Below, in pieces: positions 1 to 64,000 of a DNA stretch of 64,000 bases. A program made the translations under genes and the position numbers. Source of the stretch: Methylophilus sp. (GTDB lineage Bacteria > Pseudomonadota > Gammaproteobacteria > Burkholderiales > Methylophilaceae); contig JAUYRP010000012.1 in assembly GCA_030696695.1 (NCBI GenBank), forward strand, positions 1-64,000, written 5' to 3'. The notes under the pieces were generated by a model that worked only from the letters and a program-made list of their open reading frames with translations, did no database searches and was not told the origin of the DNA. Position 1 is the first letter of the stretch. The number at the start of each line of letters is the position of its first letter.

Positions 1-135
1 CTGTTGTGACGACTCCTGTTGTGACGACTCCTGTTGTGACGACTCCTGTTGTGACGACTCCTGTTGTGACGACTCCTGTTGTGACGACTCCTGTTGTGAC
101 GACTCCTGTTGTGACGACTCCTGTTGTGACGACTC
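1..135 (+). repeat. 15-bp tandem repeat array coding for a TTPVV linker
   Basis: Nine consecutive identical copies of CTGTTGTGACGACTC fill bases 1-135 with no substitution, and the array runs off the left edge, so the full copy number is unknown. The unit is a multiple of three, so gain or loss of copies changes linker length without a frameshift. Perfect identity implies recent expansion or ongoing slippage. Confidence 0.97.
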
Positions 136-1391
136 CGCCAACCAGCACTACATCATCTGGCCAGTTGCCACCACCTAGCGTGGCTGTAGCTTGCAATGGT
201 GCTGGCGAGCAATGCAAAATCCCTACGGGAATGACTGCTAAAGTATGGTTTGGGGTAGCTACAAAATGGGCTACCAAAGAGAATGTCTCGGGTAGCATTG
301 ATTGCAACACATCAGCTATTGGTGACCCTAAATCAGGCACCTATAATCGTTGTTTCTATGTTGACAATAAATTGCTGGAAAAAAATCTTGACCCTAAAGG
401 TCAAAATCTTATGCCAGCAGTGAATCTTGCTTTAGTACCCAAGCCCAATGTTGGATTTTCAACGTCACTTATTAAAGCTGCTGCATTACCAAAATCTGAG
501 CTATTCCCATACGCTGGTGCTTTCAGAATTAGCTGTGAATACTCACACATGAGCAATGATGACCCTATCGTGTTTCCTGGTGTACCAAATGCAACACATC
601 ATCATACGTTTTTTGGCAACACTGCAGCAAATGCTTATAGTACAAACGACACGTTAAGAAATTCAGGCAATAGCACCTGTGCTGGTGGCATTTTGAATCG
701 TTCTGGTTATTGGATGCCAAGTTTAATTGATACATCCACAGGTGCACCTGTCAAGCCAAGCGTTGTAGTGGTGTATTACAAAGCAATTGATGAAACCAGT
801 GGTATGTATGTAAAAACGCCTCCTGCTGGCTTGAGAATGATTGCTGGCAAGGCTCGCCCATTAGCTATTGCTGATACGCAAGCGGAGTTTAACTGCCAAG
901 ACCAGACCCAAGTTATGAACCCGTCTAACTGGGGAATTATGTGGTCAGCTAACCATTTAAAAGCATGTGGTGGACCAAACCAAATACTGCGGATGATTGT
1001 AAGCTTCCCACAATGCTGGGACGGTAAAAACTTGGACAGTCCTGACCATCAATCACACATGGCCTATTCTTGTGGTGATGAGTGTGAAGACGCTACGGGA
1101 AAAATCACTAAGTCAGCAAACTCTTGTCCTGCAAGTCATCCAGTGGCTATTCCAAATATCACTATTAACGCCGATTTTCCAAACTTGAATGCAAATGCAA
1201 AATATCGACTAGCAAGCGACAACTACAGCACTGCATACCCAGGTGGTTATTCATTGCACGCAGACTGGATGAATGGCTGGGATGAAGCGATTCTTACTCG
1301 GGTTGTTAAAAACTGCTTAAACAATCCTAAGAATTGTGGTGGTCCTAATCTAGGTGATGGTCAAACTTTATATGGTGTGAACGTAGATTAA
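1..1391 (+). CDS. DUF1996 domain-containing secreted protein, 5'-truncated by window edge
   Basis: The frame is open from base 3, and the true start lies left of the window. The visible N-terminus is a Thr/Pro/Val linker coded by a 15-bp tandem repeat, then a Thr/Ser/Pro stretch. The DUF1996 domain follows: a His cluster (ATHHHTFFGNT near residue 195 from base 6), GYWMPSL, a CWDGKNLDSPDHQSHMAY segment near 340, a SCPASHPVAIP motif near 375 and YSLHADWMNGWDEAI near 415. The many cysteines and the mucin-like linker suggest an exported protein whose linker holds the domain away from an anchor or signal that is not visible. DUF1996 has no assigned activity. A strong hairpin terminator follows the stop codon. 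Confidence 0.85.
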   Translation, partial: VVTTPVVTTPVVTTPVVTTPVVTTPVVTTPVVTTPVVTTPVVTTPPTSTTSSGQLPPPSVAVACNGAGEQCKIPTGMTAKVWFGVATKWATKENVSGSIDCNTSAIGDPKSGTYNRCFYVDNKLLEKNLDPKGQNLMPAVNLALVPKPNVGFSTSLIKAAALPKSELFPYAGAFRISCEYSHMSNDDPIVFPGVPNATHHHTFFGNTAANAYSTNDTLRNSGNSTCAGGILNRSGYWMPSLIDTSTGAPVKPSVVVVYYKAIDETSGMYVKTPPAGLRMIAGKARPLAIADTQAEFNCQDQTQVMNPSNWGIMWSANHLKACGGPNQILRMIVSFPQCWDGKNLDSPDHQSHMAYSCGDECEDATGKITKSANSCPASHPVAIPNITINADFPNLNANAKYRLASDNYSTAYPGGYSLHADWMNGWDEAILTRVVKNCLNNPKNCGGPNLGDGQTLYGVNVD

Positions 1392-1416
1392 ACACTAATT
1401 AAGTTAACGTTGTAAC

Positions 1417-1445
1417 AAAAAAGCCATGTTTTACATGGCTTTTTT
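1417..1445. terminator. Bidirectional Rho-independent terminator
   Basis: A 12-bp perfect stem, AAAAAAGCCATG with CATGGCTTTTTT, encloses the loop TTTTA. It has A-runs on one side and T-runs on the other, so it can end the DUF1996 transcript on plus and the nuo-DUF2818 transcript on minus. Bases 1446-1621, between it and DUF2818, show nothing else recognisable. Confidence 0.9.
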
Positions 1446-1621
1446 GTATATGCTACTACCACTTAAACTCAACTAAATCTCAGTAACTAGCAAAATTTAA
1501 ATACTTCAGCCAGTGTAGATCACAACATTGCTGTATGTTTGGGACCGCTTTTTAGTTTTTGGGAGGTGAAATTACTTCTATGTGGATTTATTGAAGATGG
1601 TTATTTGCATAGCAAAAATAG

Positions 1622-1918
1622 TTAAGCCTTTTTCCATAAAATTTTATAGATGAACCCAGGAAACGAAAAGACCAAAAATAAACTGAAGGTTACTACATAA
1701 AATTCCCAGCTTTGGTTAGCCATCTGACCATACACAATATGCTCCGCATACAATGCAATCGCTCCAATCACAAAATATATAATCACTAGTTCTAGCAAAC
1801 ACCAAGCAAGGTTTTTACTGGCTGACTTTAGCGGGTAGACATAAAGTACCTTTTCAGAAAACCAAGGTAGATTGGCTGCAAGAAATGCAAGAAGAAGTAT
1901 GGTGAGCTGTGGTGTCAT
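1622..1918 (-). CDS. DUF2818 family small membrane protein at the end of the nuo operon
   Basis: 98 residues with three or four hydrophobic segments and a basic C-terminus (ILWKKA). The sequence, and its place immediately after nuoN, match DUF2818, a family that accompanies nuoN in betaproteobacteria. Its role is unknown; an accessory or assembly role for complex I is an inference from position. The ATG at 1918 is chosen because it begins the conserved hydrophobic start (MTPQLTILLLAFLAANLPW). A TTG six codons upstream is possible. The nuoN stop is 21 bp upstream, so it is probably cotranscribed. Confidence 0.8.
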   Translation of the reverse strand: MTPQLTILLLAFLAANLPWFSEKVLYVYPLKSASKNLAWCLLELVIIYFVIGAIALYAEHIVYGQMANQSWEFYVVTFSLFLVFSFPGFIYKILWKKA

Positions 1919-1939
1919 GGCAATACCGTGTAACAATCG

Positions 1940-3388
1940 CTATTGCAAACTAGTGACGATAGATAAGCCGCAGATATTCATTAGGACCTGTGGTAATAAT
2001 CCAATTAGCAGCAATGCTAAGCAATTTACACTGAGTACAAACTGCATATCAACAGGCGCTTGAATTGCATTGTGATCTGTTGGCTCATCAAAGTACATCA
2101 GCTTAACAATTCTCAGATAATAAAATGCTCCAATTACCGCTAACAAGACAGCCACAACAACTGGCCAAGTGAAACCGGCTTGCCATGCAGCTTGCAACAC
2201 TGTGAATTTTGCGTAGAAACCAACTGTAGGTGGGATACCTGCCATAGTAAACATAGTAATCATCATCATAAAGGCAGCCCACGGACTGCGCTGATTTAAA
2301 CCTTTTAAGTCCTCTAACTTATCAGCTTCGAACCCTTGGCGAGAAAGCAGCAAAATCATGCCAAAGCCAGCTAGTGTCATTAAGACATAAGCAGAGATGT
2401 AAAACATGCTAGATGCAAAGCCGTTTAAATTTGCGCTCATTAGACCAAATAGCAAGAATCCAATATGAGAAATAGTGGAATATGCCAGCATGCGTTTTAA
2501 GTTGGTTTGTGCAATTGCACTGAGATTACCAATCGTTATTGATAACAATGCCATGATAAGTAGCATGTCTTGCCAATCCGCAGCGAGTGGATATAGCCCT
2601 TGCGCTAACAAACGAATCGTAATAGCAAAAGCAGCAAACTTCGGCACAGAACCAATCAGCATTGTAATTGACGTTGGCGAGCCTTGATAAACATCAGGCA
2701 CCCACATTTGAAATGGCACAGCACCAAATTTAAAAGCCAAACCTGCAACCACAAACACTAAGCCCATGATGAGCACTGGATTGTGCGGATTTAAATCTGA
2801 GATAGCATTTGCAATTTCGGTAATATTTAGACTACCTGTCATGCCATAAATCATGCTCATGCCGTACAACAACATGCCAGAAGCCAACGCGCCAAGTACA
2901 AAGTATTTCATGGCCGCTTCAGAGGCACGTGGGTTATCACGATCAAATGCTACCAATGAATATAAACATAATGAAAGTAGCTCAAGCCCCATATAGATGG
3001 TTAACATGTTCTGGCCAGAGATCATGATCATCATACCCAGCATAGAAAACAGCACCATGGCGTAGTATTCTCCACGGAACATATTACGCAATTGCATGTA
3101 CTGTCTAGTGTATACAAGCATGATGGACGTACCAAGATATGTCATCAGTTTGAGCACATCCGCCAAAGTGTCGTCGACAAACATATTGCTAAACATATAA
3201 CTAACAGCAGGTGTGTGCGATTGAAATGTAAATACAGCGGCTGCGAATAATGTGAATTGCGCTAGACCATATATTACAAAACGGTTTTGTGGCTTAATAA
3301 ATAAATCCACAATCAAAATAAGCATAGCCATACAAAGCACAGTAAGCTCTGGTAAAGCGCTCAAGATATCCATTTGTATATTTTCCAT
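1940..3388 (-). CDS. nuoN: NADH-quinone oxidoreductase subunit N
   Basis: 482 residues, about 14 membrane helices, one of the three antiporter-like proton-pumping subunits of complex I. The proton-conducting/antiporter family signature is visible: GLELLSLCLYSLVAF, the segment KFGAVPFQMWVPDVYQGSP, and RMLAYSTISHIGFLL with its conserved Lys-equivalent and His region. Length fits the family. It starts 3 bp after the nuoM stop. An alternative in-frame ATG five codons in (MDILSALPEL) cannot be excluded. Confidence 0.97.
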   Translation of the reverse strand: MENIQMDILSALPELTVLCMAMLILIVDLFIKPQNRFVIYGLAQFTLFAAAVFTFQSHTPAVSYMFSNMFVDDTLADVLKLMTYLGTSIMLVYTRQYMQLRNMFRGEYYAMVLFSMLGMMIMISGQNMLTIYMGLELLSLCLYSLVAFDRDNPRASEAAMKYFVLGALASGMLLYGMSMIYGMTGSLNITEIANAISDLNPHNPVLIMGLVFVVAGLAFKFGAVPFQMWVPDVYQGSPTSITMLIGSVPKFAAFAITIRLLAQGLYPLAADWQDMLLIMALLSITIGNLSAIAQTNLKRMLAYSTISHIGFLLFGLMSANLNGFASSMFYISAYVLMTLAGFGMILLLSRQGFEADKLEDLKGLNQRSPWAAFMMMITMFTMAGIPPTVGFYAKFTVLQAAWQAGFTWPVVVAVLLAVIGAFYYLRIVKLMYFDEPTDHNAIQAPVDMQFVLSVNCLALLLIGLLPQVLMNICGLSIVTSLQ

Positions 3389-3390
3389 TC

Positions 3391-4908
3391 TTAGATACCC
3401 ACCGCTGGTACGTTGCTTATGATTGGTAATTTACTGGTTTGCATATGCGTTAAAAACTCCGCACTTGTTGCTTGTAATAATGCTGTGATAGGTTCTGGGT
3501 ACACACCAAACCCAATCACTAATATAGCTAACACTGCAAGCATTGAAAACTCACGCGCATTAATGTCTTTCAATTCGGCCACATGTGCATTAGCCACTTC
3601 ACCGTAAAATACGCGTTTTGTCATCCAGAGCGTATATGCGGCACCAAAAATTAAAGTGGTAGCTGCTAAGAATGCAACCCAGAAATTGAATTTGACTGCA
3701 GCCAAAATCACCATAAACTCACCCACAAAGCCAGAAGTACCAGGCAAACCACTATTGGCCATGGCAAACAACACTGCAAATGCAGCAAACATTGGCATGG
3801 TGTTCACTACGCCACCGTAATCAGCAATTTGACGACTATGCATGCGGTCATATAACACCCCCACACACAGGAACATGGCACTTGATATAAACCCATGCGA
3901 GATCATTTGTACTACTGCACCTTCAAGTCCAAGTTGGCTAAACATGAAGAAGCCAAGTGTAACAAAGCCCATATGCGATATTGAAGAATAAGCAATCAGC
4001 TTTTTCATATCTTTTTGCACCAGCGCAACAAAAGCAATATAGACAACAGCAATCAAAGACAAAGTAATCATTACGTTCGAGAAGTAGTGAGCAGCATCCG
4101 GCGCAATCGGCATGGCGAAACGCAAGAAGCTATAGCCCCCTAGTTTTAATGCAATAGCCGCCAATACTATCGAACCACCTGTTGGTGCTTCCACGTGTGC
4201 ATCTGGTAACCATGTATGTACTGGCCACATTGGAATTTTCACTGCGAACGCCATAAAAAACGCGATAAATATCCAGATTTGCGCGTTCATTGCTATGGGT
4301 AAATCATAGTAATCGGTCAATGCAAAACTACCTGTTTGGTGGTACAAATAGATAAACGCCACCAACATTAATAAAGAACCTAGCAAGGTATATAAGAAAA
4401 ACTTCACTGTGGCGTAGACGCGATTCGGTCCACCCCATATCCCGATAACCAAAAACATTGGGATCAGCATTGCTTCCCAAAATACATAATACAAAATTCC
4501 ATCTAGCGCACTAAATACACCAATCATGAGACCGCTCATGATTAAAAATGCTGCCATATATTGCGCAATACTTTTGGTAATTACTTCCCATGCTGCAACC
4601 ACTACCAATACAGTGGTGAAACTCGTCAGCAAGATAAGTGGCACAGAAAATCCATCCACGCCTAAGTGATAATGAATATTAAAGGCAGGAATCCATGTTG
4701 CTAGCTCTTGAAATTGAAAAGTGCCGACGTCTAATTGAAATCGTGTATACAGCGGGATGGTGACCAGGAAACTAACGATGGAACCGACCAGCGCTACCCA
4801 ACGCGTTCTATTGGCGGCTTGATCGCTGCCAAACATGAGGACAATTACGCCCGCTAACATAGGCAGCCAAATAGCAAAGCTTAATAGATGTTGGTTAAAT
4901 ACAGTCAT
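3391..4908 (-). CDS. nuoM: NADH-quinone oxidoreductase subunit M
   Basis: 505 residues from the ATG at 4908; a TTG two codons upstream is less likely. It is an antiporter-like membrane subunit of complex I. Landmarks include FWEAMLIPMFLVIGIWGG with the essential glutamate of TM5, KIPMWPVHTWLPDAHVEAPT, KKLIAYSSISHMGFV and NSGLPGTSGFVGEFM. It lies between nuoL and nuoN with gaps of 2-10 bp, in the usual order. Proton translocation through this subunit is established for the family. Confidence 0.97.
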   Translation of the reverse strand: MTVFNQHLLSFAIWLPMLAGVIVLMFGSDQAANRTRWVALVGSIVSFLVTIPLYTRFQLDVGTFQFQELATWIPAFNIHYHLGVDGFSVPLILLTSFTTVLVVVAAWEVITKSIAQYMAAFLIMSGLMIGVFSALDGILYYVFWEAMLIPMFLVIGIWGGPNRVYATVKFFLYTLLGSLLMLVAFIYLYHQTGSFALTDYYDLPIAMNAQIWIFIAFFMAFAVKIPMWPVHTWLPDAHVEAPTGGSIVLAAIALKLGGYSFLRFAMPIAPDAAHYFSNVMITLSLIAVVYIAFVALVQKDMKKLIAYSSISHMGFVTLGFFMFSQLGLEGAVVQMISHGFISSAMFLCVGVLYDRMHSRQIADYGGVVNTMPMFAAFAVLFAMANSGLPGTSGFVGEFMVILAAVKFNFWVAFLAATTLIFGAAYTLWMTKRVFYGEVANAHVAELKDINAREFSMLAVLAILVIGFGVYPEPITALLQATSAEFLTHMQTSKLPIISNVPAVGI

Positions 4909-4918
4909 GAGCAACTTT

Positions 4919-6949
4919 TTAGTTGATTTTAATAAAGAATGTGAGGAACAAAAACACGCCGATAATCATCGCAAAGGCGTAATGATAAATGAGGCCAGAT
5001 TGTAAATGACGCACTTTACCTGCAATTTTTCCAATTAAATTGGCGGTACCATTGACCATGGCACCATCAATAAGCTGCACATCGCCAATCTGCCACAACT
5101 TACCACCAATCAGACGTGAGCCACCTGCAAATACACGTTCGTTAAACGCATCAAATCCGTATTTATTATCCAACACTTGGTAAATCAGCTTACATTTGGT
5201 TTGTATCATGGCTGGAATATCAGGACGCTTCATATAGAAATACCAAGACAGAACTACGCCTGACAGCGCCAATGCAAATGGTAGCGTGAAGAAGCCATGC
5301 AACGCCATGCCTGTTGGGCTATGTAACAATTCGTGATAATGATGGGTCAAATGGCTCATGGCAGGATGTGCGTTGGCATCTACCACAATGACGTTGTTAA
5401 AGAATGTCCCAAACAACATAGGCTCAATAGCAATATAGCCAATCAGTAATGATGGAATCGCCAACAGAATCAGTGGCAATTTGACAACCCATCCAGGTTC
5501 ATGTGGATCATCATGTGGAGATAAGCCGTGATGATGTTCGTCATGATGCGTTTCCTCATGCGTATCGTGTGCAACATGACGCCACTTTTCTTGACCATGG
5601 AATACCAAGAAATATAGTCTGAATGAATAAAATGCAGTGACGAAAACACCTGCTAACACAGCAACATATGCAAAGCTGCTGCCTGTAATTTCTGAAAACT
5701 TAACTGCCTCTATGATGCTGTCTTTTGAGTAGAAACCAGCAAAAAATGGGGTGCCAATCAGGGCTAATGAACCAATCAATGAAGTGATCCAAGTGACTGG
5801 CATGTATTTTTTCAGGTTGCCCATATTGCGAATATCCTGATCATGATGCATGCCCATAATGACCGCACCTGCTGCTAGAAACAATAAAGCTTTGAAAAAT
5901 GCATGTGTCATTAAGTGGAATATGGCCACTGAGTATGCAGATGCACCAAGCGCCACAGTCATATAGCCCAATTGAGATAATGTTGAGTAGGCCACCACAC
6001 GTTTGATGTCATTCTGGATAATCCCCAAAAAGCCCATAAATAATGCGGTAATTGCGCCAATAATCATGACCGTAGACAGTGCTGTAGTTGATAACTCAAA
6101 CAAAGGTGACATTCTAGCCACCATAAAGATACCTGCTGTCACCATAGTCGCCGCATGGATTAAAGCTGAGATTGGGGTTGGGCCTTCCATAGAATCTGGC
6201 AACCATACATGCAACGGCACTTGTGCAGATTTACCCATCGCGCCGATGAATAATAGGATACAAGTCACTGTCATTAGCGACCAAGAGACATTTGGTAGTA
6301 ATTGCACTTGTGCATCCGCTAAACGTGGTGCTGATTCAAACACTGTGGCGTAATCCAAGCTACCAAAATGATAAAGCACCATGCCTATTCCCAGTAGGAA
6401 ACCAAAATCCCCAACACGGTTGACTAAAAAGGCTTTGAGGTTGGCGTAAATGGCAGTAGGTCTGGTATACCAAAAGCCAATAAGCAGGTATGAGACCAGT
6501 CCCACTGCTTCCCAACCAAAAAATAACTGCATAAAGTTATTGCTCATCACCAACATCAACATCGCGAAAGTGAAGAGTGAAATGTAACTAAAAAAACGGC
6601 TATAACCTGGATCTTCGTGCATGTAGCCAATGGTGTAAATATGCACCATGAGCGAGACAAATGTCACGACTACCATCATCATGGTAGTCAGATTATCAAT
6701 TAAAAAACCTACTTCAAAACTGATGGGGCCAGAGGTTAACCAACGGTAAACTGTTTCATTGAGCGTGAATCCATTTAGTGTTTGGTTCAACACGTAAGCT
6801 GACAATACAAAAGCAATGCCCACCGCGCTAACTGTAATGATGTGCGCAAAATGCCTTGGCATTTTGCGGCCTAGCAGTCCAACAATTGCAGCAGCAATTA
6901 ATGGCAACATTGGAATTAGTAATAATATTTTAGGCATACTCATCATCAT
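4919..6949 (-). CDS. nuoL: NADH-quinone oxidoreductase subunit L, with His-rich loop
   Basis: 676 residues, the distal antiporter-like subunit whose C-terminal amphipathic helix lies along subunits M and N. Core motifs seen are FFGWEAVGLVSYLLIGFW, KSAQVPLHVWLPDSMEGPTP and KRVVAYSTLSQLGYM. At about residues 453-483 there is a soluble loop packed with His and Asp/Glu (segments such as THEETHHDEHHHG), a conspicuous potential metal-binding insert. The stop codon region overlaps nothing. The start is one base within the nuoK stop region, in keeping with translational coupling. Confidence 0.97.
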   Translation of the reverse strand: MMMSMPKILLLIPMLPLIAAAIVGLLGRKMPRHFAHIITVSAVGIAFVLSAYVLNQTLNGFTLNETVYRWLTSGPISFEVGFLIDNLTTMMMVVVTFVSLMVHIYTIGYMHEDPGYSRFFSYISLFTFAMLMLVMSNNFMQLFFGWEAVGLVSYLLIGFWYTRPTAIYANLKAFLVNRVGDFGFLLGIGMVLYHFGSLDYATVFESAPRLADAQVQLLPNVSWSLMTVTCILLFIGAMGKSAQVPLHVWLPDSMEGPTPISALIHAATMVTAGIFMVARMSPLFELSTTALSTVMIIGAITALFMGFLGIIQNDIKRVVAYSTLSQLGYMTVALGASAYSVAIFHLMTHAFFKALLFLAAGAVIMGMHHDQDIRNMGNLKKYMPVTWITSLIGSLALIGTPFFAGFYSKDSIIEAVKFSEITGSSFAYVAVLAGVFVTAFYSFRLYFLVFHGQEKWRHVAHDTHEETHHDEHHHGLSPHDDPHEPGWVVKLPLILLAIPSLLIGYIAIEPMLFGTFFNNVIVVDANAHPAMSHLTHHYHELLHSPTGMALHGFFTLPFALALSGVVLSWYFYMKRPDIPAMIQTKCKLIYQVLDNKYGFDAFNERVFAGGSRLIGGKLWQIGDVQLIDGAMVNGTANLIGKIAGKVRHLQSGLIYHYAFAMIIGVFLFLTFFIKIN

Positions 6950-7257
6950 TAACCGTTTAAGTGGTCCAAATCGTCCACATTAATTGTGCGTAAATTGCGG
7001 AATAACACCACTAAAATGGCCAAACCGATTGCAGATTCAGCAGCGGCTACCGTCAGTATGAAAAACACAAACACTTGCCCTGCAATATCATTCAGGTAAT
7101 GTGAGAAAGCAATAAAATTTAAATTGACTGCTAACAGCATTAATTCGATGGCCATCAGTAAAATAATGACGTTTTTGCGATTTAAAAAAATACCGACCAC
7201 ACTGATGGCAAACATCAGTGCGCCTAATATTAAGTAGTGCGATAAACCGACCGTCAT
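6949..7257 (-). CDS. nuoK: NADH-quinone oxidoreductase subunit K
   Basis: 102 residues, three membrane helices. The two membrane-buried glutamates needed for the central proton axis in this family are present at Glu38 (in IELMLLAVN) and Glu74 (in [10 protein letters not shown]). The ATG overlaps the nuoJ stop as ATGA, and its own stop touches the nuoL start, so J-K-L are translationally coupled. Confidence 0.97.
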
Positions 7258-7889
7258 TTAGCCGTTCCTTCTGCTGGGTTTTCTGTTGCGGGTGGAGGCT
7301 CGACTTCTGCTTGCATACTCACAATGCGCACGCGATCTTGACGGCGCACTTTCACTTGGTCGGCAGGATTCATCGATTTACTGTCTTGGCGGTCGCGCAA
7401 GGTAAGCACAATCGCAGCCACAATTGCAACTAACAACACGACTGATGCTAACTCAAATGGGAGCAAGTAATCGGTATAGAGCACACGACCTAATTCTGCT
7501 GTATTACTGTAGCCAAGTGGCTTGCTGACCTCATCACTAGTATCGAAGTACTTACCTCCTAGCACCATGGCCATTTCTATTACCATCAGTACACCGATAA
7601 ATCCAGCCATGGGCAGATACTCCCAAAAGCCTTCTCTCAATTTATCGACATTAATATCCAGCATCATGACCACGAACAAGAACAGCACCATCACCGCGCC
7701 TACATAGACCAATACCAATGCAATGCCTAAAAACTCAGCTTCCAATAACAGCCAAATGCCAGCTGCGGTAAAGAATGCCAGTACTAGAAACAGTGCTGCA
7801 TGCACTGGATTACGCGTGGTAATCACGCGCAAACCTGCAAATAGCAAGATAGCAGCGAGGGCATAAAAAACGTAATCGGTGAATACCAT
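7254..7889 (-). CDS. nuoJ: NADH-quinone oxidoreductase subunit J
   Basis: 211 residues: five membrane helices followed by a charged cytoplasmic tail rich in Arg, Gln and Glu (from about residue 165). The conserved TM3 segment [18 protein letters not shown], site of the pi-bulge linked to coupling in complex I, is intact. It ends in an ATGA overlap with nuoK and starts 9 bp after nuoI. Confidence 0.96.
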
Positions 7890-7898
7890 AGTTGAGTC

Positions 7899-8390
7899 TT
7901 ACCTGTAAGTTTTATCTTGTGCGCGGTCTTCCGCAATTTGTTTTTCGTACTTATCGCCAACCGCTAACAACATTTCCTTGGTGTACAACAAATCGCCACG
8001 CTGCTCACCGTGATAGTCAAATATACGCGTTTCAACAATACTATCCACAGGACACGACTCTTCGCATAAACCACAAAAAATACACTTTGTTAAATCGATG
8101 TCATAGCGTGTCGTTCTGCGTGTATTGTCATCACGTTGCTCAGATTCAATGGTGATTGCCATTGCTGGGCAAACTGCCTCGCACAATTTACATGCAATAC
8201 AACGCTCCTCACCATTTGGGTAGCGACGAAGTGCATGCAGACCTCTGAAGCGGTTAGATTGTGGTGTGCGCTCTTCTGGATATTGAATGGTAATTTTGCG
8301 TGAAAAAAAGTAACGCCCAGTCAGGGCCATGCCCTTGAGCAGTTCCCAGAGCATTAAACTACCCAGTGTATTTTTAATCGAATTGATCAT
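7899..8390 (-). CDS. nuoI: NADH-quinone oxidoreductase subunit I (two [4Fe-4S] clusters)
   Basis: 163 residues. Two ferredoxin-type CxxCxxCxxxCP motifs bind clusters N6a and N6b: Cys64/67/70/74 and Cys103/106/109/113. The N-terminal amphipathic helix ([16 protein letters not shown]) docks on the membrane arm. It passes electrons from NuoG to cluster N2 on NuoB. It starts one base after nuoH ends. Confidence 0.98.
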
Positions 8391-8391
8391 A

Positions 8392-9420
8392 TTAATGGAA
8401 TAAATAACCCAGTGAAGTTTGCATCATTGCCGCAACGAACACGATCCAAACCAAGGTAATTGGAATAAATATTTTCCAACCTAAACGCATAATTTGGTCG
8501 TAACGATAGCGCGGGAATGTGGCACGGAACCACAAGAACAAGAATAATAGGAATGCAACCTTAGCTAACAGCCACAGGAAGCTATCGGGGATAAACGGTA
8601 CTGGTGATAACCAACCACCTAAAAACATTAAAGCAGCTAGCATGGAGACCAAAATCATATTGGCATATTCTGCTAAGAAGAACACTGCGAAAGCCATGCC
8701 TGAATATTCAACATGGAAGCCAGCCACAATCTCTGACTCACCCTCTGCCACGTCAAACGGTGCGCGATTCGTTTCGGCCACAGCACTAATAAAATACACT
8801 ACAAACAACGGGAATAATGGAATAAAGTACCAGTGCCAAAACCCACCTGCTTGCCCAAGCACAATCTTGCCTAGATTCAATGAGTTAGCGCACATCAGCA
8901 CACCTACTAAGGTAAATCCCATGGCAATTTCGTATGACACAATTTGTGCAGCAGAACGTAGTGAACCAATAAAAGCATATTTTGAGTTAGAAGCCCATCC
9001 CGCAATAATCACACCGTACACCGCAACAGATGTCATGGCTAGGATGTACAGCAATCCAGCATCTATATCTGCTAGCACCATGGTGGCATCGAAAGGAATC
9101 ACAGCCCAAGCGGCAAAAGCTGGCGCGATGGCTAATATCGGTCCTAAGAAAAACAAGCCCTTATTCGAAGCTGTAGGCAGGATAATCTCTTTGAATAGCA
9201 ACTTCAAACCATCAGCAACCGGCTGCAACAACCCCCAATAACCAACGCGGTTTGGGCCGATACGTACCTGCATATAGCCAATCACCTTACGCTCAGCTAG
9301 CGTTAGATAAGCAACTGCTACCATTAAGGGCAATACAATCGCCACAATTTTGACTAATGTCCAAGTGACTGTTTGCACAGGCGCCCAGTATTCACCAAAG
9401 AGTTCAGCTAAAAACGTCAT
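8392..9420 (-). CDS. nuoH: NADH-quinone oxidoreductase subunit H
   Basis: 342 residues, eight membrane helices. It forms the quinone-binding chamber where the peripheral and membrane arms meet. The conserved [15 protein letters not shown] loop and the [15 protein letters not shown] segment are both present. The ATG at 9420 is taken as the start. A GTG at 9426 that overlaps the nuoG stop as GTGA is an equally plausible coupled start and adds two residues. Confidence 0.96.
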
Positions 9421-9422
9421 GG

Positions 9423-11855
9423 TCACATCGCTTCCATGATTGTAGTTTCATAGGGCTTGTAATGCTCTTCTGTTGTTTTTTCAATGGTAATATCGCCCAT
9501 TAAATCGCCTAGCCCTGTGGTAAGTTCATGAGATGCTGCAACACGAACACAGCCTTTTGCTACGTGGTTATCTAATTTCACTTTCAGTACTGCACTGCCT
9601 CGCTCTTGACGCGCTAATACTACATCTCCTTCGACCAATCCTAACAAAGCCATTTGCTCTGCACACATTCTGGCCAACGGGCGAATGTTGTATTTGGTTT
9701 TTTGTAGTGGTGGAGAACGACGCACAATTGGATCGGACTCGTATTGCGGCACCTCACCAATGCGCTGCAAACCCTCTTTTTTAATATTGATTTGAATTTC
9801 CACTAATTCTTTTAGGTTGTTATTCAAACTTCGCCATACAACTGTTGAAGGTTTTTCATGATTAAATATGGCATTTTTAACCTCATCACTGCTATTAAAA
9901 TCAAACCCTTGTAGCCCTAGTGTATTGGCTAACACGCGTAGCACTTTCCAAGCCGGTCGACATTCACCCAATGGCCTAGTCACTGCTTGAAAACTCTGCA
10001 CGCGCCCCTCCATACTCATGAAGGTGCCCGAGGTTTCTGTGAATGGCGCGATGGGTAGCAAAATATCGGCATTTTCTAGTGCAGCTGACTTATATGCCGT
10101 CAATGCGACTACACACTCAGCTTTTGCCATAGCGGCTTTTGCAAGTGCAGCGTGCTGACAATCTAATTCAGGTTCAATATTTAAGAGTAAATAAGCTTTT
10201 CTTGGCACTTCTAGCATCGCGCGTGCATGCATACCAGTGGCACTTGGCATCACACCCATCAGGTGCATCCCAGTACTATTGGCGGCAGCAGGCAATATGC
10301 CACCTTTGGCACCTGAAATACCAGCAATCGCTTCAGCCATGCTATACATTTCTGTAAAGCGCGGATCGCTCAACCCCATGTTGCCGATAAAAATACCCAC
10401 CTTAGGTGCAATCAATACCAAGTCATCACTCATACCAGCCAAGCATTCAGCCATGGCTTGGGTATTAGGACGCACTCGAATTTCTTCAAGTAATTTGTTG
10501 AGCGATGGGGGTAAGCATAGAGATAACTTTTGGAGGCCAGACATGGCTTTAAGGATTTGACCTAATACGTTCACCATGTCGTTAGGACGCACTATGACCT
10601 TGTGAGCGACATCCATCAAAGGATTATTGTCTAGTGGACTTACGATACATAACTCAGCGCCATTGGCTACCGCTTTACGGAAGCGTTGCGCAAGTAATGG
10701 ATGCTCATTTCTAATATTCGAGCCAATCAGCAAGATACGGTCTAGCTCTTCTATTTCTTGAATGTTGCAACCCATCCATGGCGTGCCTACGCGCTTTCCA
10801 TCTAGCCTGAAGTCAGTTTGACGGAGCCGATAATCCACATTGCCACAACCCAAGCCATTGGCCAACTGCTTAATTAAATAACCTTCTTCCATCGTGCTAT
10901 TTGGAGAAACCAACACGCCTAAGGCATCAGCCCCATGCTGTGTAGTGATGTCTTTGAGTTGCCCTGCCGCAAACTCCAAAGCAGTTTTCCAATCAGTTTC
11001 TTGCCATTGCCCATTATGTTTAATCATGGGGACTTTTAATCGGTCCGGACTGTTTAAGCCCTCATAAGAATAGCGGTCACGGTCTGATAACCAACATTCA
11101 TTAATCGACTCTTTTTCACGCGGCAATACCCGCATGACTTTATGGTCTTTCACATGCACTTCAATATGTGAACCCAAACCATCATGTGGTGCAATTGATG
11201 GACGACGTGTAAGCTCCCAACTGCGTGCAGAATAACGAAATGGCTTGCTGGTCAACGCACCCACTGGACACAAATCAATAATATTGCCGCTTAACTCAGA
11301 ATTGACTGACTTATCCACATAGGCAGTAATTTCTGCATGCTCGCCACGACCGACCAAGCCAAGCTCTTGGATACCGCCCACTTCTTTTAAGAAGCGCACG
11401 CAACGCGTACATTGAATGCAACGCGTCATGTCTGTGCTAATGAGTGGGCCGATATTTTTATTGAAAACCACACGTTTTTCTTCAGTGTAACGAGAACCAC
11501 TGGCACCATACGCGACGGCAATATCTTGCAAATCGCACTCTCCACCTTGATCACAAATTGGGCAATCAAGCGGGTGATTAATCAATAGAAACTCCATTAC
11601 ACTTTTTTGGGCTTCCACTGCAGCCTTACTACGTGTATAGATTTTCATACCATCGGCAACAGGCGTTGCACAAGCAGGTAAAGGTTTATTAAACTTCTCG
11701 ACTTGCACCAAGCACATGCGGCAGTTTGCGGCGACTGACAATTTTTTGTGATAACAAAAACGTGGAATCGCAATACCTACCTTATCAGCCGCATCAATAA
11801 TGGTGCTGCCGTGTTCAACTTCCAGTGGTCTGCCGTCTATTTCAATGTTTAACAT
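9423..11855 (-). CDS. nuoG: NADH-quinone oxidoreductase subunit G
   Basis: 810 residues. The iron-sulfur N-terminus is complete: Cys34/45/48/62 for the [2Fe-2S] cluster N1b, His94 with Cys98/101/107 for N5, and Cys146/149/152 with Cys196 for N4. A molybdopterin-oxidoreductase-like domain (about 220-780) follows and is structural in complex I. I see no further four-cysteine site typical of an extra N7 cluster, but this was judged by eye. It is preceded by an unusual 131-bp gap after nuoF, the largest coding gap in the operon apart from nuoA/nuoB. Confidence 0.97.
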
Positions 11856-11873
11856 TCGTTTGATCTCTAAAAT

Positions 11874-11990
11874 TTATTTAGCGGGATGAATGCAAGGCAT
11901 GTGAAACATAGAATCCAGAATGTACATGGAGCACATGAGGATTTTAGTACCACACAACACAGCAAGCTGCTCACATAATAGATTTATCAT
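11874..11990 (-). CDS. Possible 38-aa small protein between nuoF and nuoG (unsupported by homology)
   Basis: The ATG overlaps the nuoF stop as ATGA, and the frame runs 38 codons to a TAA 18 bp before the nuoG start. The predicted peptide has four Cys, five Met and two His (C6, C13, C20, C33) and resembles no family I know. Its support is the coupled start and an otherwise unexplained gap. Against it are the short length and the chance that this is only untranslated spacer. Confidence 0.22.
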
Positions 11991-13312
11991 TTACCGTCAA
12001 CCATACTTTTGCCGTGCTGAATATAATATTCAAACTCAGGCCTAAAGTGTTTAATAAAGCTTAACACTGGTGTTGCTGCAGCATCACCCAGCGCACAAAT
12101 GGTACGTCCAGAAATATTATTACTCACATCAGTCAGCAAGTCCAAATCTTCCATTTTTCCTTTGCCGTCCACAATACGTGAAATAACGCGGTATACCCAA
12201 CCTGTACCTTCACGACATGGTGTGCATTGCCCACAACTTTCTTCATAAAAGAAATAACTAAGCCGCTTAAGCGCTTTAACCATACATGTGGTTTCATCCA
12301 TCACAATCATGGAGCCTGCGCCTAAGCTAGATCCAGCTTTGCTCAAACCATCATAATCCATGGTAGCGTCCATAATTGCACTCGCTGGCATGACCGCAGT
12401 TGATGGCCCGCCTGGAATCACTGCCTTGAGTTGACGACCCTTCCATACACCACCCGACATCGCTAAAAGCTCAGTGAATGGCGTTCCCATCTTAATTTCA
12501 TAATTACCTGGCTTTTCTACGTGGCCAGAGACTGAAAACAGTTTGGTACCGCCGGAATTGCGCACGCCTAAGTCAGCAAACGCCTGACCACCGTGTTGCA
12601 GTATCCAAGGGATAGACGCATAACTTTCTGTATTATTTACATTGGTCGGCTTGCCAAACACACCATAACTAGCAGGAAAAGGTGGCTTAAAACGTGGCTG
12701 ACCTTTTTTGCCTTCTATTGATTCAATCAGTGCAGTTTCTTCGCCGCAAATATACGCGCCGTAACCATGTACCGCGTATAAATCAAAACTAAAGTTTGTG
12801 CCAAATAAGTTTTCACCAATATAGCCAGCTTTACGCGCATCTGCCAAAGCCTGCTCGAATGACTCATAATCTTGCCAAATTTCGCCGTGAATGTAGTTAT
12901 ACCCTACCCGCGCACCCAAGGTATAGGCAGCAATCGCCATTCCTTCAATCAACTGGTGGGGGTTATAGCGAATAATATCGCGGTCTTTGAATGTACCAGG
13001 CTCGCCTTCATCTGTATTACAAACCAAATACTTGGTGCCGTCGTAGTAACGCGGCATAAAGCTCCACTTGAGACCCGTAGGAAAGCCAGCACCACCGCGA
13101 CCACGCAAATTAGAAATTTTGACCTGATTAATAATCTCTGTAGCTTTGACTTTTTCTGTGACGATGCGCTTAAGCTGCGCATAACCACCTAGTTTTTCAT
13201 AAGATTCAAGCGATGCAGGATTTTTTTCAGTAAGCGTTCTGAGCGTCAGCAGCGTCTGACCTTTTAAATCCGTCATGACTGGCTTTATTGCAGATTTCTT
13301 CAGGGCGGCCAT
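11987..13312 (-). CDS. nuoF: NADH-quinone oxidoreductase subunit F (NADH/FMN site)
   Basis: 441 residues, the NADH-oxidising flavoprotein of complex I. The FMN/NADH Rossmann-like motifs [15 protein letters not shown] and [14 protein letters not shown] are present. Cluster N3 ligands lie in [12 protein letters not shown] (about 357-368) and GRTICALG (about 404). It begins inside the nuoE stop region (TAATG-type overlap at 13312). The neighbours E and G are its partners in the dehydrogenase module. Confidence 0.98.
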
Positions 13313-13785
13313 TATGGAAGCTCCTTCAAAATCTCATCCACTTTTTCTGGCGTTAAAAACTCATGCATTTGCGCATTGTTAATATGCAACAGCGGCGCTC
13401 CGCCACAGCAACCCATGCACTCGCCCTCTTTTAGACAAAACTTACCGTCTGCGGTCACTTCGTTAAAGCCTATCCCTAATTTCTGTTGAAGATGGTCCAC
13501 AATCACGTCAGCTTCGCGCAACATACAAGAGATATTGGTACATACAGTAATTTTATATGTACCTACAGGCGACAAATCATACATATTGTAGAAAGTGGCG
13601 ACTTCCATGGCAGCAATCTCTGGTATACGCAAATACTCCGCTACCTCGGTAATACTCTCTTTGGACAACCAGCCACGCTCCATCTGCACAATACGTAAGG
13701 CAGACATTACTGCTGCCTGACGCTGATTGGCGGGATACTTAGTTAATTCAAACTCGATCTTTTCAATGGCTTCTTTGCTTAACAT
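13312..13785 (-). CDS. nuoE: NADH-quinone oxidoreductase subunit E
   Basis: 157 residues, thioredoxin-fold subunit. The [2Fe-2S] cluster N1a ligands are Cys82, Cys87, Cys123 and Cys127 (VCTNISC and ECMGCCGG). The N-terminal helical bundle contacts NuoF. It starts 3 bp after nuoD and its stop overlaps the nuoF start by one base. Confidence 0.98.
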
Positions 13786-13788
13786 AAT

Positions 13789-15042
13789 CTATCGATCTAT
13801 CTCGCCAAAAACAATATCTTGCGTACCAATAATCGCCACCAAATCAGCAATCATATGCCCTCTTGTCATTTCATCCAGCGCTGCCAAATGGGGGAAACCA
13901 GGTGCACGTATTTTTAAACGATATGGTTTATTTGCACCATCTGACACCATATAAATACCAAACTCACCTTTGGGATGCTCAACGGCAGCATAAGCTTCAC
14001 CTGCTGGCACATGAAAACCCTCCGTAAACAGTTTGAAGTGATGAATCATATCTTCCATATTCGTCTTCATGCCTTCACGGTTAGGCGGCGCCACTTTATG
14101 GTCGTCTGCAATTACAGGGCCTGGATTTTTACGTAACCAATCCACACATTGTTTGATGATGCGATTGGATTGCCTAAATTCTTCGATACGCACCAAATAA
14201 CGGTCATAACAATCGCCATTCACGCCAATTGGTATATCAAAATCTAAATTAGCATACACTTCATAGGGTTGTTTTTTGCGCAAATCCCAAGCGATGCCAG
14301 ATCCACGTAACATCGGACCTGTCATACCGAGCGCTAGTGCACGCTCAGGGGCGACCACACCGATGCCAACGGTACGTTGCTTCCAAATACGATTATCCGT
14401 CAGCAACGTTTCATATTCATCGACATACGTCGGAAAGCGATTGGTAAAGTCTTCAATAAAATCCAGAACCGAGCCTTGACGGTTTTCATTCAGTTTTTTG
14501 ATTTCATCCGCGCTTCTAAATTTGGTCGTTTCGTGCTGTGGCATCTTGTTGGGTAAATCACGATACACACCACCAGGACGATAATAAGCTGCGTGCATAC
14601 GCGCGCCAGACACAGCCTCGTACACATCAAACAAATCTTCGCGCTCACGGAAAGCATATAAGAATACCGTCATCGCACCTACATCCAGCGCGTGCGCACC
14701 CAGCCACAACAAGTGATTTAATACCCGTGTGATTTCGTCAAACATGACACGTATGTATTGCGCACGAATCGGCACCTCAAGACCCAACATCTTTTCAATC
14801 GCCATCACATACGCATGCTCATTGGCCATCATCGAAACATAGTCTAAGCGGTCCATGTAGGGCACACTTTGCAGATAAGTGCGATTCTCTGCCAACTTTT
14901 CTGTGGCACGATGTAGCAAGCCAATATGCGGATCGGCACGCTGAATGACTTCACCATCCAACTCGAGCACCAAACGCAGCACACCATGCGCAGCTGGGTG
15001 CTGAGGACCAAAGTTCATCGTGTAATTACGAATTTCAGCCAT
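13789..15042 (-). CDS. nuoD: NADH-quinone oxidoreductase subunit D
   Basis: 417 residues from the ATG at 15042, which gives the family N-terminus ([19 protein letters not shown]). Nine extra upstream codons are open but lie within nuoC. It helps form the quinone site with NuoB and NuoH; the His of GPQHPAAHG and the Asp/Tyr region are in place. It overlaps the nuoC 3' end by 8 bp. NuoC and NuoD are separate here, unlike the fused NuoCD of enterobacteria. Confidence 0.97.
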
Positions 15043-15631
15043 GATGGAATCCTTCATCGCGAATGACACGCGGTACGTTGTTGCGCAACTCTATTGACAC
15101 CGGTTGGTAGACCACACGCTGCTGAACTGGGTCATAACGCATTTCGACATTACCAATCATTGGGAAATCTTTGCGGAACGGATGACCAACAAAACCATAA
15201 TCAGTGAGTAGTCGACGTAAATCCGGGTGATTCTCAAACATCATGCCATACAAATCAAACGCTTCGCGCTCAAACCAATTGGCCACTGGCCACACATCTA
15301 CAAGCGTTGGGAACACAGGGAAATCATCATCCGTTGCAAAAACACGCAATCGCACTCGCTGATTTAACGACACAGAGAGTAGGTGAATCACTACCGCAAA
15401 ACGTGCACCCTGCCACTGACCATCTGCATACTCAGAGTAATCCACACCACACAGGTCAATCATTTGTTCAAACTTCAACTCAGCGTGGTCTCGCAGCTTT
15501 AGGCATGTAGCCTTCATATCTGTGAGCTTCACTTCAATGGTCACTTCACCATGATCTACCACATGCCGAGTGATTAAATCACTGAGTGCGAGCTTTAATT
15601 GCGCAGAGAGTTGTTCTAATTTTGCTGACAT
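15035..15631 (-). CDS. nuoC: NADH-quinone oxidoreductase subunit C
   Basis: 198 residues, the 30-kDa-subunit family. The signature [16 protein letters not shown] near residue 125-140 and the closing [13 protein letters not shown] segment are clear. It is a stand-alone gene, not fused to nuoD, but overlaps it by 8 bp. It has no cofactor and is structural in the peripheral arm. Confidence 0.97.
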
Positions 15632-15655
15632 GAATTAACTTTTAAGTAATATGGG

Positions 15656-16132
15656 TTATCGAGCAATGGTATTGGTTCTTCTAATTTTCTTTTGGAGCTG
15701 AATAATCCCGTACAGTAGCGCTTCTGCTGTAGGTGGGCAGCCGGGGACATAAACATCTACAGGCACAATCCGGTCACACCCACGCACAACAGCGTAGGAA
15801 TAATGATAGTAACCACCGCCATTAGCACAACTGCCCATAGAAATCACCCAACGTGGCTCTGCCATTTGGTCATATACTTTGCGCAGAGCGGGTGCCATTT
15901 TATTCACCAGCGTACCTGCAACAATCATAACATCTGACTGGCGTGGGCTAGGCCTAAACACTATACCAAACCTGTCCAAATCATAGCGAGAGGCCCCTGC
16001 ATGCATCATCTCAACTGCACAACAAGCTAGCCCAAATGTCATCGGCCACATAGAGCCTGTACGCGTGTAATTGATGACCGTATCCAGGGTAGTGGTGACA
16101 AAGCCTTTTTCTAAAACACCTTCGATACTCAT
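15656..16132 (-). CDS. nuoB: NADH-quinone oxidoreductase subunit B (cluster N2)
   Basis: 158 residues. The ligands of the terminal [4Fe-4S] cluster N2 are the tandem Cys37-Cys38 plus Cys102 (GSCANGG) and Cys132 (PGCPP). A GAGG lies about 10 bases before the ATG, inside the small ORF that occupies the gap to nuoA. The gene hands electrons to quinone at the NuoB/NuoD interface. Confidence 0.98.
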
Positions 16133-16275
16133 AGATAATTGACCTCAGCAGACACAATGCGCGAAGGAAGCACTAGACGTAACATATTGGAAACATTTAA
16201 TTTTGCTTGCTTACCAATGCACATCATCGAAAGATTGCGCAATGACGTGATTGCACGCAAATGTTTTTGCCACAT
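16129..16275 (-). CDS. Possible 48-aa basic protein between nuoA and nuoB (no known family)
   Basis: A 48-codon frame exactly fills the 142-bp nuoA-nuoB gap. Its ATG overlaps the nuoA TAA as TAATG and its TGA overlaps the nuoB ATG as ATGA. The product would be basic (seven Lys/Arg, one Glu), with no clear membrane helix and one Cys. No homology is recognised. Exact coupling at both ends is what a true operon gene would show. The same geometry could also keep ribosomes moving through a spacer without the peptide mattering. Confidence 0.35.
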
Positions 16276-16631
16276 TAATCCCATTCTAGCGCGCCTTTCT
16301 TCCATTCGTAGACAAAGCCTACCACCAAGACAAACAAAAATAGCATCATTGCCCAAAATCCAAACAAGCCGATTTCCTGAATGACCACCGCCCAAGGGAA
16401 AAGAAATGCGATTTCTAAGTCGAATAGAATAAACAGGATTGCTACTAAGTAATAACGCACATCGAACTTCATGCGCGCATCTTCAAAGGCCTCAAAACCA
16501 CACTCATAAGGAGAGTTTTTCTCAGAGTCAGGTCGGTGCGGAGAGACTAGTTTTCCAAGGATAAGCGGACCCAAGCCAACAGCCAAACCAACCAAAATAA
16601 ACATCAAGATAGGAAAATAATTTTCTAACAC
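16275..16631 (-). CDS. nuoA: NADH-quinone oxidoreductase subunit A (GTG start)
   Basis: 118 residues, three membrane helices. The TM1-2 loop contains the conserved [12 protein letters not shown]-like segment (here [12 protein letters not shown]) with the Cys that changes exposure during the active/deactive transition in the family. The only start matching the family N-terminus is GTG at 16631. It is the first gene of the nuo operon. Its promoter must lie in the 68 bp up to the terminator-like hairpin at 16699, or further upstream. Confidence 0.95.
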
Positions 16632-16698
16632 TGGTCAGTCCTAAGCTATTTTTAGATCACACATTACAGTTTTTGAGTTCTAGCTACTTAAGATTTAC

Positions 16699-16717
16699 AA
16701 AAAGCCAACTCTGGCTT
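16699..16717 (-). terminator. Weak terminator between tRNA-Leu and nuoA
   Basis: On the minus strand, a 6-bp stem AAGCCA/TGGCTT with a four-base loop is followed by three further T residues. It is placed to release the tpiA-secG-tRNA transcript before nuoA. The stem is short, so read-through is likely. Confidence 0.4.
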
Positions 16718-16794
16718 ATTGAACACCTAATAACGACTTGGCATTGATGCCATAGTTCAATTTTTAAGCGCAAAATTTTAAAACTTAATATTGA

Positions 16795-16879
16795 TGGTGC
16801 CGACGGAGAGACTCGAACTCTCACGACTTTCGTCACTACCCCCTCAAGATAGCGTGTCTACCAATTCCACCACGACGGC
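16795..16879 (-). tRNA. tRNA-Leu (anticodon GAG)
   Basis: 85 bases including an encoded CCA at 16795-16797. It is a class II tRNA: AATTGGTAGACAC D-arm region, anticodon stem CTATC/GGTAG around loop TTGAGGG (anticodon GAG, reading CUC/CUU), a long variable arm with a GAC/GTC stem, and a TTCGAGT T-loop with a GAGAG/CTCTC stem. The acceptor stem GCCGTCG/CGTCGGC has one T-T mismatch at position 5-68. It lies between secG and nuoA, as in other betaproteobacteria. Confidence 0.95.
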
Positions 16880-16900
16880 ATTTACAACACAAACATCCTA

Positions 16901-17281
16901 CTAATTCGGAATATCCTTAGCCGCTTCATCGGTTACTGTCGTTTTAGCTGTAGTATCGCTTGGCAACACTGCAGCATCTGCTGGCAGACTGGTGGCGCCC
17001 ACTTCAGCAGCAGGTACAGCATTAGACTTCACCACACTTCCACCGCCACTACGATGACTTGCCATGTATGCCAATGTGAGACTGGTCACAAAAAACACCG
17101 CCACAAATATCGCAGTTAATTTACTTAATACGTTTGATGAGCCTGACACACCAAACAAGCTACCTGATGCTCCACTGCCGAATGCAGCGCCCATATCAGC
17201 ACCTTTACCATGTTGTAGCAAAACCAAACCTATGACCGCAGCTGCGGCTAAGATATGCACTACTAAAATAATTTTTTCCAT
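16901..17281 (-). CDS. secG: Preprotein translocase subunit SecG
   Basis: 126 residues with two membrane helices (about 4-22 and 53-72) joined by the Gly-rich family loop GADMGAAFGSGASGSLFG. The start at 17281 gives the classic SecG N-terminus (MEKIILVVHILAAAAVIGL); 34 more codons are open upstream but run into tpiA. The Ala/Asp/Thr-rich C-terminal tail is low in complexity. It is an auxiliary subunit of the SecYEG channel. It is 26 bp downstream of tpiA, an order shared widely in proteobacteria. Confidence 0.95.
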   Translation of the reverse strand: MEKIILVVHILAAAAVIGLVLLQHGKGADMGAAFGSGASGSLFGVSGSSNVLSKLTAIFVAVFFVTSLTLAYMASHRSGGGSVVKSNAVPAAEVGATSLPADAAVLPSDTTAKTTVTDEAAKDIPN

Positions 17282-17307
17282 AATTTTTTCTTGATTTACA
17301 GCGATGT

Positions 17308-18114
17308 TTACTCGACCAGCGTCTCGCAAACCTGTTCCGCCGCCTGACATATTTTGACAAAATCTTGCGCATTCAAGGAGCATTTACCCACCAAGCCACC
17401 ATCAATGCCATTCACAGAAAATAATTGTACCGCATTTTGAGGATTTACGCTTCCCCCATACAGTATTTTTAGCGCACCTTCGGCCTGCGCACTTGGTTGT
17501 GTCAACTTTTGACGAATGAACTGATGCATGGTTTCCGCTTGCGCTGGCGACGCCGCCAACCCGGTGCCAATCGCCCAGATCGGCTCGTATGAAACAATCG
17601 CATGCTCAAACACTTCAACACCACATTTTTTAATAATGGCATCCAGTTGCTGGCCCACCACCATCTCCATGACGCCTGCTTCGCGCTCAATAAGCGTCTC
17701 ACCGACACATAGAACGGGCGTGAGCCCATGTTGCTTGGCGAGCATAAACTTATCGGCGATATTTTCATCTGATTCACAATACGCCGTGCTTCGCTCCGAA
17801 TGCCCCAATATGACGTACTGCGCGCCAAAGTCCAGCAACATGTCGGCACTCACCTCGCCCGTGTAGGCACCCGATTCAAACTTGCCCATGTTTTGCGCAC
17901 CCCAAGCAATGCTAGTGTTTTGCAACAACTGCTGCGCTTGTGCAAGATAGGGATAAGGCACACAGACCACCACCTTAGCGTGGCTTAAGTCAGATAGCTC
18001 TTTGAGGTAGGCATTCAGGAGTTGTGCATTTTGCTTGAGGTTGCCATGCATCTTCCAGTTAGCAATGACGATTTTAGCGTGTGAGGATTGATTTGAAGAC
18101 AAGAGTAAGGCCAA
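17308..18114 (-). CDS. tpiA: Triosephosphate isomerase (TTG start)
   Basis: 268 residues. It interconverts dihydroxyacetone phosphate and glyceraldehyde 3-phosphate. Visible residues are the Asn-Lys of IVIANWKMHG, the electrophilic His in LGHSERS, the catalytic Glu in YEPIWAIGTG, and the phosphate-gripping GGSVNPQN and GLVGKCSL. No ATG exists upstream of the essential NWK motif, so a TTG at 18114 is the likely start, 13 codons before KIVIAN. The N-terminal extension is a little longer than usual. Confidence 0.95.
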   Translation of the reverse strand: MALLLSSNQSSHAKIVIANWKMHGNLKQNAQLLNAYLKELSDLSHAKVVVCVPYPYLAQAQQLLQNTSIAWGAQNMGKFESGAYTGEVSADMLLDFGAQYVILGHSERSTAYCESDENIADKFMLAKQHGLTPVLCVGETLIEREAGVMEMVVGQQLDAIIKKCGVEVFEHAIVSYEPIWAIGTGLAASPAQAETMHQFIRQKLTQPSAQAEGALKILYGGSVNPQNAVQLFSVNGIDGGLVGKCSLNAQDFVKICQAAEQVCETLVE

Positions 18115-18243
18115 TGAAATTAAGCACTTTGGATTTTACGCTGAGGCTATGTGCTCGGCAATAAGATTTTGCCAAACTGATGTTAGAAATACACATGCGC
18201 CAAATACCAGTTTAAGTGGCATCCAGCGCATTCATGTAATCAA

Positions 18244-19326
18244 CTAGACAGTAGTTAGTACAGGGTAATCGGTATAGCCTTTTTCAGTACCCCCGTAAAA
18301 GGTTTTACTATCCGCTTCGTTCAATGGTGCATCTTGCTTAAAGCGTTCTACTAAATCAGGGTTAGCAATAAACGGTACGCCATAAGCAATCACATCGGCA
18401 TGACCGCTGGCAATCGCTGCATTGCCACGCGCTTTATCGTAGCTTAAGTTAGCCATATACGCGCCTTTGAACAACTGACGGAATGCTGAAAAATCAAAAG
18501 GATCCGCTTCACCACCGCCATGAATACCACCCTCAACCGCATGTAAATAGGCTAAGTTAAACTGGTTTAAGGCTGTGGCAACATAATTAAAGATGGCCTG
18601 CGGATTGCTGTCTTTCATATCATTGAACGGATTCACAGGTGACAATCTAACACCCACTTTATCAGCACCAATCACATCCACTACTGCGCTGGTTACTTCC
18701 ATTAATAGTCGCGCACGATTTTCGTAACTTCCGCCATATTGATCGGTACGTTGATTACTGCCGTCACGTAAAAACTGGTCCAGCAGATAGCCATTGGCGG
18801 CATGGATCTCCACGCCATCAAATCCTGCTGCGATTGCACATTGGGTAGCATGCACATAATCCTGCACAATAGCAGGCAACTCACTAGCATCCAGCGCGCG
18901 TGGCTCTACATAATCCACCAAGCCTTGGTACGTAAACGCTTTACCTGCGGGCTTAATCGCAGATGGCGCCACAGGTAGTGCGTTATTTGGCAGTAAACTT
19001 GGGTGTGAAATACGGCCCACATGCCAAAGCTGAATGACAATTTTGCCGCCTTTCGCATGCACTGCATCTGTAATTTTCTTCCAACCAGCTACTTGCGCAT
19101 CGGTATAAATACCTGGCAATGCTGGATAGCCATGCGCCATCGCTGAAATAGGTGTAGCCTCTGTCACAATCAAACCAGCTGTGGCGCGTTGTTCGTAATA
19201 AGTGACATTGATTGGCTGTGGTACAGCGCCCTCACCCGCACGATTTCGTGTCAGTGGCGCCATGACAATGCGGTTTTTTAGCGAGATGCTGCCAAGTGTT
19301 GCAGGTGAAAATAAGTCTTTGCTCAT
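18244..19326 (-). CDS. nemA: NemA-type alkene reductase (old yellow enzyme family)
   Basis: 360 residues, an FMN-dependent beta/alpha-barrel. Family marks include NRIVMAPLTRNRAG at the N-terminus, QLWHVGRISH, the substrate-binding His-x-x-Asn in EIHAANGYLLDQFL, the segment NQRTDQYGGSYENRARLL and the ending FYGGTEKGYTDYP shared with N-ethylmaleimide reductases. It would reduce activated C=C bonds of electrophiles, quinones or nitro compounds with NAD(P)H. It is the last gene of the pirin-YceI-OYE run opposite a LysR regulator, fitting an electrophile or quinone stress response. Exact substrate unknown. Confidence 0.9.
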   Translation of the reverse strand: MSKDLFSPATLGSISLKNRIVMAPLTRNRAGEGAVPQPINVTYYEQRATAGLIVTEATPISAMAHGYPALPGIYTDAQVAGWKKITDAVHAKGGKIVIQLWHVGRISHPSLLPNNALPVAPSAIKPAGKAFTYQGLVDYVEPRALDASELPAIVQDYVHATQCAIAAGFDGVEIHAANGYLLDQFLRDGSNQRTDQYGGSYENRARLLMEVTSAVVDVIGADKVGVRLSPVNPFNDMKDSNPQAIFNYVATALNQFNLAYLHAVEGGIHGGGEADPFDFSAFRQLFKGAYMANLSYDKARGNAAIASGHADVIAYGVPFIANPDLVERFKQDAPLNEADSKTFYGGTEKGYTDYPVLTTV

Positions 19327-19363
19327 GTCTATCCTCTAATTAATTTGAAATACTCTGAATCTT

Positions 19364-19936
19364 TTATTTGGCTTTTACGCCTTCTATTAGCAAGGTAATC
19401 TCTATGTCGTCTCCCACAGGGCTATTTGGTTTTTGCGCCCAAGTAAACCCATAGTCGGAAGCTTTAATTGTGGCATGGCCCTCAAAACCAGAGCGCTGTC
19501 CACCCCATGGGTCTGCGCCGAAACCCAACACTTTGAATGGAATAGCAATCTCTTTGGTGACGCCATGCAAGGTAAATTGGCCAGTCATGATGCCCTCGGT
19601 CGCACTTTTGGCTTCCACCTTTGTGCTGACAAAAGTAATGTCACCAAATTTAGCAGCATCTAAGTAATCTGGCTTTTGAATATGTTCATCGCGCTTAGCA
19701 TGTCTGGTACTGATACTAGCCACACTGATTTTGGCGTTGACACTAGAATTAGCCAAATTATCACGGTCCATCTTAATCAAACCAGTGACATCATTAAAAC
19801 TGCCAGAAGTCTTTGCCACCACGTGGCGAATACTAAAATTAGCAAAGCTGTGGCCCGCATCAATATTGTAAGTTTCAGTGGCGGCATATGCACTGGTAGT
19901 TAAGGCCAAGCTTAATGCTAATAATATTTTCTTCAT
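19364..19936 (-). CDS. YceI family periplasmic protein
   Basis: 190 residues with a cleavable signal peptide (MKKILLALSLALTTSAYA). The lipocalin-like YceI domain is complete: YNIDAGHSFANFSIRH, then KFGDITFVSTKV, FTLHGVTKEIAIPF and GFTWAQK...GDDIEITLLIEG. The family binds long isoprenoid or polyprenyl (quinone-like) lipids and is often induced by stress. It is 42 bp after the pirin gene and 37 bp before the OYE gene, so the three are probably one transcript. Confidence 0.92.
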   Translation of the reverse strand: MKKILLALSLALTTSAYAATETYNIDAGHSFANFSIRHVVAKTSGSFNDVTGLIKMDRDNLANSSVNAKISVASISTRHAKRDEHIQKPDYLDAAKFGDITFVSTKVEAKSATEGIMTGQFTLHGVTKEIAIPFKVLGFGADPWGGQRSGFEGHATIKASDYGFTWAQKPNSPVGDDIEITLLIEGVKAK

Positions 19937-19978
19937 ATTGTTTATTCCTTATTTTTAATTAATTGAATACTTCGATCA

Positions 19979-20704
19979 CTACATATTTGATGTTGATTGA
20001 TTGAGGCTTGGTAAATCAAACAGCAACACTTCACTTTCTACAACTGATTCCAAATGGATATGACTTTCCGCATCTATCATGGCGGCATCGCCCGCAACAA
20101 GCAACTGTCCATTCAAATGCAATTGCCCACGCGCCACTTGCAGGTAGCCACAACGTGACGCTTGGAAGCGATAAGCTAAAGCGTGTTGCTTATCTAATAC
20201 CGCTGCCCATAATTCCACATCTTGATGCACCATGAGCGAATCCTCACGTGCATTTGGTGATGCCACCAAGCACCAATGGTTTAGTTTCCTTTCATGCGAA
20301 ATAGTTTTATCTTCATAACTTGGTGGCAAGCCATCTTGTGATGGCAACAGCCAAATTTGCAGCAAATGCGCTTCAGAATCAGCGGAGGCATTTATTTCAC
20401 TATGTCGCACGCCGGTGCCCGCTGTCATGCGCTGCACATCGCCAGCACGTATCACCGCACCATTGCCCATGCTATCTTCATGCTTGATTTCACCCGCCAA
20501 CATATAAGTAATAATTTCCATATCACGATGGCTGTGCATTCCAAAGCCCGTGCCACCAGCAATTTTATCTTCGTTAATGACACGCAATACAGAGTAATTC
20601 ATATGAGCTGGATCGTAATACTCAGCAAATGAGAAAGAATGATAACTATCCAACCATCCATGATTAGCATGCCCACGTGCTTGTGATTTTCTAAGGCTTA
20701 TCAT
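19979..20704 (-). CDS. Pirin family protein (bicupin)
   Basis: 241 residues. The N-terminal cupin carries the pirin metal-site signature: GFGMHSHRDMEIITYMLAGE followed by the HRDME-type His/Glu set and QRMTAGTGVRHSE. It resembles the YhhW quercetin 2,3-dioxygenase-like subgroup. The true substrate is not predictable. It is the first gene of a stress-type operon, divergent from a LysR regulator, with a dyad 10 bp before its start codon. Confidence 0.92.
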   Translation of the reverse strand: MISLRKSQARGHANHGWLDSYHSFSFAEYYDPAHMNYSVLRVINEDKIAGGTGFGMHSHRDMEIITYMLAGEIKHEDSMGNGAVIRAGDVQRMTAGTGVRHSEINASADSEAHLLQIWLLPSQDGLPPSYEDKTISHERKLNHWCLVASPNAREDSLMVHQDVELWAAVLDKQHALAYRFQASRCGYLQVARGQLHLNGQLLVAGDAAMIDAESHIHLESVVESEVLLFDLPSLNQSTSNM

Positions 20705-20713
20705 ATAGTCTTG

Positions 20714-20728
20714 TTCAACATCCTTGAA
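20714..20728. promoter_or_regulatory. Dyad TTCAA-N5-TTGAA, pirin side
   Basis: A perfect 5+5 inverted repeat with a 5-bp centre (CATCC), ten bases upstream of the pirin ATG. It contains a T-N11-A core typical of LysR sites. An identical pair of arms occurs 77 bp away beside the lysR start. Confidence 0.6.
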
Positions 20729-20790
20729 TTGATTAATACATGATATATATACAAAACATCCATGAATAGCGAATTATTCTGCTTAAGTTA

Positions 20791-20805
20791 TTCAAAAATA
20801 TTGAA
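20791..20805. promoter_or_regulatory. Dyad TTCAA-N5-TTGAA, lysR side
   Basis: The same arms as the dyad at 20714, with centre AAATA, eight bases upstream of the LysR ATG. Its position over the ribosome-binding region fits autoregulation. The two dyads are 77 bp apart, about seven helical turns, so one face of DNA could carry a looped tetramer. Confidence 0.6.
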
Positions 20806-20813
20806 CATTAGCC

Positions 20814-21725
20814 ATGCTTAAACTTTCGATTGACGCTTTAGAAGTGATTGATGCGATTGCACGTAAAGGTAGCTTTGCCGCTGCTGCAGAGTCATTATTT
20901 CGCGTACCTTCTGCTATCACCTACACCATTCGAAAATTGGAAGAAGATTTGGGTGTTGCCATTTTTGATCGCAGTGGTCACCGTGCCAATCTCACCGAAG
21001 CTGGAGCAGAATTGCTCAAAGAGGGACGCTATCTGCTAGATGCAGCCCATGCGCTCGAATCGCGCGTGAAACGTGTGGCAACTGGTGTAGAGACAGACAT
21101 TGGCATTGCAATCAACGATTTGTTTAGCAATCGTGCCGTGTTTCACATATTAGAAGATTTCTACGCGCAAGGGTTTGGCACGCGAGTGAAAGTCATGCGC
21201 GAGGTGTTTGGCGGTAGTTGGGATGCGCTACTCTCAGGCAGAGCAGATATTTCTATAGGCGCGCCCGGCGAAGCCCCGCCTGGCGGAGGTTTTAGCACAA
21301 AGTTATTGGGGCAGCTTGAATTTGTGTTTGCCGTAGCGCCCAACCATCCGTTAGCACAATTGCCTGAGCCGCTAGACAATCAAGATATTATCCAGCACCG
21401 TGCAGTGGCCGCTGCTGATAGCTCGCGTAACTTGCCACCACGGACCTCTGGTATTTTGTCTGGTCAGGATGTACTCACCGTACCCGATATGCAAAGTAAG
21501 CTAGAGGCGCAAATGGCAGGATTAGGTGTAGGCTATTTGCCAATCAATCTGGCTAAACAACATGCTAATCTTGGTAAACTCATGATCAAAGAAGTCGCTG
21601 AATCAAAAACGTTGGCACCTACGTTTATTGCGTGGTCAAATCAAAGAACTACACAAATGGGCAAAGCGCAACAATGGATGCTGAAACAATTAGAACAATT
21701 AACACTAGATGAACTGCTGATGTAA
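20814..21725 (+). CDS. LysR family transcriptional regulator
   Basis: 303 residues. The winged helix-turn-helix occupies about 1-62 (LEVIDAIARKGSFAAAAESL, then IRKLEEDLGVAIFDR), and the periplasmic-binding-like effector domain spans about 90-295. It is divergent from pirin-YceI-OYE across 109 bp holding two identical dyads, so these genes are its likely targets. The effector is unknown. Downstream genes start 35 bp later and may be cotranscribed. Confidence 0.93.
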   Translation: MLKLSIDALEVIDAIARKGSFAAAAESLFRVPSAITYTIRKLEEDLGVAIFDRSGHRANLTEAGAELLKEGRYLLDAAHALESRVKRVATGVETDIGIAINDLFSNRAVFHILEDFYAQGFGTRVKVMREVFGGSWDALLSGRADISIGAPGEAPPGGGFSTKLLGQLEFVFAVAPNHPLAQLPEPLDNQDIIQHRAVAAADSSRNLPPRTSGILSGQDVLTVPDMQSKLEAQMAGLGVGYLPINLAKQHANLGKLMIKEVAESKTLAPTFIAWSNQRTTQMGKAQQWMLKQLEQLTLDELLM

Positions 21726-21760
21726 TGCCAAAATACATAAACTTGATTTAAGGATATCGC

Positions 21761-22219
21761 ATGTCGCAAGATCAACTGCCAGAAGAGTTTGCCCCAGTGA
21801 ATAAAATAGCCATTAAAGCTATGCTTTGGCTCAATGGATTTGCCCACGTCATTATTGGCTTGGCGCTCGCTGTTTCTATTTTGATGTTTACTTGGCTGTT
21901 TTTTATTGATGTGAAAGAAGCCGCTTATGCACACAACCTTGTGCATGGCTTTTTACATGCGCTCGGCACGCTAATGTTGTTGTGGGCAGTGTCTGCCCTT
22001 ATCTCCGCAGAAATCCGTTATTTGCGTGGCCATAAGCTATTAGTAGAAACGTTTATTGAAGTAGTACTGGTAATGTTTTTACGTAAACTCATTGTGATTC
22101 CAGTGCAAGAAGCATCTCCCACCTATCAAGAAATTGGCATCTGGCTTGGCGGAGCGTTTGTCATTGGCTTGATATATGTGCTTGTTCGTTGGGCAGATAA
22201 ACAGCAAACTTCCAATTAA
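21761..22219 (+). CDS. PsiE-like integral membrane protein
   Basis: 152 residues with four predicted membrane helices (about 24-48, 62-85, 98-115, 128-145). Helix order and motifs (HGFLHALGTLMLLWAVSAL, HKLLVETFIEVVLVMFLRKL) match the PsiE phosphate-starvation-inducible family. No function is established; the family name reflects expression in E. coli. It is followed after 9 bp by tadA. Confidence 0.75.
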   Translation: MSQDQLPEEFAPVNKIAIKAMLWLNGFAHVIIGLALAVSILMFTWLFFIDVKEAAYAHNLVHGFLHALGTLMLLWAVSALISAEIRYLRGHKLLVETFIEVVLVMFLRKLIVIPVQEASPTYQEIGIWLGGAFVIGLIYVLVRWADKQQTSN

Positions 22220-22690
<471 letters not shown>

Positions 22691-22752
22691 CGCAATGTAT
22701 GGCATGCGTTTCAACTCATTGCTTAATTTAATTGCTTAGCTATAGTTGCAAT

Positions 22753-22780
22753 AAAAAAACCCGCCGAAGCGGGTTTTTTT
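22753..22780. terminator. Bidirectional Rho-independent terminator
   Basis: A 12-bp stem AAAAAAACCCGC / GCGGGTTTTTTT with tetraloop CGAA. It serves both the LysR-PsiE-tadA transcript and the convergent BI-1 gene. Confidence 0.95.
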
Positions 22781-22796
22781 ATTGGCTAACCATTGA

Positions 22797-23483
22797 TTAG
22801 TCGTTGTTGCCAAATGACATCAAGATACTCAATAAATTAGCAAAGATATTGTAGATGCTAATGTACAACCCTAAAGTTGCCATCACGTAGTTAGTTTCAC
22901 CACCGCGAATAATACTGTTGACTTGATACAGAATAAACCCTGAAGAAATCAAAATAATCACTCCAGAAATCGCTAATGATAACGCTGGAATTTGGAAGAA
23001 GATGTTTGCCACAATTGCGACTAAGGCTAACACCATACCAATCATCAAAAACTTGCCCATATTGCTCAAGTCACGTTTAGTGGTGGTAGCAATGCCAGCC
23101 ATGGTCAAGAAGATTAAACCTGTACCACCAGCCGCTAAGCCAACTAGTTGCGCACCATCACGCATATTAAGCGCATGCTGTAATAGTGGGCCTAACATAA
23201 TGCCCAACAGGAATGTGTATGCAAGTAACAGCAAAATACCAAAACTGTTGTTGCGATTAGCCATAATTGCCATTTGCATACCGATAGTAACTAATATAAA
23301 CGCACCAAACGCCATAAATGGGTGTTGCGCAATAATACTGAAATCAATTCCCATCCCAACAAATGCACCAATTACGGTTGGAATCATGGTTAAACCGAGC
23401 AAAGCATATGTGTTGCGCAACACTTTATTTTGCGTTGTGGATAAACTTCCCTCGCGACCTAATACTTGCATATTGTCTGACAT
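22797..23483 (-). CDS. Bax inhibitor-1/YccA family membrane protein
   Basis: 228 residues, seven membrane helices. The N-terminal NTYALLGLTMIPTVIGAFVGM and the final ASP-containing loop region resemble YbhL/YccA proteins. An AAAGGA motif precedes the ATG by about seven bases. Bacterial homologues have been reported as pH-sensitive calcium leak channels or FtsH modulators (YccA); which applies here cannot be told. Monocistronic, bracketed by terminators. Confidence 0.92.
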   Translation of the reverse strand: MSDNMQVLGREGSLSTTQNKVLRNTYALLGLTMIPTVIGAFVGMGIDFSIIAQHPFMAFGAFILVTIGMQMAIMANRNNSFGILLLLAYTFLLGIMLGPLLQHALNMRDGAQLVGLAAGGTGLIFLTMAGIATTTKRDLSNMGKFLMIGMVLALVAIVANIFFQIPALSLAISGVIILISSGFILYQVNSIIRGGETNYVMATLGLYISIYNIFANLLSILMSFGNND

Positions 23484-23546
23484 TACATTTCCTTTAATCT
23501 AAAATTGCCAAATAGCAACACTGTTAAGATAACGACTAACGTTAAA

Positions 23547-23583
23547 AGTTTCAAGTGAATTTTTGTGACAGTATGTTGAAACT
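23547..23583 (-). terminator. Terminator-like inverted repeat after nagZ
   Basis: On the minus strand, AGTTTCAA pairs with TTGAAACT across a 21-base spacer and is followed by TTT. It lies 7 bp beyond the nagZ stop. The long loop makes it weak as an intrinsic terminator. Confidence 0.35.
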
Positions 23584-23589
23584 CAAGGC

Positions 23590-24636
23590 TTAGGCGAATA
23601 AATCACCTTCTTTTTTACCCACCATTGCTACGCGCTTCACTGCATCTGCATACAGGTTCGTTTCGCGGAGTTGCGTCATCGTGTGTGGGTGATGCGCGCC
23701 ATGCATACGGGCTAAACGTGCAATACTTTGTGCAGGCATTTTCCACGCTAAATTAGCCAGTAGTTCGTCTGCTAAATCTGGCCGGTTACACAACAGCACC
23801 ATATCGCAGCCTGCATTCAACGCAGCCAAACTACGCGTAGTCACATCTCCGCCGACAGTGGCGCCTTCCATGCTCAAATCATCACTAAAAATCACACCAT
23901 TAAAGCCTAAGCGCTCGCGCAATTCTTTTTGTAGCCATTTGCTTGAAAAACCTGCGGGTTTGTCATCCACTTTGGGGTATATCACATGTGCAGGCATGAT
24001 CGCAGGCAAGCCCTCATCAATCATTTGTCTGAATGGTTGCATGTCATTTTGCGCAATTTGATCAAACTCACGCTCATCAATTGGAATGCTCACATGTGAA
24101 TCGGCAACTACAAAGCCATGCCCTGGGAAGTGCTTACCTACGGCGGCCATGCCACCCTTTTTGAGCCCTTGCATTAAGCTGAAAGCCAGCTGATTAATGG
24201 CTTGTGGGTCACGGTGGAATGCACGGTTGCCAATCACCAAACTATCCCCATAGTCCATGTCTAGTACTGGGGTAAAACTAAAATCAATGCCGTGGGCACG
24301 TAACTCGGCCGCCAGCACAAACCCTGCTTCGACCGCCAGCTCGCGTGCGCGCTTGGGACTTTCATCCCACACATGTCCAAACTCACGCATGGGTGGAATT
24401 TTAGTAAAGCCTTCTCTAAAGCGCTGTACTCGGCCACCCTCATGATCCACTGCAATTAATAATGGTGGTTGCCTAATGGCATGGATGCTGGCTGTCAGCG
24501 CTTTTAGTTGCTCGCAAGAGATAAAATTACGTGCAAATAAAATCACGCCACCCACTAACGGATGTTGTAAACGTCGAATGTCATCGGCAGTCAATTCTGT
24601 ACCGACTACGTCTAACATAACTGGACCTAAACTCAT
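23590..24636 (-). CDS. nagZ: Beta-N-acetylhexosaminidase NagZ
   Basis: 348 residues from the ATG at 24636; 23 more open codons upstream lack the family sequence. Glycoside hydrolase family 3, cytoplasmic, removing GlcNAc from 1,6-anhydro-MurNAc peptides in cell-wall recycling. The histidine/aspartate catalytic loop KHFPGHGFVVADSH is complete, preceded by IAVDHEGGRVQRF and followed by the nucleophile Asp in GVIFSDDLSMEGA. A GGAA lies about 8 bases upstream. It stands alone, divergent from the CsbD-like gene. Confidence 0.95.
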   Translation of the reverse strand: MSLGPVMLDVVGTELTADDIRRLQHPLVGGVILFARNFISCEQLKALTASIHAIRQPPLLIAVDHEGGRVQRFREGFTKIPPMREFGHVWDESPKRARELAVEAGFVLAAELRAHGIDFSFTPVLDMDYGDSLVIGNRAFHRDPQAINQLAFSLMQGLKKGGMAAVGKHFPGHGFVVADSHVSIPIDEREFDQIAQNDMQPFRQMIDEGLPAIMPAHVIYPKVDDKPAGFSSKWLQKELRERLGFNGVIFSDDLSMEGATVGGDVTTRSLAALNAGCDMVLLCNRPDLADELLANLAWKMPAQSIARLARMHGAHHPHTMTQLRETNLYADAVKRVAMVGKKEGDLFA

Positions 24637-24840
24637 TTTGTTATTTTCCAAAAAAAATACTGCAAAGCTGCCGATGAATCTTTTTGGCATTTTAGCTGAA
24701 AGCACTTCATTTAATATTTTTTAAACAATCCTTGCTTATGATTGTAGGAGTTATCTGATAACAATTTAAGGAAAAAGGCAATTCTTACCTTCAAAGAAAC
24801 CCTGTTTAATCGCTCCATAACAACAGCATGGGAGAACTAA

Positions 24841-25032
24841 ATGAGTCCGTACGTAATTTATGGCCGTTTAACGCAATTAAAAGGCAAGACCAAATCGACT
24901 TTAGGCAAACTGACAGGTAATCACTCACTTATGGCGTCAGGCAAAAAAGATTTGATTGCAGGTGAACTGCAAGCAAGGTACACACTTAACACCGATGAAG
25001 CACAGACGATTAAAGAATGGAATCTGTTTTAA
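24841..25032 (+). CDS. CsbD-like small stress protein
   Basis: 63 residues. The pattern GRLTQLKGKTKSTLGKLTGN, then a lysine/aspartate middle and LQARYTLNTDEAQTIKEW, follows the CsbD fold (general-stress proteins of unknown mechanism). A GGGAGAAC ribosome-binding site lies 4 bases before the ATG. Its TAA overlaps the stop of the convergent methyltransferase gene. Confidence 0.75.
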   Translation: MSPYVIYGRLTQLKGKTKSTLGKLTGNHSLMASGKKDLIAGELQARYTLNTDEAQTIKEWNLF

Positions 25033-26168
25033 GCGCCTAATTTTAATCGATACAGCGAAGTCACTTCTTTAGACCGCGCTGGATATAGCGGGTCTGATTG
25101 ATCGCTGGCTTTGGCATGCTTAGGCGCAACACTTAACTGTTCTACGACAGTGAGTCCAGCCTCAGCAACCCATTGAGTTAATGCATCTGGCGCACGCAAC
25201 CCCAAATGCTCCGCTAAGTCAGACATCACTAACCAAGCTTCTCCATCAGCATTTAGATGTGTCTGAATGCCATGCAAATACCCCTTTAACATCGCGCTAT
25301 TTGGATCATATATCGCATGCTCAATTGGCGCGTTGGCTTTTGCGGGTAGCCAAGGGGGATTACATACAATCAAATCCGCTTTGCCTTCAGGGAACATATC
25401 CACCTGCTGCACTTGAATATATTGCGTCAAACTTAGCTGTTGGATATTTTCACTCGCACAGCGTATCGCGCGTTCGCTGTTATCGGTAGCAATCACTTGC
25501 TTCACACCTCGATTGACTAAAATGGCAGCAATCACACCTGTACCGGTACCAATATCAAACGCTACTGTGGGGTTGTTGAGGGGTGCTTGATTAATCAAAT
25601 CTAAATACTCTCCACGCACTGGAGAATACACGCCATAGTGCGCATGCACATGCGCCTGTAAGGCCTCTACATACACGCCTTTTTTGCGCCACTCATGCGC
25701 CCCTATCATACCTAGCAACTCTCTTAATGAAAGCAAGACGGCATTAGGTAATTTATCTCTTTTCTCGTCTATCACTAGCGCGCCCAGCACAGCTTCTTTC
25801 ACATCAGGGGCGCGTTTTAAATCGCACTTTGCATGTTGTAACTCAATGAGTATTTTGTTGGTAATATTGGCGCGTTGAATTTGCCTAGCACGGTGTTGGT
25901 GAAAAGCCTCGGTCAGACTACTGGCCGCTTTGATTGGTTTACGGTCGACGCGACGCGTGATGGCTTGAAGTAACTGCTTGGCATTTTGAAAATCTCCACG
26001 ATATAGCAAGGCAGTACCTTCACAAGCTAATTTATATGCTTCATCCGCCTTGGTTTCATCATTGGCAATCACAATCTGTTTGGGCACCGCCAAGTTGGCC
26101 TCTGAGTGCCAACTTGCTTGCTGTGTTTTATTTTTTTCTTGCCAAGTGGCGGTTTGAAACTGTGTCAA
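25029..26168 (-). CDS. Class I SAM-dependent methyltransferase (NPPW type)
   Basis: 379 residues. A helical N-terminal region (about 1-190) precedes a Rossmann methyltransferase domain: VAFDIGTGTGVIAAIL for SAM binding, IATDNSERAIRCASENI as the acidic loop, and LIVCNPPWLPAK as the catalytic NPPW motif. NPP(Y/W) enzymes modify planar amino groups of glutamine, adenine or guanine, so a ribosomal RNA, DNA or translation-factor target is likely, but none can be named. The stop codon overlaps that of the convergent CsbD-like gene. Confidence 0.85.
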   Translation of the reverse strand: MTQFQTATWQEKNKTQQASWHSEANLAVPKQIVIANDETKADEAYKLACEGTALLYRGDFQNAKQLLQAITRRVDRKPIKAASSLTEAFHQHRARQIQRANITNKILIELQHAKCDLKRAPDVKEAVLGALVIDEKRDKLPNAVLLSLRELLGMIGAHEWRKKGVYVEALQAHVHAHYGVYSPVRGEYLDLINQAPLNNPTVAFDIGTGTGVIAAILVNRGVKQVIATDNSERAIRCASENIQQLSLTQYIQVQQVDMFPEGKADLIVCNPPWLPAKANAPIEHAIYDPNSAMLKGYLHGIQTHLNADGEAWLVMSDLAEHLGLRAPDALTQWVAEAGLTVVEQLSVAPKHAKASDQSDPLYPARSKEVTSLYRLKLGA

Positions 26169-26319
26169 TGAATATCCTTAATGAAACTTAAAATAGGTGA
26201 TGCTGAGAAAAGGCAAGCCATGTGCGCTTTGATAAAGCAGAGATGCGTTAATGCAGAAAGTAGTGATTGTACCGCGAGAGCGCATTGATTACATCAAGCA
26301 GTCACATGCCACCGGATAC

Positions 26320-27024
26320 TCAACGCGTAGTTTCTAGTGTAAATGGATTGAAATCAGTGTCTTTGTCATAATAATCTTCGCGTTCTGCATGTTTTAGGAA
26401 TGCCACCACTTTATACACCACGGGGGTAAAGGCCACTTCTACCAATACTTTGGCGATGATTTGCGCACCAATCACCAACGGGATTTTATCGTTAGGGATA
26501 ATGCCCGTGTTCCAAAACGCCAGTGGCACAAACATCACCGTATCAATGGCCTCACCAAATATCGTGCTGGTAATGGTGCGCTGCCACAAATGCTTGCCTG
26601 CCGCTGCGATTTTCATCTTGGCCATGATATAGCTATTCACAAATTCACCCACAGCAAACGCCACCAAACCGGCCAATGCAATGCGCCATGTGCTACCAAA
26701 TGCCACTTCATACTCATGTTGATTTTGCCAAAACGGCGCGGGGGGCAATGCCACGATCACCCATGCCATCAAGCTTGCGAAGGCTAATCCAGCAAAGCCA
26801 GCCCAAATCACGCGTCTGCTGGCGGCATAGCCATAGACTTCGGTCAGAATATCTCCGAACACGAACGAAATAGGGAAGAATAAAACGCCAGCTCCGAAAG
26901 TGAGTGTGCCTAAAAATGGCGCATCGATTTGCGTAACTTTGGCAGGGCCAATCAAATTAGAGCACACCAGCACGCAGACAAAAGCAGCCATGATTAAATC
27001 GTAATATCGGTACTGCTTTCTCAT
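26320..27024 (-). CDS. yhhQ: Queuosine precursor transporter (YhhQ/VUT family)
   Basis: 234 residues with about six membrane helices. Family segments include KVTQIDAPFLGTLTFGAGVLF, FPISFVFGDILTEVYGYAASRR, and a late ISTIFGEAIDTV-like stretch (here TSTIFGEAIDTVMFVPLAFW). YhhQ imports preQ0/preQ1 for queuosine modification of tRNA. It lies 31 bp beyond the oligopeptide permease gene, in the same direction, and may be cotranscribed without a functional link. Confidence 0.9.
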   Translation of the reverse strand: MRKQYRYYDLIMAAFVCVLVCSNLIGPAKVTQIDAPFLGTLTFGAGVLFFPISFVFGDILTEVYGYAASRRVIWAGFAGLAFASLMAWVIVALPPAPFWQNQHEYEVAFGSTWRIALAGLVAFAVGEFVNSYIMAKMKIAAAGKHLWQRTITSTIFGEAIDTVMFVPLAFWNTGIIPNDKIPLVIGAQIIAKVLVEVAFTPVVYKVVAFLKHAEREDYYDKDTDFNPFTLETTR

Positions 27025-27055
27025 TGCTGACCTCTCGTATTCACAAGACTACATT

Positions 27056-27847
27056 TTAGGCTGTTCTCACATCCAGCTTATCGCGCAGATAATCCCCACC
27101 CAAATTAATCGCCAAAATCAAACTCATCAAACTTAAACCTACAATCAACACATAATGTGGCGCGACTAACATGTAGCGCACTCCGTCACGCAGCATGGCA
27201 CCCCAAGAAGCATTGGGCGCTTGTATGCCTAAGCCTAAAAAAGACAGGCTGGCCTCTGCAATCATGATGCTCGCCAAACTGTAAGTGGCTTCTACCATCA
27301 GCAATGAGGTGAGCAACGGCAAAATATGGCGAGACATCAAACGATAAGGCGTTGCTCCCAACGACTCCGCGGCTTGCACATGCTGGCGATTGCGCAAGCT
27401 AAGAGTTTGACCCCGCGTGAGTCTGGCATAACTCACCCAGCCTGTGAGGCATAAAGCAAACACTAAGTTCAACATACCCGGCCCAAGTACGGCAGCAAAG
27501 GCAATGGCCAGTAAAATACCTGGGAAAGCTAAAAACACATCGGTAATCTGCATGAGCAAACGATCTAGTTTGCCGCCGAAGAAACCTGCCAGCAAACCAA
27601 TGGTCACGCCGATTAGCATGTTAATGATGGTGACAACGATGGCCACCATGATAGAGATTTCAGCACCGCGTAATACGCGCGCCAAAATATCTCGCCCCAA
27701 ATCATCGCTGCCAAACCAATAACGCAGTGATGGCGAAGCTAAGATATGCTGCAAATCAATCGCGTTGCCATGTATATCCAGCAAGCGCGCCAATAACACG
27801 GCACCTAACCAGAAAATGAGAATAGTCAGCGCAAAGGTTCTAGCCAT
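27056..27847 (-). CDS. Peptide ABC transporter permease (DppC/OppC family)
   Basis: 263 residues, six membrane helices. The family's EAA-type loop is seen as AAESLGATPYRLMSRHILP, and the C-terminus has LGLGIQAPNASWGAMLRDG. The early sequence YWFGSDDLGRDILARVLRGAEIS is diagnostic of the DppC side of di/oligopeptide importers. It follows the DppB-type gene with one base of overlap. No ATPase gene (DppD/DppF) is present in the window. Confidence 0.93.
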   Translation of the reverse strand: MARTFALTILIFWLGAVLLARLLDIHGNAIDLQHILASPSLRYWFGSDDLGRDILARVLRGAEISIMVAIVVTIINMLIGVTIGLLAGFFGGKLDRLLMQITDVFLAFPGILLAIAFAAVLGPGMLNLVFALCLTGWVSYARLTRGQTLSLRNRQHVQAAESLGATPYRLMSRHILPLLTSLLMVEATYSLASIMIAEASLSFLGLGIQAPNASWGAMLRDGVRYMLVAPHYVLIVGLSLMSLILAINLGGDYLRDKLDVRTA

Positions 27848-28761
27848 TAAGCGTGCCTCATGCGTGGATCTGCTACTTGATACACAATATCCGTCACTAA
27901 ATTAATCAACACATAGCTTAATGCCACTATCAGTACGCAGGCTTGTGTCACTGGATAATCGCGCTTTTCGATACTTTCGACCAACAATCGGCCAATGCCA
28001 TCCCAACTGAATATGGTTTCTGTTATCACTGTACCCGCCAATAAGCTACCCATTTGCAAACCAACAATGGTAATAATGGGCAGCAGTGCAGCGCGTAACG
28101 CATGTCGTAAAATGACCGTTCGTTCACTCAGCCCTTTAGCACGTGCTGTGCGAATATAGTCATCATTCAGTACTTCTAACAAGCTGGTGCGGGTCATGCG
28201 TGTGAGAATTGCACTTAAGCCAAGCCCTAGTGTGAGCGCTGGCAGAATGATTGAAGCATGATGATCCATCCCGCTGACAGGTAACCAGCCCAACCACACG
28301 GCAAACAACAACATCAGTAATGGCCCTAGCCAAAAAGCCGGCATGGCAGAAAGGCGCACACTGATCAGTGTAATCACAAAATCTTGCCAATGCCCAGCAT
28401 GTAACGCTGCATATATGCCCATAGGCACACCAATCAACACCCCTAAACAGAGGGCCACCACTGCAAGTTGGACGGTTGCGGGATAACGTGCTTTGATGAG
28501 TTCTATAATAGGCGTTTTGGTATGTATGGATTGGCCAAGATCACCGTGCGCCAATTTATTAAGATAGTGTCCAAACTGCACAACGAGGGGTTGATTTAAA
28601 CCTAGCTCCTCGCGCAGGGCTTCACTGTCTGAAGTGCTGGCAGATTCCCCCAACATCACCTCTACGGGATCGCCAGGCACTAAATGAATAAGCAGAAATG
28701 TGAGTAGCAGTACACCAAATACCACTGGAATCACGGAAAATAGTCGCTTGAATAAATGCAT
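27847..28761 (-). CDS. Peptide ABC transporter permease (DppB/OppB family)
   Basis: 304 residues, six membrane helices. The start MHLFKRLFSVIPVVFGVLLLTFLLIHLVPGDP and loop RARAKGLSERTVILRHALRAALLP (here DYIRTARAKGLSERTVILRH) are typical of DppB. It pairs with the overlapping DppC-type gene and probably with the solute-binding lipoprotein at 30146-31588, from which it is separated by an inverted VIT1 gene and the L,D-transpeptidase. Confidence 0.93.
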   Translation of the reverse strand: MHLFKRLFSVIPVVFGVLLLTFLLIHLVPGDPVEVMLGESASTSDSEALREELGLNQPLVVQFGHYLNKLAHGDLGQSIHTKTPIIELIKARYPATVQLAVVALCLGVLIGVPMGIYAALHAGHWQDFVITLISVRLSAMPAFWLGPLLMLLFAVWLGWLPVSGMDHHASIILPALTLGLGLSAILTRMTRTSLLEVLNDDYIRTARAKGLSERTVILRHALRAALLPIITIVGLQMGSLLAGTVITETIFSWDGIGRLLVESIEKRDYPVTQACVLIVALSYVLINLVTDIVYQVADPRMRHA

Positions 28762-28808
28762 TCAGTTTAGTTTTCTATATCCATCATCACGCACAAGCTG
28801 ACTAATCA

Positions 28809-29291
28809 CTAGGCTTCTTGAATCAACACTTGAGTACCTACAGGTACTGTGTCAAACAATTGAATAATATCGGCATTGCGCATACGCACGCAGCCATGTG
28901 AGCCCACCTGCCCCATGTCGGTACTATCGGGTGTGCCATGAATGTAAATATACCGTTGCATGGTATCCACATTACCTAAGCGATTTTTGCCTACCTCTTT
29001 GCCACTCAACCACAAAATACGGGTCAATATCCAATCACGATTGGGAAACGCTGCCATTAAGTCTGGCGTACAAATTTCACCTGTGGGTCGACGTCCAACA
29101 AACACTGTATTGGCTGGAGCACCCTCCCCAATTTTGGCACGGATGATATGCTCGCCTAGCGGCGTGCACCCACTGTCTTTTTCACAGCCTACGCCATTGG
29201 CTGCCGTTGAAATCGGATACTGTGCCAGCAATTCGTGGTGATCGCTTAGCAAGGTAAGCGTTTGTCGTTGAATGGAGATTTCGATATACAT
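28809..29291 (-). CDS. L,D-transpeptidase (YkuD domain)
   Basis: 160 residues from the ATG at 29291, which opens the domain directly (MYIEISIQRQTLTLL). The YkuD catalytic block is complete: IYIHGTPDSTD, then the nucleophile in GSHGCVRMRNADIIQLFD. I see no signal peptide with this start, though 16 more codons are open upstream (MYACCVLSECRK), not signal-like. Such proteins form 3-3 peptidoglycan crosslinks or attach lipoproteins. The missing export signal is odd and suggests either a mis-called start or a cytoplasmic/unconventional role. Confidence 0.88.
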   Translation of the reverse strand: MYIEISIQRQTLTLLSDHHELLAQYPISTAANGVGCEKDSGCTPLGEHIIRAKIGEGAPANTVFVGRRPTGEICTPDLMAAFPNRDWILTRILWLSGKEVGKNRLGNVDTMQRYIYIHGTPDSTDMGQVGSHGCVRMRNADIIQLFDTVPVGTQVLIQEA

Positions 29292-29382
29292 GATGTGGAG
29301 TATTTTACGGCATTCTGATAAAACACAGCATGCATACAACCAACTTATTGTTATTGTCTAAAATATTGTGTGTCACTTAAAA

Positions 29383-29409
29383 ACCAAAGTATTACGTGTA
29401 CACTTTGGT
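29383..29409. promoter_or_regulatory. 27-bp dyad upstream of the VIT1-family gene
   Basis: Perfect arms ACCAAAGT and ACTTTGGT flank an 11-bp centre (ATTACGTGTAC), ending 42 bp before the VIT1 start codon. Size and place suit a metalloregulator or other dimeric regulator. No match to a known box is claimed. Confidence 0.5.
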
Positions 29410-29451
29410 ATCGCTTACGTTTGTATCATGTCATGGTGTTAGGGAGTAAAT

Positions 29452-30144
29452 ATGCGCCATTTTGAATTCCATAAATCACATCGCATTGGCTGGCTACGTG
29501 CGGCTGTGCTCGGTGCGAATGATGGCATAGTATCGACCGCCAGTTTGATCATTGGCGTGGCGGCTGCACAGGCAAGTCATGCCAGTATTTTACTGACGGG
29601 ACTAGCGGGATTAGTGGCAGGTGCGATGTCGATGGCGGCAGGCGAATATGTATCGGTGAGTTCGCAAGCCGATACTGAAGCTGCGGATTTAGCCAAAGAA
29701 AAAGCAGAACTAGCACACGAGCCAGAAAGCGAGCTCAAGGAGTTGACGGGCATTTATATGGCGCGCGGTTTACATGCGGATTTAGCGCTGCAAGTGGCAT
29801 CTGCTTTAACTGCACACGATGCGCTAGGTGCGCACGCGCGCGATGAACTTGGCATATCCGAGATAGTATCGGCCAAACCCTTACTCGCAGCATTTGCTTC
29901 TGCAGGTACATTTGCAATTGGCGCTGCATTACCCTTGCTTGCAGCCGTTTTGTCACCACAACCATTCGTTGTAACGGTTGTGGCTGTGCTGTCCCTATTA
30001 TTTTTGGCATTATTGGGAGGCTTGGCAGCTAAAGCAGGCGGTGCCAGCTTAATAAAAGGCGCTATCAGAGTAGCTTTTTGGGGCGCGCTTGCCATGTTGA
30101 TTACCGCATTGGTCGGCAAGCTGTTTGGTGTGGCTGTGGCCTAG
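29452..30144 (+). CDS. VIT1/CCC1 family iron/manganese transporter
   Basis: 230 residues with five hydrophobic segments and a cytoplasmic charged loop (about 75-125) bearing many Glu/Asp and Lys (AADLAKEKAELAHEPESELK). N-terminal HRIGWLRAAVLGANDGIVSTASLIIGVAAA and AGAMSMAAGEYVSVSSQADTE are diagnostic. The family moves Fe2+ or Mn2+ out of the cytosol. Its stop is one base from the stop of the convergent binding-protein gene, with no terminator between them. Confidence 0.93.
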   Translation: MRHFEFHKSHRIGWLRAAVLGANDGIVSTASLIIGVAAAQASHASILLTGLAGLVAGAMSMAAGEYVSVSSQADTEAADLAKEKAELAHEPESELKELTGIYMARGLHADLALQVASALTAHDALGAHARDELGISEIVSAKPLLAAFASAGTFAIGAALPLLAAVLSPQPFVVTVVAVLSLLFLALLGGLAAKAGGASLIKGAIRVAFWGALAMLITALVGKLFGVAVA

Positions 30145-30145
30145 G

Positions 30146-31588
30146 CTACTCTAAGGTGGCTAAGCCGTCCCAGTTTCCATCTGACTTAGGTGAATAATAC
30201 TTAACCGTTTGTCTGTAAGCTGCAAATTGGCCTTCGTACCATAAAGGAATATAAGGCAATTGCTGGTGAATACGCTGCGTCACCGCAGGCCAGTTTTCAT
30301 TTGCCAAAAGTGCATCTACAGTCGCATCATGAAACCTGCCCCGATTAAATCCTTGCGGCGGTATATATTGGCTGCCAAAGGCTTTAAGATAAATTTCAGG
30401 CGTTTTTATGCCCACCCAAGTCAATCCATACAGTTGAAAATGGCCTTGTTTGACGTCCTCAAAAAACGTCCCCCAGTCTAAACTGCGAATGTCCAAGTCA
30501 ATACCTGCTGGTGCCATTTGCGCCTGCAAAATAGTAGCGAATCGCACACGCTGTGCATCTGTAGACGTTTTATATACCAACTTCAGCGGCAATTGAATGC
30601 CAGCTTGCTCAAGTAATTGTTTGGCCAACTGCGGGCGATATGCATACGCTGGTAATCCAGCGTTACCTGCATAGTGTTCTGGCGGCAAAATAGCGCCAGC
30701 TAAACGGGTGTTATCTACCATGACTTGTTGAATAATGGCTTGTCTGTCTATGGCATGCGCAATCGCTTTTCTCACGTTCAAATTGCTTAACACAGGGTCT
30801 TGCATATTTAAACCAAGATACGAGAAATTGGTGCCTTGATTGGTCTTTACTGTGATATCAGGGTTTGTTTGTAGATACTTGACCAGCTCAGGCGGCAAAT
30901 CTCCTTGTAGCAAATCCACCTCACCTCGCACCAGTTTCAGCACGCGCACTGTCGGGTCTTTCACTTCTGTTAACGTAATTTGCTGGCCATCTCTCACACG
31001 CGCCAAGGTCAATGCACTTGGCCAGCGCACAAACTTAACCGGTCCACTGCCAATGGGTGCATGTGAAAAGTCATGGCCCTGCGCAAGCCGTGATTTCGGC
31101 AATATGCCTATGATGAGTTTTTCTACAAAATGCTTATCTTCTTTTGATAAAAAGAAACTCACTGTTTGATTATTTTGCACCTCAATACGAGCAATATGCG
31201 CAAATTCAGCACGATGTGGGGCATCCCGCAATGCCAATAAACTCTCGTAAGTCGCTTTAACATCATGCGCGGTGAGCGTTTGCCCATCGTGGAAAATCGC
31301 CTGTTGTTTGAGGGTAAATTGATAATGTTGTGGTGACACCATTTGCCAATCGGCCAAACTCGGTATCACTTGATAGCTGGCATCAAATTCAACCAGCCGT
31401 TGATATAGCAAGCGATTCACTCGTTCTGACGCAGCATCTGTAGCATAACGCGGGTCTAGGTTAAGTGGCGCTTGCGCAATCGCCATACGGATAACGGGAG
31501 TAGATGATTGCTTGGGGGATGGCGAACAACCTAAGATTAGGCTTAAACCAGCAATTAAAAAAAATGGCGACAATCTCATTGCCACCAT
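30146..31588 (-). CDS. Oligopeptide-binding lipoprotein (SBP family 5)
   Basis: 480 residues. A lipobox (LILGC, Cys at residue 21, or 18 from the second ATG) makes it a lipid-anchored periplasmic binding protein. Family 5 marks are LNLDPRYATDAASERVNRLLYQ, HYQFTLKQQAIFHDGQTLTAHDV and NLNVRKAIAHAIDRQAI. It would capture peptides or similar solutes for a Dpp/Opp-type importer; its permeases are probably the genes at 27056-28761. Two in-frame ATGs (31588, 31579) are possible. Slightly shorter than typical OppA/DppA. Confidence 0.9.
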   Translation of the reverse strand: MVAMRLSPFFLIAGLSLILGCSPSPKQSSTPVIRMAIAQAPLNLDPRYATDAASERVNRLLYQRLVEFDASYQVIPSLADWQMVSPQHYQFTLKQQAIFHDGQTLTAHDVKATYESLLALRDAPHRAEFAHIARIEVQNNQTVSFFLSKEDKHFVEKLIIGILPKSRLAQGHDFSHAPIGSGPVKFVRWPSALTLARVRDGQQITLTEVKDPTVRVLKLVRGEVDLLQGDLPPELVKYLQTNPDITVKTNQGTNFSYLGLNMQDPVLSNLNVRKAIAHAIDRQAIIQQVMVDNTRLAGAILPPEHYAGNAGLPAYAYRPQLAKQLLEQAGIQLPLKLVYKTSTDAQRVRFATILQAQMAPAGIDLDIRSLDWGTFFEDVKQGHFQLYGLTWVGIKTPEIYLKAFGSQYIPPQGFNRGRFHDATVDALLANENWPAVTQRIHQQLPYIPLWYEGQFAAYRQTVKYYSPKSDGNWDGLATLE

Positions 31589-31650
31589 TTTACTTGATAT
31601 TAAGAAGACTAAGGTTAAGGCAAGCTTAATAAGCCGATGATCGCAATGCG

Positions 31651-32310
31651 CTATAAAAAATCATGCAATGGTATCTCCATCTGTTTCGCCAATTCGTCCG
31701 ATGATTTAATGGCTTGCGACAGTAATTGGTCTGCTTTCACTGGCCCTTTTATCTCACAAATAGCCACATAGGCAAAGTTAACCACCTGGCGCATGACACT
31801 CAGCTCATAACTGACAGGGAGTTTATTAGACTTTTTATCTAGCCAATCACGCAGAAATGCTTTTCTCAACTCATCTAAACGTAAACTTGGAAACTGATTC
31901 AATATATAAATGCGTACCGTGAGTGCATCTTTGTCTACTAAAGATTTCAACAAGTTGTCTAAAAAATGGACAAATACAATAGTGGTGTCATCACATATTT
32001 TTTCTGCAGGGGTTAACTGGATTAGTTGGTCCTGGTCAATATCAAACGGGTCTGGCAATAGATCACGCTCAGGCGTATCCAGTGCTTTAAAAATTGAGCT
32101 CAGTATTGTGGTGCGTTGTGCCCTGAGCGCTTTGTCTTGACAGCACTCTGATAAGAATTCAGTAAAGGCAAATTTAGGTTTGTCAGAATATTTGATCTGC
32201 CAAAGATGTATTGCCTCTAACAAAGCTGCATCGTCAAAATACGGTCGCATCCCAGTATAAATCGCTCTGCGTCTTAGTTTTAAATCCATGATAATGTTAA
32301 GTCCATCCAT
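31651..32310 (-). CDS. Conserved-looking protein of unknown function
   Basis: 219 residues, soluble, largely alpha-helical by composition, no signal peptide, no cysteine-metal motif. The N-terminal third resembles a short helical domain: MRPYFDDAALLEAIHLWQ and FTEFLSECC. I do not recognise a family. Two starts are possible, 32310 and 32289 (MDLKLRRR). It sits 46 bp after amtB and 62 bp before the binding-protein gene, in the same direction, so it may be transcribed with amtB. Confidence 0.7.
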   Translation of the reverse strand: MDGLNIIMDLKLRRRAIYTGMRPYFDDAALLEAIHLWQIKYSDKPKFAFTEFLSECCQDKALRAQRTTILSSIFKALDTPERDLLPDPFDIDQDQLIQLTPAEKICDDTTIVFVHFLDNLLKSLVDKDALTVRIYILNQFPSLRLDELRKAFLRDWLDKKSNKLPVSYELSVMRQVVNFAYVAICEIKGPVKADQLLSQAIKSSDELAKQMEIPLHDFL

Positions 32311-32356
32311 CGTTTATTTTTCGTCTCACCCGTCTATCAAGTGGTGAGGTGCACCG

Positions 32357-33667
32357 TTACAATTTTTCAAGCGATTTCAAATTATCGGAAGAGTAAGCAG
32401 AGTCATGGCTAAATTCTGGATAACCAATTTCGCCATGCTCGGTAATATCTAAACCACGTTGCTCATGCATGGCACTCACACGCAAACCAGTAGTTTTTGA
32501 GATGAGCCAGTACAGCGTAAAAGCGGTGACAAATACCCATAAAAATGCGGCGCTGATACCGATTAACTGCACAATCACTTGATGTGGGTTATACATATTG
32601 CCTATTAGAAACAAACCTGCCGCTAGCGTGCCCCATGCTCCGCAAATGCCATGCACAGACACGGCACCCACAACATCGTCTAAACGCAGACGCTCTAGCA
32701 ACATCACACCTAGGACTGAAATCGCTCCACCAATCGCACCTGTCAGCACCGCATAGGGCAATTCCATACTGGCGCATCCCGCCGTGATTGAAACTAAGCC
32801 TGCGATACTGCCATTGACTGCATTGGCCATCAGCGCAGGTTTACGTAACATATAGCTTAAAAACAGTGCGCCTACTGCGCCTGCTGCACCTGCCATGTGC
32901 GTGTTGAGTAAGATATGCCCAAGATTTGTGCCTGCCGCCAAGGTACTTCCGCCGTTAAAACCAAACCAGCCAAACCACAATAAAAAGCCACCTATCGTCA
33001 CATAACCCAAATTATGGCCTGGTAAATCACGTACTTCGCCATTGGCACCAAAGCGCCCTAACCTTGGGCCTAACAGCATAATGGCTGCTAACGCGCACCA
33101 TCCACCTACAGAATGCACCACTGTTGAACCAGCAAAATCAATAAACCCCATTTGCTTTAACCAGCCATGATCGTTCCATGCCCAGCCGCCATAAATGGGA
33201 TAAATAATGGCGGTGATACCACAAGTACCAATCAAGTACGCGACATAATTGGTGCGTTCTGCCATTGCTCCGCTCACAATCGTAGCGGCAGTTGCAGCAA
33301 ACATTATCTGAAAAAACAATAGGTTAAAGTCCCAGTCGGGCGCTTTCGCCAATCCAAACAAGTCAGTACCTATCCAACCCGTGGGGCTATTACCAAACAT
33401 TAAGCCATACCCTAATAACCAAAACAGCAATGAACCCACACAGATATCCATGTAGTTTTTCATCATCACATTCACTGCATTTTTGGATCTAGACATCCCA
33501 GATTCCAACAAAGCAAAACCAGGCTGCATCAAAAAGACCATGGCACCCGCAATCAACACCCAAAGACTGTGAATCACTTTTTCATCCAGCGTGTCTGCCA
33601 TGCCGATCACTGGAAACATCACACCAAATCCACACAACACGATTGCTAATTTTTTAGATACACGCAT
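32357..33667 (-). CDS. amtB: Ammonium transporter
   Basis: 436 residues: a signal-peptide-like N-terminus (ending GMADT) then eleven membrane helices. Amt motifs are present: GFALLESGMSRSKNAVNVMMKN, TGWIGTDLFG, DFAGSTVVHSVGGWCAL with the twin-His pore region, and the second His in DDVVGAVSVHGICGAWGTLA. The gene normally pairs with glnK; none is adjacent. A 12-bp palindrome lies 26 bp upstream. Confidence 0.95.
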   Translation of the reverse strand: MRVSKKLAIVLCGFGVMFPVIGMADTLDEKVIHSLWVLIAGAMVFLMQPGFALLESGMSRSKNAVNVMMKNYMDICVGSLLFWLLGYGLMFGNSPTGWIGTDLFGLAKAPDWDFNLLFFQIMFAATAATIVSGAMAERTNYVAYLIGTCGITAIIYPIYGGWAWNDHGWLKQMGFIDFAGSTVVHSVGGWCALAAIMLLGPRLGRFGANGEVRDLPGHNLGYVTIGGFLLWFGWFGFNGGSTLAAGTNLGHILLNTHMAGAAGAVGALFLSYMLRKPALMANAVNGSIAGLVSITAGCASMELPYAVLTGAIGGAISVLGVMLLERLRLDDVVGAVSVHGICGAWGTLAAGLFLIGNMYNPHQVIVQLIGISAAFLWVFVTAFTLYWLISKTTGLRVSAMHEQRGLDITEHGEIGYPEFSHDSAYSSDNLKSLEKL

Positions 33668-33692
33668 ATTAAGATTCTCAATACCCTAGTGA

Positions 33693-33704
33693 ATGTTTAA
33701 ACAT
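33693..33704. repeat. 12-bp perfect palindrome upstream of amtB
   Basis: ATGTTTAAACAT, 26 bp before the amtB start codon and about 100 bp before doxX. It could be an operator. A single AT-rich palindrome of this length may also be chance. Confidence 0.35.
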
Positions 33705-33804
33705 CAGACTGTAATAGCAATTAGCGCGCCAACATATGACAAACCTAGATTGTTGACGTATGATGGATTTCGCAATTCTCTACAATTACTTGGGAGTCAA
33801 AAAA

Positions 33805-34173
33805 ATGAATGGAATACTTCAATTATTGGGCAGAATAATGTTAGCGTTGATTTTTGTAATCGCAGGCGTTGGTAAATTAACGGACCCTGCAGGCACCGCA
33901 GGCTATATGCAAGCCATGGGCGTACCCACTCTGTTGCTTTGGCCTACCATTGCATTGGAGCTATTAGGGGGACTAGCAGTAGCCGTTGGCTTTAAAGTGC
34001 GTTATGCCGCACTGGCGTTGGCTGGCTTTTCAGTGCTGACCGCCATTATCTTCCATAGCAATTTTGCAGAGCAAATGCAGTCTATTCTGTTCTTGAAAAA
34101 TATCGCGATGGCAGGTGGTTTACTGTTACTGGCCGTGGGTGGAAAAACTGCTTACAGTGTGGATAAAAGTTAA
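33805..34173 (+). CDS. DoxX family membrane protein
   Basis: 122 residues from the ATG at 33805, which has a GGGAG about 8 bases upstream; 15 further codons upstream lack such support. Four membrane helices. The start MNGILQLLGRIMLALIFVIAG, then GKLTDPAGTAGYMQAMGVP and GGLAVAVGFKVRYAALAL, is the DoxX pattern. The members are linked to redox stress or thiosulfate/terminal oxidase modules, but the activity is unproven. It ends before a shared terminator with rlmD. Confidence 0.9.
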   Translation: MNGILQLLGRIMLALIFVIAGVGKLTDPAGTAGYMQAMGVPTLLLWPTIALELLGGLAVAVGFKVRYAALALAGFSVLTAIIFHSNFAEQMQSILFLKNIAMAGGLLLLAVGGKTAYSVDKS

Positions 34174-34212
34174 GCCACTAAAATTCAGCAAGTAATCACT
34201 AAATGAATCCAC

Positions 34213-34244
34213 AAAAAAGGCGATGCAAATGCTCCACCTTTTTT
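34213..34244. terminator. Bidirectional terminator between doxX and rlmD
   Basis: AAAAAAGG pairs with CCTTTTTT; inside it a short GCA/TGC mini-stem forms the apex. The stem is imperfect in the middle, but A- and T-runs serve both convergent genes. Confidence 0.65.
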
Positions 34245-34253
34245 AATATCAGA

Positions 34254-35615
34254 CTAATTCAGAGTAAATAACGCGATCGACTCAACATGGGCAGTATGCG
34301 GGAACATATTGATAACACCTGCCGCTGCTAAGGTATAGCCTTTATCGTTTACCAGCACACCTGCATCACGCGCTAAAGTGGCAGGGTTACACGACACATA
34401 GACAATACGCTGTGGTGCCGTCTCTGGCGTAATCGCTTTCACCAATTCAAATGCCCCATCACGTGGCGGATCGACTAACCATTTATCAAAGTGACCCAAC
34501 TCAGCCAAGCTAGACTCTGTCATCTTAAACAAGTCGGCCACCCCAAATTTGACCTGTTTGATGTGATTGAGTTGAGCACTTTCATTGGCACGCTCCACCA
34601 AGTTTGATAGCCCTTCTAAACCCAATACAGCTGCACCACTGCGTGCAATTGGCAAGGTAAAGTTACCGATACCACAAAAGAAATCTGCAATGGTTTCACT
34701 TGATTGCGGCTGAAGTAGTTGCATGGCCCGACGTATCATGACCTGATTAATCTGCGGATTCACCTGGGTGAATTCATTTGGTTTAAATGGATAGCTTAAA
34801 TCAAACTCTGGCAAACTGTACTGTAGCTGCGCAGCTTGCAGGGGGTAAAACGGCAGAATAGTGTCGGGGCCTTTGGTTTGCGTCCAAATTTGCACTTGAT
34901 GCAAATCTGCAAACGTTTTTAATAGGGTCTCATCTTCACTGGTTAACCCACCCATAATGCGAAAAATCAACACAATCACAGGGATGTCTGTAACCGCCTC
35001 GCCCACTGCTAATTCAATTTGCGGAATCTTGTCACGCAAGCTTAATTGCACAATCATGTCTTGTAGCGGTTGGATCAATGCCGACACCTCTGGCACCAAC
35101 ACTTCGCAACTATTCATGTCCGAGACAAAGCGTGTAGCTTTCTCATTAAAACCAACCAGCACACGCTGTTTTTTCTCTACATATTTCACACTCAAACGTG
35201 CTTTATGTCGATAGCCCCAAGTAGGTCCATACAACGGCGGCAACATATTCACAGGCTGCACTTTGCCTATATGCTTAAAGTCATTTTCCAATAAACGCTG
35301 CTTGGCTGCTACCTGTGCAGCAAAATCTAGATGCTGCAATTTGCAGCCACCACAAATACCAAAATGCGGACACTTTGGCGTCACACGTTGATTTGAGGGT
35401 TTTAATACCTGCACCACGTTGGCCACTTCATAGGTAGATTTCACATGGTGAGATTGATAGCGCACTCGCTCATTAGGCAGTGCGCCATCGATAAAAATAG
35501 TTTTGCCTTCTACGTGCGCTACACCGCGTCCCTCTTGGTCTAGAGACTCAATCAAGGCTTCGGTAATTGGGTTAAGGGCGGATTCTTTGCGGGACTGGTT
35601 ACGATTTCTTCTCAT
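34254..35615 (-). CDS. rlmD: 23S rRNA (uracil-1939-C5)-methyltransferase
   Basis: 453 residues. An N-terminal TRAM domain (about 12-75) is followed by the [4Fe-4S] ligands [13 protein letters not shown]. The SAM-binding and catalytic parts are [23 protein letters not shown] and [11 protein letters not shown], whose Cys attacks uracil C6. The fold, domain order and length match RlmD (RumA). Divergent from the small secreted gene across 64 bp. Confidence 0.95.
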
Positions 35616-35679
35616 AGCCAGTATTTTAGCTGATGCAGGCGTAGAATAATCAATTCACATTGATGAAAAGGTACTCGCC

Positions 35680-36147
35680 ATGAAAAACCTTAACACTTTA
35701 TTCTCAAGCCTAATGGGGTCTATGTTGCTGTGTGTCAGCTTGTACGGTTTTGCCGATGCGCCATCGATAAAAATGTCGGATCAAGGCATTAGCTACATGA
35801 CAGGTGGTATTAGTGCAGACGAAGTAGAAGTCATGCGTCAACACATACAACAGTTTAATCTACGTGTCATTTTTTCTGAGGGCAAAAGCGGACGCTCAGT
35901 CACAGATGTGAATGTAAGTATGTATGATAAGCGCAATACGCTGATATTTGACGTGATGGGTGCGCAACCGCAGTTATTAGTGAACTTACCTACGGGTACT
36001 TATAAGGTTGTGGCTGACTACAATGGCGTTAAGCAAAGTCACTCTTTCTCCATCACCACAGACAAACCTAAGAAAATTATTTTGAATTGGAAAAACACCA
36101 CAGAGGAAGACCAAATTGACGAAGCTGACATGGACGCATCAGACTGA
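35680..36147 (+). CDS. Exported protein with a carboxypeptidase-regulatory-like fold
   Basis: 155 residues, signal peptide about 1-26 (ending GFADA). The body has two beta-rich stretches (FNLRVIFSEGKSGRSVTDVNV, then LLVNLPTGTYKVVADYNGV with the shape of CarboxypepD-reg/DUF4198 domains) and an acidic tail. No catalytic motif is seen. It may be a small periplasmic binding or structural protein. The operon partner is uncertain, as 148 bp separate it from the PEP-CTERM gene. Confidence 0.75.
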   Translation: MKNLNTLFSSLMGSMLLCVSLYGFADAPSIKMSDQGISYMTGGISADEVEVMRQHIQQFNLRVIFSEGKSGRSVTDVNVSMYDKRNTLIFDVMGAQPQLLVNLPTGTYKVVADYNGVKQSHSFSITTDKPKKIILNWKNTTEEDQIDEADMDASD

Positions 36148-36199
36148 CCCCATTTAACAACCCTATATAATATTTAATTAAATCATATAGTTAACAAAT

Positions 36200-36232
36200 A
36201 ATAGCTCATTTCATTAGTGCGAATGAGCTATT
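36200..36232. repeat. 11-bp perfect inverted repeat with 11-bp spacer
   Basis: AATAGCTCATT and AATGAGCTATT flank TCATTAGTGCG, 52 bp after one secreted gene's stop and 64 bp before the next gene's start. There is no T-run, so it is not a classical terminator. It could be an operator or an mRNA 3'-end stem. Confidence 0.6.
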
Positions 36233-36241
36233 GCGCGGCAT

Positions 36242-36289
36242 CCCCCATATAGGTAATGTTCGTACTTAATTCAAACACGGACTTGGGGG
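36242..36289 (+). promoter_or_regulatory. 5' UTR stem that may hide the ribosome-binding site
   Basis: CCCCCA (36242-36247) can pair with TGGGGG (36284-36289). The G-run ends 6 bases before the ATG of the PEP-CTERM gene and is its only Shine-Dalgarno-like sequence. The loop of 36 nt is long, so the pairing is only a possibility. Confidence 0.35.
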
Positions 36290-36295
36290 CGCATC

Positions 36296-36955
36296 ATGAG
36301 CACACGCGCACGTAAACAATCTAAAACAAAAAAATCAAAATACTTGGTGTTTGCTTTGCTAGGCTTATTGTCGCTGTTTGCATACACCAGTCATTACAAT
36401 GCTATTAACAGTATGGATGCTGACAAAATTGCTGCGCTAAAAGCAAAAAACAAACCTAAGTCTACACACACCCAAGAATTGCACACGCCATTTATCGAGC
36501 GCTGGGAAAAAAACTACGCTGAGGTAGAGCAATATCTAGCTGACAACGGTTTTAGAAAAACAAATTTCTTTTTAGAGGGTGAAATGGTTGCCTCTAATGA
36601 TGTCAATGGCTTATTTGAATTACCCACGGAAGAAACGGGTGCGGGCATTGAAAGATATATACAAGATTTAGATGATGCAACCGTTGCGGGCATTATGCCA
36701 GCGTCTATGTCAGCGCCATCTGCTGGCGGTGGTGGCATGGGCGGTGGTGGTGGCGGACGCGGTGGAAATGGTGGAAGAAATACGCCTTATGTAGCGCCAT
36801 CAGATTTGGACCCTAACAACCCTAACGACACGAACAATCCTAACATACCTGGCGGCAGCGGTGGTGACGGTGACTTGTCTGCTGTCCCTGTACCACCAGC
36901 GATTTGGTTACTGGGGTCAGCACTACTGGGTTTCGTCGGCTTACGTCGCAAGTAG
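36296..36955 (+). CDS. PEP-CTERM/VPxPA-type sorted exported protein
   Basis: 219 residues. A twin-basic N-terminus (ARKQSKTKKSK) precedes a single hydrophobic helix (about 17-33). A soluble central part and a glycine-rich linker (about 142-170) follow. The C-terminus is a tripartite sorting tail: VPVPPAIWLLGS, hydrophobic helix, then LRRK. Such tails are processed by an exosortase, encoded elsewhere. The protein should end on the outer surface or in extracellular matrix. The body is not recognised. It ends 17 bp from the convergent exonuclease gene. Confidence 0.8.
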   Translation: MSTRARKQSKTKKSKYLVFALLGLLSLFAYTSHYNAINSMDADKIAALKAKNKPKSTHTQELHTPFIERWEKNYAEVEQYLADNGFRKTNFFLEGEMVASNDVNGLFELPTEETGAGIERYIQDLDDATVAGIMPASMSAPSAGGGGMGGGGGGRGGNGGRNTPYVAPSDLDPNNPNDTNNPNIPGGSGGDGDLSAVPVPPAIWLLGSALLGFVGLRRK

Positions 36956-36972
36956 TGTTGATATTCAGCAGG

Positions 36973-37746
36973 TCAATGTTGCCAAGCTAGTAAAAACTCT
37001 TGCCAATGTTGTCCTGTATAGCTTTGCAGGGTGTCGCGCACCAATTGTATTTCAGCCGCATACTGTGTTGGGCTAAGATGCCCGCGCATCAACTGAAATC
37101 GCAAAAACACTAAATAAGTATTGGCTACATCGGTTTCACAGTAATTACGAATTGCTTCGATTTCACCCGCAACATACGCGCCCCACACTTTGCTACCGTC
37201 CATCCCTAACTTACCAGGAAAACCACATAACTGTGCTATTTCATCCAACGGGGCATTGGCACGTGCGTTAAACATGGCCAACACATCCATTAAATCTAAA
37301 TGCCGCATGTGATAACGGCTAATGTAATTATTCCATTTAAAATCTTTGTCATCCTCACCCAGATCCCAATAGCGTGGTGCCTGCACTTGGTTAATCATGG
37401 CGCGATAATGCAACACAGGCAAATCGAAACCTCCGCCATTCCATGACACAATTTGTGGGGTGTATTTTTCTATCCCATCAAAAAAACGTTGGATGATTTC
37501 CGCTTCAGTGGCATTGGCATCGCCTAAAGTCCAAACTTTAAAGTGATTGCCTTCGCGAAGCGCACAAGAAATGGCACAGACTTTGTGTTGGTGTAATGGC
37601 AGGAAATCACTACCATTGTGTTGTCTGCGTTGATGAAAGGCTATATTTGCAACCTCTTCTGCGCTGGTTTCGGCAGGAAGTTGATATAAATTACGTAGGC
37701 CATCGGTATCTGGAATGGTCTCAATATCAAAAATTAAAGTAGGCAT
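36973..37746 (-). CDS. 3'-5' exonuclease, PolB-type DnaQ-like fold
   Basis: 257 residues from the ATG at 37746; the in-frame ATG at 37752 is also possible. The exonuclease motifs are visible: exo I LIFDIETIPD, exo II VSWNGGGFDLPVLHYR, a HLDLMDVL segment and the exo III-type NYCETDVANTYLVFLRF. This matches the predicted DNA polymerase B-like exonuclease family (PF10108). The substrate is unknown; a DNA repair or processing role is likely. Confidence 0.9.
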   Translation of the reverse strand: MPTLIFDIETIPDTDGLRNLYQLPAETSAEEVANIAFHQRRQHNGSDFLPLHQHKVCAISCALREGNHFKVWTLGDANATEAEIIQRFFDGIEKYTPQIVSWNGGGFDLPVLHYRAMINQVQAPRYWDLGEDDKDFKWNNYISRYHMRHLDLMDVLAMFNARANAPLDEIAQLCGFPGKLGMDGSKVWGAYVAGEIEAIRNYCETDVANTYLVFLRFQLMRGHLSPTQYAAEIQLVRDTLQSYTGQHWQEFLLAWQH

Positions 37747-37857
37747 GATCATGCCGTAAGCTTACACCAAAAAGTGTTGGCGGGCTTACAGCAACTGGCT
37801 TAGTCGTGCTGAGAATTTAGATGGAACTTCATCCACCTTAGGAAAATGATCCAAACC

Positions 37858-38340
37858 TTAAGCAAACTCTGCTTGTCGATACACTTTTTCTTCGGTTAAT
37901 TGTTGCTTCAAACTTTCCTCTGCTTGATGTAAGCGAATCACCGCTTTTATTTTACCTTGTTCAAACATCAAGATGGCGTAAGCTACAGGCTGTTGTGCAT
38001 CAATCGGTGTAAATTTACCAAATCCATAACGTTGGTTACGAATCACTTGCCAAGCGCCTTTGGGCTCTGCAAACTCTGGGCGAGAAAAATGGTAGGCAAT
38101 TTGCGTGGAAGGCATGCTGTTGAGCTCATAGTCAGCATCACCAGTCATTGCAGTCCAACAATACTCATCGGCATCACTAGTAGGTTGTAACTGAAACAAA
38201 CACCACTGATCGTTTTGATACACCAGTTGAACCACGTTTTGGATGGTGTCTGCATATTGATTCATCACATAAAAAACACCTTGATCGTCTAAGGTAATCG
38301 CTTTGCCGTAGGCAGGTAATACAAAAAGATTACTTGGCAT
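37858..38340 (-). CDS. Protein of unknown function
   Basis: 160 residues from the ATG at 38340, with AAAGGGAG seven bases upstream; an adjacent GTG is less likely. It is a soluble beta-rich sequence rich in aromatic residues (FYVMNQYADTIQNVVQLVYQ, then KGAWQVIRNQRYGFGKF), with no signal peptide or membrane segment. No family recognised. It is the next gene downstream of sugE in the same direction, but 106 bp and an inverted repeat separate them. Confidence 0.7.
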   Translation of the reverse strand: MPSNLFVLPAYGKAITLDDQGVFYVMNQYADTIQNVVQLVYQNDQWCLFQLQPTSDADEYCWTAMTGDADYELNSMPSTQIAYHFSRPEFAEPKGAWQVIRNQRYGFGKFTPIDAQQPVAYAILMFEQGKIKAVIRLHQAEESLKQQLTEEKVYRQAEFA

Positions 38341-38416
38341 CACTACACTCCCTTTACTGTGAGAAGTTAAGTACAGTGTATGCGAAATACCAATGAATTA
38401 AAGCGTGAAACAAATA

Positions 38417-38441
38417 TACGTTAATGGTCTAATTTAACGTA
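38417..38441. repeat. 8-bp perfect inverted repeat between sugE and the 160-aa gene
   Basis: TACGTTAA and TTAACGTA around a 9-bp centre. It lies beyond the sugE stop and about 75 bp upstream of the next minus-strand gene. It may be an operator or processing site. No T-run follows on either strand. Confidence 0.5.
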
Positions 38442-38449
38442 CTCAGGCG

Positions 38450-38770
38450 TTAATTAGGCGTTGCTAATTTCAGCCCGACAATCCCCGCAACAATGAGCAA
38501 CAGGCTGACAATACGCCCAATATTGGCAGATTCATTAAACAAAACAATACCCAAGATGGCGGTGCCTACCGCACCCACCCCCACCCACACCGCATATGCG
38601 GTGCCTACGGGTAATGACTTCATCGCAAGGCCCAACAAGCCTACACTAATCACCATTGCGACAAGCGTAGCGACGCTTGGCCAAAGCTTTGTGAAACCAT
38701 CGGTATACTTTAAACCTATCGCCCAAGCAATCTCAAATAACCCAGCCAATACCAATATCAACCAATTCAT
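38450..38770 (-). CDS. sugE: SugE/Gdx small multidrug resistance family exporter
   Basis: 106 residues, four membrane helices, starting [22 protein letters not shown]; the central Glu (FEIAWA) is the substrate/proton site. [21 protein letters not shown] and [23 protein letters not shown] match SugE (guanidinium exporter) more than EmrE. No guanidine riboswitch is visible in the 50 bp upstream. It follows ydbL in the same orientation. Confidence 0.94.
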
Positions 38771-38820
38771 ACTAACTTTCTGTGAAATATTAAGCGCGCC
38801 TACATGAAGACAGCTGGAAA

Positions 38821-39243
38821 TTATTTTTTGACCCAAGCACCAGCACTTTGATAAAACCAACCTGCTTGCGCTTTGTCAATCCAACGCCCGGCAAATGTAC
38901 TTTGAATTTCACCTTGCCATTCAGGGTGGCCATTGGCGGTTGCAATTTCTTTATATAAGCGCGCGCGATCTGCATTTTCATCTTTGACTAAACCTGCCAA
39001 ACCACCACGCTGCGAAAGCGGTACTGCACTTGCATCTTTGACTGCAATAAAACCATCTTGCGTCAACCCCACCGCACCTGCACTGTAATGCGTTTGCAAC
39101 TGCGCATGTCTCGCTTGCATGCTGGTTTTAATTGCACTAATCACTGGTGTGTTGGCTTCTAAATCAGGCGCAGCGTGCACTTGTTGCATACTGCTTACCA
39201 TCAAGATTGCACTGAGCAGTAACATCCATATTTGTTTATACAT
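38821..39243 (-). CDS. ydbL: YdbL family periplasmic protein (DUF1318)
   Basis: 140 residues from the ATG at 39243, with an AAAGG six bases upstream. Signal peptide about 1-24 (ending QVHA). The DUF1318 body has [21 protein letters not shown] and [15 protein letters not shown], ending with a [15 protein letters not shown] motif. In E. coli the YdbH-YnbE-YdbL set forms a periplasm-spanning phospholipid-transport bridge; all three are consecutive here. Confidence 0.9.
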
Positions 39244-39268
39244 GATCATTCCTTTGTCTTGACGCTTA

Positions 39269-39466
39269 TTATTCTGCTGGATTAGCCGGGGTATCTGCAG
39301 GCTGCGGTTGCGCACCTGATTGCTCATCTTTCAACTGCCACACTTCATCAATGATTTTATCGGCGGCTTTTTCAGCCGCAGCAGCTGGAAAGTAAATATT
39401 AATGGTGACGCAAGCTGGCAAAGCGATTACTGCAAATAGCCCTAAACCGAATATCCAATGTTTCAT
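39269..39466 (-). CDS. ynbE: YnbE family lipoprotein
   Basis: 65 residues with a lipobox (LPAC, Cys19). The signature CVTINIYFPAAAAEKAADKII follows directly, then an acidic/Pro-rich tail longer than that of E. coli YnbE. It is an outer-membrane lipoprotein that stacks on the YdbH bridge. Located between ydbL and ydbH with gaps of 25 and 50 bp. Confidence 0.93.
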   Translation of the reverse strand: MKHWIFGLGLFAVIALPACVTINIYFPAAAAEKAADKIIDEVWQLKDEQSGAQPQPADTPANPAE

Positions 39467-39516
39467 TTAAATTCCTTTTTATCTTATTACTTGATATGAC
39501 TAAACCGTTGATTTCG

Positions 39517-41475
39517 TTACTGCACGACTGCTTTGGTATTCCCATCAGTCACGCGTTGCATTCTGGCCAATAAATCTTTCCAACTCACATATTCGGTAAA
39601 GCCATTTACATTGACAGACGGCGCTCCTTTACCCTTAACGATGACAAAGCCAGTTGGGGTTGACTCTACACCGCCCATTTTGCAAATATCTTGCCTAAGC
39701 TGGCAACTCAACCCTATTTTTTCGTAATTAAACTCTTTAAAAAACCGTAAAAAAGTACGCTGCAACGCTGCCGCAGTGCCTTCACCACCAAGTGCTGTAA
39801 TATTTTCCACCGCTCTTTGTGATACTTTTTTAGTGTGCTTGCCGTCAGCCGTTTGTATAATGGCGTCCATGTGCACTGGCTTCCAATTTTCCAAGCGCAA
39901 ATCCTTCACATCCCCTTCTAGCTTACCTTCGATAGAACCAAAGTTGAAAGTACGTGTTAAATCACCCAAATCTATGTCGCGCATGGTTAAGTTTGCGTAT
40001 AACTTTGGGCCTATCCCTATCGGATTATCGATACGCAAATCTGACATCGCCACCATGCCTTTAAACATATTAAACTGCATTTGGCCATCCATGTTGAGTT
40101 GCTTATTAGCGTAAGTAATCAGAGGAACCTGTCCGTCAATCTTACCCTGCATTTCAGGCCAGCCCAAAGCCTTGCTGAAACTATTCATTGAAATGGGTTG
40201 CAGTTGCATTTGCAAATGCCAAACCATGCCATTGCCTATCCATGCTGCCGATACATTTTCAAACTGTAATGCGCCATCCAGCACTGGCAATGTGAGTTGC
40301 GGAGTGACAATCGAATAGCGATTAACTTCCGCTTTTAAGTAAGTTAACCCCAATGGTAGCCTAAGCATATGGCCACGCTCATATGCTAAAAATATCTGCT
40401 TGGCATCATCGTAATCCCATGGAATATGGGCATTGAGATTGGTAAATCCAAACTTTCCATCCAAGTCCTCAATCGTGGCATTTTCAATATTCAATTCAAA
40501 ATTCTGCGGTTGCATTTCTTCTACTTCAATATGCCAATCTGCTCTCCCAGAGACTTTTAAATTACCAAAAACAGACTTTTGCGCCATGGGCTGAATAAAA
40601 GTTTGATAGAGTCCAGCAAAATCCACTTCCCTCGCATCTAGTTTAATCGTATGAAAAGTTTTGGTTTTTACATCGATATCAGCGCTTGCAGAAAGACTCC
40701 CTATACCGCTCAGTTGCAAGTTAGCCTGTTGAATATTGAGCATCGGCGCCTGATAAGTACCAGCAATATCAAAGGTATTGCCTGCACGCCCAAAGTAAAA
40801 AGGTTGCCAAAATAGCTCGCCTTCTTGCCAATGAAACACGCCTTTCCAATGCCATTTGGATTGCACTAATTGAACAGATAACACGACATTTCCTGTGAGC
40901 TTCTCACCTGCATGCAAACCAGATGCATCGCTGAACTTAGCCTGCTTGAACTGAATATTCGCCTCGATACCCATAGGTTGCGGCAAAAAATCAATGGTAA
41001 ATGGAATATTGACGCGTTCCCCATAGTACAAACCATCCACGCAGTGCCATGTGTCTTGCTGTTTATTCTTTGGAATCAGACAGTTGAGCTTAAATTTAGC
41101 CCATTCGGTATCGCTGACAGGTTTAATTTCTGCGTCAAAAGTTAAGCTGGGTTGCGCATTACTGCTGCGATAATCCAAATAAATATTCGGGCTGCGCGCA
41201 TCAAACTGTGGTGTGGTGATTTGACGGGCGTTGATGAGCAAGGTGGTATTGGCTTTTAAATCCAACAATATATGGGCATCGTCTAGTTTGGCGCTGCCAT
41301 ATTGTAAGGATTTAGCATCGACCACTGCTTGGTCATTGCCGTTTAAATCTATGTTGACTTTTGCATCCGTCAATATCGCTTCATCGTACTGAATGCTATC
41401 TGCGGTTAAACTAATGTTGCTTAACGCATGCACGTTGGTGCAACACAACAGACCAAAAAGGGCGACACGCCACAT
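39517..41475 (-). CDS. ydbH: YdbH-like intermembrane phospholipid transport protein
   Basis: 652 residues from the ATG at 41475, which opens a signal-anchor-like segment (MWRVALFGLLCCTNVHALS). A long beta-rich body follows, of the AsmA/Tam/DUF3971 bridge type, with a conserved C-terminal block (SDLRIDNPIGIGPKLYANLT, then AVENITALGGEGTAAALQRTF). It is shorter than the 879-residue E. coli protein. The ATG begins one base after the cysM stop. Partner genes ynbE and ydbL follow. Confidence 0.85.
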   Translation of the reverse strand: MWRVALFGLLCCTNVHALSNISLTADSIQYDEAILTDAKVNIDLNGNDQAVVDAKSLQYGSAKLDDAHILLDLKANTTLLINARQITTPQFDARSPNIYLDYRSSNAQPSLTFDAEIKPVSDTEWAKFKLNCLIPKNKQQDTWHCVDGLYYGERVNIPFTIDFLPQPMGIEANIQFKQAKFSDASGLHAGEKLTGNVVLSVQLVQSKWHWKGVFHWQEGELFWQPFYFGRAGNTFDIAGTYQAPMLNIQQANLQLSGIGSLSASADIDVKTKTFHTIKLDAREVDFAGLYQTFIQPMAQKSVFGNLKVSGRADWHIEVEEMQPQNFELNIENATIEDLDGKFGFTNLNAHIPWDYDDAKQIFLAYERGHMLRLPLGLTYLKAEVNRYSIVTPQLTLPVLDGALQFENVSAAWIGNGMVWHLQMQLQPISMNSFSKALGWPEMQGKIDGQVPLITYANKQLNMDGQMQFNMFKGMVAMSDLRIDNPIGIGPKLYANLTMRDIDLGDLTRTFNFGSIEGKLEGDVKDLRLENWKPVHMDAIIQTADGKHTKKVSQRAVENITALGGEGTAAALQRTFLRFFKEFNYEKIGLSCQLRQDICKMGGVESTPTGFVIVKGKGAPSVNVNGFTEYVSWKDLLARMQRVTDGNTKAVVQ

Positions 41476-41476
41476 A

Positions 41477-42367
41477 TCAGCTTGGAAAGACTCCTGTAGA
41501 TAGATAGCGATCTCCGCGATCGCAGACGATGCTGACAATCACTGCGTTCTCTACTTCTCTGGATAGCTGAAGTGCTGTGTAAAGCGCACCTCCACTCGAA
41601 ATTCCAGCAAAAATACCTTCTTCCGTAGCGAGTCTGCGTGTCATATTTTCTGCATGTTTTTGGCTAACATATCGCAGTTCATCCACGCGCTTAGGGTCGT
41701 AAATTTTAGGCAAATACTCTTCTGGCCACTTGCGTATCCCTGGTATTTGCGAACCTTCTTCAGGCTGAACACCGATGATACGCACATTGGGATTCTGCTC
41801 TTTTAGAAACCGAGAAGTCCCCATAATCGTACCTGTAGTGCCCATGCTAGAGACAAAATGTGTCACTTGGCCCTCGGTATCTCGCCAAATTTCCGGACCA
41901 GTACCTTCGTAATGTGCCTGTGGATTATCTAAATTACCGAATTGGTCGAGCACAATGCCCTCACCTTCGGCTTGCAGTTTCATTGCGACATCTCTGGCCA
42001 GTTCCATACTGCCCTCTTTAGGCGTTAGCACTAATTCAGCACCATACGCTTTCATGCTCTGCCTACGTTCTATGCTTTGATTTTCCGGCATGACCAATAC
42101 CATTTTGTAACCGCGCATGGCGGCCACCATGGCTAACGCAATGCCAGTATTGCCACTAGTTGCTTCAATAAGGGTATCACCAGGCTTAATGTCGCCACGC
42201 GCTTCCGCACGTTGAATCATGCTATACGCGGGTCTATCTTTGACTGAACCAGCAGGATTATTGCCCTCTAATTTAAGCAAAATAGTATTACTAGTATTAC
42301 CCGCCATGCGTTGCAGTTTGACTAACGGGGTATTACCGACAAAGTCGTCTAACGTTTTAATCTTCAT
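41477..42367 (-). CDS. cysM: Cysteine synthase B
   Basis: 296 residues, PLP-dependent beta-replacement enzyme making cysteine or S-sulfocysteine from O-acetylserine. The PLP Lys43 lies in NNPAGSVKDRPA, with EATSGNTGIALAM and SSMGTTGTIMG phosphate loops. The sequence is CysM- rather than CysK-like (RVDELRYVSQKHAENMTRRL). Its ATG overlaps the preceding small gene as ATGA, and ydbH begins one base after its stop, so it sits in a coupled run dsbB - small membrane protein - cysM - ydbH. Confidence 0.95.
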   Translation of the reverse strand: MKIKTLDDFVGNTPLVKLQRMAGNTSNTILLKLEGNNPAGSVKDRPAYSMIQRAEARGDIKPGDTLIEATSGNTGIALAMVAAMRGYKMVLVMPENQSIERRQSMKAYGAELVLTPKEGSMELARDVAMKLQAEGEGIVLDQFGNLDNPQAHYEGTGPEIWRDTEGQVTHFVSSMGTTGTIMGTSRFLKEQNPNVRIIGVQPEEGSQIPGIRKWPEEYLPKIYDPKRVDELRYVSQKHAENMTRRLATEEGIFAGISSGGALYTALQLSREVENAVIVSIVCDRGDRYLSTGVFPS

Positions 42368-42627
42368 TTTTTCTTCACAAATCTAGCCAACAATGTCACC
42401 ACGACCACAATCACTGGGCCTGCAAACACACCATAATAAACAGCGTGAGCAATACTGGAGTTCATGCCAGCATCTGCGTACGCATGCCAAAAGCTGAAGG
42501 CGTTAAACCAACCATACACAAGGCATGCCAGCACAAATAGCAACAATGCCAGCAACCCAAGCTTAATACTCTTGCCCCAACTTCTCAGCGCATCTAATTC
42601 ATCTTGCTGACTGTTTTGTTCACTCAT
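42364..42627 (-). CDS. Small two-helix membrane protein between dsbB and cysM
   Basis: 87 residues from the ATG at 42627. A short polar N-terminus (NSQQDELDALRSWGKSIK) precedes two membrane helices (about 24-42 and 60-82) and a basic end (ARFVKKK). No cysteine in the mature region that could be a thiol site was seen except one Cys in helix 1. Family unknown. It overlaps dsbB and cysM by ATGA at each end, which strongly supports that it is translated. Confidence 0.8.
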   Translation of the reverse strand: MSEQNSQQDELDALRSWGKSIKLGLLALLLFVLACLVYGWFNAFSFWHAYADAGMNSSIAHAVYYGVFAGPVIVVVVTLLARFVKKK

Positions 42628-43133
42628 ACCGCTGACCGTTTCCACAACCAGATGGCGTAAGCAGCAAACGCAACAAACGATATTAAAGCTAGCTGTGGCA
42701 ATGTAAGTCCTAATAATGTCCAATCAATCGCAGCACAATCTCCCGTGCCACGGAATAATAATTTAAACGCTTTTTCTAGAGGGAAATTCTCAAACATATA
42801 ATCAAAACCAACACCACAGTCCGCAATCATGCTTTCTTTGTTGGCTTGCAAATACCAATGACGAATCGCCACGCCTGCCCCGCCTAAAGCAGTGATGACT
42901 TGTAACCCCATCAAGATAGTGTTGATGACTGTTTTAGGTGGCACAAATGCCGCAATCAAAAACAATACGCCCAAGCCCATAAATACCATACGCTGCGAAA
43001 TGCAGAGCGGGCAAGGTTCCAGTTGATAGGTGGTCTGTATTACCAATGCCAATGCCACAATGCCAAAGCAAAGCGCAAACCCAAGTAAATAACCTAATTT
43101 ACCTTGAGTTAGTCTTAATAAAAATGATGGCAT
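42624..43133 (-). CDS. dsbB: Disulfide bond formation protein DsbB
   Basis: 169 residues, four membrane helices. It reoxidises DsbA by passing electrons to quinone. The two periplasmic cysteine pairs are complete: Cys41/Cys44 (EPCPLCISQR) and Cys106/Cys133. The quinone-site Arg48 (ISQRM) is retained. It starts a coupled operon of thiol-related genes and is divergent from xseA across 61 bp. Confidence 0.96.
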   Translation of the reverse strand: MPSFLLRLTQGKLGYLLGFALCFGIVALALVIQTTYQLEPCPLCISQRMVFMGLGVLFLIAAFVPPKTVINTILMGLQVITALGGAGVAIRHWYLQANKESMIADCGVGFDYMFENFPLEKAFKLLFRGTGDCAAIDWTLLGLTLPQLALISFVAFAAYAIWLWKRSAV

Positions 43134-43194
43134 TTAACTGTCCTTTGCTTAAAACGCGTTTAACAAAACCAAATTGTAATGGATAATACTGTGT

Positions 43195-44397
43195 ATGGCA
43201 GTTTCTGACAGCACTCTACCCCAAAAAATCCTCACGGTAACCGAGTTAAACCGTCTTGCACGAGAAGTGCTCGAGATGAGTTTCCCCTTGTTTTGGGTGA
43301 GTGGGGAAATTTCCAATTTCACACGGGCTGCATCTGGTCACTGGTACTTTTCACTGAAAGATGCTGGGGCACAAGTACGTTGTGTCATGTTCAAGGGCCG
43401 CAACAGTTATGTCGACTTTGTGCCGCGCGAAGGCGATAAGATAGAAGCACGCTGTACGGTCACCTTATATGAAGCCAGAGGCGACTTTCAACTGACTGTT
43501 GAATTTGTGCAAAAAGCTGGTTTAGGTGCTTTATTCGAAGCGTATGAGCGCTTGAAACAAACACTGGCTGCACAAGGGTTGTTTGATGTTGCCAACAAAA
43601 AATCCATTCCTCAATACCCAAAAGCGATTGGTATCATCACTTCTGCTGACGCGGCTGCTTTAAGGGATGTACTCACCACGTTAAAGCGTCGCAATCCCTC
43701 CATATCAGTTGTGATTTACCCAACCCCTGTGCAAGGCAAGGGGGCAGCGCAGATGATTGCCAATGCCATTTCGACAGCGAGTCAACGTAATGAAGTCGAT
43801 ACGCTCATTGTGTGCAGAGGCGGCGGCAGTTTAGAAGACTTATGGCAATTTAATGAAGAAATTGTTGCGCGTGCTATTTATGACAGCCATATTCCAGTGA
43901 TCAGTGGTGTTGGTCATGAAACCGATTTTACCATTGCTGATTTTGTGGCTGACTTACGTGCAGCAACGCCCACTGCTGCCGCTGAATTAGCCTGTAGCGA
44001 TATGCTGGCTATGCGCAATCAAGTACTCATGCTGAGTAAATCTATACAGCAGCGATTACAAAAACGCATGCAGTCTGAAGCGCAACGCCTAGACTATTTA
44101 ACGAGGCGCCTGATCTCCCCCGCTCAAAAATTAGAGACCTCAAGAAATCATTTATATCAGCTGAAATTAAGAATGGTGGCAGGTGTAGAAAAGCAACTAC
44201 GCGGACATCAACACCAACTGCTATCGACTGCCGACCGATTACGGCTACTTAATCCAAGTGAAGTACTCAACAGAGGCTACGCCATTGTTAAAGACATGGA
44301 GCAGAATGTCATCTCTGATAGCCAACAACTTAACCCTCACCAACTCATCGAAATTACGTTTGCAAAAGGATCATTAAAAGCGAATATTTTAAAATAA
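43195..44397 (+). CDS. xseA: Exodeoxyribonuclease VII large subunit
   Basis: 400 residues. An N-terminal OB fold (about 14-110, with VSGEISNFTRAASGHWYFSLKD) is followed by the nuclease domain (GIITSADAAALRDVLTTLKRR, the segment VCRGGGSLEDLWQFNEE and HETDFTIADFVADLRAATPT), a coiled coil and the GYAIVKD C-terminal part. It is shorter than the E. coli protein (456) mainly in the coiled coil and tail. Its small subunit xseB is not in the window. Confidence 0.94.
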   Translation: MAVSDSTLPQKILTVTELNRLAREVLEMSFPLFWVSGEISNFTRAASGHWYFSLKDAGAQVRCVMFKGRNSYVDFVPREGDKIEARCTVTLYEARGDFQLTVEFVQKAGLGALFEAYERLKQTLAAQGLFDVANKKSIPQYPKAIGIITSADAAALRDVLTTLKRRNPSISVVIYPTPVQGKGAAQMIANAISTASQRNEVDTLIVCRGGGSLEDLWQFNEEIVARAIYDSHIPVISGVGHETDFTIADFVADLRAATPTAAAELACSDMLAMRNQVLMLSKSIQQRLQKRMQSEAQRLDYLTRRLISPAQKLETSRNHLYQLKLRMVAGVEKQLRGHQHQLLSTADRLRLLNPSEVLNRGYAIVKDMEQNVISDSQQLNPHQLIEITFAKGSLKANILK

Positions 44398-44504
44398 TAA
44401 TGGCCCAAATGAGCTATGTATAACACTTTACAGATAGTGGTTATTATGCAAATATCTAGTCAATTATTAATATAAATATTACTAAAATTGAGAGGGCATA
44501 ACTA

Positions 44505-45344
44505 ATGTCGTCCGCTGCAAAATCACTTGATTACACAAACCTAAAAAAACAGTTCTCTGAAAATGGGTACGTGCTTTTAAAACAGTTTTTTTCTGATGCA
44601 CAAATGCCTGCATTGCTTGATGCAATTCAAAAAGCTAAGCCCGCAGAAGGACAAGGCGGACTATCTAAAGGCACCATGCAGTTCCGTAGCAATCTGTTTT
44701 ACAACAGCCCGTTTATTCAATCATTCATTAGTCAACAAAAGGTTGTTGATTTTTTACAAAACATTATCGGCAAGGATTTTTGGATTCGCTGGGATCAGGC
44801 TGTCGGCAAAGGGCCACGCTCTCCTGTTTTTCCATGGCACCAAGATAACGGTTACAACGAACTAGCATGTGAACACTTTCAGTTTTGGATTGCTGTAACT
44901 AAATCTACGGCCGAAAACGGCACCATTGTCATCGTACCAAAAAGCCATCTAAACGGCAGACTAGGCCATTATTATGATGGCAAGCATACATGCTATACAG
45001 GCAATGTTAAAGACGAAATCATGATTGAGGCAGAAGCAGGCGATGTCTTATTATTTTCATCACTCACCTTACACAAAACGCTACCAAACATAACAGATGA
45101 CGACATCCGCTGGGCCTATGTACTAGAATTTATGTCTATTGAAGACTACGACCCAAGTGTACCTAGCCCCTACTTTCAAGTGTCTAAAGAAGGTAAGCCA
45201 TTTGGACAATTCATTCAACAGCATCCTGCAAAAAGCATTTTAACTGACTTGCAATATCACCTTAAAAAACTCAAAGGGCCGTTAAGGGCTGCAAGCAATA
45301 AACTCAAAAGCTTGGGTTCGACTAGAGTGCCGTCTTCAACATAA
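44505..45344 (+). CDS. Phytanoyl-CoA dioxygenase (PhyH) family protein
   Basis: 279 residues, Fe(II)/2-oxoglutarate oxygenase. The facial triad is visible as His112-x-Asp114 (WHQDNGYNE) and His190 (LTLHKTLPN), with an Arg a dozen residues later (RWAYVLEF) for 2-oxoglutarate. A strong GAGAGG precedes the ATG. The substrate cannot be told; bacterial members modify secondary metabolites, fatty acids or small amines. The C-terminus is rich in Lys/Ser. It borders a gene-poor tract and is not in an obvious operon. Confidence 0.88.
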   Translation: MSSAAKSLDYTNLKKQFSENGYVLLKQFFSDAQMPALLDAIQKAKPAEGQGGLSKGTMQFRSNLFYNSPFIQSFISQQKVVDFLQNIIGKDFWIRWDQAVGKGPRSPVFPWHQDNGYNELACEHFQFWIAVTKSTAENGTIVIVPKSHLNGRLGHYYDGKHTCYTGNVKDEIMIEAEAGDVLLFSSLTLHKTLPNITDDDIRWAYVLEFMSIEDYDPSVPSPYFQVSKEGKPFGQFIQQHPAKSILTDLQYHLKKLKGPLRAASNKLKSLGSTRVPSST

Positions 45345-45732
45345 AAATTGTTGGGTGTTACCGGTATTTTTGACACTCTGTAATAGCGGTTAGTCCACTT
45401 GCGTATGCCGTTTGGCATCAATGCGCTAATTTAAAAATGCTTTTCATTAGTATTAGAGGATATCGATACTTACTAGCTCCATCTACAGTTTGCTACGCCA
45501 ATTCCTCTGCTCCCTATTTAACCATCGACGTCACAACCTAACTGCACTCCAACTAGATGCTATAAAACAAGCTGGCGTGCAGCTTGTAAGCGAGCTTACT
45601 TTTAAAGCAAGGCCGTGCGAAGCGCTTTTTGTCTCATTCGCGATGCGTAACATTTTTATTTCATTTCCCCCGCCAATACCTTTAGCAAAGGTTAATTACC
45701 ACTCACATAATTAAATATACTACTGTATATTA
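45345..45732. other. Gene-poor intergenic tract with hairpins
   Basis: No ORF here has a good start, ribosome-binding site or recognisable sequence. Two short hairpins lie next to each other at 45568-45599, and a third (ATGCC-GTTT-GGCAT) at 45405-45418. No T-run marks a clear terminator. It may hold a small RNA or decayed sequence. Confidence 0.5.
45568..45599. repeat. Two tandem hairpins in the gene-poor tract
   Basis: CAAGCT/AGCTTG encloses seven bases. It shares its last base with GTAAGC-GA-GCTTAC, which is followed by TTTT. The second stem plus T-run could act as a weak terminator on plus. Confidence 0.4.
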
Positions 45733-45837
45733 TTGAACAAGTGTATAATTAAACCCACCCTAAAGCTCGTGCTCATATTCGTAGCTGCTATTGGGTTAAG
45801 CATCCTAAGCTTGATTTATTCGCGCAGTAAACCTTAA
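45733..45837 (+). CDS. Possible 34-aa single-helix membrane peptide
   Basis: From a TTG the frame gives 34 codons, mostly a hydrophobic helix (KLVLIFVAAIGLSILSLIY) ended by SRSKP, with a basic start. The helix plus positive ends has the look of a real membrane peptide, and it ends 19 bp before the lipoprotein gene. The start is uncertain, there is no strong ribosome-binding site, and 34 codons can arise by chance. Confidence 0.25.
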   Translation: MNKCIIKPTLKLVLIFVAAIGLSILSLIYSRSKP

Positions 45838-45856
45838 ATAAAAAGATAATTACAAC

Positions 45857-46273
45857 ATGATGAATTTAAACAAATCTACCTTATCCTTAATTAGCACAGT
45901 GACCTTTCTCACTGCTTGCGCATCAACACCTCCTCAAGTTGCAAACAAAAAAACTTACAATGTTTCAGGTCAGGAGTTAATATTTGGAGGGATTTTTTAT
46001 CCCGATAAAAATCAACTAACTATTACAGTAAATGACGACTCAATCATGAAAGGATCATTTCCCCCATTTACACCAACTAAAAATTTTCAAAGCAAGTACA
46101 AAGATATACCGATATCTGCACATTGCTATTTTGGGTCTGTATTGAGCTCAAAGGGGGGCGCATTTGGTATTGTGGCAGAAGCTATTCAATCCAAAAAAGG
46201 AGTTAGCTCAGATAAATGTGATATTTCAGTAAATTCAAAACAAGTGGAAACTTTATATTTTTATTCTTTATAG
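45857..46273 (+). CDS. Small lipoprotein of unknown function
   Basis: 138 residues. A signal peptide ends with a lipobox (LTAC, Cys21). The mature part is beta-rich, ends in VETLYFYSL, and contains one more Cys pair (HCYFGS and DKCDIS) that may form a disulfide. No family recognised. Codon use is more AT-rich than in neighbouring core genes, consistent with accessory or recently acquired DNA. Bases 46274-46468 after it hold nothing I can support. Confidence 0.75.
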   Translation: MMNLNKSTLSLISTVTFLTACASTPPQVANKKTYNVSGQELIFGGIFYPDKNQLTITVNDDSIMKGSFPPFTPTKNFQSKYKDIPISAHCYFGSVLSSKGGAFGIVAEAIQSKKGVSSDKCDISVNSKQVETLYFYSL

Positions 46274-46468
46274 TAGATATTGTTTGAAATGCCTTTAGCG
46301 TAAAAAGCACCTAATAACTTCAGCCCAAAATAATTCTTTGGACTTTACCCGTTTTAGTAAACGTTCACTGACGTCTAGCCTCTAGCTTGCCATGACACCC
46401 TCACTTAGGGGGTTGTGCTGGTAAGCGGTAATCGTATTTTTGTTAGTTTTAGTTTGCACTGCGGTTAG

Positions 46469-47551
46469 CTAATTTAATGTGTTGTTGTTTTCTATATAGC
46501 TGGTATCGCCATTCTCACGCACAAGGTTTTCAAAGCCTTCTATGGTGTTGCCTTCTATCAGTACATCTTTGGAATCAAGCAGATTGATGGCGACTGGCGC
46601 TTTGCCACTAAATAAGCCGCCTTTGTAAATAATGCGGTTGTTACGAATGATGCCGCCTTGGGCGTCGCGCAGTTTGATGGGGGCAGATTGTATATTGGTT
46701 TTTTTGCCTTCATGCCAAATAGAATCATATCTTATAGATCCATTAGGATTTTTACCGTTAGGAATCCGTTCATAACCCCGACCTTTTAGATAAAACTCCC
46801 CCTCTCCTTTGCCATAAATAACGATGGTATTGTTTTCGATAATAGGATTAGGGCCATACATGTAAATTGCCGTGTGTCCATCAACTTCAATTATGCTGTT
46901 GCGGATGACATTGCCAGAACCACTTACTTCCGCGCCTCGCTTAATTGAAAAAACATTGATACTATCAATGAGATAATCTGTATTTTGATATTTAGGCGGA
47001 TTATTTTTTACCTTTAGTTTTGAAAATGGCATATCTTCAAACTCCTCTGAAGAGAGGTCTCGATTATCGTCCCGTCCCACAGTCCAAACACCACTAAAGC
47101 CACCATATAGCTTAATTCCTAAATGGACGTCTTTAATTGAGCCATTTTGGATTCTTGTTCTGTAAGCTCTTCCTATAAAACCCACCCCTGTTTTTGATTT
47201 ATGGCTAAGGGTGTGTTTCTGCAAATCAATATCAAAAACGGGACCATCACCTGGCTTAACGTAAATAGGATTAATATCGAAAAGCCCTCTGCCTTCATGT
47301 GGCTCACTTGGATCGTAAGTTTCAATTATGAACAATCCACTGCGGCCATTTGATTTCCAACCACCTTCTGAAATCACAAAATTATCTTGTAATTTGACAT
47401 CACTTTGTAAGCAATACCTACCGGGCTTTTGAATAACGACAGGCTTGTTGTCATGTGGACTCTCATTGGCTTTAATATTGGTGCATTCATTTGCAAGAGA
47501 CGAACGATATTCAAATACTAACAATATTATTAAAACAACTCTAATTAACAT
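46469..47551 (-). CDS. Exported right-handed beta-helix protein
   Basis: 360 residues. Signal peptide about 1-20 (MLIRVVLIILLVFEYRSSLA). From about 200 to 345, repeated rungs with the N-x-I/V pattern (GNVIRNSIIEVDG, PIIENNTIVIYG, GGIIRNNRIIYKG, DVLIEGNTIEGF) are typical of pectate-lyase-like beta-helices. No clear lyase/hydrolase acidic cluster is seen. It follows the RHS gene by only 12 bp, so it is likely made with it, as a surface partner, polysaccharide binder or periplasmic immunity protein. Confidence 0.85.
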   Translation of the reverse strand: MLIRVVLIILLVFEYRSSLANECTNIKANESPHDNKPVVIQKPGRYCLQSDVKLQDNFVISEGGWKSNGRSGLFIIETYDPSEPHEGRGLFDINPIYVKPGDGPVFDIDLQKHTLSHKSKTGVGFIGRAYRTRIQNGSIKDVHLGIKLYGGFSGVWTVGRDDNRDLSSEEFEDMPFSKLKVKNNPPKYQNTDYLIDSINVFSIKRGAEVSGSGNVIRNSIIEVDGHTAIYMYGPNPIIENNTIVIYGKGEGEFYLKGRGYERIPNGKNPNGSIRYDSIWHEGKKTNIQSAPIKLRDAQGGIIRNNRIIYKGGLFSGKAPVAINLLDSKDVLIEGNTIEGFENLVRENGDTSYIENNNTLN

Positions 47552-47563
47552 AATTGGACTCGC

Positions 47564-50500
47564 TTACTTACAGGTCGTTGGCAAAATCGTGCCTTCATAG
47601 ACCTTTTGGTCTAACGGTTTGCCGCTATAACATAAATAACTAGCGCGATTACTGGCGGCTTGGGTTTCGTTATAAGCAGCCGAATTTAAATCTTTAATAT
47701 TGATTATCCCTTCCCCAAACAATTTATTTAGCTCTTCTTGTAATTTTTCAATTTTTTTACCTAAGGGTGGACTTTTCTCATAACCACTATCCTCATGTTC
47801 TTCAATCGCATTAAACTCCTTGAGTAATTGGTAGAAGGCTTGCTCGCTGATCTTACCTTGGGTAATCACATCATCACCAGTGGCGTATTTTTTCATTTCC
47901 AAAAACACAAGTAGCTCCATGCTGTAGGTGCGCGATTCGTTATTATCCCAATTGGCAATCGGTAATAATGACCAATGGTTGTAAGTATAATCCGGATGGC
48001 TATCATAGCCGCCATGACCAAAGCCAACATTCAGAGCAAACGGGTTGTTGTTTTGATCTCGATGCGCAAAGGTGTCCTGGAAGGCATGCATATATTCTCC
48101 AAATAGTTGAAGGCCAGCATTTTTACTCACGCATTTCTCCGCTGTTTCTGAGGCTTTTAGTAAGCGTGTCAGTTGGTCGTTAGTTGGTCTGACGCCTGTG
48201 TTGGTATCTACAGATGGGTTGCCATACTCTCCCACCCTGCCCGATACCTTGCCAGTGTCTGGATCTATTTTGATATCTTCAATAGCAGTAAAGTGATAAG
48301 TGAGTAAACGTGCTCTATGTTCATCGGTAATGCCACTTGATATGTTGAGTGGTTCTGTATCTGGATTATCATCTATATACTGCGTCGCCAGCGCAATTGT
48401 CCTCGCATCGTCCGCAGGCACGCCTGCAGCAACAGCTAAAAAGAACGTCATGTAATAGTGAATATCACTTTGGTATAAGCCTAGTGGGTCTAGCTTGTTA
48501 AGTGGGTCATTATTCACATACGCATAAGGGTCAGCACCATCAGGGAAGCCGAGTGGGTCTGGGGTTAAGTACCTGCCAGTGTCTGGATTGTAATCACGTT
48601 GGTAGTTGTAATATAAACCTGTGGCTTGGTCTTGCCATTGGCCGGGTAGGCGAAGGTTCATATTAAACTGACTGCTTTGTTCTTGATGGTTGATTTGTAT
48701 AAGTATGCCCCATGCATCATATTCCGCCTGCCAAATAACCTTGCCTTGTTCATCGGTTGCCATCATTGGGGCATGGCGTCTATCGGTGTGGATAGCGATA
48801 ACACCCTCTTGATTGGTGTCACTTGATGCTATCGGTGTGTTAATCAAAGCAACAGGGGTTTGATTGACGTACAGATATTGTTGAATCACGTTTCCTGCTT
48901 CATCCAGTTCGGCAATACGCTTTTGTTTGTCGTATACATAGTAGCGGGTTTGGCTTGCGTTGCCTTGGCTAGTTGATGTTGGGTAACTCACCATCACGCG
49001 CTCACCTAAGGCGTTGCTTTGGTAGCTGGCGATGGTTTGTTGGTTGGCTTTGTTTTGCACACTGGCGAGTTTACCCCATACATTATATTGATAGCGATAG
49101 TGCTGATCAGCTGTGGTTCTTCCTGCTTGGTCTAGTGTTGTTTCTGCCGTGTCTGCATAGCTGAATCTAGCTTTGGGTATTCCAGCATCCATATTGTTGT
49201 TTGGTGTTGTGCTGACCACTGCTTTGATAAAGCCAGACTTTGGTGGGGTTGAGAAGTTATTCCAGCCTGTGTAAGCATATGCTTTAAACTTGCCTTGTAT
49301 ATCCGCTGTGCTGATTTGCTCTGAGATAAGGCGTCTGCCTGCGTCGTAGGTATAGCTGGCTTTGATGAACTGGCTATTCGTGTTGCTGTTTTGTGGTTGT
49401 TTGCTGTGCGATACGGTGGTTAAGCGCCCTGCCAAATCAAAGTCATAGTGATCACTGAACCCGTTGCCATGGGTTAGTTGGGTAATGCCATTAAAAGGGT
49501 GGACTTTAATATCAGTGACGACTGGTTGTTTGGTGGCAATCTGTAGAGGTAAATCGGGTAGATTGAACCAGATTGCTATCTTGTTGGTTAAGCTAGGCCA
49601 GATAGTGCGATGAATTGTCATGGCTTTTGTTAAGCCTGTTTGTTCTTCAAGGCTAAAGACGAGCCAATCACCATTGATGAGTTGCTTGGCTTTAACCTGT
49701 CCATCTAGGGTGTAACGTGTACGGATATGGTAAGTTTTTGCGTTGCGATTTTTAAGTATAAGGGTAGTCGCTTTACCAATCTCACGGCCTAACAGGTCTT
49801 GGATAAACGTAAGCGTTTGTGTGCTGTCTTTGAGTTGTCTAAGCCCAAACGCATTGTAAGAATAAGTGACTGAATCACTTGCCTTAGACTTTGGCGCTTG
49901 TGCTGTTTTCGTTAATAAGCGACCAGCTATATCATAGGTATACTGAATGCGCGTACCATCGGCTTGTTGTATGTTAGTAATGCGATTGGCATCATTGTAT
50001 TGTGCAATATGCGTACCGTGTTGAGGGCTACTAAATAATATCGCACGACCAAAGTCATCTAACACTTGCACAGGTTGATTGATAGGTTGCTGATTACTAT
50101 GACTGCTTGTTGCTGAGGTGTTAACCGTATTAGCGTTCAATATAAAGCTTGCATCAAGATAGCCAGCAGGAGTCGCGCGAATTTGTACGCTTCCTTGGCT
50201 ACTAACGGCATTCAGCGTCATGCGATTCAGTGGGTCTATGTGTTGCACCCAATTGGCATCATTAGCCGCTTCTGCTTGCAATGTTTGCTCTGTATCGCTG
50301 GCTTTACGATCAGCATAACGCCATGTGTCGACCCCACCATCAGGACTTAAGCGTTGCGAGAGTCTGTTTTGATTATCACGCCAGAAGTACCATGCTCGCG
50401 CTACCGTGTCTGGGGCGTCAGCAGTAAACCATTGTTGTGTGGTTACCGTCTCACCTTGTTTTAAACTTCCCTTAGCCCAGTCTTTCCACTCAACACGATT

Positions 50501-53035
50501 CCCTAAAGCATCTCTCATCGCAATCAATTTGCCATCAACACCATATTGCAAGTGTATTGCTTGGCCATCTGCTCGTTTAATCATGGTGTTATTGCCAAAG
50601 ACATCGTATGCCATCGCTGTACTTTGCAATAAGCCTGAAGCTTTGGCGGTGCCTAGATTTAAAGATGCAGGGTAACGTTGCGTTGAGATGACTTTTCCAG
50701 AGTGATTATAATCATAGCTGTAGGTAATACTATTGTTATCTATCTTATTTACCACCCTCCCCGTGCCACCCGTCATTGCACTAGCATGAGCTTCCCCCTG
50801 TTTATCGTATGTAAGTTGGGTGATGATATTGTTTGGGGCGATGATTTTAGTGAGGTATTGGCCCAACTTGTCATACTGGTATTGCGTAACATCACTGTCT
50901 TTAGGTGTGTTGGTTTCTCCATTAGGCAATGGGCCATCCACACTGCTGAGTAAACTACGGTTGTTGATCATGCGATAGCGGTAATCTATATTACGGCTGA
51001 TGGCGATGCCCTGTATTTGTCCATTACTTTTAACATCGCTAGGTAATGCTGGGCGGTAACCTGTCTCTTTCTTCTGCAAAGGCTGACCCAATTGATTGTA
51101 GGTGATATGCCATTGATGTTCGCGACCAGCGACGACACTGGGTTTTGCAATGAGACTAGGTTCGCTAAACACTTGTACTGGTTCTTGCACAGCACGTTTA
51201 GCGGTGTTGAGTTGCGGAAAGCTTGGCGTGCTTGGGTAGGCGTAACGTATCTTAAGTTGAGGGGGTAGTGCTTTACCTTGGTCGTATTCAATGCTAGAAA
51301 TTCGGATGATACGGCCAATGCTATCGTATTCAGTCTGCGTGGTGTGCAGGCCTTGTAATACGGTTTTATCTTTGGCAATAGCTTTGCCAGATGTATTGGT
51401 ATTATTTGGTTTGGTTGCCTGTGACACATGGCTTTGTTGCAACGCTTTAACTTGCGTGACATGGCTTAGCCGGGCCAGTTTATCGTAGCCGTATACGACG
51501 TTGGTCTCTCCGCATTCTGTACATCCAGCACCCACTACTTGTAATAACCGATGCTCACCTGCAATTAGGGTGTAGTTGTATATCGTAGTCTGCCCTAGGC
51601 TATTGGTAAGTATGGTTTGACCTATTTGGCCATTGTGCGAGATGCGTGGGTGGTGGTGTGTGTTTTTTTCTGGTGGCGTCCAAACACGTATTGCTTTGGC
51701 AGGTCCAACTTGATAGCGCAAATTGACCTGTTGTACCCCCGTGTTTGCAATGGCATTGCCATTGGCGTCTAATTGCTTGGGCAGGCCATGCACACTTAAA
51801 ATGCCACGGCCCAGTGCATCGTACCCCCAAGTGCGTATACGCTGTGTTTTTGCGGCATTGCCCTCTTGCCAGGCTAGGCTAATACCCGTGAGCAAATGTG
51901 CGGCTTGTGGGATAGCAGGACTGCGTGTTGCATTTGCCATTTTGGGTGCAATGTAAACCGTTTCACCATAATGGTAGTACTTTACTAATGCATGCTGTAG
52001 TGGTGTTTGCCCAATTATTTTTTGAACATCTGTTGCTGGATATTTTACTTGTGTGAGATTACTAATGCCTTTGCTCTTTGGCGCATTTTCATGGCTATAG
52101 TGATAACGACCTACTGGGGTATCAATGGCGACAATGCCTTTAAAACCGGCTTGACGCTTATCAGCGTAGTGCATGATCAAACTGCGCCCCTGTGGATCGG
52201 TGACTTTAAGTAGCTCGCCTTTTAAACCACGCGTGAGATGCACACTTTCTCCAGAAGGCGCTGTAATACGTGTTAATTTACCCTGGTGATTAAAATGCAA
52301 TTGTTTACCATTTAGCCAAAACCAAGTGTATTCATCCCCTTTGGCCGTGTGGTAGATCATGACATGGCCTTGCGCTGGATTTTGGCAAGCACAATCACTG
52401 GGGTTAATACTGCTACGGTTAAATATAATGCGGCTACCATCGGCCTGTGTGATACGTAAGGTATTGTTCACCACTTGCAAATCAGTTTCATAGCTTAAGC
52501 GCCAGCCATAGCCAATCTGCCCCAGCCCCATATGCAGGCTGTTGTAGTGCCGCACAACTTCTATACCCATCAAGCCAGGGAGGGCCGGCAAATCTTCTTC
52601 TCTTTGGTACTTATTGCCAGTAATGACGTTGATGGGGTTGCCCGCACCTAAGTTGGTTTGGCTTTGATTACTTTGACTAGCGACATTGTGTTCACCGCAG
52701 CTGGGAGAGCCTGTGTTGCCTGTGCACGCCGCAGTACCCGTAGGGTTGGGTGCTTGGCTATTCGGGATGCCTATGGTCTCTAAAATACTAGGCTGGGCAT
52801 TGGGATCTGTACTGACGCTAGGTGCTTGCGTGGTCTGCCCACTTGTATCAGCGGCATGAAGCTGTTGACATGGGAACGCCAACACCATGAGCAACATCAG
52901 AAAATATAGGCATTGGGTGATCACTAGACGAGTTGGAGCATTGTGTTTCAGCATAGATAGTGGTGCGAACATAGTGAGCGTGGGTCTCAAAGCATAGGGT
53001 ATTGAATATGGAAATAACGCGGGGTATTTAGTCAT
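47564..53035 (-). CDS. Exported RHS/YD-repeat protein with DUF6765-like C-terminal domain
   Basis: 1823 residues from the ATG at 53035, which overlaps the upstream gene by 8 bp. A later ATG at 52954 gives a cleaner signal peptide (MLKHNAPTRLV, hydrophobic core, LHAADT). After a Thr/Pro/Ser region, NPINVITGNKYQREEDL starts a DUF6531-like head. Dozens of YD/RHS repeats follow, then the RHS-associated core (YLTPDPLGFPDGADPYAY, then DPLNKLDPLGLY) near residue 1485-1515. The last ~300 residues begin DIHYYMTFFLAVAAG and include GEYMHAFQDTFAHRD and a His/Asp-rich GHGGYDSHPDY region, like DUF6765/zinc-phospholipase folds. Probable cage-type toxin; target unknown. Confidence 0.9.
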   Translation of the reverse strand: MTKYPALFPYSIPYALRPTLTMFAPLSMLKHNAPTRLVITQCLYFLMLLMVLAFPCQQLHAADTSGQTTQAPSVSTDPNAQPSILETIGIPNSQAPNPTGTAACTGNTGSPSCGEHNVASQSNQSQTNLGAGNPINVITGNKYQREEDLPALPGLMGIEVVRHYNSLHMGLGQIGYGWRLSYETDLQVVNNTLRITQADGSRIIFNRSSINPSDCACQNPAQGHVMIYHTAKGDEYTWFWLNGKQLHFNHQGKLTRITAPSGESVHLTRGLKGELLKVTDPQGRSLIMHYADKRQAGFKGIVAIDTPVGRYHYSHENAPKSKGISNLTQVKYPATDVQKIIGQTPLQHALVKYYHYGETVYIAPKMANATRSPAIPQAAHLLTGISLAWQEGNAAKTQRIRTWGYDALGRGILSVHGLPKQLDANGNAIANTGVQQVNLRYQVGPAKAIRVWTPPEKNTHHHPRISHNGQIGQTILTNSLGQTTIYNYTLIAGEHRLLQVVGAGCTECGETNVVYGYDKLARLSHVTQVKALQQSHVSQATKPNNTNTSGKAIAKDKTVLQGLHTTQTEYDSIGRIIRISSIEYDQGKALPPQLKIRYAYPSTPSFPQLNTAKRAVQEPVQVFSEPSLIAKPSVVAGREHQWHITYNQLGQPLQKKETGYRPALPSDVKSNGQIQGIAISRNIDYRYRMINNRSLLSSVDGPLPNGETNTPKDSDVTQYQYDKLGQYLTKIIAPNNIITQLTYDKQGEAHASAMTGGTGRVVNKIDNNSITYSYDYNHSGKVISTQRYPASLNLGTAKASGLLQSTAMAYDVFGNNTMIKRADGQAIHLQYGVDGKLIAMRDALGNRVEWKDWAKGSLKQGETVTTQQWFTADAPDTVARAWYFWRDNQNRLSQRLSPDGGVDTWRYADRKASDTEQTLQAEAANDANWVQHIDPLNRMTLNAVSSQGSVQIRATPAGYLDASFILNANTVNTSATSSHSNQQPINQPVQVLDDFGRAILFSSPQHGTHIAQYNDANRITNIQQADGTRIQYTYDIAGRLLTKTAQAPKSKASDSVTYSYNAFGLRQLKDSTQTLTFIQDLLGREIGKATTLILKNRNAKTYHIRTRYTLDGQVKAKQLINGDWLVFSLEEQTGLTKAMTIHRTIWPSLTNKIAIWFNLPDLPLQIATKQPVVTDIKVHPFNGITQLTHGNGFSDHYDFDLAGRLTTVSHSKQPQNSNTNSQFIKASYTYDAGRRLISEQISTADIQGKFKAYAYTGWNNFSTPPKSGFIKAVVSTTPNNNMDAGIPKARFSYADTAETTLDQAGRTTADQHYRYQYNVWGKLASVQNKANQQTIASYQSNALGERVMVSYPTSTSQGNASQTRYYVYDKQKRIAELDEAGNVIQQYLYVNQTPVALINTPIASSDTNQEGVIAIHTDRRHAPMMATDEQGKVIWQAEYDAWGILIQINHQEQSSQFNMNLRLPGQWQDQATGLYYNYQRDYNPDTGRYLTPDPLGFPDGADPYAYVNNDPLNKLDPLGLYQSDIHYYMTFFLAVAAGVPADDARTIALATQYIDDNPDTEPLNISSGITDEHRARLLTYHFTAIEDIKIDPDTGKVSGRVGEYGNPSVDTNTGVRPTNDQLTRLLKASETAEKCVSKNAGLQLFGEYMHAFQDTFAHRDQNNNPFALNVGFGHGGYDSHPDYTYNHWSLLPIANWDNNESRTYSMELLVFLEMKKYATGDDVITQGKISEQAFYQLLKEFNAIEEHEDSGYEKSPPLGKKIEKLQEELNKLFGEGIINIKDLNSAAYNETQAASNRASYLCYSGKPLDQKVYEGTILPTTCK

Positions 53036-54416
53036 TGAAGTTGTCGTAGACGGAGGTGAAGGTAACGCGTCTATCTGGTGCGCAGTTGGCAATATTTGCT
53101 GTGGAATTGACTTCGGTACAAGTACCATTGGTGGTAACAGGTGTAGTCTCACCCGCACCTTTGGTGATCATATCGATATCAACGTCGGCATCTAAGCCTT
53201 GTAAGAGATATTCATACACAGCATTGGCACGCTGTTCAGATAAGGTGAGATTGTCTGCATGGTTGCCAATTTTGTCGGTATGCCCTGTGATGTAGAGCTT
53301 ATCTCGACGATGTGCATCGTTTTTATGCGCATTAATATGTTGAATGAGCTTATCTAAAGCGGCTTTACCCTGCGCAGTCAACGTGTATTCATTAAAAGCA
53401 AATAACACTTCTGCTTGTATGCTTTCTTGCGTGGTATCTGGCAAACATGGATCTGGTTCAGCACCACAGCTAGCGTCTGTTGCAGCATCACAAGGTATTT
53501 CCTCACCAGCATCTTGCTCATGACAGTTGGGGTCACTCTCTGGGCACGTGTCATTCCCTGTGGTCGGTCCATCCTCGCCACCCACCTCTTCAGGAGGGGT
53601 AGCCGCGCCGTTATTCCCAGTGCCTGAACTACTCACATTGCCATTCTCAAAAGGTTCTGATTGCATGCGCATCGTAGTGTGCATGACTATCGGGATGCGT
53701 CCTTGCGCGAGCAATGCTTGTTTGAATGTATCTGAGTCTGCCACGCTCATTACGCTTTGACTCAAACCAAGCATGCTGGAGGACTCGCCTTGTATACCCG
53801 ATAAGCCTTGTAGCACTTTGACGTAGAGTCTGCCAACCAATGGCACTTGTTTTGTAGGTGGGATGCCGTAGGTAATGCGTACCTTGAGTAGGTTGGCATC
53901 ACTTAAGGTTTGCCCAGATTTATTGGTACTGGGGTTGTAACTACAATTGGGCCGATCAAGTGGACAATTGATGGCATTGAGGTTGCTGTTGGGAATGACG
54001 CGGTGATTGACCTGCAACCTACTTGCCAACTGAGGGCTAGCGTAATCATCAAAGCTCTCTTTGGTAGGCGATAGGAGCTCAACTTGCATGGTGGCAGGGG
54101 TGATATCGGCCTGAGCACGTGCTGTGGCTTGTGCTATTTCGGTTAGGTTACGCCCTCCGCCGTAGTAACCCACCATTGCACGTGTAAACGCATCTCGAAT
54201 AACAGATGCTTGGCCATGCCCAACCGTGCCGGCCCGAGCCGCTTCAAAGGTGGCATAGTTGATATTGCTCTTTGCATGAAACACCAAACCAGTCTGCATG
54301 ACACCCAATATCATCATCAGCAAGGTTGGGGCAACGACTATAAACTCGACTAAAGACGCACCTTTTTGCTTAATTGCAGATGGTTGTGTTAGGGATGCGT
54401 GAACGCGCCAAGGCAT
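53028..54416 (-). CDS. TadE-like prepilin / OmpA C-terminal domain fusion protein
   Basis: 462 residues. A prepilin-type N-terminus, KG-ASLVEFIVVAPTLLMMI, has a glycine before the cut and Glu at +5, with TadE-type VFHAKSNINYATFEAARAG. A middle part of unknown fold (about 60-270) is followed by an acidic Cys-rich linker (about 275-325) and an OmpA domain (about 328-460): LFAFNEYTLTAQGKAAL, then ITGHTDKIGNH and LSEQRANAVYEYL, retaining the Asp and Arg that bind diaminopimelate. So it combines pilin-like secretion with peptidoglycan anchoring. It overlaps the RHS gene. No other tad gene is in the window. Confidence 0.88.
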   Translation of the reverse strand: MPWRVHASLTQPSAIKQKGASLVEFIVVAPTLLMMILGVMQTGLVFHAKSNINYATFEAARAGTVGHGQASVIRDAFTRAMVGYYGGGRNLTEIAQATARAQADITPATMQVELLSPTKESFDDYASPQLASRLQVNHRVIPNSNLNAINCPLDRPNCSYNPSTNKSGQTLSDANLLKVRITYGIPPTKQVPLVGRLYVKVLQGLSGIQGESSSMLGLSQSVMSVADSDTFKQALLAQGRIPIVMHTTMRMQSEPFENGNVSSSGTGNNGAATPPEEVGGEDGPTTGNDTCPESDPNCHEQDAGEEIPCDAATDASCGAEPDPCLPDTTQESIQAEVLFAFNEYTLTAQGKAALDKLIQHINAHKNDAHRRDKLYITGHTDKIGNHADNLTLSEQRANAVYEYLLQGLDADVDIDMITKGAGETTPVTTNGTCTEVNSTANIANCAPDRRVTFTSVYDNFND

Positions 54417-54438
54417 GTCGTACTCATTATTGTTATTT

Positions 54439-54480
54439 TATACATCTGTATATTATAGATATTTATTATACAGATGTATA
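54439..54480. promoter_or_regulatory. Tandem dyads TATAC-N4-GTATA upstream of the TadE-OmpA/RHS unit
   Basis: Two 14-bp dyads (54439-54452 and 54467-54480) are each self-complementary in their arms and are exact reverse complements of one another, centres 28 bp apart. The minus-strand spacer carries TATAAT, a -10-like box. They lie 23-64 bp before the start codon of the fusion gene: a plausible paired operator for a repressor. Confidence 0.65.
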
Positions 54481-54662
54481 TTTTTATTTAACTAGGCATA
54501 TACCCTCACACAACATAGCAGCCAAAATACCCATCATCATTTGTTCACAAATAATGAATACATGACTGAAATATGCAATTTACACATGCATTGTTAGTGT
54601 GTTTATTACCTAAAATGTTTATCATAGTCGTTTAGATATCAGTCTCGTCGCGTTCGCACTCT

Positions 54663-56546
54663 ATGCAAAACCAACGTATTGCTAAACAACCACTGCATGT
54701 TCTGTCTCTAGCCGCTCTAGGTGTAGTTTTTGGTGACATCGGTACCAGCCCACTTTACACGATGAAAGAAGTATTTGCGGTAGGACACCATCCCGTTGCG
54801 CTCAATGTGGTAAATGTCTATGGCATTTTGTCTCTCATCACTTGGGCACTCATTCTTATCGTATCCATTAAATACGTTGCCTTTATCATGCGTGCAGATA
54901 ATCGTGGCGAAGGTGGCATCATGGCGTTATTGTCATTGGCTAGCCGCAATTCAGAATCCAACCCAATCAAGCAACGTAGAATCATGATGTTAGGCATCTT
55001 GGGGGCTTGCATGTTTTATGCAGACGGCATGATTACGCCTGCTATTTCCGTACTCTCTGCAGTAGAAGGTTTGGAGGTTGCAGCACCAAGCTTACATGCC
55101 ATGATTGTGCCGATTACATTAGTCGTCTTATTCGGCTTATTTTGGGCACAAAGTAAAGGCACGGCGGTCGTGGGTGCTTTTTTTGGGCCAGTGATGCTGC
55201 TTTGGTTTGCAACGCTCGGCGTGTTAGGCGCCATCAATGTTGCACATGACCCTACTATTTTGCGTGCACTTAATCCGCTTTATGCTATTTATTTCTTTTC
55301 CAGCCAACCATGGATTGCGTTTGTCGCGCTAGGCGCTGTGGTGTTAGCCGTCACTGGCGCTGAAGCCTTGTATGCCGATATGGGGCATTTCGGTAGATTA
55401 CCCATACGTGTTGCATGGTTTGGATTTGTACTACCTGCATTACTGCTTAATTATTTTGGTCAAGGCTCCTTGATGCTGCACGATGCAGCCTCTATACAAA
55501 ATCCTTTCTACCATCTAGCGCCTGAATGGGCACTATTCCCACTGATTATTCTTGCCACACTGGCCACAGTCATTGCATCTCAGGCTGTGATTACTGGTGC
55601 ATTTTCTGTCTCTAGACAGGCATTACAGTTAGGCTATTTGCCACGCATGCACGTCACGCATACTTCGGCGAGTGAGCAAGGCCAAGTCTATATGCCTCGC
55701 GTTAACTGGGGGCTAATGGTTGCAGTGATGGTATTGGTCATCAGTTTTGGTAGCTCGGGTGATTTAGCAGCAGCTTATGGTATTGCGGTAACAGGCGATA
55801 TGGTCATCACCACATTGCTGGCCGCCATTGTGTTTAGGGAGATTTGGGGCTGGAGCAAGCTCAAAACAGGCTTACTTGTGGCGCTGTTCTTAATCATTGA
55901 TTTGGCTTTTTTTAGTGCGAATGTACTCAAAATACCAGATGGTGGCTGGGTACCGTTAATCATCGGTAGCATTATTTTTATCTTAATGCTGACTTGGAAA
56001 ACGGGCAGGCGTTTACTTTATACCCGCCTAAAAACAGAGTCGATGGACTTAGCACCATTTATTGAAGCAATAGGCGCACATCCACCAGCACGCGTGGCTG
56101 GCTCAGGCATGTTCATGACGCCTAATCCAGAGGGTGTGCCACACGCGCTATTACATAACCTTAAACACAATAAAGTGCTGCATGAAAAAGTGATTATTCT
56201 AACAGTACGCTTTACAGATTTTCCGCATACCAATCCACAAGAAAGAGTGAGTGTAGAAGCGATGCCTTTTGAGTTTTATCGTGTTTTGGTTAATTACGGT
56301 TTTAAAGATGAGCCCGATCTACCTAGAGATTTATTGCTGTGTGCAGACCATGGCCTGACACTAGATACAATGGACACATCATTCTTTATCGGTAAAGAAA
56401 TTTTATTGACCAAAGAAAAATCTGAAATGTCGATTTGGCGTAAAAAGATATTTATCGCCATGTTTCGCACGGCTGAAACCATTACGAATCAGTTTAAATT
56501 ACCGCCTAATCGCGTAGTTGAGCTTGGAACGCAAGTTAAAATTTAA
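54663..56546 (+). CDS. kup: Low-affinity potassium transporter Kup
   Basis: 627 residues, twelve membrane helices and a C-terminal cytoplasmic domain. The Kup opening ALGVVFGDIGTSPLYTMKE is exact, with GAEALYADMGHFGR and GSLMLHDAASIQNPFY farther on. It imports K+ with H+. It is divergent from the TadE-OmpA/RHS unit across 246 bp. That gap holds the tandem dyads and AT-rich sequence, with no other feature. Confidence 0.96.
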   Translation: MQNQRIAKQPLHVLSLAALGVVFGDIGTSPLYTMKEVFAVGHHPVALNVVNVYGILSLITWALILIVSIKYVAFIMRADNRGEGGIMALLSLASRNSESNPIKQRRIMMLGILGACMFYADGMITPAISVLSAVEGLEVAAPSLHAMIVPITLVVLFGLFWAQSKGTAVVGAFFGPVMLLWFATLGVLGAINVAHDPTILRALNPLYAIYFFSSQPWIAFVALGAVVLAVTGAEALYADMGHFGRLPIRVAWFGFVLPALLLNYFGQGSLMLHDAASIQNPFYHLAPEWALFPLIILATLATVIASQAVITGAFSVSRQALQLGYLPRMHVTHTSASEQGQVYMPRVNWGLMVAVMVLVISFGSSGDLAAAYGIAVTGDMVITTLLAAIVFREIWGWSKLKTGLLVALFLIIDLAFFSANVLKIPDGGWVPLIIGSIIFILMLTWKTGRRLLYTRLKTESMDLAPFIEAIGAHPPARVAGSGMFMTPNPEGVPHALLHNLKHNKVLHEKVIILTVRFTDFPHTNPQERVSVEAMPFEFYRVLVNYGFKDEPDLPRDLLLCADHGLTLDTMDTSFFIGKEILLTKEKSEMSIWRKKIFIAMFRTAETITNQFKLPPNRVVELGTQVKI

Positions 56547-56662
56547 TATTGGCTGTTGTATGATGCTGTAGCATGTATTCACTAGAGCTTGCGTGATTGA
56601 ATCAACCAAAATACGCGTGATGCGTTAACGTCAACATCACAATAATTATTTGAGGAGACATG

Positions 56663-57478
56663 ATGAAAACTATTTGTTTAGCTATCACCGCTGCATTTTG
56701 TATCACTTTAGCTGGATGTGCCAGCACCACCAACGACAGTGTATCTGGCGTCAAACGTTCCCAATTTATGTTACTGCCAGCCAGCAGCGTAGACACCATG
56801 TCCTCACAAGCCTATACCGAAACACTCAAAGAAGCGCAGACCAAAAAAACGCTCAACGTAGACAAAGCCATGGTAGATCGGGTACGAGGCATATCGAATA
56901 AGCTGATTGCCCAAGTTGGTGTTTTCAGGCCAGATGCAGTAAATTGGAAATGGGAAGTAAACGTTGAGAAAAATGACCAGCTCAACGCCTACTGTATGCC
57001 TGGGGGCAAAATCATGGTCTTGTCTGGGCTGGTTGAAAAAATTAACGCAACCGATGATGAGTTAGGTGCCGTGATTGGTCATGAAATTGCGCACGCATTA
57101 CGTGAACATGGTCGTGAACGTATGTCGCAGGCCTATGTACAGCAATTTGGCTTGCAAGCCCTCGCAGGATTTGCGACTGGTACCACTGGTGCAGTTGCGG
57201 TACAAGCAGCAGGTATGGGTTCGCAATTATTTTTCTCACTACCTAACGGCCGTGAACAAGAGCGTGAAGCAGACAAAATGGGCTTAGAGCTCGCAGCGCG
57301 TGCAGGATATAACCCAGATGCAGCCGTTACACTTTGGCAAAAAATGAGTGCGCAATCTAACGGTGCGCCGCCTGAATTCTTAAGCACTCACCCTGCCAGT
57401 GAAAACAGAATTGCTGACTTAAAAGCATTAGCGCCTAAAGTTAGACCATTATACGTAGCCGCTAAAGCCAAAAAATAG
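56663..57478 (+). CDS. M48 family zinc metalloprotease lipoprotein
   Basis: 271 residues from the second of two adjacent ATGs, chosen because GAGGAG lies five bases before it. A lipobox (LAGC) lies near residue 19. The zinc site is HEIAHALREHGRERMS, with a downstream Glu in GREQEREADKMGLELAA and a C-terminal FLSTHPASENRI typical of LoiP/YcaL/BepA-type periplasmic proteases involved in envelope quality control. Confidence 0.93.
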   Translation: MKTICLAITAAFCITLAGCASTTNDSVSGVKRSQFMLLPASSVDTMSSQAYTETLKEAQTKKTLNVDKAMVDRVRGISNKLIAQVGVFRPDAVNWKWEVNVEKNDQLNAYCMPGGKIMVLSGLVEKINATDDELGAVIGHEIAHALREHGRERMSQAYVQQFGLQALAGFATGTTGAVAVQAAGMGSQLFFSLPNGREQEREADKMGLELAARAGYNPDAAVTLWQKMSAQSNGAPPEFLSTHPASENRIADLKALAPKVRPLYVAAKAKK

Positions 57479-57503
57479 CCATCGTAGTATCTTCGCAAAT
57501 ATT

Positions 57504-57535
57504 AAGCGCATGACGAGTTCATGCGCTTTATTTTT
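57504..57535 (+). terminator. Rho-independent terminator after the M48 gene
   Basis: 10-bp stem AAGCGCATGA/TCATGCGCTT with a five-base loop, then TATTTTT. Confidence 0.85.
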
Positions 57536-57641
57536 GGCACTTGGCTAATTTGGTTTAAAATACTGTTTTTTGTGCGTGAGTATTATTCACGCATTGTTCC
57601 ATTCAACCCATTTGCACTACACAAAACTCAAAGAGAATATT

Positions 57642-58469
57642 ATGGATCCACGTCAAAGCATTATTGAAGCCGCATTTGAAGAGCGCGCTAATATCAACCC
57701 AAGCAACGCTTCTGCAGAAATTAAATCAACCGTAGCGTCACTCTTAGCAGATTTAGATGCTGGTAAATTACGTGTGGCATCTCGCATTGGCGATTCACAA
57801 CAATGGGAGACACATCAATGGCTTAAGAAAGCAGTACTGCTCTCTTTCCGCCTAGAAGACAATGTATTGCTAGATGGTGGATGCACAAAATATTTTGACA
57901 AAGTGCCGCCAAAATTTGCTGACTATACTGAAGAAGACTTTAAATCGGGCGGTTTTCGTGTGGTACCCAATGCCATCGTTCGTCGCGGCTCATTCATCGG
58001 TAAAAATGCAGTGTTGATGCCTTCTTACGTCAACATAGGCGCATACGTGGGTGAAGGTACCATGGTAGACACTTGGGCCACAGTAGGCTCATGTGCCCAA
58101 ATTGGTAAAAACGTACATCTTTCTGGCGGTGTTGGCATTGGTGGTGTGTTAGAACCAGTACAAGCAGGCCCTACCATCATTGGTGATAATTGCTTCATTG
58201 GCGCACGTTCAGAAGTAGTGGAAGGTGTTGTGGTTGAAGACAATTGCGTGATTTCAATGGGTGTTTACATTGGTCAATCCACTAAAATTTACGACCGCGA
58301 AACGGGCGAAGTGTTTTATGGTCGCGTCCCGGCAGGTTCAGTTGTAGTGTCGGGTAATTTACCATCCAAAGATGGCAGCTATAGCTTGTACTGTGCAGTA
58401 ATTGTGAAAAAAGTGGATGCAAAAACACTAGGCAAAGTTGGCATTAACGAGCTACTTCGCGGCATCTAA
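57642..58469 (+). CDS. dapD: Tetrahydrodipicolinate N-succinyltransferase
   Basis: 275 residues from the ATG at 57642, preceded by AAAGAGA; the longer frame upstream lacks family sequence. A left-handed beta-helix of hexapeptide repeats (about 100-240, e.g. [20 protein letters not shown]) follows an alpha-helical N-terminal domain. It makes N-succinyl-2-amino-6-ketopimelate in the succinylase lysine/DAP route. A terminator follows; dapE is about 2.8 kb further on. Confidence 0.97.
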
Positions 58470-58496
58470 TCTAACCTACACAATATACAGATTCCA

Positions 58497-58524
58497 GGGA
58501 GGCTAAATGCCTCCCTTCTTTTTT
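58497..58524 (+). terminator. Rho-independent terminator after dapD
   Basis: 7-bp stem GGGAGGC/GCCTCCC with loop TAAAT and TTCTTTTTT tail. Bases 58525-58738 show no other feature. Confidence 0.92.
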
Positions 58525-58738
58525 GTGATGATTACTAAACTGTTAGGTTATCGTCACCTTAATGCCCATACCTCCTTGCCTGACCTTGTTCCATACATGA
58601 TATTAAGACTGTTAGAAAGTGAGAGTGCATCAGCCGTAGACGTGGGAAGCCAGCCTAGAAACCACAAGAAACGGTGACTTTAAGCACTTGGCACACCAAT
58701 TGCTTATACCTATTAACTTTAACAAAAACAGAACAAAC

Positions 58739-60862
58739 ATGTTTACAGACTTTAGCAGTTCAATCATGCTGATTTCGCTGATCGCCGGAGCGCTGGCGTG
58801 TTTTGCTACGTTTGGATTTGTTGCGTCTCTATACAAAGCGAATCCTGATAAATATATCAAACTGCTTTCTGTTTACACTTTGTTGGTGGGCTTGGGCCTA
58901 TTCTCGATTCACTTTATGAATATGAGAGCTTTCAATCACACGTACATGAATGAGCTTTCTTACTTCTACTTACTCATAGCACTAGGGTTTTCTTGCAGTG
59001 TAGCCTACGCTGTATTGCATACCGCTAATAAATTAACACTACCAATTTACTCACTAATTATCTCTGGGCTGCAAGCAGGGTTCTCGGGGTATGGCATTTT
59101 CATCTTCTTTACCAAAGCCATGCTCGCAGGACAATTTGAAATTTTACTGCTACCTTCAATTTTAGCTATTTCCATTGCGGTGGGCGTTGGCATCCTGAGC
59201 ATCATTACTTTTTACTGGTTAAAAAGTTACGACGGTGCGCATCGTTATTCTGTACGCGCATTTTTTTCCATCCTAATTTCCACTGGCATTTTATCTACCC
59301 ATCTCGCATTTAATACTTGCTTAAGTGCTGTAAGCGCATATGAAAGTGATGGCAGCATTTTGAACTCCAGCTTTGTCACAATGCTGTTTGCCATGGTATT
59401 GATTTTTGTCTTTCTTACTGCATTTATCGTGGTGGTATTTTATGACCGATTAAACCCGAACATCGTCAAACGTATCAATTTCAAAAACACCACCTCGGTC
59501 ACCAACCCACTGGATTCATTTGACCCACTGACAAAATTACCCAATCGTAATGCACTCAACCAACACTTACAATTGGCGGCCAAGCGCTGTGATCGTCTTG
59601 GCGATAGCATGGCGCTCGCTTATATTGATTTAGATCATTTCAAACCTGTAAACGATAGCTTTGGGCATCATGTGGGCGATTTACTGCTCATTGAAGTAGC
59701 TGAGCGATTCAATTCAGCGATACGTAATTGCGATTACATCGCACGTGCTGGCGGGGATGAGTTTGTAGCGATTCTAGGCGAAATAGATGCCCATGAAAGC
59801 ATCGTGGCAGTGGTACAGCGTGTGATAGATGCAGTCAAAGAACCCTTCTTTATTGAAGGCCATCTGATTGAGATTTCATGCTCTGTTGGTGTCGCCATTT
59901 ATCCACGTGACGGCAATTTGGAAAAACTCAAAGTGAGTGCAGATGCTGCCATGTATAAGGCCAAAGAAAATGGTCGTAATCAATTTAGATTTTATGATGC
60001 CGAAATTGAACAGGCGTCTGATGAAATGCAAAAAATCAGAAAAGAACTACTGGATGCCTTAGAAAAACATGAGTTTACCTTGTATTTTCAACCCAAGATC
60101 ATCTCTAAGACTCAAGCACCAGCAGGCGCTGAGGCGTTATTGCGTTGGAGACACCCAAGCAAAGGCTTGCTCACCCCTATCTATTTTATTGAAGCCGCAG
60201 AACGCTTTGGTTTTATCGATAAAATTAATAATTGGGTACTGATAGAAGCCTGCAAAACCATTCATGATGCTGATAAAAACGGTATTCAGTTAAATCTTTC
60301 TGTCAATTTATCACGGCAGCAATTCCGCAATGCACAATTGGTGGATCATATTAAATCAATCATGGAGGAATACCATGTTGCTCCGCAGAGTCTGATTTTT
60401 GAGATTTCTGAAACGCATGCTATCCATAATCAAAGTCAGTTTAAAAAATTACTTTCAAAATTTAAATCTGCACACCTCAAAGTGTCGATTGATGATTTTG
60501 GCTTGCATCCGTTTAGTCTGACTTACCTACAAAACTTAGAAGTCAGCGAAGTGAAACTGGATAAATCATTTACCTCTGGGGTAGCAAAATATGGCTCAGC
60601 ACTCGCGATTGTCGATGCCGTAGTTAAGTTAGCGCATGCGCTTAACCTAACAGTGGTGGCTGAAGGGGTAGAGTCAGACGATCAGCGTGAAGCCCTTATT
60701 ACAACAGGCTGTGACCAACTACAGGGATACTTCTTTTCAAAACCAGTGCCGGCTGAACAGCTCTTTGCAATTTATTACAAGCTACATGCAAACTTTAACG
60801 ATACAGGTGAGTTCTCCATTAGTGATTATCTTGATTTAACGCCATCTTCAGAAGAAGTATAA
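58739..60862 (+). CDS. Membrane GGDEF-EAL protein with MHYT-like sensor
   Basis: 707 residues from the ATG at 58739; an earlier TTG is poor. The N-terminal seven helices (about 10-245) resemble a degenerate MHYT sensor (FSIHFMNM). The diguanylate cyclase domain has RAGGDEF near residue 336 with an RxxD inhibitory site (RNCD) five residues before it. The EAL domain has GAEALLRW near 463, SVNLSRQQF, FEISETHAI and KLDKSF, but loop 6 reads DDFGLHPFSL in place of the usual DDFGTGYSSL. A c-di-GMP turnover protein; net activity uncertain. Confidence 0.93.
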   Translation: MFTDFSSSIMLISLIAGALACFATFGFVASLYKANPDKYIKLLSVYTLLVGLGLFSIHFMNMRAFNHTYMNELSYFYLLIALGFSCSVAYAVLHTANKLTLPIYSLIISGLQAGFSGYGIFIFFTKAMLAGQFEILLLPSILAISIAVGVGILSIITFYWLKSYDGAHRYSVRAFFSILISTGILSTHLAFNTCLSAVSAYESDGSILNSSFVTMLFAMVLIFVFLTAFIVVVFYDRLNPNIVKRINFKNTTSVTNPLDSFDPLTKLPNRNALNQHLQLAAKRCDRLGDSMALAYIDLDHFKPVNDSFGHHVGDLLLIEVAERFNSAIRNCDYIARAGGDEFVAILGEIDAHESIVAVVQRVIDAVKEPFFIEGHLIEISCSVGVAIYPRDGNLEKLKVSADAAMYKAKENGRNQFRFYDAEIEQASDEMQKIRKELLDALEKHEFTLYFQPKIISKTQAPAGAEALLRWRHPSKGLLTPIYFIEAAERFGFIDKINNWVLIEACKTIHDADKNGIQLNLSVNLSRQQFRNAQLVDHIKSIMEEYHVAPQSLIFEISETHAIHNQSQFKKLLSKFKSAHLKVSIDDFGLHPFSLTYLQNLEVSEVKLDKSFTSGVAKYGSALAIVDAVVKLAHALNLTVVAEGVESDDQREALITTGCDQLQGYFFSKPVPAEQLFAIYYKLHANFNDTGEFSISDYLDLTPSSEEV

Positions 60863-60918
60863 GCAGTACCGCATCACTCCCTGCTAGAATCATAGATTAT
60901 GCTATGTAGGGGAAGTGG

Positions 60919-61272
60919 ATGAAATTATACGGAATACCAAACTGTAACACGGTTAAAAAGGCGCGTGATTGGCTAGATAGCCACCAGATTAACTACGAAT
61001 TCCACGATTTTAAAAAGCATGGTGTAACTGCTGAACTTCTCAATGGTTGGCTATCCCAACTGCCTGAAAGTAAATTAATTAACCGTGCTGGCCTCACATG
61101 GCGTGGTTTAGATGAAGCTACCAAACAGGAGATTACAGACGATGCAAGCGTCATCGCACTGATGATGGCAAAAACCTCTGTGATTAAACGCCCAATCCTC
61201 GAAAAAGACAGTAAAATTCTAGCCTTAGGGTTTTCTGAAACCGAATATCAATCCATATTCAAATCTTCTTAA
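60919..61272 (+). CDS. yffB: ArsC/YffB family thioredoxin-fold protein
   Basis: 117 residues. The thioredoxin-like fold starts MKLYGIPNCNTVKKARDWL with the single Cys9 of the ArsC/Spx family, and an RPILEKDSKILALGF segment near the C-terminus. It is not a proven arsenate reductase; YffB homologues bind glutathione. It is located 35 bp before dapE, an association seen in many proteobacteria. Confidence 0.9.
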   Translation: MKLYGIPNCNTVKKARDWLDSHQINYEFHDFKKHGVTAELLNGWLSQLPESKLINRAGLTWRGLDEATKQEITDDASVIALMMAKTSVIKRPILEKDSKILALGFSETEYQSIFKSS

Positions 61273-61280
61273 ATACTTAG

Positions 61281-62432
<1,152 letters not shown>

Positions 62433-62458
62433 ACCCTATTCAAATGAAACCCTGCTAA

Positions 62459-63361
62459 ATGAATCCAACACAAAGCATTACCCAATCACTCACAACCATA
62501 CGAGATTGGCTTCGCTACACTGTAAGCCAATTTGAACAGTCAGATATTTTCTTTGGGCATGGTACCGACAACAGCTACGATGAAGCCGTATGGCTCATCA
62601 TGAGTGCATTGCATTTACCACATGACACGCTGGATAACTTTTTAGATGCAACACTCACAGAGTCAGAGCGTAAACATTTACATCATTTAGTTGAGCAACG
62701 CATCACTAAACGCGTACCTACTGCATATTTGGTGCGAGAGGCATGGGTGCGTGGCTTTAAGTTTTATGTCGATGAACGTGTGATTGTGCCTCGTTCATTC
62801 ATTGCAGAATTACTAGAAGATGGCTTTCAGCCGTGGATTGAATTTCCAGAAATGGTGGAGTCTGCCGCAGATATTTGCACCGGTAGTGGCTGCCTAGGCG
62901 TATTGCTTGCCAATGCATTCCCCAATGCACAAATCGATGTAGTGGATATTTCACCAGATGCAATTGCGGTCGCCAATATCAATATCGCCAATTACGGCTT
63001 ACAAGCACAAATTGAAGCGATTCAATCGGATATGTTTACGGCCCTGGCTGGCAAAACGTATGACTTGATCATTAGTAACCCACCCTATGTTGATGCGCCC
63101 AGCATGGCGGAATTACCAACAGAATACCGGAACGAGCCACAACTGGCACTAGGCAGTGGTGCAGCTGGATTGGATCACACGCATACCCTATTACATGAAG
63201 CGGCAAACTACTTGAATGATGACGGGATTTTAGTCGTGGAAATCGGCCACAACCGTGAAGCGTTATTGGATGCTTACCCAGATCTGCCGTTTACTTGGCT
63301 AGAAGTCGCCTCTGGCAATCAGTTTGTGTTCCTGCTCACCAAAGCGCAATTACTGACTTAA
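62459..63361 (+). CDS. prmB: Ribosomal protein L3 N5-glutamine methyltransferase
   Basis: 300 residues. A helical N-terminal substrate domain precedes the SAM domain: AADICTGSGCLGVLLAN and the catalytic LIISNPPYVDAP. The PrmB-specific VPRSFIAELLEDGFQPW segment (PrmC lacks this form) identifies it. It is 26 bp after dapE and converges with rluB, stop to stop. Confidence 0.94.
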   Translation: MNPTQSITQSLTTIRDWLRYTVSQFEQSDIFFGHGTDNSYDEAVWLIMSALHLPHDTLDNFLDATLTESERKHLHHLVEQRITKRVPTAYLVREAWVRGFKFYVDERVIVPRSFIAELLEDGFQPWIEFPEMVESAADICTGSGCLGVLLANAFPNAQIDVVDISPDAIAVANINIANYGLQAQIEAIQSDMFTALAGKTYDLIISNPPYVDAPSMAELPTEYRNEPQLALGSGAAGLDHTHTLLHEAANYLNDDGILVVEIGHNREALLDAYPDLPFTWLEVASGNQFVFLLTKAQLLT

Positions 63362-63362
63362 A

Positions 63363-64000
63363 TTAACCGCGTCCGCGGTTACGATCGCTCTTTTTTTGCA
63401 TGGCCGGCGCTGCTAAATCGGTGGATTGACGAATACGTCGATTGACTGGTTTTTTGCTGATTGGCTTTCTCGGCGCGGACTCTTTTGGGCCTGAACGTGC
63501 TACAAAACCTGTTTCATTCGGGTCACGTGGTTCACGGTTTAAAATGCTGCCACGTTGCTTACGCACTTTGGGCACAAACACTGTGGTGGCTTTGTCTTTT
63601 TCACGCTGGTTTAATTGCTTAAGTGGCGCTTTAGGCACAGGCAATCCTGCCCACTCCAATAACTCCACTACCTGTTTTTGCTCTAGTTTTAACATGCTGC
63701 CACGTTTAACGCGTGGTGGTAAATTCACTGGACCAAAACGCACACGCATCAGCCTGCTCACTGGCAGTTGAAATGCCTCAAATAAACGACGCACCTCGCG
63801 GTTACGGCCTTCACGGATGATCACTTGGTACCAATGATTAGCACCCTCCCCCCCTTGCGCGATAATACGGTCAAAGCTGGCAGGCCCATCTTCTAACTCA
63901 ATGCCTTGTGTCAACATGGCCATTTGTTCTTCTGTCAATTCACCAAACACACGCACCGCGTACTCACGCTCAACTTCATAGCGGGGATGCATAAAACGAT
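63363..64000 (-). CDS. rluB: 23S rRNA pseudouridine synthase RluB, 5' part outside the window
   Basis: The visible 212 codons give the RluB-type HPRYEVEREYAVRVFG start of the second half, IREGRNREVRRLFEAF and VSRLMRVRFGPV, followed by a basic Arg/Lys/Pro-rich tail (RNRGRG end) longer than in E. coli. The reading frame continues past the right edge (codons before the ATG at 63992 are also coding), so the S4 domain and catalytic Asp lie outside. It modifies U2605 of 23S rRNA by family analogy. Confidence 0.93.
   Translation of the reverse strand, partial: RFMHPRYEVEREYAVRVFGELTEEQMAMLTQGIELEDGPASFDRIIAQGGEGANHWYQVIIREGRNREVRRLFEAFQLPVSRLMRVRFGPVNLPPRVKRGSMLKLEQKQVVELLEWAGLPVPKAPLKQLNQREKDKATTVFVPKVRKQRGSILNREPRDPNETGFVARSGPKESAPRKPISKKPVNRRIRQSTDLAAPAMQKKSDRNRGRG

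Follow-up and report, generated by a model that had tools for sequence, protein, structure and literature searches.

Organisation of the operon and its products

The window (the whole stretch of 64,000 nt analysed, from a Methylophilus sp. contig) carries three linked genes for a TadE-OmpA fusion, an RHS protein and a beta-helix protein, with a lipoprotein-like gene and operator-like sites beside them. The features are:

45716-45747: pair of degenerate operator sites, with 1 and 2 mismatches, upstream of the lipoprotein gene
45857-46273 (+): lipoprotein-like gene, 138 aa; LTAC lipobox read by eye
46469-47551 (-): gene 3 (360 aa), right-handed beta-helix protein that has an export leader and occupies the immunity position
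47552-47563 (-): gap of 12 nt between genes 2 and 3
47564-53035 (-): gene 2, RHS protein with Sec-like leader, 1823 aa counted from ATG
47564-48475 (-): C-terminal tip of gene 2, DUF6765 (PF20551), predicted zinc phospholipase C/S1-P1-like enzyme, 303 aa
48476-48721 (-): end of Rhs_assc_core with the autocleavage consensus PxxxxDPxGL (PLNKLDPLGL, residues 1511-1520)
53028-53035 (-): overlap of genes 1 and 2, ATGACTAA, 8 nt
53028-54416 (-): gene 1, TadE-OmpA fusion, 462 aa
53112-53405 (-): OmpA (PF00691) C-terminal domain, residues 338-435
54234-54362 (-): TadE (PF07811) segment with prepilin-type start G/ASLVEF, residues 19-61; cleavage motif read by eye
54439-54480: paired palindromic operator, TATACATCTGTATA at 54439-54452 and TATACAGATGTATA at 54467-54480, 23-64 nt upstream of gene 1
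54452-54480 (-): promoter-like site (TATACA, 17 nt, TATAAT), a consensus match only (10/12), overlapping both operator halves

The three minus-strand genes with their 8-nt overlap and 12-nt gap, as described by the first-pass annotation, proved real when the coordinates were checked; the gene set stands for these three and had missed a fourth gene, that of the lipoprotein. In the mechanical ORF list the RHS frame starts at an earlier GTG (53158), giving a 131-nt overlap with gene 1. No terminator-like sites were listed on the minus strand between 46000 and 55000, and the number of promoter-like sites (13 over the two strands) did not exceed chance (19.1 in shuffles). Export signals had been claimed for all three products, and leaders were read by eye in each: a prepilin leader in TadE (KQKG/ASLVEF), a Sec-like leader behind a long N-terminal stretch in the RHS protein (...QQLHA/AD) and an export leader in the beta-helix protein (...SSLA/NE).

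Gene 1 combines a TadE match (Pfam, E 3.7e-13) and a prepilin cleavage motif, the two marks of a TadE minor pilin, with an OmpA match (Pfam, E 1e-17). Its peptidoglycan-binding anchor is a domain match with predicted binding, by which the protein may be anchored at the surface. When a defence system was considered, the only matches were those of ZorB (MotB) to the OmpA domain, and this candidate was set aside.

The RHS protein was found to contain DUF6531, RHS repeats, RHS and DUF6765 (E 8.2e-16) in Pfam, and Rhs_assc_core in NCBIfam. It thus has the repeats and the core ending in PxxxxDPxGL that characterise RHS polymorphic toxins, this motif being given as the cleavage consensus of RHS proteins in the available part of PMC8765631. 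The tips of Tad-linked RHS proteins vary, being DUF6765, Tle1-like phospholipase (PF09994) or nothing over the Pfam cut-off; PF09994 lipase tips were found on the Tad-linked RHS protein of a Thauera metagenome-assembled genome (MAG) and on an unlinked one in genome G045.

The possible enzyme tip of the first-pass annotation can be named as DUF6765, zinc phospholipase C-like by its residue pattern. The metal ligands of zinc phospholipase C and S1-P1 nucleases are eight His/Asp(Glu) residues in the order H-D-H-H-D-H-H-D/E. Eight residues of DUF6765 (H6, D35, H61, H130, D134, H138, H154 and D162), invariant in 7/7 aligned members, follow the same order, and the tip is predicted to be an enzyme of this type. 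Zn_dep_PLPC (PF00882) gave weak matches in three of the seven members (best E 0.017) and none to the window tip; a PDB profile search with the tip returned no relative, and its structure model was poor (pLDDT 41). The family also occurs as free-standing proteins. The window tip starts with YQSDIH right behind DPLGL, in register with the MQxDxH that starts the Pfam model in three free-standing members, in two of which the open frame reaches upstream of the Met, leaving the true N-terminus uncertain. No literature naming DUF6765 was found in open-licence PMC.

The beta-helix protein matches PF13229 (E 1.9e-7), and its model has a pLDDT of 56, with confident stretches mainly at residues 191-250 and 291-360. 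Searches of this protein and the tip against PDB sequences gave nothing useful.

Linkage to a Tad locus and a common operator

The distribution of these genes was determined in 61 genomes, the window's own (G000) and 60 relatives. Full TadE-OmpA, full RHS, beta-helix, a close TadC (>70% identity) and the nearby lipoprotein gene were all found in the same 3/61 genomes (G000, G001 and G012); the other 58 had no beta-helix match and only partial TadE, OmpA or RHS matches. The gene order of the trio is identical in all three carriers among the 61 genomes, which makes the association more than chance. Scattered, unlinked homologues, which would have spoken against the unit proposed by the first-pass annotation, were looked for, and the trio was linked in each carrier, the window's genome included; this supports an exported effector unit and, likewise, the inferred transcription of the trio as one operon. 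The co-occurrence does not represent three independent events, as the carriers' genes may be of common descent.

The Tad locus of G000 (contig C32) contains, by similarity to the G012 genes, flp-like, TadG-like, TadE2, CpaB, RcpA, FHA-TadA, TadB and TadC genes, and so unites pilin, ATPase, TadB/TadC, secretin and CpaB in one place. In the Tad loci read, neither a prepilin peptidase nor TadZ could be recognised. The idea that a Flp pilin is absent (PF04964 0/1; G000 and G001 unmatched) was considered and rejected, since the Tad locus of each of the three carriers opens with a divergent Flp-like pilin that scores below the Pfam cut-off. A PF04964 match over the cut-off lies at another place in G012, and some TadC-like match was found in 20/61 genomes; other Tad-like systems therefore exist in the group. 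G012 has the trio roughly 2.2 kb behind tadC, and the two other carriers have it at a different place from the Tad locus.

The palindrome TATACANNTGTATA occurs as four exact sites in the window's 2.98-Mb genome, two at the operon and two at the Tad locus promoter. The three carriers together have 12 exact sites, and each of these falls in a promoter region, be it that of the trio, of Tad/flp, of the TetR gene or of the lipoprotein gene. The count expected from a model with the window's composition is about 0.31 per genome; the remaining 19 genomes of the genus yielded two sites and G022 none, and a reversed-palindrome control gave no site in 23 genomes. The operator table lists 19 sites (12 exact, six with one mismatch and one with two). 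Sites with two mismatches are not rare in the window (six found versus 3.94 expected). Upstream of the lipoprotein orthologues, counterparts of the degenerate pair were found in G012 (one exact site) and in G001 (1 and 1 mismatch), and the lipoprotein gene is a probable member of the regulon. A TetR gene adjoins flp in G000 and G001, and a TetR-type regulator probably binds the TATACANNTGTATA operators. The operator stays with the operon even where the latter has moved from the Tad locus, which makes the Tad link directly testable.

Beyond the trio, the RHS gene lies directly behind TadE in 5/5 TadE-OmpA profile matches of a genome-contig search, two of these being G001 and G012, in which the fusion is also present. 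A TadE-RHS pair was found at the Tad locus of the Thauera MAG, and TadE is followed by RHS in the plasmid Tad locus of Moraxella bovis, the one Tad-RHS locus from the plasmid searches; in one of these searches, which covered the best 20 of 56 records, the 19 besides M. bovis match the OmpA part. In a wider sample from the order, RHS was directly downstream at 3/35 TadE places, the window's own included, indicating that most Tad loci of this TadE class have no RHS gene there; the count takes places with at least 3 kb downstream (7/40 loci, L099, L101, L109, L115, L116, L120 and L136, had less) and leaves out G182, G382 and G085 C31. In the stretch read, several of the weakest TadE places (L130, L132, L134, L135, L136 and L137) have no other Tad gene. 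G130 (L098) has a short RHS-like frame upstream, not downstream, of TadE. In G252 (L106) the TadE frame also has an OmpA match, and the RHS gene behind it shows up in several frames.

The first-pass annotation had taken the unit for a system of its own. The operon looks instead like an outlying part of the Tad pilus regulon, given that it follows the Tad genes in G012, that the three genomes have the operator in common and that TadE-RHS pairs exist in other Tad loci.

Proposed mechanism and alternatives

From the gene order, linkage, domains, operators and TetR neighbour observed, and with no TssC found, it is fairly probable that the operon is the toxin arm of a Tad-coupled regulon: a polymorphic RHS toxin that is exported by Sec and bears a lipase-like tip, accompanied by a beta-helix protein in the immunity slot, of which delivery, activity and immunity are the predicted parts. 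The TetR-type regulator beside the Tad locus (G000 and G001) would control the Tad genes, the operon and the lipoprotein gene through TATACANNTGTATA, and the TadE-OmpA protein would be a minor pilin extended by an OmpA-type domain. The RHS protein would be exported by Sec, fold as a shell, cut itself after PxxxxDPxGL and carry a zinc-dependent phospholipase C-like enzyme. On contact, toxin and Tad machine would meet the neighbouring cell, where the freed tip would attack membrane lipids, and the beta-helix protein, periplasmic or at the surface, would protect the producer or assist the toxin. The arrangement suggests that pilus and toxin act together in contact with other cells.

A further step, rather doubtful as it stands, is that the Tad machine serves as a delivery device for Sec-exported RHS toxins in Gram-negatives, with a TadE-type minor pilin coupling the shell to the pilus or secretin, and with self-cleavage both freeing the tip and making the N-terminus that completes its zinc site. 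This last part is drawn from the register of YQSDIH with MQxDxH and from S1 nuclease, whose zinc is held by the chain N-terminus together with His/Asp according to the available part of PMC5201275; its odds are lowered by the upstream frame in two of the three free-standing members. It is about equally unlikely that the RHS protein is co-regulated and not delivered by the pilus, reaching the surface by another route and working in the manner of the large myxobacterial RHS toxins with signal peptides, while the pilus only brings cells together. In two carriers, G000 and G001, the operon and the Tad locus lie apart, and signal-peptide RHS toxins independent of type VI secretion (T6SS) are described for myxobacteria in the part of PMC10433427 available; TadE directly before RHS in all five close TadE relatives and in the Moraxella Tad locus suggests, against this, a physical partnership. 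Delivery by T6SS, with an incidental TadE link, is extremely improbable: such RHS toxins are well described (PMC8765631, in part), but the window RHS protein has a Sec-like leader, and T6SS delivery was rejected for the carriers because TssC (PF05943), the only T6SS family searched, was not found in them. Five of the eight genomes tested gave no TssC match, namely G000, G001 (only 88% complete), G012 and those of L054 and L057; G252, G091 and the L055 genome have one.

The role of the beta-helix protein allows two readings. Its gene lies directly behind RHS in 3/3 carriers, and its lower identity to the relatives (45% and 35%, versus 83% and 46% for the tip) fits only loosely with immunity. 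It may instead be a polysaccharide-binding or shell-assisting partner, with protection perhaps falling to the lipoprotein at 45857, a possibility with the chances somewhat against it. The lipoprotein gene shares operator and carrier genomes with the trio, and between G000 and G001 most blocks of the beta-helix protein are only 24-53% identical while the last two are 93% and 82% identical, both of which speak for this second reading. The gene after RHS, on the other hand, changes with the tip: the beta-helix gene follows the three DUF6765 tips of these operons, and other genes follow in L054, with its Tle1-like tip, and behind the Moraxella tip. In G460 the contig ends at the DUF6765 tip. That the unit does not serve antagonism at all, being a surface lipase or adhesion unit for attachment or phosphate/lipid scavenging, is improbable. 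Envelope proteins often contain OmpA or beta-helix domains, and free-standing DUF6765 enzymes exist, but RHS shells with differing tips and differing next genes form the layout of polymorphic toxins.

Comparison with known systems

No description of a Tad-RHS link was found among the best matches in open-licence PMC, nor, in the texts available there, any experimental or published example of RHS transport by a Tad machine; PMC3735071 and PMC4943601, in the parts available, name both Tad/Flp pili and RHS, but apart. The window RHS protein resembles T6SS RHS effectors such as RhsA of Pseudomonas protegens (PMC8765631, in part) in its shell, PxxxxDPxGL motif and C-terminal toxin, and differs from them in its Sec-like leader, its Tad partner genes and carriers in which TssC was not found; the Pfam search listed no PAAR family for it. 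Tle1-like phospholipases of T6SS (PF09994) are comparable as the lipase tips on RHS proteins of the Thauera MAG (Tad-linked) and G045 (unlinked), whereas the window tip belongs to another class by residue pattern. With zinc phospholipase C and S1/P1 nucleases (PF00882; PMC5201275, in part) the tip shares the conserved His/Asp order, and three of the seven DUF6765 members match weakly; the family has no significant sequence match to these enzymes, and the window tip none at all.

The large signal-peptide RHS toxins of myxobacteria and WapA-type proteins (PMC10433427, in part) are similar in signal peptide, size and independence of T6SS, but the window RHS protein is apparently co-regulated with Tad genes and has a TadE gene before it. 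Two open points meet at this operon: how large signal-peptide RHS toxins leave Gram-negatives without a T6SS, and what toxins Tad pili work with. A parallel on the pilus side is the Kil Tad pilus of Myxococcus xanthus, whose exchangeable Tips are minor pilins with variable domains (PMC12075869 and PMC8460266, in part); its effectors are unknown according to the available part of the review PMC10433427, and "rhs" does not occur in the main text of PMC12075869 as available. Both systems have a Tad machine, minor pilins with extra domains and, as predicted here, contact action on other bacteria; the difference is that the minor pilin gene of the window is followed by the gene of an RHS toxin that has a Sec-like leader of its own.

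The trio and its carriers

The three genes proposed by the first-pass annotation were borne out in position and on the minus strand, and both the 8-nt overlap (ATGACTAA) and the 12-nt gap were present. The features concerned are:

46469..54416, minus strand: operon (trio) of gene 1 (TadE-OmpA), gene 2 (RHS) and gene 3 (beta-helix)
45857-46273, plus strand: lipoprotein gene adjoining the trio
54439-54480: inverted repeat upstream of gene 1, with two TATACANNTGTATA palindromes flanking a promoter-like site

The gene 1 product carries a TadE and an OmpA domain, gene 2 encodes an RHS protein of 1823 aa with DUF6531, RHS repeats, an Rhs core and a C-terminal DUF6765 domain, and the gene 3 product is a beta-helix protein; export leaders were assessed by eye. 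Among 61 genomes (the window's and 60 relatives, 55 with at least 90% completeness and at most 5% contamination), TadE-OmpA matches spanning both parts were found in three (any match, mostly OmpA alone, in 54), RHS matches across nearly full length in three (any match in 15) and beta-helix matches in three. The carriers were identical in each case, namely G000 (the window's genome) and the relatives G001 and G012, where the trio stands together in identical gene order, in agreement with the earlier proposal of a single unit. These represent 3 of the 22 genomes of the genus, and shared descent could partly explain the co-occurrence. The RHS genes of G001 and G012 (loci L041 and L042) contain in-frame inserts like SLRxxRGNPNQ just before the RLPGQWQDQATGL block, absent in the window copy and reminiscent of translated dispersed repeats.

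A putative shared operator and the placement of its genes

Exact TATACANNTGTATA sites number four in G000, three in G001 and five in G012, and all 12 fall in promoter regions: at the trio promoter (two, one and one, respectively), at the flp start of the Tad locus (two in each genome) and, in G012, at a separately placed TetR gene and at the lipoprotein gene (one each). The expectation was about 0.31 sites per genome (first-order model, window composition); the 19 remaining genomes of the genus hold two in total, the exact pattern had no site in G022, a further genome compared, and a reversed-TATACANNTGTATA control gave zero sites in 23 genomes. The second half-site at the trio shows one mismatch each in G001 and G012. 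The flp-start sites of G000 and G001 occupy the interval between flp and a divergent TetR gene, whose position suggests that TetR is the operator-binding protein; the G000 protein matches TetR_N (1.5e-7) and is 88% and 83% identical to the TetR of G001 and G012, respectively. The G012 lipoprotein gene is orthologous to that of the window, a gene found in 3/61 genomes, the trio carriers. Degenerate operator pairs stand upstream of this gene, with mismatches of 1 and 2 in G000 and of 1 and 1 in G001; the window's degenerate pair alone is within chance, as the window has six sites at up to two mismatches against 3.94 expected. TadC of G012 has relatives at more than 70% identity only in trio carriers (next best 45%; any match 20/61). 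Judged by the TATACANNTGTATA sites at the trio, Tad locus, TetR and lipoprotein genes, these very probably form one regulon.

In G012, tadC and the trio start are separated by about 2.2 kb, an interval containing a DUF192 gene and a gene on the opposite strand; the trio lies on the downstream side, and the Tad genes upstream of it encode a Flp-like pilin, TadG-like and TadE-like proteins, CpaB, RcpA, FHA-TadA, TadB and TadC. The trio and the Tad locus occupy separate contigs in G000, numbers 6 and 32 respectively, with kup adjoining the trio. In G001, contig 6 of that assembly carries the trio, flanked by an hda-like gene and a FAD-dependent dehydrogenase-like gene, and contig 11 carries TadC. 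At the place in G000 contig 2 matching the whole-operon site of G001 (L046 5011-5373), a 198-nt stretch resembling the promoter and first part of TadE in G001 (78% identity) directly abuts 62 nt that correspond, at 84% identity, to the last part of the lipoprotein-like gene following the G001 trio. Because the TadE start is joined straight to the end of the post-trio gene, an operon copy was probably once present there and later deleted.

The lipoprotein-like gene after the beta-helix gene of G001 (L041 3939-4652) has no Pfam or NCBIfam match; inspection by eye suggests that it may be an orphan immunity gene. Downstream of the G012 beta-helix gene (L042, 13591-15174 and 15851-16657 region) come genes for two functionally unassigned proteins that look exported, together with another TetR-like gene whose product shares 56% identity with the G000 TetR.

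The RHS tip and the gene behind it

The tip, the C-terminal domain after the cleavage consensus PxxxxDPxGL, was aligned as DUF6765 in seven sequences (three RHS tips and four free-standing proteins). In window tip numbering, H6, D35, H61, H130, D134, H138, H154 and D162 were invariant in all seven, with no further invariant His or Asp; phospholipase C and S1/P1 nucleases have their zinc ligands in this H-D-H-H-D-H-H-D order. Three of the seven members, which do not include the window tip, gave weak PF00882 (zinc-dependent phospholipase C) matches (best E 0.017); a PDB sequence search with the tip gave no convincing match, and its predicted structure model was poor. The tip is likely to be a zinc lipase-like enzyme. 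It begins YQSDIH immediately after the cleavage consensus, in register with the MQ-D-H at which the Pfam DUF6765 model starts in three free-standing proteins, two of which have a frame that extends further upstream; the fourth such protein begins directly with Met-His. In S1 nuclease the chain N-terminus also holds zinc (PMC5201275). Taking this register and the N-terminal ligand together, we hypothesize that RHS self-cleavage could complete the active site of the tip.

The DUF6765 tip is found in the three regulon operons, and a Thauera MAG (L054) carries a Tle1-like phospholipase tip (PF09994, 6.6e-21); the tips of G091 and of a Moraxella RHS had no Pfam match above cut-off. The following gene encodes an exported beta-helix protein in 3/3 DUF6765 operons; in the Thauera MAG its product is small and lipoprotein-like, and in Moraxella it lacks an evident leader. 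Because the next gene varies with the tip, the layout of toxin and immunity genes, the beta-helix gene occupies the immunity slot, and its product might be an immunity protein, an assignment that we regard as rather doubtful. The alternative is a shell or sugar partner instead of an immunity protein. Between G000 and G001 or G012, the beta-helix proteins share 45% and 35% identity, lower than the tips (83% and 46%); by block, the last two are 93% and 82% identical between G000 and G001 and the remainder 24–53%. The G+C content was 38.5% at 46–48 kb (beta-helix gene and tip end) versus 45–48% at 48–54 kb, which would fit an exchanged module, a weak hint because the neighboring 44–46 kb block is also low (39.6%). 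Across 44001-48000, values of 38.5–39.6% span the lipoprotein gene, beta-helix gene and RHS tip end.

Elsewhere, G045 encodes an RHS protein with PF09994 away from its Tad locus. G460, which belongs to a different family of the class, has an RHS protein ending in DUF6765 (L138 503-6316), and by eye no Tad genes were seen among ORFs of at least 150 aa in a 14-kb stretch.

RHS genes at Tad loci and known systems

A TadE-OmpA profile built from the three carrier proteins and searched against genome_contigs found five loci, those of G001 and G012, the Thauera MAG and two betaproteobacterial MAGs. The three MAG loci show Tad genes, then TadE without OmpA match, then RHS (broken off by the contig end in two); with G001 and G012 included, RHS follows TadE in 5/5. 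In an order-wide draw of 399 genomes, a TadE of this class (E 1e-12 or better) was present in 42. At 35 places, comprising 33 of 40 loci plus the window and G045, downstream sequence extended for 3 kb or more, and three of them had RHS directly downstream, namely the window, G252, whose TadE frame also has an OmpA match, and G091, with a further RHS 4.5 kb from TadE in G085; RHS was sought by blastp with three RHS cores, which divergent RHS may escape. In a different taxonomic order, a Moraxella bovis plasmid carries, in series, CpaB, a pilus-assembly N-domain protein (RcpA position), an ATPase, two T2SSF proteins, DUF192, TadE, RHS and the next gene. From the 3/35 places and this plasmid, RHS at Tad loci is, as read from sequence, a recurrent minority variant.

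Both G012 and Moraxella have a DUF192 gene adjoining tadC or TadE, and by eye the G012 TetR gene has one beside it as well; in locus L057 (9662-10849) a DUF192-like N-terminus appears, by eye, fused to TadE. In G130, at a contig end, a TadE gene is immediately preceded by a short RHS-like frame (L098 17189-17623). PF04964 searches miss this Tad class because its divergent Flp-like pilins score below cut-off (L060 6018-6275, L142 707-985, L143 near 6661).

The most economical reading of the operon is a Tad-coupled RHS toxin; delivery by the Tad machine itself is conceivable, with the chances leaning slightly against it. TssC was not found in the three trio carriers, and a review (PMC10433427) reports signal-peptide RHS toxins for which T6SS is not required and gives Kil effectors as unknown. 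In the Kil system (PMC12075869), Tad pili are linked to killing on contact, and minor pilins act as exchangeable tips. The literature searched gave no description of RHS and Tad paired in a regulon that includes a TadE-OmpA minor pilin and an RHS tip of the DUF6765 family. RHS toxins and Tad pili are each already known; Tad delivery, if shown, would constitute a new export route.
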